A stretch of 22,130 nucleotides of DNA, taken from contig SBEK01000050.1 in the NCBI GenBank assembly GCA_009668925.1, positions 1 through 22,130 on the forward strand, written 5' to 3'. The notes beneath the pieces are model-generated. The model saw nothing but the letters and a program-made list of their open reading frames with translations, was not told the origin of the DNA and made no database searches. The position numbers were made by a program, and so were the translations under genes. Source of the stretch: Deltaproteobacteria bacterium (lineage in GTDB: Bacteria > Desulfobacterota > Syntrophia > Syntrophales > Smithellaceae). Below, piece after piece: positions 1 through 22,130 of the stretch (position 1 is its first letter; each line of letters begins with the position of its first letter).

Positions 1-2
1 TA

Positions 3-482
3 ATTATATCGGTGTTCCTCGTTTCAGTATCATTTATCTTGAATGATGATATTACGTCTGCACAATCTACATGGGATCGCTACGTTAAAAGAACATTTCA
101 AGAAATTATTGAACTCCACAGCGGAGTAATCTGCGGCGCTGATATCTTAACGTCAGCGCACGACTTCGCTTCACGTGCTGCCGTTGTTTATATGGGCAGG
201 CATCAATTACTGAACATCAAACGGGCGCAGTTTCTCGATGCTTTTTATATTGATAAACCTAAAATACGGGCATTGTACGAATCCGAAGTCTTAGTGCGTG
301 AAGGTAAGCGGCAGTTCTGGCTTCCTATCCAAAAAGAGCTTCTTCCATATTTGGTAGAAGAGGTTAAGGAAGGACAACAATTTGTTGCATTTGCACAGTG
401 GCTGGGCGGATACAAAGATGGTAAAGAGTTTGAATGGGTATTTGCTATAACTGCATTCGATTCTTCTCAAAAAGAAAAATGA
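3..482 (+). CDS. Unrecognised secreted or membrane-anchored protein, 5' end outside the window
   Basis: I do not recognise this protein. The frame is open to the left edge; a GTG at 12 is the first possible start seen, but isoleucine codons precede it and the true start probably lies outside. The visible N-terminus (IISVFLVSVSFIL) is hydrophobic and is followed by a small-residue stretch (TSAQS), which resembles a signal peptide or membrane anchor. The rest is a soluble mixed region of about 140 residues with no cysteine cluster beyond one Cys and no catalytic motif I can name. It ends at a TGA followed by no terminator. Its codon and base use are clearly AT-richer than the GC-rich genes to the right, which could reflect transfer or a poorly conserved gene. 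A real gene is likely; its function is unknown. Confidence 0.55.
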   Translation: MISVFLVSVSFILNDDITSAQSTWDRYVKRTFQEIIELHSGVICGADILTSAHDFASRAAVVYMGRHQLLNIKRAQFLDAFYIDKPKIRALYESEVLVREGKRQFWLPIQKELLPYLVEEVKEGQQFVAFAQWLGGYKDGKEFEWVFAITAFDSSQKEK

Positions 483-626
483 CAATGTGCAGGTGTTGTG
501 AATTATGATTGCCCAACCAGCCAATACAGCCGATCGCTGCGCTCCGGGTGATTTTTTTCGTTGAACTTACAAACAGTACTCCTCGATCGTCCTTCATGAA
601 ACAAAAGCTTTGCATAGTGCCCGTCG

Positions 627-709
627 GTCATTGCGGACAGCGTGAAGCAATCTCGTAATTATTTAATATTTGGAGAGATCGCCACGTCGCTTACGCGACT
701 CGCGATGAC
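627..709. repeat. Dispersed inverted-repeat element, copy 1
   Basis: The element opens with GTCATTGCGGACAGCGTGAA, continues with GCAATCTCG, and closes with GAGATCGCCACG and CGCGATGAC. The two ends are imperfectly inverted, so the whole can fold into a long hairpin. The same ends (GTCGTTGCGAG / CTCGCAATGAC, with GCAATCTC / GAGATTGC inside) occur at 6527-6620. Elements of this type are common, non-coding and dispersed in deltaproteobacterial genomes. Confidence 0.7.
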
Positions 710-804
710 AATTGTTCATTACGCAAAGCTCTCGGCCTGTTCATCCGGAACGAAATTCAGCGCCATGAGCTACTTTCGGAAGCTTTCCCGGCCCCAAAGT
801 GCGG

Positions 805-852
805 CGACTATTATGCAATGCTTTGCACAATGGTCGCGACTATTGTGCAAAG
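805..852. promoter_or_regulatory. 32-bp near-perfect palindrome plus a third half-site
   Basis: Positions 821-852 form a palindrome centred at 836/837: the left half CTTTGCACAATGGTCG matches the reverse complement of the right half at 15 of 16 positions. A third copy of the half-site (CGACTATTATGCAA, 805-818) lies just left and is inverted relative to 823-836. The result is three alternating half-sites able to form two mutually exclusive hairpins, or to bind two dimers of a regulator. No target gene starts immediately beside it, so the role is unknown. Confidence 0.5.
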
Positions 853-878
853 TCCTGAAGAATCGTCGGCTTTTTTCG

Positions 879-920
879 CCACCGGGAAAGCGCGATCTTC
901 GGGTTTCCCCGGTGGTTTTT
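879..920 (+). terminator. Rho-independent terminator-like hairpin, plus orientation
   Basis: The arm CCACCGGGAAA (879-889) pairs with TTTCCCCGGTGG (904-915, one bulged C), and five T follow (916-920). The T-run is on the plus strand only, so the hairpin terminates rightward transcription entering the 3' end of the minus-strand gene at 931-1449. No annotated rightward gene lies close upstream. Confidence 0.55.
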
Positions 921-930
921 GAATATACTT

Positions 931-1449
931 TTAATCTTCCAGCGCCACGCGGAAGCGGCAAACCTTGTCGCCTTTGGTGAGCAGTTTGGTAAAGCCGCTG
1001 GTTTTGAATTTCGGATTCAGTTCGGCCGCCATGCCGCGGAGCGATTCCGCAAGCAGGATTTCGCAGAGCTCCGGCTCTTTGGACCAGGGTTTCGTCACCG
1101 GGCAGGTTTTTAATTCTTTCTCAAAACCTGTGGATGTGTTTTCCACGTAGCCGTCCCAGAAATTCGCAAACGTATCGTCGATCAGATCATGCACTTTGGG
1201 CAGAGCCAGACAGTCGCAAAAGTCTTCGGGCTTCGTGCCGGTGAGCGACATCCACATATGGGCGCCTTTTTGGCCCTGCTTGTAATATTCCTCTTTCAGG
1301 CGTTCGACAAACTTCTCGCCGCCTGTCTCTTTTCCGACCCGATAGAGGACGACCATCTGCCGGGCCAGAGACTCCGTCCAGTTCTTGTAGCGTTTGCCCA
1401 TCTCTTCTTCGCTTATCGTATACTTTTCATAATCGGGTGTTTCCTTCAT
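931..1449 (-). CDS. L-2-amino-thiazoline-4-carboxylic acid hydrolase-like protein
   Basis: A soluble protein of 172 residues with no signal peptide. It resembles the ATC hydrolase family (L-2-amino-thiazoline-4-carboxylate hydrolase, PF14196). The features I used are a central CP motif (Cys116), an ELC motif (Cys129), a following NP (145-146), and a C-terminal GDKVCRF (160-166) near the end. The founding enzyme opens a thiazoline ring on the way to cysteine in Pseudomonas; the many anaerobe homologues have no proven substrate, so the reaction is inferred only from family. The ATG at 1449 is supported by AGGAGG about 8 bases upstream. It follows the carboxyltransferase gene by 61 bases on the same strand and is probably cotranscribed with it. 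The family assignment is by motif recall and moderately sure. Confidence 0.6.
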   Translation of the reverse strand: MKETPDYEKYTISEEEMGKRYKNWTESLARQMVVLYRVGKETGGEKFVERLKEEYYKQGQKGAHMWMSLTGTKPEDFCDCLALPKVHDLIDDTFANFWDGYVENTSTGFEKELKTCPVTKPWSKEPELCEILLAESLRGMAAELNPKFKTSGFTKLLTKGDKVCRFRVALED

Positions 1450-1510
1450 GGCCTGTCCTCCTGTCGGTTAAAAAATTTTTATAATTTGTTTTATCCGCGT
1501 CCTTCCTTCC

Positions 1511-3073
1511 CTAAAACTTTGTCGGCCAGTTGGCCAGCAGGTGTTCGCCGATGCCGCCCGTGCGCTGGTCTTCGCAGATGTCCAGCGCACGGATAATGAA
1601 ATTGCGCGTGTCGCGCGGGTCGATGACATCCTGGAAGAAATGCGCCCCAGCCGCTGAATACGGGGCGCTGTCTCTGACCATCTCCGCAATGTACTTGTCT
1701 CTTTGTTCCTTGAGTTCGGGAGAGTTGGCCATCTTTCCGGCAAACACGATATTGGCCGCGATTTCCGGCGCGACGAAACTCACTTCCGCCGTCGGCCAGG
1801 CGACGATGAAATCCGTTTTGCATCCCGGGCCGGCCATCGTGTGAAAAGCCATCCCGTAAGCTTTGCGGACAATCACCGTAATTTTGGGGACCGTGATCTG
1901 CCCCAGGGCGTTCATGAAATTCATGACTTTGGCGCCCACGCGGTTGCGCTCCGCTTCACGGCCTACCAGAAATCCCGGCGTGTCCTCAAAGAAGAGCAGG
2001 GGGATGTTGAAGGAATCGCACAAGACCAGAAAGCTGGTGATCTTATCAATGCCGTTGGTGTCGATGGCTCCCGCCCCGAAAGAAGGCTGGTTGGCGACAA
2101 AGCCTATGACCTGTCCGTTCACGCGCGCCAGGGCCGTGATGACGCTTTTGGCGAAAGCGGGCTTCACCGGGAATAAGATGCCGCCGTCGGCGATCGTGCC
2201 GAGGATTTTGTTCATATCGTACGCGCGGTTTCTTTTCTCGGGCAGAATGTTCAGGATTTTGTCCATGCCGCCGCCCGATCCCGCGGGAACGGGAAGCACC
2301 GGCGGCTTTTCGTCGCAGTGCGAAGGCATATAGGACAGATACTCGCGGATGATGTCCAGAGCCTCTTCATCATTTTCGGCGACGCGGTCGATATTGCCGG
2401 TGATTTCCGCATGCACTTTCCAGCCGCCCAGCTCTTCGTCGGAAATCTTTTCACCGATCGCCAGCTCCAGTACCCGGGGGCCGGAAACGCCCATGGCGCT
2501 GCCCTTGACCTGGACGACGAAATCGGAAAGACACGCCATCCAGGTCGGCATGCCGTAGCATTCGCCCATGACGGCCGTGACCAGAGGCGATTTGCGCACG
2601 CGGCTCATGGCCTGCAAAAAGGTGTCGTACCCGCCGCCGCCGTAGGAAGCGAGTCCCTTAGCGCCCATAATGTCGGGCATCCGCGCCCCGCCGGCTTCGC
2701 CCAGATAAACGAGCGGAAACCCCCGGCGCACGGCTTCACTTTTGATATCCACTTCCTTGCGCGCGGCGACGCGGCTGCTGGTGGCGGCAAGCACCGTAAA
2801 GTCGTTGGCGATGACGGCGACCGGCCGTCCGTTGATTTTGCCGTAGCCGCCGATTTTGCTGTCCGCCGGCGTTTTGTCTTCCATCCCCGGAACGTCCGAG
2901 CAGTTGAACATTCCGACTTCCAGAAACGTATCGGGGTCCAGAAGACGGGGGATGCGCTCCCGCGCCGTCAATTTCTTTTTGTCGTGTTGAATTTTGATTT
3001 TTGCCGGCCCGCCCATCCGGCGGGCTTTGTCTTGCAATGTCTTCAGGTGATCCAGTTCTTTTTCAAAGGGCAT
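1511..3073 (-). CDS. Acyl-CoA carboxylase carboxyltransferase (beta) subunit
   Basis: A 520-residue carboxyltransferase of the propionyl-/methylmalonyl-CoA class, which moves a carboxyl group between biotin and an acyl-CoA, or decarboxylates it. Both crotonase-like halves are present. The N-terminal half has RERIPRLLDPDTFLEVG and the GEAGGARMPD acyl-CoA loop. The C-terminal half has FFEDTPGFLVG, KAYGMAFHTM and AWPTAEVSFVAPE, and the protein ends with DPRDTRNFIIRAL. Length is normal for the family (about 510-520). I chose the ATG at 3073, which has AAGGAT 8 bases upstream; an in-frame ATG at 3118 has none. No biotin carboxylase, biotin carrier or sodium-pump subunit is in the window, so carboxylase and decarboxylase roles cannot be separated. 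Substrate unknown. Confidence 0.88.
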   Translation of the reverse strand: MPFEKELDHLKTLQDKARRMGGPAKIKIQHDKKKLTARERIPRLLDPDTFLEVGMFNCSDVPGMEDKTPADSKIGGYGKINGRPVAVIANDFTVLAATSSRVAARKEVDIKSEAVRRGFPLVYLGEAGGARMPDIMGAKGLASYGGGGYDTFLQAMSRVRKSPLVTAVMGECYGMPTWMACLSDFVVQVKGSAMGVSGPRVLELAIGEKISDEELGGWKVHAEITGNIDRVAENDEEALDIIREYLSYMPSHCDEKPPVLPVPAGSGGGMDKILNILPEKRNRAYDMNKILGTIADGGILFPVKPAFAKSVITALARVNGQVIGFVANQPSFGAGAIDTNGIDKITSFLVLCDSFNIPLLFFEDTPGFLVGREAERNRVGAKVMNFMNALGQITVPKITVIVRKAYGMAFHTMAGPGCKTDFIVAWPTAEVSFVAPEIAANIVFAGKMANSPELKEQRDKYIAEMVRDSAPYSAAGAHFFQDVIDPRDTRNFIIRALDICEDQRTGGIGEHLLANWPTKF

Positions 3074-3150
3074 GTTCGTATCCTTAAAATGTGATTTTCG
3101 ATATTTGATCGATCCCAAGCCGGGCAGCAGGATGAATCATTTTGTTGCAC

Positions 3151-3180
3151 CTACTATCTCTGAAATGTTTTTTATGTCAA
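3151..3180 (-). promoter_or_regulatory. Possible sigma-70 promoter of the carboxyltransferase gene
   Basis: On the minus strand TTGACA (3180-3175) is a consensus -35. After 18 bases comes TAGTAG (3156-3151), a weak -10. It lies about 80 bases upstream of the ATG at 3073. The rest of the 301-base gap 3074-3374 holds nothing I recognise apart from the terminator of the next gene. Confidence 0.35.
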
Positions 3181-3312
3181 GCAAATGTCGGCGTTTTGAT
3201 GCCGCAGGCAAAGAACGTGCGGTCTGCGATGCTCCGCTGCAGCCGGATGTCCGAAACATTCAGAAGAGCGTCGGGTGATATTCAGTTTGTGGCGCTTGGG
3301 AAAACCGCTCCC

Positions 3313-3350
3313 GCAAAAAAAAGACCGCCCGGGATGTCCCCGGGCAGTCT
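3313..3350 (-). terminator. Rho-independent terminator of the binding-protein gene
   Basis: On the minus strand the arm AGACTGCCCGGG (3350-3339) pairs with CCCGGGCGGTCT (3333-3322) with one G-T pair and a five-base loop. An uninterrupted run of T follows (A3315-A3322 on the plus strand). It sits 25 bases past the stop of the 3375-4856 gene and is textbook in form. Confidence 0.9.
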
Positions 3351-3374
3351 CGGCATCAACATCGATTGATTTGG

Positions 3375-4856
3375 CTATTCACCCCAATTGGTTTTGCCTT
3401 TGCAGCGGTCCAGTTTCTGATCCATCCAGGGAAGGACTTTGGCGGCCGGAATCAACGCTGACGGGCCGTAGGAAGAGCAGCCCTTATACCAGTAATAAGG
3501 CGGTATATTGTAGGACACCTTTTGCTGCTCCCAGGGCACAAATTCGATAATCGCCAAATCCTGAACAATCTTGTGATCGCAGGCCCTCATCTTCACCACT
3601 TTGCCGTTGACAAATTTGAAGGTGTCATTTTCCCAGATGCTGATGATCTTTTCCGGATCCGTGGTTTTGGCACGTTCAACGACGCTCATCAGCCAGTAAG
3701 TCACGTTGGTCCAGGAGCCCCAGTTGCCGCCGTAAATTTCAAAAGTCCGGCCGTTGAAGGGCGGGGTCTTCCATTTGTTTTTCCACAGACCGTTCCAGGT
3801 CTGATACATCTTGATATACCCGGGCTCTTTGAACTGGGGATTTGCCGTAAACCAGGTGCTGAGATTGGTCAGACCTTTTGTCCCTTCGACGCCGACTTCA
3901 TGCAGAAAATCAGGAGTATCCATGTATATATTGGCAAACGGAAGTTTCACTCCCATCTGCCGCGCCTGCTTCAGAACATTTCCGGCATCCGGGAACCAGT
4001 CGCCTGTGTAAACCACTTCGGCACCCGAGGCTTTGATCTTCTCCAGATAAGGGGCAAAGTCCGTCAGGAAAAGTTTGTGGTAATCCTCGCCGACGATTTG
4101 CGCTTCCGGATAATATTCTTTCAGCCCCGCCTTGAATCCATCGGCAATCTGATGACCGAAAGAGTAATCCTGGCAGAGGATATAAAATTTCTTTTCTTTC
4201 TTGCGAACCTGACCATAGTAATAGGCAAAAGCGCGACCGACCTGCTCGGTAGAAAAAGCGGCATGGAAGGCATAGCGGGAGAAATTGTTGGCATCCTGGA
4301 GGTCGTCGGACAGACAGGTGGCATTCAAAGCAATGACTTTGTACTTATTGGCTGTTTCGTTGATGATTTTCATGAGGTGGCTGCCGTCGGTGCCCCACAG
4401 GAAATTTACTTTTTCCTGGAGAATCATCCGTTCAGTGACTTTCTTGCACTGGTCAGCCTTGCCCATATGATCGGCTTTCAGGACTTCAATCAGTTTCTTC
4501 TTGCCGTCGACCAGGAGGCCGCCCCTCTTATTGATATCATGGGCCACCCATTGCACGACATTCCAGTAGAATTGTCCGTTGGCCGCCGCAGCTCCGGAGA
4601 AGGAAGCCACAATAGCGATCTTGATGGTATCGCCGGTTGGAACAACGGGATTCGAAGGATCATAGTCGGACATATCGCCCATCTTGCTTGCGTCAACAGC
4701 GGCGTTGAATTTAACTTTTTCCGCCGGCTCCGCTTTTACGGCCTTGGCTTTTTTTTCGGCCTTTGCGGCGGATGCCGTAGGCGAATTAAAAGCTGTCAGA
4801 AACAGGATTGAAAGCACACACGCAAAAAAAACAACTCCCTTGCTGATACATTTCAT
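3375..4856 (-). CDS. ABC transporter periplasmic substrate-binding protein (branched-chain amino acid type)
   Basis: A 493-residue periplasmic binding protein of the LivJ/LivK-like type I fold. The N-terminus is a classic signal peptide: Lys near the start, hydrophobic residues 8-22, and ASA at 28-30 before the cleavage point. An Ala/Lys-rich linker follows. The mature domain starts with DTIKIAIVASFSGAAAANG and continues with the typical GGLLVDGKKKLIEV and ADQCKKVTERM segments. It would capture a small organic substrate for an ABC importer, but no permease or ATPase gene is in the window, so it may serve a transporter encoded elsewhere. The start is fixed by AAGGAGGAG 7 bases upstream of the ATG. 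It has its own promoter with an overlapping palindrome (5005-5049) and its own terminator (3313-3350), so it is a monocistronic, regulated unit. The ligand is unknown; deltaproteobacteria carry many such orphan binding proteins. Confidence 0.9.
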   Translation of the reverse strand: MKCISKGVVFFACVLSILFLTAFNSPTASAAKAEKKAKAVKAEPAEKVKFNAAVDASKMGDMSDYDPSNPVVPTGDTIKIAIVASFSGAAAANGQFYWNVVQWVAHDINKRGGLLVDGKKKLIEVLKADHMGKADQCKKVTERMILQEKVNFLWGTDGSHLMKIINETANKYKVIALNATCLSDDLQDANNFSRYAFHAAFSTEQVGRAFAYYYGQVRKKEKKFYILCQDYSFGHQIADGFKAGLKEYYPEAQIVGEDYHKLFLTDFAPYLEKIKASGAEVVYTGDWFPDAGNVLKQARQMGVKLPFANIYMDTPDFLHEVGVEGTKGLTNLSTWFTANPQFKEPGYIKMYQTWNGLWKNKWKTPPFNGRTFEIYGGNWGSWTNVTYWLMSVVERAKTTDPEKIISIWENDTFKFVNGKVVKMRACDHKIVQDLAIIEFVPWEQQKVSYNIPPYYWYKGCSSYGPSALIPAAKVLPWMDQKLDRCKGKTNWGE

Positions 4857-5004
4857 TTACAATCTCCTCCTTATTAATAGAAAATCGATTGAATATCCCT
4901 GATCATGCTGAAGCCTGTTAAATCTTTCGAAAAACCCGGATTTATCTTCCTCCTTCCTCTAAGATTGCCGGCTTTCATCAGTGGCGACGAAAGGCCTTTA
5001 GAAT

Positions 5005-5049
5005 ACATACGTATGTTTTGCGTATAAAAAAAATATTCAAATCTGTCAA
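5005..5049 (-). promoter_or_regulatory. Sigma-70 promoter with overlapping palindromic operator
   Basis: On the minus strand TTGACA (5049-5044) is a perfect -35. A spacer of exactly 17 bases follows, then TATACG (5026-5021), a 4/6 -10. The predicted start falls near 5014, inside the perfect 12-bp palindrome ACATACGTATGT (5005-5016). That position suits a repressor site; the ATAC-GTAT core resembles TetR-family operators. The leader to the ATG at 4856 would be about 160 nt. Confidence 0.6.
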
Positions 5050-5463
5050 TCTGATTTAACACCGTGTTCTTTTCCAGAAGCGCCTGTGCCGCAGAGCCCC
5101 GGATGCCGCACCGGCAATCCCGGGGAAGCCAGGCCATCAGCCGCGGATTACGGACGCGGGCCGCGGGGAGCAGTTTAAAAGGTCTGCAGGGTCCTGAAAT
5201 GCGGAGTCTGCGACGGAGGGTACCGTCAGGTATTGAATTCCGGCAGATCTGACGAAATTGACGGTTGGCAAAATTCTGTGGAAGATGCTACGAAAAGAAC
5301 AGGCGGAAATAAGACGAGGGCGACTGATTCGACAGGGGAGCCACAAAGGTCCGCGAAACGCGATGTCCGAGCAGCATTATTCCGGCTGATTAAAATGTTT
5401 TGCGGGATGCACCGGGAGAACTGCCATCCGCCTTATTTCAAAATTGGGAGGACTGGAACAATC
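5050..5463. other. Non-coding stretch upstream of the nitronate monooxygenase-like gene
   Basis: No convincing gene is seen. An open frame runs into the next gene from 5233, but its translation is low-complexity and polar, unlike any N-terminus of that family, and it has no ribosome binding site. The promoter of the rightward gene presumably lies here; I could not pick one. Confidence 0.4.
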
Positions 5464-6330
5464 ATGCAATGGAAGACCAAAATCACGGAACTGCTGGGGT
5501 GCAAATATCCGATTCTGCAGGGCGCAACGGAAGCGATCGGGACCTGGCCGTTTGCCGCCGCCGTTGCCGAAGCAGGCGCGCATGGAACCATCACTGCATC
5601 CATCTGCAAAACACCCGAGAGGCTTGGCGAAGATATCCGGAAGTGCCGCAACGCGACGGCGGGATCCTTCGGCGTCAATTTGAGCATCGGGTTGTGCCCG
5701 CGCCTTGATGAAATGCTGGAGGTTTGCATCGCAGAGCGGGTGCCGATCGAAACGTCCATTTACAAACCGGATGCTCTGGCGAAGCGCATCAAAGAATCGA
5801 AGCTGCCCTGGATTCACAAATCGGCCCGGATCAAGGATGCCGTCCATGCCGAGGCGGTGGGGGTTGACGCCGTCATCCTGGTCGGTGCGGAAGGCGCCGG
5901 CATCAAGAATCCGGAACAGCTGCCGACCATGACGACTATCCTGTGGGGAGTCCGGGAATTAAAAATACCGGTGATCGCCGCCGGAGGCATCGGAGATGCC
6001 CGCAGTTTTCTCGCTGCTCTTACCCTCGGGGCCCAAGGTGTAACTCTGGGGAGCGCGCTCATGACGACCCGGGAATGTCCGATCGGCGACGCGTTCAAGG
6101 AACGGATGCTGAATCTGAAGCTGGACGATCCGGCTTTCCGCAAGCGTGTCCTGACGCCCGCGCCTTTCGACCGCAGCGGAGCGAACCGGCCCGCGCCGGA
6201 TGAGATCAACTGGAGCGAGGCCGCCTCGTTTGCCGTGACCGGAATCGGCCGGATCCTCAGCGTGAAAGAGCTTGTGGAAAACATCATCCGGGGGGCCGAG
6301 GAGATCCACAGCCGATACGGCCGCGAGTAG
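5464..6330 (+). CDS. Nitronate monooxygenase-like FMN-dependent enzyme
   Basis: A 288-residue TIM-barrel flavoprotein of the nitronate monooxygenase / 2-nitropropane dioxygenase family. The start MQWKTKITELLGCKYPILQG matches the family opening, where the PIxQG strand begins the barrel. AGVDAVI-type strand GVDAVILVGAEGAG and the phosphate-binding segment IPVIAAGGIGDARSFLAALTLGAQGVTLGSA bind FMN. Family members oxidise nitronates or, in related subgroups, act as enoyl-ACP or other reductases; substrate here is open. The usual EAGGH histidine motif is replaced by EGAGI, so the catalytic His of true nitronate monooxygenases is not evident, and a different reaction is likely. GGGAGG lies 12 bases before the ATG, a little far. 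At 288 residues it is shorter than the usual 320-360. It is flanked by non-coding DNA and appears to be a single-gene unit. Confidence 0.8.
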   Translation: MQWKTKITELLGCKYPILQGATEAIGTWPFAAAVAEAGAHGTITASICKTPERLGEDIRKCRNATAGSFGVNLSIGLCPRLDEMLEVCIAERVPIETSIYKPDALAKRIKESKLPWIHKSARIKDAVHAEAVGVDAVILVGAEGAGIKNPEQLPTMTTILWGVRELKIPVIAAGGIGDARSFLAALTLGAQGVTLGSALMTTRECPIGDAFKERMLNLKLDDPAFRKRVLTPAPFDRSGANRPAPDEINWSEAASFAVTGIGRILSVKELVENIIRGAEEIHSRYGRE

Positions 6331-6462
6331 TATCAATACGATTCAGGATGGACGAAGGGAAACGCGGTCTCTTCCTTGTCACTTCTGCGGAGAGACTGTG
6401 TCGCACTTTCCCTTCCGTCAATTTCGACCCCGCAGGCGGCGCGGCAATCTGGCTCTCTGTCT

Positions 6463-6620
6463 GTCGTTGCGAAGCGCCACTCTGGCGCTGCCGTGCCACC
6501 CGAGGTGATGGTGGCAATTCGACAGCGTCGTTGCGAGCCGATTCTTAATCGGCGTGGCAATCTCATGCGTAGCAGAATACTCGAGATTGCCACGCCGGCC
6601 AAGGGCCTCCTCGCAATGAC
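6463..6620. repeat. Inverted-repeat element, copy 2, with degenerate flanking copy
   Basis: Within this stretch GGCGTGGCAATCTC (6551-6564) and GAGATTGCCACGCC (6583-6596) form a perfect 14-bp inverted repeat around an 18-base loop. The outer ends GTCGTTGCGAG (6528-6538) and CTCGCAATGAC (6610-6620) pair at 10 of 11 positions. To the left (6463-6525) a degenerate partial copy (GTCGTTGCGAAGC, then GGTGGCAATTC) is visible. It is the same family as 627-709 and lies between two convergent genes. Confidence 0.7.
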
Positions 6621-6775
6621 AAAAAGGGGATTCTGCCCTTCAGGGTAGCGTAGGCTATCTATAACAAAAGCATAGAGTAGGGTCGCCCGCGCGCAATGAC
6701 AAAAAGGGGATTCTGCCCTTCAGGGTATGGTCGTCCGCAATGACAAAACATAGAGTAGAGACGGCCCGCAATGAC
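6612..6775. repeat. Tandem repeat with 80-base period
   Basis: A 36-base block starting CGCAATGACAAAAAGGGG and ending CCCTTCAGGGTA occurs at 6612-6647 and again, identical, at 6692-6727. A second block (CATAGAGTAG followed by CCGC..GCAATGAC) occurs at 6670-6700 and, varied, at 6748-6775. Two units of about 80 bases are thus followed by a partial third. It looks like local duplication of the end of the dispersed element. No gene is seen in 6331-6868. Confidence 0.75.
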
Positions 6776-6868
6776 GTTACGGCGCAGTCTCGAAGGCGGC
6801 ATGCGCTCGGCATGCCGGGGAATGCGGTTCTTCATCACGCCGGCGCCGGCGGTTTCTGCGGCAGCCGC

Positions 6869-7267
6869 TTATAGAATCTGCTTCCCGGCGTCGGGTCCGC
6901 CCTTCACGATATACACGCCGGTGATCTTGCCCACGATGGCCGACTTCGGGTGCAGCGTCGCCCGGATGCCGTGGACCCACTCCACGTCCTCGCGAAAAAT
7001 TTCATCGTCCGTGTGGATCGTGATGTCGGCCTTGATCTGGAACCCGCCTTTTTCCCCCCACCAGGAAAGCGCGATTTTGGAATTCTCCCGCAGGTTCTTC
7101 AGGGTCTTATTGAAATACTGATCGGAGATGAGGAGCGTTTCGTCATCGAGAAACTTGACGGCGCCGATGGGCACGACGTTGGGCGTGCCGTCTTTGGCCG
7201 CGGTGGCCAGGTATGCCACCTTTGTCGCCTTCAGACTTTCTTTGATCTCTTCCGTTACCTTAACCAC
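6869..7267 (-). CDS. Pyridoxamine 5'-phosphate oxidase family protein (FMN split barrel)
   Basis: A 132-residue cytoplasmic protein with the split-barrel flavin-binding fold. After an N-terminal helix, VAYLATAAKDGTPNVVPIGAVKFLDDETLLI is the typical first half of the fold. NKTLKNLRENSKIALSWWG is the FMN-phosphate-binding and dimer region. Small members of this group bind FMN or F420, or act as stress-related reductases; true PdxH activity is not implied. The gene follows the C_GCAxxG_C_C protein by about 70 bases on the same strand. Its ATG at 7267 has a GGAGGATT-type site upstream. It ends at a TAA facing the repeat region. Family is confident; function is not. Confidence 0.85.
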   Translation of the reverse strand: MVKVTEEIKESLKATKVAYLATAAKDGTPNVVPIGAVKFLDDETLLISDQYFNKTLKNLRENSKIALSWWGEKGGFQIKADITIHTDDEIFREDVEWVHGIRATLHPKSAIVGKITGVYIVKGGPDAGKQIL

Positions 7268-7337
7268 AAAATAATCCTCCTGTGAGCGCAGTTGATAAAC
7301 CGCCGCTTCTTAATGAAGGCGTCTGCGGGCTAGTCCT

Positions 7338-7865
7338 TCAGACCACCGGCAACTCCGCCTTCTTTTCTTGTTTGGCCTGTTCGTCGAGGATGATGCCGAG
7401 CGCGAACCTGGCCGCCTTGCCCACGAGCGTGGAGCAGCCTTCAGGCAATCCCGCGGCCTGGGCCGCTTTCATGTCTTCCATGTCGTAGAGATTGAAAAAA
7501 CGGCCGAACTGTTTGACCTGAATATCGTGGCAGCGGCAGGTGGAAAATTCCGCGATAAACTGCTCGTGAAATTGTTTTGAAAGCAGGAGCGCTTTAAGTT
7601 GTTTGCCCACCCGGGCCATGTCTTCCTTCTTTCTTCCGAAAAAGTAACTGATGGCCATCGTCCCGCCGGACAGAGCGCCGCAGTGGCCGTCGCCGGTGAG
7701 GCCCACCCCGTCGGCAAATCCCGTGGCGGCCCGGACGACGGCTTCATCGTCCACGCCCAGCACTTCAAGTATGGCGGAAAGTGAACACTGCGCGCAGTTG
7801 CCGCCCCGGAGTTCATAGGCTTTCGCCCTCTTGTAGACTTCGTCCAGCATTTCTTCTTTGTTCAT
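7338..7865 (-). CDS. C_GCAxxG_C_C family redox-type protein
   Basis: A 175-residue protein of the cysteine-rich C_GCAxxG_C_C family, widespread in anaerobes. Visible motif residues are GGNCAQC (21-27), the HCGALSGG block (61-68), CRC (110-112) and Cys144 in PEGCSTLVG. Members are suspected to bind a metal or Fe-S centre or act in redox reactions, but the biochemistry is not settled. I chose the ATG at 7865, which has GGAGG about 8 bases upstream; the in-frame ATG at 7889 overlaps the repeat element at 7885-7953 and has no such site. It lies between the Fe-S/FAD operon and the PPOX gene on the same strand. It is separated from the operon by a repeat, so cotranscription is uncertain. Confidence 0.85.
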   Translation of the reverse strand: MNKEEMLDEVYKRAKAYELRGGNCAQCSLSAILEVLGVDDEAVVRAATGFADGVGLTGDGHCGALSGGTMAISYFFGRKKEDMARVGKQLKALLLSKQFHEQFIAEFSTCRCHDIQVKQFGRFFNLYDMEDMKAAQAAGLPEGCSTLVGKAARFALGIILDEQAKQEKKAELPVV

Positions 7866-7884
7866 TAATTGTTTCCTCCATATT

Positions 7885-7953
7885 GTCATTCCCGCGAAGG
7901 CGGGAATCCAGTACGATCAAATGCTCCTGGATACCGGCCTACGCCGGTATGAC
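7885..7953. repeat. Dispersed palindromic repeat (GTCATTCCCGCG type)
   Basis: The element starts GTCATTCCCGCGAAGGCGGG, a hairpin of its own (CCCGC / GCGGG), and ends with a second hairpin, ACCGGCCTACGCCGGTATGAC. This two-hairpin form is a common bacterial intergenic repeat. It lies just upstream of the ribosome binding site of the 7338-7865 gene. The remaining gap to 8032 has GTCGCAATTGTGAC and a partial copy GTCGCAATTTACAC but no gene. Confidence 0.8.
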
Positions 7954-8032
7954 GAACTTGTATGTTCATTGTCGCAATTGTGACGCAGCATGCGCTTTGG
8001 AATGACAGCCTGTGTCGCAATTTACACGTTCA

Positions 8033-9208
8033 TCACTTTTGTGCTTTGGCCAGAATTTCGCCGATGCCCAGCACCTCCAGTTTATCTTCCAGGTTTTCCA
8101 TTTTCACCGCATCGGTGAGCATCTTGGCACAGTTGGGGCAGGCGACCGCAATGATGTTGGCGCCGGTTTCCAGCGCTTCGCGGACGCGGACGCGCGGGGC
8201 GCTGTCCGGGGCCGTCCCCAGAATGTCCGTAAAGAAATTTCCTCCTCCGCCGCCGCAGCAAAAAGCATCCGGGCCGTTACGGCGCATCTCTGAAAGCTGC
8301 GCCTGGGGAATGGCTTTTAGAACTTCCCGCGGCGCCTGGTAGATCTGCTGATGCCGGCCCAGGTAGCAGGGGTCATGGTAGGTGATTTTCGCCGGTGAGG
8401 CTGTGAGCTTTATTTTTTTCTTCCTAATCAGATCAGCGAGCACCTCGGTATAATGCAGCACCTTGAATTTTCCGCCCAGTGCCGGATAGTCCTTCTTGAA
8501 GGTGTTGAGCGCGTGCGGATCAAGGGTAATAATTTTTTTGATGCCTTTATCCTTGAATTGCTCAATGTTGGCCTGCGCGAGCTCCGCAAACAATCCCATT
8601 TCCCCCATGGCTCGCACATCGTTTCCGTCGCAGGTTTCTTCATTTCCCAGAATGCCGACGGATACGCCCGCGTCAACCAGCATCCGTCCCACGCTCTTGG
8701 CCATTTTCTGGCCGACTTCGTCATAGGAGCCCACCGAGCCCGCATAGAACAGGTATTCCTGGTCGGTGTAAGGCTGCAGGCCCGTGCCGCGCCCCCAGTT
8801 TCCCCGCTCGGATTGCGGCCGCTTGTAGGGATTGCCGCTTGCGGCGATGGCTTTGAAATAGTCCCGCACTCCCGGCGGGACGCGCCCGTCATTGACGAGT
8901 TGGGCCCGGGCCTCCTGGAAAATCTCCGGCAGAAAATCTTTGAATTTCGGGAAGACGCACTGCGTCTTGCAGTTGTCGCAGGTCACGCACGAAAACATGA
9001 TTTCGGCAAAGCGGGGCGTCGCTTCAATGTCGCCTTGCAGCCAGGCGCGGATGAGCCACATCCGGCCGCCGGGCGAATAGGTATCCCAGCCGAAGGCCTT
9101 GTAGGAGGGGCAGTTGAAATCGCTGTAGTCCGAGGGGAATTTGCAGTAGCCGCAGCGGAAACAGCGGTGGACGATGTCGGCGTGTTGCAGGTTGCGCAGG
9201 TAAGTCAT
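8033..9208 (-). CDS. CCG-domain iron-sulfur oxidoreductase subunit (GlcF/HdrD-like)
   Basis: A 391-residue electron-transfer subunit. The N-terminal ferredoxin-like part holds two four-cysteine sets: Cys16, 19, 22, 33 and Cys74, 77, 80, 84. The second half carries two cysteine-rich CCG-type domains, as in GlpC, GlcF and HdrB/HdrD. Seen are ETCDGND, then DPCYLGRH with FCCGGGGG, then ACPNCAKM. Such subunits take electrons from a flavoprotein to the quinone pool or a thiol or ferredoxin partner. Its ATG overlaps the stop of the FAD subunit by four bases (ATGA), so the two are translationally coupled and almost certainly form one complex. It has no transmembrane segment. Physiological acceptor is unknown. 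Confidence 0.88.
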   Translation of the reverse strand: MTYLRNLQHADIVHRCFRCGYCKFPSDYSDFNCPSYKAFGWDTYSPGGRMWLIRAWLQGDIEATPRFAEIMFSCVTCDNCKTQCVFPKFKDFLPEIFQEARAQLVNDGRVPPGVRDYFKAIAASGNPYKRPQSERGNWGRGTGLQPYTDQEYLFYAGSVGSYDEVGQKMAKSVGRMLVDAGVSVGILGNEETCDGNDVRAMGEMGLFAELAQANIEQFKDKGIKKIITLDPHALNTFKKDYPALGGKFKVLHYTEVLADLIRKKKIKLTASPAKITYHDPCYLGRHQQIYQAPREVLKAIPQAQLSEMRRNGPDAFCCGGGGGNFFTDILGTAPDSAPRVRVREALETGANIIAVACPNCAKMLTDAVKMENLEDKLEVLGIGEILAKAQK

Positions 9209-10587
9209 GAGTTCACCTCCCAGTTGCCGGGATTCATGATCCCGCAGGGATCCAGGTTTTTCCTGATCATCCCCAGGAGCTTTAGGGCATTGGGCTCCAT
9301 CTTCTCCATCACCATTTTCTGCTCCATGTAATTGGGCTTCCAGGGTACGCCGCCCATCTCCAGGGCGAACGCCGTCGCTTCATCCAGCGCCTCTTTGACC
9401 CGGGCCATCATCGCCTTGTCATTGCGGTTGAAGGCAAACGAGATGCTGAACATCATGCAGTGGCCGCCGGAAATAAGCCGGGCCGAGCTGGCGTAAAGGA
9501 CATTGTACTTTTGGGCCAGTTCGACGACTTTGGCGGCATACTGCGGAAAATGTTCGATGATCGTGATCGGCCCGGAATACTCGAAACCGCCGCCTTTGGG
9601 AACGTCCGCAAAGTCGGCGATGTTGCGGCCCGGCATCTGCAGCAGCGCTTCCTTCATATACTGGACGCTCATGAAGCCGCCGTCTTTCGAATCCATGAAT
9701 TCCTGAAGCGTGTCCCAGATCATCTTGCGTTTGAATTCGATTTCCTCTTCCGTGTCCCCTGTAAAATAAAGGGTGATATGAAAGTTGCCCAGAAACATCA
9801 GCGGCTTCGGCTGAAACCAGACGTTCACGTCTTCGAGCATTTCCAGATGCGTCAGCTTGTAGAGAATGACCGGCACGAGATCCACCCGGTCGGTGACAAA
9901 CAATTCCACTTCCCGAATTTTTTTGTTGGGGAAAAGCTTCATGCCCACCTTGGTGATGATGCCCGTGGTGCCGAGCCACCCTAAAAACAATCCCGAAAGA
10001 TCGGGGAGCGTCGGGCTCTTGGAAAACCAGTAGGGCCCGATCGAAGGCGAACCGACGAGGCACACATCACCCGTCGGCAGGACCACTTCCAGTCCTGTCA
10101 CCATGTCGGAATTGAAGCCGTATTGGTTCGTGAGCCGGCCCTGGCCGTGCAGGGCGACATTGGCGGCGATGGTGGTGGTGGGCGGCGCGTCGGGCAGGCT
10201 GTGGCGCAGTGTGGGATGTTTTTCCTGCAGGTAGCTCTTCAGCGCACCCTGCGATGTTCCGCCTTCCACCACGGCGTAGCGGGCCATGGCGTTCACTTCC
10301 AGAATTTTGTTCATCCGCTTCATGTCCAGAACGATGCCGCCTTTGAGCGGAATCACCAGCCCCGTGAGCGACATGCCGTTCCCCATCGGCACGACGGGGA
10401 TTTTTTCGCGGCAGGCGAGCCGGACGATTTTTTGCACCTCTTCGGTTGTTTTCGGCGCCACCACATAATCGGGCTGATGGGGCGTGAGCACTCCAGGGTC
10501 GCGCGAATAGAACCAGAGTTCCTCCGGGGCATTGGAAACGCCTTTTTCGCCGACAATGTCAATGAGGGATGTGAGAATGTCGCTCAT
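9205..10587 (-). CDS. FAD-linked oxidase, GlcD / lactate-glycolate oxidase type
   Basis: A 460-residue flavoprotein of the FAD_binding_4 (PCMH) superfamily. Sequence landmarks are VAPKTTEEVQKIV and PVVPMGNGMSLTG, which hold the FAD pyrophosphate, then YAVVEGGTSQGAL. PDAPPTTTIAANVALHGQG follows, with YGFNSDMVTGLEVVLPTG at the flavin site and GIMNPGNWE near the C-terminus. Such enzymes oxidise hydroxy acids (lactate, glycolate) or phenolic side chains; the PDAPP segment is somewhat like the 4-cresol dehydrogenase branch, so the substrate is open. I chose the ATG at 10587 because GGAGG lies 7 bases upstream and it overlaps the preceding stop as ATGA. It is sandwiched between two iron-sulfur genes with four-base overlaps on both sides. 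Confidence 0.88.
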   Translation of the reverse strand: MSDILTSLIDIVGEKGVSNAPEELWFYSRDPGVLTPHQPDYVVAPKTTEEVQKIVRLACREKIPVVPMGNGMSLTGLVIPLKGGIVLDMKRMNKILEVNAMARYAVVEGGTSQGALKSYLQEKHPTLRHSLPDAPPTTTIAANVALHGQGRLTNQYGFNSDMVTGLEVVLPTGDVCLVGSPSIGPYWFSKSPTLPDLSGLFLGWLGTTGIITKVGMKLFPNKKIREVELFVTDRVDLVPVILYKLTHLEMLEDVNVWFQPKPLMFLGNFHITLYFTGDTEEEIEFKRKMIWDTLQEFMDSKDGGFMSVQYMKEALLQMPGRNIADFADVPKGGGFEYSGPITIIEHFPQYAAKVVELAQKYNVLYASSARLISGGHCMMFSISFAFNRNDKAMMARVKEALDEATAFALEMGGVPWKPNYMEQKMVMEKMEPNALKLLGMIRKNLDPCGIMNPGNWEVNS

Positions 10588-11618
10588 AATGCCGCCTCCC
10601 TTCCTTTTTCGCCGATGGCCATTTTGCAAAGATCGATGATATGCACCGGTTTCAAGCCTCTCTTGGATACCTTCTCCGACAAAGACGACTGGCAGGCCGG
10701 ACAGTTGAACACGCAGTACTCGGCGCCCGCCTTAAGCATGTCGTCGATGTTGCGCTTCTGCACGTCGTCCGCCAGCTTATAGCCGGAAACGGAGCGCAGG
10801 ATTTCCGCGCAGCACAGGGCGTTTTCGTCCTGGTAGAGTCTTTTCGGGGCTTTGACGCCGATCAGTTTGAAGATTTTTTTGACGAGCGGCAGTTTGTCCG
10901 GAATGAGGCGGTTGGAGCAGGGCCGCTGGTAGGCGACGGTAATATTGAGCGGCTTGATATTACCCTTAAGCTCTTTCATTCGCTCGTAGAGATAGTCCAT
11001 GTAGTAAACGGGTTTAAAGGGCACTTCCATGCCGTAGGCTTCGGCAATCGAGGTCAGCGTTCCATAGCATTCGTCATGCATGCAGATCACTTCCCTGACG
11101 CCCAGCTGGCGGTAATTTTCAATGACGACGGGCAGGCGCTCCTTGATCACCGACATGCGGGCGAAGTGCGTGTGGACGGCGGGGCACATGAACTCCGCGC
11201 CGAACACGCCGGCTGCGGCGACATCCCTGAAGATTTCTCCCGAGCCCAGCGGACCCAGATCGGGAATGAAGCAGCACGACAGCGCCTTGTCCTTCACGTC
11301 GCCTACCAGGCATTTGCCCTGCATTGCGGTCATGTTGATCCACTGGTTGGTGATGGGGCGAGGCGCCGTGAACATGCCTTTTTCTTCGCGCTTCTCCGAA
11401 ATGAGGTAGAAAGGATGATTGCCCCGGGTGCAGTATTCCTCGCAGGCGTAGCAGGTGACGCAATCGGCAAGCACGCGGGAATCCTTGCCCTTCATGACTT
11501 TCATCATTTCCCCGTGCGCTTCCTTGTGACCGCTGAAGGTCATGTACTGGCACTTTAACAAACAGTCGGATGATGGACAGGTTGCACACACCTTTTCCCT
11601 GAATTTCAATTTGTACAT
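10584..11618 (-). CDS. CCG-domain iron-sulfur protein, first gene of the Fe-S/FAD operon
   Basis: A 344-residue iron-sulfur protein. The N-terminus has two [4Fe-4S]-type sets: Cys11, 14, 19, 23 and Cys53, 56, 59, 63. The rest carries CCG/HdrB-like cysteine-rich motifs: SCCFIPDLG, RPCSNR, ALCCAEILRS and FNCPACQSS. It shares its plan with the third operon gene but is not a close copy. With the FAD subunit it would give a three-subunit complex having two distinct Fe-S subunits, so electrons from one flavin could leave by two routes; that is inference. GGGAGG lies 7 bases before the ATG. It begins 75 bases after the end of the MerB-like selenoprotein gene on the same strand and may share its transcript. 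Confidence 0.85.
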   Translation of the reverse strand: MYKLKFREKVCATCPSSDCLLKCQYMTFSGHKEAHGEMMKVMKGKDSRVLADCVTCYACEEYCTRGNHPFYLISEKREEKGMFTAPRPITNQWINMTAMQGKCLVGDVKDKALSCCFIPDLGPLGSGEIFRDVAAAGVFGAEFMCPAVHTHFARMSVIKERLPVVIENYRQLGVREVICMHDECYGTLTSIAEAYGMEVPFKPVYYMDYLYERMKELKGNIKPLNITVAYQRPCSNRLIPDKLPLVKKIFKLIGVKAPKRLYQDENALCCAEILRSVSGYKLADDVQKRNIDDMLKAGAEYCVFNCPACQSSLSEKVSKRGLKPVHIIDLCKMAIGEKGREAAL

Positions 11619-11693
11619 TAAGCGCCTCCCAATAAGCTTAAATTAAACCATTCTCGCTTTCCGGAAACGGCGAAGGAGAACAGGGGTTGACGG

Positions 11694-12401
11694 TCATGGT
11701 TTTGTGAGCGACCAGAAGGGACCGGTTTTGCCGATGTCCGCGAGTGCGACGATCCAGTCCAAACTGTATTCGAGCATATGGGAAAAATAATCGGGATCCA
11801 GACGCCGCCGGAACATCCGGCCGGAAAAAAGGTTAAGCAGGCCGGGCAGGGAGAGTATCCCTTCTTCCGTGCCCTCTTGAAACTGCGCCCAGTTGCGAAG
11901 ATGTTCTTCCGACCGGAAGAATGTCATCGTCGATCAGGCGTAGCTCATATCCTTCATCCAGCGGGAAAAAGGAACGGCCACATAGCCGATGACTTCGGGC
12001 GGGTCGGCCTTCAAGATGACGCCGTCGCGGACTTCGATGTGGATGGGTTCACCGCAATCCAGACACGGCGTATCGATGTGCACTGTTTTGCCCGGGAAAA
12101 GCCAGCAGACCGCCAGCGATTCGAAGGCTCACTGGCCGAACCATTTTTGCCGGCCGTCAATTGAGATTCTGAAAGGGGTGGGCTGATTGTTGAAAGGGGC
12201 GAAAGAGGCGATAAGATCCGTGCCGGGTGCGAGCCACCCGGGAACCCGTTTGGCGTAAAGCTCGTGCAGGGTTTTGCGGCCTTCGTCCATGGAAACGCCC
12301 AGTTCTTTTGCTATTTCCGTATAGTGCGGGGCTTGTCCGGTTTCCACCATACGCTTTATGATAACGTGAAACGTTTTATCCAGTGTGCCTGGCTGGTCCA
12401 T
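11694..12401 (-). CDS. MerB-like organometal lyase, candidate selenoprotein with two selenocysteines
   Basis: One frame of 235 codons plus stop, interrupted by two TGA codons at 12131-12129 (residue 91) and 11936-11934 (residue 156). The product matches the alkylmercury lyase MerB, which cleaves carbon-mercury bonds. The N-terminus has a winged-helix-like part (YTEIAKELGVSMDEGRKTL). The core follows: WFGQ-U-AFESL aligns with WC96ALDTL, DTPCLDCGEPI aligns with the Cys117 strand, and YA-U-STMTFFRSEE aligns with the Cys159 segment FCCHVHFFAS. The two TGAs thus fall on both catalytic cysteines, 65 residues apart against 63 in MerB. Each is followed by a SECIS-like hairpin. The MerB aspartate (Asp99) is Glu94 here. 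AGGGG precedes the ATG at 12401. I recall a proposed selenocysteine-assisted organometal system with a MerB-like lyase named SaoL, which this may match. The substrate (organomercury or another organometal) is inferred. The alternative, a pseudogene with two stops, fits poorly. Confidence 0.88.
11904..11921 (-). promoter_or_regulatory. Bacterial SECIS element for Sec156
   Basis: In the mRNA, 19 nt after the second UGA, a four-base loop GGUC (11914-11911) is closed by a perfect seven-pair stem, UUCUUCC (11921-11915) with GGAAGAA (11910-11904). It starts with GG like the first element and lies in the usual distance range. Confidence 0.88.
12096..12122 (-). promoter_or_regulatory. Bacterial SECIS element for Sec91
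   Basis: In the mRNA, 17 nt after the first UGA, a five-base loop GGUCU (12111-12107) is closed by GCUGGC / GCUGGC (12117-12112 with 12106-12101). That is six pairs, two of them G-U. After a two-base mismatch, GAA / UUC pairs further out. The loop and spacing closely match the E. coli fdhF SECIS, where GGUCU comes about 18 nt after UGA. The element is inside the coding sequence, as bacterial SECIS elements are. Confidence 0.85.
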
Positions 12402-12663
12402 AGTTTTCCCCTTTCTGTAAATAATGTATGACGAAAAAAAGCTGCAACACGTGTCGGTTCTTCAGTTACCGCCGGGAGTCCAACGCCGCCGGCTATTTGC
12501 GGCAACGAAGTATATCACTTCCCTTTCAGAAAGCACCACTTTAATTGTGACTGCATGACCGCGCAGAGGATACGAAAAGCGAGTCCGCCCCTGTAATCAG
12601 TTACGCTGGAAGTATGACGTTCCATCGTGTAAAATCAAAGACGTTAAAGGCTGGAGGAGCATC

Positions 12664-12879
12664 ATGTGCCCGAATGAGAAAAAAAATGAGACGGACGGCA
12701 AGCGCCCGGCCAAGACAAGCGCAGATGTCGCCCCCCCGGCCGCCGGCTTCGCCGAACCCTTGGCGGATCTGAACGAACCTCTCCCTGCGGGCTGAAGCAC
12801 CCCAATCGAAGGGGGAACGGTTCGTTTCCCGGGCACATGGTTCAAGATGATCCACTCCTTCTTTTCCAGGGGCCGCTAG
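12664..12879 (+). CDS. Candidate small selenoprotein, 71 residues with Sec44
   Basis: I do not recognise the family. An ATG at 12664 has an excellent ribosome binding site (GGAGGAG, 6 bases away). The frame reads MCPNEKKNETDGKR, an Ala/Pro-rich stretch and NEPLPAG, then meets TGA at 12793-12795. It then continues STPIEGGTVRFPGTWFKMI to a TAG at 12877. The hairpin at 12812-12830 lies 23 nt after the TGA and has a GGUUC loop, so selenocysteine insertion is plausible. If TGA is a stop, the product is a 43-residue peptide. The part after the TGA is richer in aromatic and hydrophobic residues than the part before it, as expected of a folded core. The gene is divergent from the MerB-like gene, with a 262-base shared upstream region, and it ends 17 bases from the convergent thioesterase. 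The only other redox residue is Cys2. Confidence 0.42.
12812..12830 (+). promoter_or_regulatory. SECIS-like hairpin of the small candidate gene
   Basis: The stem GGGGAAC (12812-12818) pairs with GUUUCCC (12824-12830), seven pairs with one G-U. It closes a GGUUC loop (12819-12823) that starts 23 nt after the UGA. An alternative fold using CCCC (12800-12803) with GGGG would compete, so this one is less certain than the two MerB-like elements. Confidence 0.45.
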
Positions 12880-12896
12880 AGCCGCAGGCCCCGCTA

Positions 12897-13382
12897 TTAC
12901 TTTTTCCCGTCAACCGGCGTCAGGTGCTCAGGAATCTGGACCGCAACGACTTCGCCGGTCGCGCAGACTTTGCCGCCGGCGATGAGCCGCGATTCGACAA
13001 TGACTTTGCGGCCCTTGATCTCCTTGATCTTGCTTCGGACTTCCAGCGGTCCGCCGATGGGCGTGGGCAGAAGATAATTTACATGCAGCGACGCCGTCAC
13101 GAACCGCAGAGCCGGTTCGGAGCCCAGTTCGCGGCCCTCCGACCGGTATTTCGCCGCGGCGGCCGTGCCCATGGAATGGCAGTCGATCAGCGAGGCGATC
13201 AAACCGCCGTAGACATTCCCGGGAGCGCCTCCCGTGTAACTGGCCTTGGGGGTGTGAACGCAAACGGTCTCTTCCCCGTCCCAAAAACTTTTGATCTGCA
13301 TACCCTGCTCGTTGAGCCGTCCGCAGCCGTAACAGTGGCTGAAGTGATCCGGGTAGTAATCCTGAAATCCTTTTTTTGTCAT
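12897..13382 (-). CDS. PaaI-family hotdog-fold thioesterase
   Basis: A 161-residue cytoplasmic acyl-CoA thioesterase of the 4HBT/PaaI hotdog type. The N-terminus has the CYGCGRLNEQGMQIK signature (Cys17, Cys20) common in this subfamily. The active-site region is GAPGNVYGGLIASLIDCHSMGTA, where the conserved helix follows the VxGG turn. HVNYLLPTPIGGPLEVRSKIKEIKGRKVIVE forms the central strands. It would hydrolyse a short or aromatic acyl-CoA; substrate unknown. The ATG at 13382 has GGAGG 7 bases upstream. It converges with the small candidate selenoprotein gene, the two ends being 17 bases apart with no clear terminator between them. Confidence 0.85.
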   Translation of the reverse strand: MTKKGFQDYYPDHFSHCYGCGRLNEQGMQIKSFWDGEETVCVHTPKASYTGGAPGNVYGGLIASLIDCHSMGTAAAAKYRSEGRELGSEPALRFVTASLHVNYLLPTPIGGPLEVRSKIKEIKGRKVIVESRLIAGGKVCATGEVVAVQIPEHLTPVDGKK

Positions 13383-13415
13383 GAAGTCTCCTCCGTTAGT
13401 GGATGGTGAATGGTT

Positions 13416-13441
13416 AATAGTGAATAGTGAATAGTGAATAG
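13416..13441. repeat. Heptamer microrepeat AATAGTG
   Basis: AATAGTG occurs three times in a row from 13416 and then AATAG, 3.7 copies. A second heptamer-like run (TTCACCTTTCACCTTTTACC) follows near 13470. The gap 13383-13496 holds no gene. Confidence 0.8.
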
Positions 13442-13496
13442 CATCTCATCGTTCACCGCCTGATTTTCTTTCACCTTTCACCTTTTACCTTGTTGC

Positions 13497-14471
13497 TTAT
13501 GTAAACGTGAGCTTCGTTCCCGCCATGTTCAAAATAAATTGTCCCGGCATCTTCTTTTCGATTTCCAGGATCGCCTTGCGGCCGGTGCAATGCGTCGGGA
13601 CCACATACGCCGGAGAGAATTTTTGCAGCTCTTCCGCGGTGCGTTCGATGATCGGCTCGAAAAACGGGCCGGACAGATGAAAGCCGCCCATCACGGCATG
13701 AATCCGATCAACGCCGGTCGCTTCCATGGCATACTTCACCGTATTGACGATTCCGGCATGCGCGCAGCCGGATAAAATCACCAGCCCCTTGCCTTGAAGA
13801 TGCATGACCACCGATGTGTCGTCTTCAATGGCGTCCTGGACTTCTTTGCCTTCTTCCAGACGATGGGCGATGGGAAAGCCCTTTTCAAATTCCGTCCGGC
13901 GGGGAATGCCGCCCAGGAATAGCACCGTCCCGGCAAGCAAAGGATACGGGGTTTCGGTTTCCACCGGATCAAAGCCCGCGTCCCTGACCCCCTCGCGCGT
14001 CATCTTCGGGAAATAGAACTTGAGCTCCTCGCTCAGCTTCAGATAGCGGGACGTTTTGAAGGCCGTCGGATGAAGCACGAGAGGCAGATTATTCCTGCCG
14101 ATGGCCTGGCCTAAAGCTTTCATGGCGCCGGTGTGATCGCTGTGGCCGTGGGAGAGAACCGCCGCTTCGACCTCACGCAAATTGAGTCCCAGAGACGCCG
14201 CATTCCGGGCCGCGCCGTCTTCGGAAAAGCCGAAATCAAAAAGCAGTGTGTGCGTTTTGCCCTGCACCGTCGTTTTGACGAGCGCCGAAAAGCCGTGCTC
14301 CGCCAGAATGGACGCCTTGATTTTTCCGTCTTTGATGGACATTGCCCGCGTCACCACCGCAGTGTTGTCCATTGCGGTCATTTCGATATAGTTGTCCTGC
14401 AAGGTTATGATTTCCACCTTGTCTACGGCGTTTAATGCTGCTTCCGACTTTGGACGGTTGCTCCCTTGCAT
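13497..14471 (-). CDS. MBL-fold metallo-hydrolase
   Basis: A 324-residue metallo-beta-lactamase-fold protein. The metal site motif is HGHSDH (108-113), followed by downstream ligand regions GCAHAGIVNTV, GGFHLSG and PTHCTG. The arrangement with a Cys-Ala-His motif resembles the group annotated as dihydropterin-methylaminobenzene phosphate synthase-like, seen in many anaerobes; the actual substrate is not known. The first ATG (14471) has only a weak site (AGGACCCGG); a second ATG 30 codons in, before DNTAVVTRA, is possible and would remove a non-conserved N-terminus. It lies 56 bases after the Mrp-type ATPase gene on the same strand and may be the last gene of the DUF134/NifX/Mrp operon. Confidence 0.82.
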   Translation of the reverse strand: MQGSNRPKSEAALNAVDKVEIITLQDNYIEMTAMDNTAVVTRAMSIKDGKIKASILAEHGFSALVKTTVQGKTHTLLFDFGFSEDGAARNAASLGLNLREVEAAVLSHGHSDHTGAMKALGQAIGRNNLPLVLHPTAFKTSRYLKLSEELKFYFPKMTREGVRDAGFDPVETETPYPLLAGTVLFLGGIPRRTEFEKGFPIAHRLEEGKEVQDAIEDDTSVVMHLQGKGLVILSGCAHAGIVNTVKYAMEATGVDRIHAVMGGFHLSGPFFEPIIERTAEELQKFSPAYVVPTHCTGRKAILEIEKKMPGQFILNMAGTKLTFT

Positions 14472-14527
14472 TGTTTTCCGGGTCCTAAAGATATCTGTTC
14501 AAGGACAAAAAGAATCTTGACTCTCTC

Positions 14528-15421
14528 TTAAGAATCAAGCTTCACTTTTGAATCGCCGTCCGTAATCTGATCGATAATACCCTGCATCATTTTCCCCGTC
14601 GGTGTTTCAGAGGAATGATCAATAAATACTTTGCCGCTGTCGCCGGACAGAGCGATGCCCGGGTCCATGGGAATCGCGCCCAGAAACGGCACGTTCATGT
14701 CCGTGGCGATTTTTCGGCCGCCGCCTTCCGGGAGAATCTGGGTGATTTCGCCGCACTTGGGGCAGACAAAACCGCTCATGTTCTCCACGATGCCCAGCAC
14801 CGGGACATTGACCTGGCGGCAAAAACTGACGGACTTGCGCACGTCGACGGCCGCTACACGCTGCGGTGTCGTGACAATCACTGCGCCGGTCAGCGGCTGA
14901 ATCAGCTGGCACAGCGACAGAGGTTCGTCGCCGGTGCCCGGAGGCGCATCCACGATCAGATAGTCCAGGTCGCCCCAGTTGACGTCCGTCAGAAACTGCC
15001 GGATAATGCCCATCTTTACCGGGCCGCGCCAGATCACGGCGTCATCCGGGTTTTGCAGCAAGAAGCCCAGGGACATGACTTTCAGCGCACCGGATTGCGC
15101 CGGGAAGAGTTCTCCCGCGGTGCCTTTGAGGGTTTCATTTTCCAGTCCCAGCATGGTGGGTACGCTCGGACCGTGGATGTCCACATCGAGCAGTCCCACA
15201 CGCAGGCCGGACCGCGCCAGCGCCGCGGCGAGATTCACGGCGACGGTGCTTTTGCCCACGCCGCCCTTGCCGGAGAGCACTACGATTTTATGCTGGATGC
15301 GGCAGAGTCTCTTCTGCAGGCGCTGCCGGTCTTCATATTCTTTCTTATTTTCGTTTTGGGCCTGATTCCTGGCCGAACAGCTGGTGTCCCTGCAGGAATC
15401 GCAGGTCTTTTCATTAGCCAC
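14528..15421 (-). CDS. Mrp/NBP35-type iron-sulfur carrier P-loop ATPase
   Basis: A 297-residue deviant Walker A ATPase that binds and transfers Fe-S clusters. Landmarks are GKGGVGKST (51-59), DVDIHGPSVP, VDAPPGTGDEPLS, and the C-terminal cluster-bridging pair Cys220/Cys223 in VCPKCGE. An extra N-terminal set, CDSCRDTSC (7-15), recalls the N-terminal Fe-S site of NBP35. I chose GTG at 15421 because GGAGG lies 8 bases upstream; a longer frame from ATG 15505 has no binding site. It follows the NifX-like gene after about 210 bases and belongs to the DUF134 cluster. It would load Fe-S or Fe-Mo-type clusters onto apo-enzymes. Confidence 0.88.
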   Translation of the reverse strand: MANEKTCDSCRDTSCSARNQAQNENKKEYEDRQRLQKRLCRIQHKIVVLSGKGGVGKSTVAVNLAAALARSGLRVGLLDVDIHGPSVPTMLGLENETLKGTAGELFPAQSGALKVMSLGFLLQNPDDAVIWRGPVKMGIIRQFLTDVNWGDLDYLIVDAPPGTGDEPLSLCQLIQPLTGAVIVTTPQRVAAVDVRKSVSFCRQVNVPVLGIVENMSGFVCPKCGEITQILPEGGGRKIATDMNVPFLGAIPMDPGIALSGDSGKVFIDHSSETPTGKMMQGIIDQITDGDSKVKLDS

Positions 15422-15631
15422 TTTGGCGTCCTCCGTCGGTTCTATTTTTGCTGACTTATCTGCAAGCGGTTGAGAGCATCCCGTCTGTCCGCTTTGCCGG
15501 ATCATCGCGATGTTGCTGCCTGCGTTGATTTATTTCATATACCCGCTTTCCCGTTTTTGCGCGGCAAGTTCGTCTATTTCATCCTGTCATCCGTTCTGAT
15601 GGATCATCATTCAAAATTTCCGATTTTGCCT

Positions 15632-15994
15632 TCAGCCGTTATGGCAGCCCTGTTCATGGGCGGCGCAGGCCAGTCCCGAATCCCGCAGATTGCCAGCAAG
15701 CCAGCTTTCCGTTACCTCTTTCACATTGCCCCGGCAGCCGCGCAGCACCTGGATTCCGCTCATTCCCAAAACGTTTACGGCGCCCTGTCCCATATTGCCC
15801 GCGAGCATATATTTCACGCCCATTTGGGCGAGAACCTGCGCAATGTTCGATTTGCAGCCGCAGCCGGGAGGCGGGGTGACGGTTTCCTGAGATTGAATGT
15901 TGTTTTGGTCGTCGATTGTGAATACCGTGAAATATTCACAGTGGCCGAAATGCTCGTCCACCTGATCCTGATAAGAGGGTAAGGCGATTTTCAT
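15632..15994 (-). CDS. NifX/NifB-C-terminal-like iron-molybdenum cluster-binding protein
   Basis: A 120-residue protein of the dinitrogenase iron-molybdenum cofactor family (PF02579), found in anaerobes regardless of nitrogen fixation. It starts MKIALPSYQDQVDEHFGHCEYF with the conserved HFGHC (15-19). The sequence continues with PPPGCGC (41-47) and ends in a Cys-containing tail (Cys110, Cys117). It probably binds or carries a metal cluster. The start is fixed by AGGAG 5 bases from the ATG. It lies 17 bases after the DUF134 gene. A hairpin beyond its TGA is too close to be a SECIS element. No nif structural gene is present. Confidence 0.88.
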   Translation of the reverse strand: MKIALPSYQDQVDEHFGHCEYFTVFTIDDQNNIQSQETVTPPPGCGCKSNIAQVLAQMGVKYMLAGNMGQGAVNVLGMSGIQVLRGCRGNVKEVTESWLAGNLRDSGLACAAHEQGCHNG

Positions 15995-16011
15995 TATTTC
16001 TCCTTTTAGTG

Positions 16012-16356
16012 CTATGGTTTCTTTTTGCCCCGGCAGAATTTGGGCCGGCTGCCGGCGGCAGTTTCATTAAGAGTAACTTTTCCGCCTTCAATTTTCAGCG
16101 CTTTGGCGTGGAGCAGAACGTCGGCAATCTTCTGGTGCGCCGCTTCGATAATTCTGCCGAACGTCTGGCGGGAAATATTCATCCGCGCTGCCGCCTCTTC
16201 CTGATAAAGTTGCTCATAGTCCGCCAGGCGGACGGCTTCGAATTCATCAAGGCTCAGAACAACCTCCTCCAGATCTATGGTGGGTATTCCCCGCGGCTTG
16301 AAATAATTTTTATCCGGCACGCCGCAGATCTGACGATTGCATTTGGGCCTCGGCAT
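16012..16356 (-). CDS. DUF134 helix-turn-helix protein
   Basis: A 114-residue predicted DNA-binding protein of the DUF134 family. The start MPRPKCNRQICGVP is the family signature, with Cys6 and Cys11 able to bind a metal. The middle (LDEFEAVRLADYEQLYQEEAAARMNISRQT) is a sigma-region-4-like helix-turn-helix at about residues 35-72. I chose the ATG at 16356 with AAGGAG 9 bases upstream; an upstream ATG at 16491 adds 45 residues unlike the family. It heads the minus-strand cluster with NifX-like and Mrp genes, where it is likely the local regulator, and it is divergent from yedE across 236 bases. Confidence 0.88.
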   Translation of the reverse strand: MPRPKCNRQICGVPDKNYFKPRGIPTIDLEEVVLSLDEFEAVRLADYEQLYQEEAAARMNISRQTFGRIIEAAHQKIADVLLHAKALKIEGGKVTLNETAAGSRPKFCRGKKKP

Positions 16357-16519
16357 GTTCCTGGTCTCCTTCGCCGCTTTAATAAGCATATGCTCATAAT
16401 ATGTCAAGCCACAAATTCGCCGGGGACGATTTTCATCGCACCCGGAAAAATAATGGACGGTTGCGAGTCGGTCCGAGGTGCTGCGCTTCATTCCTTCAAG
16501 GAATAATACAGCGGGAAAT

Positions 16520-16565
16520 ATTCATTTAATGAATTTGATTTTGCCCCCGTTTCGTTGCTAGAAAC
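16520..16565 (+). promoter_or_regulatory. Two inverted repeats in the yedE / DUF134 divergent region
   Basis: ATTCATTTAATGAAT (16520-16534) is a perfect palindrome of 7-1-7 bases. A second inverted repeat, GTTTC-N7-GAAAC, lies at 16549-16565. Both lie between the divergent DUF134 and yedE starts and are candidate regulator sites. I could not fix a -35/-10 pair. Confidence 0.4.
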
Positions 16566-16592
16566 AACGCACCATACTTCTGGGGGTGTACC

Positions 16593-17672
16593 ATGAAGAA
16601 TATTTTTTCATCCCGAACGGGAATCATTATCGTGGGAGCCGTAATCGGCGTCGGAGCGGCGCTCTTACAGTATTTCGGAAATCCGCCCAACATGGGGATC
16701 TGCGTGGCTTGTTTCGAAAGGGATATCGCGGGCGCGCTGGGTCTGCACCGGGCGGATGTGGTTCAGTATCTGCGGCCGGAAATCATGGGGTTTGTCATCG
16801 GCGCTTTTATCGCGGCGTTTGCCGCCGGTGAGTATAAGCCGCGCGGCGGTTCTTCACCGTTGATCCGTTTCTTTCTGGGTGTCTTTGCCATGATCGGCGC
16901 GCTGGTTTTTCTGGGCTGCCCCTGGCGAACGCTGCTTCGGCTGGCCGGCGGCGACGGGAACGCCATTTTCGGCTTGTTGGGACTGGTTTTCGGGATCTTT
17001 ATCGGCGTTCAGTTTCTGAAGCGGGGCTACAGTCTGGGGCGGAGCTATACGCAGAGAAAAGCCAGCGGCTGGGTTTTCCCGGCGCTGATGGCCGGGCTTT
17101 TTCTTCTGTTGGTGTTCCAGGTGTCTTTTACGCCCGGCGGTCCGATTTTCTTCAGCGTCAAGGGTCCCGGGTCGCAGCACGCCCCGATCCTGATCAGCGC
17201 TTTTGCCGGACTGGTAATCGGCGCGCTGGCGCAGAGAAGCCGTTTTTGCACGATGGGGGCGTTTCGCGACGTCCTGATCATCCGGAATTTTCATCTGGCG
17301 AGCGGCGTGGCCGGCCTTCTGGTTTTTGCTTTTATCGCCAATCTGATTCTCGGGCAGTTCCACCCCGGTTTTGAAGGCCAGCCGATTGCGCATACGAATC
17401 AGGTCTGGAATTTTCTGGGAATGACGCTGGCGGGTCTGGCCTTTGCGCTGGCCGGCGGCTGCCCCGGGCGGCAGTTGTTCTTGTCCGGCGAAGGGGACAT
17501 GGATGCGGCGATTTTTGCCACGGGCATGATCGTGGGCGCGGCGTTGGCCCATAACTTCGCCGCGGTGTCGTCTCCTAAAGGGGTCGGCGCTTTCGGACCG
17601 GCCGCCGTGGTGGTCGGACTGGCTTTCTGCCTGATCATCGGGTTTACTGAGCGGGACAAAATAAATGCTTGA
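16593..17672 (+). CDS. yedE: YedE-type selenium/sulfur transporter
   Basis: A 359-residue polytopic membrane protein of the YedE/YeeE family. Many hydrophobic segments alternate with short loops. The conserved Cys motifs are visible: MGICVACFERDIAGALG near residue 35, FLGCPWRTLLRLAGGDGNA, RSRFCTMGAFRDVL and AGGCPGRQLFLSGEGD. The family is the putative importer of selenium (or thiosulfate-type sulfur), and the type next to a TusA-like protein is associated with selenium use in comparative genomics. The start has GGGGGTG 5 bases from the ATG. It is the first of four rightward genes, 21 bases before the TusA-like start, and divergent from DUF134. Confidence 0.88.
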   Translation: MKNIFSSRTGIIIVGAVIGVGAALLQYFGNPPNMGICVACFERDIAGALGLHRADVVQYLRPEIMGFVIGAFIAAFAAGEYKPRGGSSPLIRFFLGVFAMIGALVFLGCPWRTLLRLAGGDGNAIFGLLGLVFGIFIGVQFLKRGYSLGRSYTQRKASGWVFPALMAGLFLLLVFQVSFTPGGPIFFSVKGPGSQHAPILISAFAGLVIGALAQRSRFCTMGAFRDVLIIRNFHLASGVAGLLVFAFIANLILGQFHPGFEGQPIAHTNQVWNFLGMTLAGLAFALAGGCPGRQLFLSGEGDMDAAIFATGMIVGAALAHNFAAVSSPKGVGAFGPAAVVVGLAFCLIIGFTERDKINA

Positions 17673-17693
17673 TAAAGTAAATGGAGGATGACA

Positions 17694-17909
17694 ATGAGTG
17701 CAAAGCGAATTGACGCCAGAGGGTTATCCTGCCCGCAGCCGGTGGTCCTGACGGACCGGGCGATTGCGGCCGGCGACACCGATCTGGAAATTCTGGTGGA
17801 CAATGAAACGGCGCGGGAGAATGTCATGCGCCTGGCCGCGAAAAGAGGGTTTAAAGCGGACACGCGGTCCGAAGGCGAGGATATTCTCATTCTGGCCGCG
17901 AAATCGTAA
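17694..17909 (+). CDS. TusA-like sulfur/selenium carrier protein
   Basis: A 71-residue protein with the single TusA (SirA) fold. The start MSAKRIDARGLSCPQPVVLT contains the CPxP active site with Cys13, which carries persulfide or perselenide in this family. Members adjacent to yedE are called YedF-like; full-length YedF adds a DsrE/F-like second domain, which is absent here. Two ATGs occur in the start region; the second (17694) has GGAGG 6 bases upstream, the first has no spacing. It lies between yedE and the cysteine desulfurase-like gene. Confidence 0.87.
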   Translation: MSAKRIDARGLSCPQPVVLTDRAIAAGDTDLEILVDNETARENVMRLAAKRGFKADTRSEGEDILILAAKS

Positions 17910-17922
17910 AGCGAAATAGGGA

Positions 17923-19101
17923 ATGATGGAAACACTCTATCTGGATAACGCCGCCACGACGTTTCCCAAACCGGAAGCGATGCTGGCGGCCATGATTCGT
18001 TATCAGCAGGATGTCGGCGCCTCTCCGGGGCGGTCGGGCCACGGGCTTTCCATTGATGCGGGCCGGACCGTTCTTGAGGCGCGCGAAGCGCTGGCCCGTC
18101 TGTTCAATATTGAAGATCCCCTCCGCATCGCGTTCACCCGAAACGTGACGGAAGCCCTCAACATCGCTTTGCTCGGCCTGCTTAAAGAAGGCGATCATGT
18201 CGTGACCACGAGCATGGAGCATAATTCGGTCATGCGGCCGCTGCGCTTTCTCCAGTCGCACGGCGTGGCGGTGACGGTGATTCCCTGTTCGCCCCGGGGG
18301 GAGCTTGATCCCGGCGACATTCGGAAGGCTTTACAAAGGAACACCAGGCTGGTCGTGCTGACACACGCCTCCAATGTGACCGGAACCATCCTGCCGGTTC
18401 TCGAAGCCGGCAACGTTCTGCGGGACCGGGAAAATGTTTTGCTGTGTGTGGATGCCGCCCAGACCGCGGGCGCATTGCCCATAGATGTGACGAGCATGCG
18501 GATTGATCTGCTGGCCTTTACCGGCCACAAATCTCTCTACGGCCCTCAAGGCACGGGAGGATTGTATATTCGCAAGGGCATCGATCGGGACATCGCCCCT
18601 CTGATGAGAGGCGGGACGGGCAGCCGCTCGGAATTTGAAGAACAGCCGGATTTCATGCCGGACAAGTACGAAAGCGGCACGCCCAATGTTATCGGACTTG
18701 CGGGACTCGGCGCGTCCGCGGCCTTCATTCTGGAGCGGACCATCGCCGCGATCCGGGCAAAAGAAGAACGGCTGACCGCTCGCTTTCTGGACCGGTTGAA
18801 AGCCATGCGGGATCGCGTAACGATCTACGGCCCGCAGGATGCGGCACGGCAAACCGCCGTGGTTTCCTTTAACGTAAAGAACGTTACACCATCGGATGCC
18901 GCTCTCTATTTTGAAGAAAAATGGGGCATTCTGTGCCGGCCCGGCCTGCATTGCGCACCGTCGGCCCACAAAACACTCGGAACCTTTCCACAGGGTACGG
19001 TGCGCTTCAGTTTCGGAGTGTTCAATGCGGAAAAGGACATGGACACGGCGGCCGATGCCGTGGAAGATTTGGCGAAGAAGGGAAACGCTTTTCACTCATG
19101 A
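17923..19101 (+). CDS. Cysteine desulfurase family protein (EF2568-type, PLP-dependent)
   Basis: A 392-residue class V aminotransferase-fold PLP enzyme. The start is LYLDNAATTFPKP, the PLP lysine is Lys203 in FTGHKSLYGPQGTGG, and the catalytic cysteine is Cys344 in CRPGLHCAPSAHKTLG (Cys338 nearby). It releases sulfur, or selenium, from cysteine or selenocysteine to a carrier. The whole pattern fits the EF2568-type family, which often lies beside selenium genes rather than the iscS branch. ATG codons at 17923 and 17926 are both possible; AGGGA is very close. Stop and next start overlap as ATGA, so it is coupled to the DUF3343 gene. Confidence 0.87.
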   Translation: MMETLYLDNAATTFPKPEAMLAAMIRYQQDVGASPGRSGHGLSIDAGRTVLEAREALARLFNIEDPLRIAFTRNVTEALNIALLGLLKEGDHVVTTSMEHNSVMRPLRFLQSHGVAVTVIPCSPRGELDPGDIRKALQRNTRLVVLTHASNVTGTILPVLEAGNVLRDRENVLLCVDAAQTAGALPIDVTSMRIDLLAFTGHKSLYGPQGTGGLYIRKGIDRDIAPLMRGGTGSRSEFEEQPDFMPDKYESGTPNVIGLAGLGASAAFILERTIAAIRAKEERLTARFLDRLKAMRDRVTIYGPQDAARQTAVVSFNVKNVTPSDAALYFEEKWGILCRPGLHCAPSAHKTLGTFPQGTVRFSFGVFNAEKDMDTAADAVEDLAKKGNAFHS

Positions 19102-19325
19102 TGCAAAATGAACCTTTCAGTGTTGTCCTTTTTGAGTCCGTCAGCCACGCGTTGCGCGCGGAAAAAATAATCAAAGCCGAGAAGATATCCTGCAAACTGA
19201 TTCCCGTGCCGCGCCATCTCAGCTCCGATTGCGGCGTTTGCCTTCGTTTCCATACGGCGGACAAGGAACGGATCGCCGCCCTCTTGAAAGACAAACTGGA
19301 TTTCTTTGAGATCAAAGACATCTGA
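19098..19325 (+). CDS. DUF3343 Se/S carrier-like small protein
   Basis: A 75-residue protein of the DUF3343 family (Pfam describes it as putative Se/S carrier protein-like). It starts MMQNEPFSVVLFESVSHALR, and the core is KLIPVPRHLSSDCGVCLRF with Cys45 and Cys48, the conserved DCGxC pair. It probably takes sulfur or selenium from the adjacent desulfurase. The ATG overlaps the upstream stop by four bases, so translation is coupled. It is the last gene of the four-gene selenium-type set; no clear terminator follows. Confidence 0.85.
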   Translation: MMQNEPFSVVLFESVSHALRAEKIIKAEKISCKLIPVPRHLSSDCGVCLRFHTADKERIAALLKDKLDFFEIKDI

Positions 19326-19454
19326 CCGCGCGGGACCCCTCCCCGGGATCATCCTGTACCATTCAAGCAACGGATAGAGTAAAATAATCCATGGACCGGG
19401 AACAGATCCGGATGTATAGATATGACCATCCATATCATCCGGGAAAGGAGCGCC

Positions 19455-20135
19455 ATGAAAAAGGATAAATTGCCGGTCCAGTGCGCGCATTGCACTGTTG
19501 CGCAGGGTGAAAGAATCTGTCTGAACCGGAAGGGCGGGGCGGGTGACGGCTGCCCCACCGTCTTCCAAAAGAAGAAAATCAACCAGGCCGGGACGATTTA
19601 TACGGATGCCGCCGTGGAGGAATTTGCTAGGCAGGCCTCTATCCAGGAAGGGGAATGTTATGCCGGAAGGGATCAAAAGCCTTTTGTGCTTCATCCGGTC
19701 AAAACGAGAATCGAAGAGATCGGCGAGTTCGCTCAAAAAATGGGCTACGTCCGTCTGGGGCTGGTTTTTTGTGCGGGACTCGCGCGCGAAGCCGCGATCG
19801 TTGCCGGTCTCCTGGAAAAGCGCGGCTTCGAAGTGGTTTCCGTTATCTGTAAAGTAGGCGCGGTGCCCAAGGAATCCATCGGCGTCAAAGACGAAGAAAA
19901 AATCCGTCCGGCCCTCCATGAGTCCATGTGCAATCCCATCGCCCAGGCGCTGATCGTCAACGATGCACAGGTCGATTTCAATGTCCTGGTGGGGTTGTGC
20001 GTGGGCCACGATTCTTTATTTTTCAAATATGCCGCGGCGCCGACCACCGTCCTGGCCGTGAAAGACCGGGTCACGGGGCACAATCCCCTGGCGGCGATAT
20101 ATCTCTCGGACGTCTATTACAGCCGCTTGAAGTAG
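19455..20135 (+). CDS. DUF1847 metal-binding-type protein
   Basis: A 226-residue protein matching the DUF1847 family of anaerobes. The N-terminus carries four cysteines (10, 13, 22, 33) in CAHC and DGCP, a probable metal or cluster site. The body has GYVRLGLVFCAGLAREA, GFEVVSVICKVG, the MCNPIAQA motif and NVLVGLCVGHDSLFFKYAAAPTTVLAVKDR. Function is unknown. The ATG at 19455 has AGGAG 4 bases upstream; an earlier in-frame ATG at 19422 has none. It starts 129 bases after DUF3343 and is probably a separate unit. Confidence 0.85.
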   Translation: MKKDKLPVQCAHCTVAQGERICLNRKGGAGDGCPTVFQKKKINQAGTIYTDAAVEEFARQASIQEGECYAGRDQKPFVLHPVKTRIEEIGEFAQKMGYVRLGLVFCAGLAREAAIVAGLLEKRGFEVVSVICKVGAVPKESIGVKDEEKIRPALHESMCNPIAQALIVNDAQVDFNVLVGLCVGHDSLFFKYAAAPTTVLAVKDRVTGHNPLAAIYLSDVYYSRLK

Positions 20136-20256
20136 CATCCGCCGCCGGAAGGCCCGGGGGACATATTCAGCGAGATGTCCGTGGAGGGTCTCAAAATTAA
20201 CTGTTCAAGAAATCATCAATCGTGTAAAATCAGGATAAAAAAAGGAGAGTGGACGT

Positions 20257-20751
20257 ATGGCGAATAGCTCTTTGACCCTAGCCGGCTTCAAGTCATACCG
20301 GCGGGCGGCTCTTGCTTTCGGTCTGCTGGTGTTGCTGCCCTGTCTCTTGAGCCTGGTCAATGTCACGTTTGCCGGGAACTGGAAAATTCATTTCTTTCCG
20401 GCGGCGATTTTCCTGGCGGCTTTGAGCTTCGGTCCGGCGGGCGGATTGATCGCCGGCGTGACCGGGTCGCTCTATTCCGCCGTTTTTCTCGGGAACCCCT
20501 ACCTTCTGGCGGGCAATGCGCTCCTGGGTTTTTTGACGGGTGTCTTCTTCAGAAAAACCGGGAGAATGGTTCCCTCGGCCATGCTGGCTTTTGCCTGCCA
20601 GTTGCCCTGGCTCGTCGTCTCGGATTACTACTTTGTTCATCTGCCGCTTGATTTCATCACCAGGCTGGCGATCGTCCTGTGCCTGGGGAATCTCCTGTGG
20701 GCGCTCATGATCGATTTGGCGATGAAGCCGATTAAAAAATATCTATGCTGA
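20257..20751 (+). CDS. Small integral membrane protein, ECF S-component-like
   Basis: A 164-residue hydrophobic protein with about five membrane segments: residues near 18-40, 47-64, 65-90, 105-122 and 136-155. The short soluble loops and glycine-rich helices (FGPAGGLIAGVTGSLYSAVFLGNPYLLAGNALLGFLTG) look like the substrate-binding S component of an energy-coupling-factor vitamin transporter, but no ECF A or T gene is nearby, so this is a guess. AGGAG lies 9 bases before the ATG. The stop overlaps the start of the DUF1893 gene by seven bases. A short inverted repeat, GGACAT / ATGTCC (20159-20180), lies upstream. Confidence 0.7.
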   Translation: MANSSLTLAGFKSYRRAALAFGLLVLLPCLLSLVNVTFAGNWKIHFFPAAIFLAALSFGPAGGLIAGVTGSLYSAVFLGNPYLLAGNALLGFLTGVFFRKTGRMVPSAMLAFACQLPWLVVSDYYFVHLPLDFITRLAIVLCLGNLLWALMIDLAMKPIKKYLC

Positions 20752-21185
20752 TTCCTGATTTTTCCCGGTATTCGCTGGCGCTCGTGGAAGGGGAGACCAT
20801 TATTTATTCTTCCAACGGCGCGGGGCTGCGTCCCTTGTGGGATGCGCTTAAAATGTTTCACGACAGGTCCGGATTGACTTTGCATGACAAAGTCATGGGG
20901 CTGGCCGCGGCCAGGCTCATTGTCTATTCCGGCGTGGTCGCCGGCGTGGTCACGAAAGTGGCATCAATGCCGGCCCGGCGGTTTCTTCGGGAAAACGGCA
21001 TCGCGCTTTCGGCGGACGGCGTTGCGGATAATATTTTAACCCGGGACAAAAGCAGCGTTTGTCCCGGTGAAGTAATTGCCCTGAGCACGGATGATCCGAA
21101 AGTCTTTTTACAAAAAATCGACGCAATGATGGGTCTTCAGGTACAGAGTATCGCGAATGCTCCCCGGGCGGCCGGGAATCTTTAA
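20745..21185 (+). CDS. DUF1893 protein (cytidine deaminase-like fold)
   Basis: A 146-residue soluble protein of the DUF1893 family, known structurally as cytidine deaminase-like. The body has SNGAGLRPLWDAL, DKVMGLAAARLIVYSGV and ALSADGVADNILTRDKSSVCPGEV; the C-terminal CPGE is a conserved zinc-type motif. Function unknown. It is translationally coupled to the membrane protein upstream. Its stop overlaps by two bases the stop of the opposing small membrane protein gene. Confidence 0.82.
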   Translation: MLIPDFSRYSLALVEGETIIYSSNGAGLRPLWDALKMFHDRSGLTLHDKVMGLAAARLIVYSGVVAGVVTKVASMPARRFLRENGIALSADGVADNILTRDKSSVCPGEVIALSTDDPKVFLQKIDAMMGLQVQSIANAPRAAGNL

Positions 21186-21421
21186 AGACGCTGCCGGTCT
21201 TTGTTTTCTTCTCTTTGTTGTTCCGGAGGCAATTCCGTCTTCGCTCGTGTCGCGAGCAGGAGGGCCACTCCAAGAATCAGGGACACGGCTCCTGGGATGA
21301 AGAAGAAATACGCCAGGGCGAACATCAAACCGCCGTCCGGTAGACTCATCAGGCCCAGAAAGCCAAGCCCGATTGCGAGAATCAGAAACATCCACCCCAA
21401 AACCCTGAAGAATTGTCTCAT
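21182..21421 (-). CDS. Small two-helix membrane protein
   Basis: A 79-residue protein, if started at ATG 21421. It has two hydrophobic segments (MFLILAIGLGFLGLM and FALAYFFFIPGAVSLILGVALLL) and a charged tail (ELPPEQQREENKDRQRL). I do not recognise the family. Longer in-frame starts up to 21598 overlap the hydrolase gene and encode a non-hydrophobic sequence, so the shorter start is preferred (AAGAG nearby). It lies between the convergent DUF1893 gene and the hydrolase. Confidence 0.6.
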   Translation of the reverse strand: MRQFFRVLGWMFLILAIGLGFLGLMSLPDGGLMFALAYFFFIPGAVSLILGVALLLATRAKTELPPEQQREENKDRQRL

Positions 21422-21576
21422 CGCTCTTTTTTCCATTCCCCGCGGCGATTGTCTGCGCCCGTCAATTTCGGTACGCGCCGCCGGCGGACCGTAAGGAAAA
21501 GCGTTTACGGCGACTTTGCCGCATAGGCGTCCAGCACCTTGCCCCGAGTGGATCAAAGCCGCCCCGGCATTCGTGC

Positions 21577-22130
21577 CTAAAGGTGCCGGTCCAGCCACTG
21601 CCGCAGATCGGCGAGGACGACGCTCCGATCCTCGATAAGCTCATTGTACACTTCATGCCGGAGGCCGTTATAGAGTTTGAATGTCTTGTCCCCGGCTCCG
21701 ATCATGTCAAAGAGCTCCCGCTGTCCGGAGAAGGCGGTATCCTCTGATCCGAGCTGGATCAGAACCGGCATTTTGATTTTGAAGGCGTCTTGGGCGCCGA
21801 TCACGACGTAGCGGTTCATTTCATAGGCGAGCCGCGGCGTGATGACGTTGTATACCAGCGGATCGTTCACATAGGCCGAAACGACGTCTTTATCCCGCGA
21901 GATGAACTCCGGCGGCAGGGGCGACTTCACGTGCACGGCGGGCAGGAGCGTGGAAAGGATTCTGGTGAGGACGAGCAGGGCCTTCGGAATGTCGGAACCC
22001 GGCCCGGATCCCGTCCCCGACAGGACAAGCCCTTTGATGTCCGCTGCGTCCTGCTCCGCGTAATTCAGGGCAATGAGGCTGCCCATGGAATGGCCCAGGA
22101 CAAAATAGGGGATGCCGGGAAGGCGCGCTT
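21577..22130 (-). CDS. Alpha/beta hydrolase, lysophospholipase-like, 5' end outside the window
   Basis: The C-terminal 183 codons of an alpha/beta hydrolase; the frame is open to the right edge, where it reads LPGIPYFVLGHSMGSLIAL. GHSMGS is the nucleophile elbow with the catalytic serine. The later GSEDTAF and LRHEVYNE hold the expected Asp and His of the triad. The pattern fits serine hydrolases of the monoglyceride lipase or lysophospholipase (Hydrolase_4) group. The stop is at 21577, and the start lies beyond the window. Confidence 0.87.
   Translation of the reverse strand, partial: ARLPGIPYFVLGHSMGSLIALNYAEQDAADIKGLVLSGTGSGPGSDIPKALLVLTRILSTLLPAVHVKSPLPPEFISRDKDVVSAYVNDPLVYNVITPRLAYEMNRYVVIGAQDAFKIKMPVLIQLGSEDTAFSGQRELFDMIGAGDKTFKLYNGLRHEVYNELIEDRSVVLADLRQWLDRHL

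Follow-up and report, generated by a model that had tools for sequence, protein, structure and literature searches.

Why should a MerB-like gene carry two in-frame TGA codons, and why should these fall on the two positions with which MerB grips its metal? The question is raised by a locus in a 22,130-nucleotide stretch of DNA from a Smithellaceae bacterium, which we analysed as a whole and refer to as the window. At the level of sequence, the gene appears as a real and widespread variant of the MerB family with selenocysteine (Sec, U) at both catalytic cysteine positions. This is what a preliminary description had proposed, and the proposal stands on the existence of C/C, C/U and U/U homologues, on the hairpins that follow the two codons and on the presence of selB and tRNA-Sec in most of the relatives' genomes. 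Moreover, because UGA occupies both the Cys96 and the Cys159 position of MerB, each with a conserved SECIS-like hairpin, we consider it probable that the gene encodes a double-selenocysteine MerB-fold lyase, which would clasp its substrate between two selenolates and break the carbon-mercury bond.

With the standard code the MerB-like frame is split, but when TGA is read as U it becomes continuous over 235 residues, in agreement with the initial observation that two TGA codons interrupt a single frame (Table 1). Its product matches Pfam MerB (PF03243) with an E value of 1.7e-22 and 80.2 bits, for a cut-off of 27, and is thus a member of the MerB superfamily; its fold, too, is predicted to be that of MerB. 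The triad of canonical MerB consists of Cys96, Asp99 and Cys159. The first TGA had been assigned to Cys96 and the second to Cys159, 65 residues apart, and phmmer alignments with 5c17 (MerB2) and 3f2g (MerB C160S) indeed put residues 91 and 156 on the first and second catalytic cysteine, with the same spacing of 65 residues between U91 and U156. The middle segment, described as containing a counterpart of the MerB Cys117 strand, does place Cys113 on the Cys117 column; the description has to be corrected in that the CLDC motif found there holds two cysteines, 113 and 116. The Asp99 column is occupied by Glu94.

Table 1. The MerB-like gene, its recoding signals and its downstream neighbours in the window.
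Feature	Coordinates	Strand	Remarks
MerB-family gene, TGA read as Sec	11694..12401	-	235 residues, U91 and U156; terminal TGA 11694-11696
UGA codon 91 (MerB Cys96 column)	12129..12131	-	TGA in 20/22 loci, Cys in 2/22
SECIS-like hairpin 1	12096..12122	-	six-pair upper stem, loop GGUCU, 17 nt past UGA 91
UGA codon 156 (MerB Cys159 column)	11934..11936	-	TGA in 22/22 loci
SECIS-like hairpin 2	11904..11921	-	seven pairs, loop GGUC, 19 nt past UGA 156
CCG-domain (HdrB-like) protein	10584..11618	-	75 bases downstream of the MerB-like gene; downstream in 8/22 loci
GlcD-like FAD protein	9205..10587	-	also in 7/22 loci
GlcF/HdrD-like Fe-S protein, two CCG domains	8033..9208	-	also in 5/22 loci
C_GCAxxG_C_C family redox protein	7338..7889	-	7/22 loci, two of them weak (28 and 32 percent identity)

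Six peptide patterns, run against species genomes, matched at 23 loci, 22 of them usable once a fragment (L023) was left out. TGA stands at column 156 in every one of the 22 and at column 91 in 20, the exceptions being L021 and L022, which carry Cys there. Their hosts, mostly metagenome-assembled genomes, belong to Syntrophaceae, Smithella, Desulfobacterales, Poribacteria, Abyssobacteria and Nitrospiraceae, with one alphaproteobacterium. Among the 120 protein matches listed of 253 found, 67 have Cys at 91 and then end at column 156, while 50 carry W at both columns, these two classes (a stop at column 156 or W/W) making up 117 of the 120; one is Cys/Cys (P0036), one has Ser at 91 and then ends, and one has W and then P. 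The W/W entries are most likely products of gene prediction under code 4. A separate search recovered P0124, a further Cys/Cys protein. The in-frame UGA codons are thus aligned with a cysteine of homologues at both columns (P0036 and P0124) and at column 91 (L021 and L022), and the homologues with Cys or Sec at residues 91 and 156 by which the preliminary description proposed to check its reading do exist in all three forms, C/C, C/U and U/U. From the residue states across the loci and the listed protein relatives, we infer that the selenium site at the Cys159 column is more stable than the one at the Cys96 column, which switches. At the Asp99 column, the 143 aligned rows hold 136 E, 6 D and 1 K.

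When 297 genomes, drawn evenly from the phylum to which L001's genome belongs, were searched with Pfam MerB, 42 places in 34 genomes exceeded the cut-off: 25 with two TGA, 3 with one TGA, 13 with no stop and 1 with one TAA. The in-frame stops over these places amount to 53 TGA and 1 TAA, with no TAG. Together with the conservation of both codons in the 22 loci, this bias bears out the early argument that chance stops would not be expected at exactly these codons. Each of the 25 two-TGA places was read, and all have U at both catalytic columns. In a draw of 149 genomes from the order, for which the catalytic columns were read only at loci already fetched, 33 places comprise 28 with two TGA, 2 with one and 3 with none. 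The sole non-TGA stop among the 42 places of the phylum draw is the TAA that breaks the MerB-family frame of L037 (contig C180 of genome G244), perhaps a gene in decay or a frame that has been split.

A SECIS-like hairpin follows each UGA. The first has a loop of 5 nt and a minimum free energy (MFE) of -16.9, the second a loop of 4 nt and an MFE of -13.9. Both lie within the limits that PMC13188914 gives for bacterial SECIS elements (loop of 3-9 nt with G in its first two positions, upper stem of 4-16 pairs, spacing of 16-37 nt, MFE at most -7.5). The strongest evidence for these hairpins is a codon lock. There are 98 columns at which 85% or more of 21 U/U genes agree on a degenerate amino acid, and the only eight that use a single codon, S95 L96 A97 V98 and F161 F162 R163 S164, all lie within the two hairpins. 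The mean share of the commonest codon is 0.99 over ten hairpin columns versus 0.57 elsewhere, a value reached by none of 100000 random draws.

The stems also covary. At site 91, columns 15-31 change from G-C to C-G and columns 10-36 from G-C to A-U, with 100% of cells paired; at site 156, columns 16-33 change from U-A to C-G and columns 21-28 from C-G to U-A, with 97.3% paired. In a wider set all six upper pairs of site 91 are kept in 39 of 39 genes, and for the 47 sequences of site 156, which include the second branch described below, the seven pairs stand in 43, 45, 47, 47, 47, 47 and 47; further compensatory exchanges occur, and the GGUC loop is found in 46 of the 47. In the even draw, the codons GCG GTC are present at site 91 in 14 of 18 genes and GGTC at site 156 in 18 of 18, a count in which L036 is the gene of L001 and L050 is outside the pattern's matches. 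As for the two loci with Cys at 91, L021 is without the site-91 loop sequence and L022 still has it. Folding energies are modestly lower than those of synonymous shuffles (mean z of -0.51 and -1.49), which alone is a weak sign, and the Rfam search returned no SECIS match for either hairpin.

In the genomes of the 22 relatives, selB passes the cut-off in 20 and tRNA-Sec in 17. However, nearly every genome of the phylum has selB (263 of 297), so its presence is necessary but does not discriminate. Two genomes with two-TGA genes (G031 and G135) give weak selB matches only, and the alphaproteobacterium has both selB and tRNA-Sec, with the top scores among the 22. The window itself contains a selenium-metabolism cluster (16593-19101, + strand) with the gene of a YedE selenium transporter, which scores 504 bits for a cut-off of 200. 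Beside it lie a YedF-like gene, at 58 of 110 bits below the curated cut-off, and a cysteine desulfurase gene that resembles SclA, stays below the SclA cut-off (395.7 of 525) and passes TIGR01977. In the genome of L022, two strong tRNA-Sec genes share one contig (C298) and selB passes the cut-off twice (C358 and C181), reflecting either two Sec sets or a mixed bin.

How does the protein relate to known members of the family? It resembles MerB (PF03243; 3f0o, 3f2f, 5c17) in family, predicted fold, catalytic positions and the Cys117 column, but differs from it by the Sec codons in place of both catalytic Cys, Glu in place of Asp99, the extra Cys116, a longer C-terminus and a neighbourhood in which no mer operon was named. 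A canonical MerB lyase was rejected on the NCBIfam scores, which miss both MerB cut-offs (42.2 of 193 and 37.9 of 200), and on the series Sec codon, Glu, Sec codon that replaces the triad. It had also been suggested that the protein may be of the same family as SaoL. This did not hold, with 37.8 bits for a cut-off of 140 (NF040728). Two genes that do pass the SaoL cut-off, L028 (174.7) and L032 (148.2), have the MerB domain and a single Sec, which stands at the Cys159 column within a CU motif, while their Cys96 column keeps Cys; the window protein, by contrast, has an AU motif at the second site and U at both columns; SaoL thus shares one of the two Sec positions. The NCBIfam SaoL model seems to be cut short at the UGA, as it ends one residue before Sec in both genes (198 before U199 in L028, 147 before U148 in L032).

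In a word search of PMC13188914, MerB is named only in the row for SaoL, the MerB-like selenoprotein of the SAO system, with one Sec, and another two-Sec mercury-related protein is listed, a putative mercuric reductase metal-binding protein. We found no MerB-family protein with two Sec in the portions covered of the literature searched (including PMC13188914, PMC2398784, PMC9312934, PMC12013277 and PMC8318568). Among MerB-like selenoproteins, a kind already known, the gene thus stands out by its Sec codons at both of the positions that grip the metal.

The two-TGA places of the even draw fall into two groups. The window's family accounts for 19 of the 25, with a GQU motif and, in most, Glu at the Asp99 column; the remaining six form a distant second branch (L056-L061, L061 being the gene of L054). 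This branch also has U at both catalytic columns and a GGUC hairpin after the second UGA, but it differs by its motif U-A-(V/A/I)-D, which puts Asp at the Asp99 column, by an FU that precedes FF, by a spacing of 74-75 residues instead of 65-66 and by a different first hairpin. In the tree the window family (34 rows) and the second branch (6 rows) are separate, with supports of 100/100 and 100/99, respectively, and SaoL comes near the second branch at a weak support of 64/33. The Cys-only L030, L034 and L048 fall within the deep clade of the window family (98/96); they have the same Glu at the Asp99 column, but Cys at both catalytic columns, no TGA and longer frames of about 290-310 residues. 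In an AU test a single clade of both double-Sec groups was not rejected (p 0.0875; the deep branches are long), so that two separate origins of double Sec are possible at most.

The gene for the CCG-domain (HdrB-like) protein is likely on the same transcript as the MerB-like gene, and is found downstream of it in L001-L004 and L006-L009; several contigs end before the GlcD and GlcF positions. The window's downstream genes recur only in loci close to its own clade, and in none of L010-L022, and no common operon emerged from 20 further places compared. The commonest neighbour family at distant loci, oxidoreductase-like as named by eye, occurs near L010, L014, L016, L018 and L078, and no operon was inferred because it sits at differing places. 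No mer gene was named among the 13 other window genes scanned by Pfam or NCBIfam, the remaining frames being judged by eye. C_GCAxxG_C_C proteins are encoded near the gene in the Syntrophaceae clade (the window, L001, L002, L005 and L007), and at some loci a second form of 208 residues lies just downstream.

We also looked for the mercury-methylation gene hgcA. It passes the cut-off in 83 of the 297 genomes drawn from the phylum and in 72 of the 149 drawn from the order, and in a further set of 21 genomes with relatives it does so in 12. It is present in 10 of 19 two-TGA genomes versus 73 of 278 others in the phylum (p 0.018) and in 20 of 27 versus 52 of 122 in the order (p 0.005); the two draws overlap, and these p values ignore kinship, genome size and repeated testing. 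When genomes found by the query itself are left out, the order figures are 14 of 19 versus 52 of 122 (p 0.014), and when G001 is left out of the phylum, 9 of 18 versus 73 of 278 (p 0.053). We took dsrA as control because nifH was too rare (over the cut-off in 8 of 149 genomes), and obtained 9 of 27 versus 29 of 122 (p 0.33). The co-occurrence with hgcA is a lead towards methylmercury as the substrate.

Could the two UGA codons mean something other than selenocysteine? Under the standard code they are two in-frame stops, as expected of a pseudogene or of sequencing errors, but chance would then have hit the same two codons in 20 of the 22 relatives, in several phyla, with an excess of TGA over TAA and TAG in the even draw and with protein conservation intact on both sides. 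Contradicted by this codon conservation and TGA bias, decay or error is hardly credible. Just as improbable is an altered code in which UGA is read as tryptophan or another residue. It could account for the 50 matches with W at both columns; however, other relatives have Cys at these columns, the 67 early-ending matches were called as stopping at column 156, the window gene itself terminates with TGA, and most relatives' genomes have selB and tRNA-Sec. A Trp code was dropped on the codon lock, the covarying hairpins behind both UGAs and the relatives with Cys or an early end. It is also very unlikely that the protein is the SaoL of a selenocysteine-assisted organometallic system: the MerB domain and the Sec at the Cys159 column are common to L028 and L032, but its score is far below the cut-off, the SaoL genes found here pair a Cys at the Cys96 column with a single Sec, the clades are separate, and no SAO gene was named among the 13 other window genes scanned by Pfam or NCBIfam.

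A different alternative accepts the double-Sec MerB-fold protein and assigns it a substrate other than organomercurials, i.e. another organometal or metalloid, or else metal binding or redox work with the flavin and Fe-S neighbours. Glu in place of Asp99, the distance from curated MerB, the surroundings with no mer genes named and the CCG, flavin and C_GCAxxG redox proteins that adjoin the gene in the window's clade would all fit such a role. Nevertheless, the two columns that grip the metal are preserved along with the Cys117 column, the redox neighbours are missing from distant relatives and hgcA is commoner in two-TGA genomes. We regard this alternative as possible, although doubtful.

The organomercurial lyase is the reading we retain as likely, with an activity suggested by family, predicted fold and residues. 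Counted against it are Glu for Asp99, the low MerB and SaoL scores, the absence of a named mer gene nearby, the modest hairpin z and the lack of an Rfam match, as well as the near universality of selB, its weak matches in G031 and G135 and the p value of the hgcA comparison once G001 is removed. In MerB, the organomercurial binds Cys96 and Cys159, Asp99 and Cys96 help to move a proton to the carbon, and Hg(II) is held on the cysteines until thiols take over. By analogy, SelB and Sec-tRNA would insert Sec at both UGAs, and an organomercurial, most likely methylmercury, would be bound by Sec91 and Sec156. The leaving carbon would receive its proton probably via Glu94 in place of Asp99, and Hg(II) would then pass to cell thiols, with Cys113 and Cys116 as a possible relay. 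Sec at both places would leave the site ionised at neutral pH and strengthen its hold on mercury. To turn over, such an enzyme would have to pass the metal to strong acceptors, a role that could fall to the CLDC motif or to reducing neighbours. In members of the window's clade, reduction of the site could be maintained by the flavin and CCG/Fe-S proteins encoded downstream, but this is a guess, as distant relatives are devoid of them.

To our knowledge, methylmercury breakdown without oxygen is an open question. We tentatively propose, as a possibility only, that anaerobes, many hgcA carriers among them, have a stand-alone methylmercury-cleaving enzyme, a two-selenolate pincer occurring in two distant MerB branches (with Glu or Asp, respectively), in which the selenium on the Cys159 side is fixed and the Cys96 side switches between Sec and Cys. 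It would constitute an overlooked anoxic route, concealed by gene-calling programs that break off at the two UGAs or misread them. Surveys search for the Cys form of merB, whereas two-UGA genes make up 25 of the 42 MerB-family places in the 297-genome draw. If active, the family would have two Sec as both metal ligands of one site, and a comparison of its natural C/C, C/U and U/U forms would reveal the contribution of selenium to a metal-carbon lyase.

Two further frames were observed in the course of these comparisons. L031 is a MerB-like frame (54.3 of 140 against SaoL) with one UGA at the Cys159 column (U198) and no Cys before it, and is perhaps a further single-Sec MerB form. L070, a frame whose start resembles a MerR-type regulator by eye, lies downstream of the second-branch double-UGA gene in G111.
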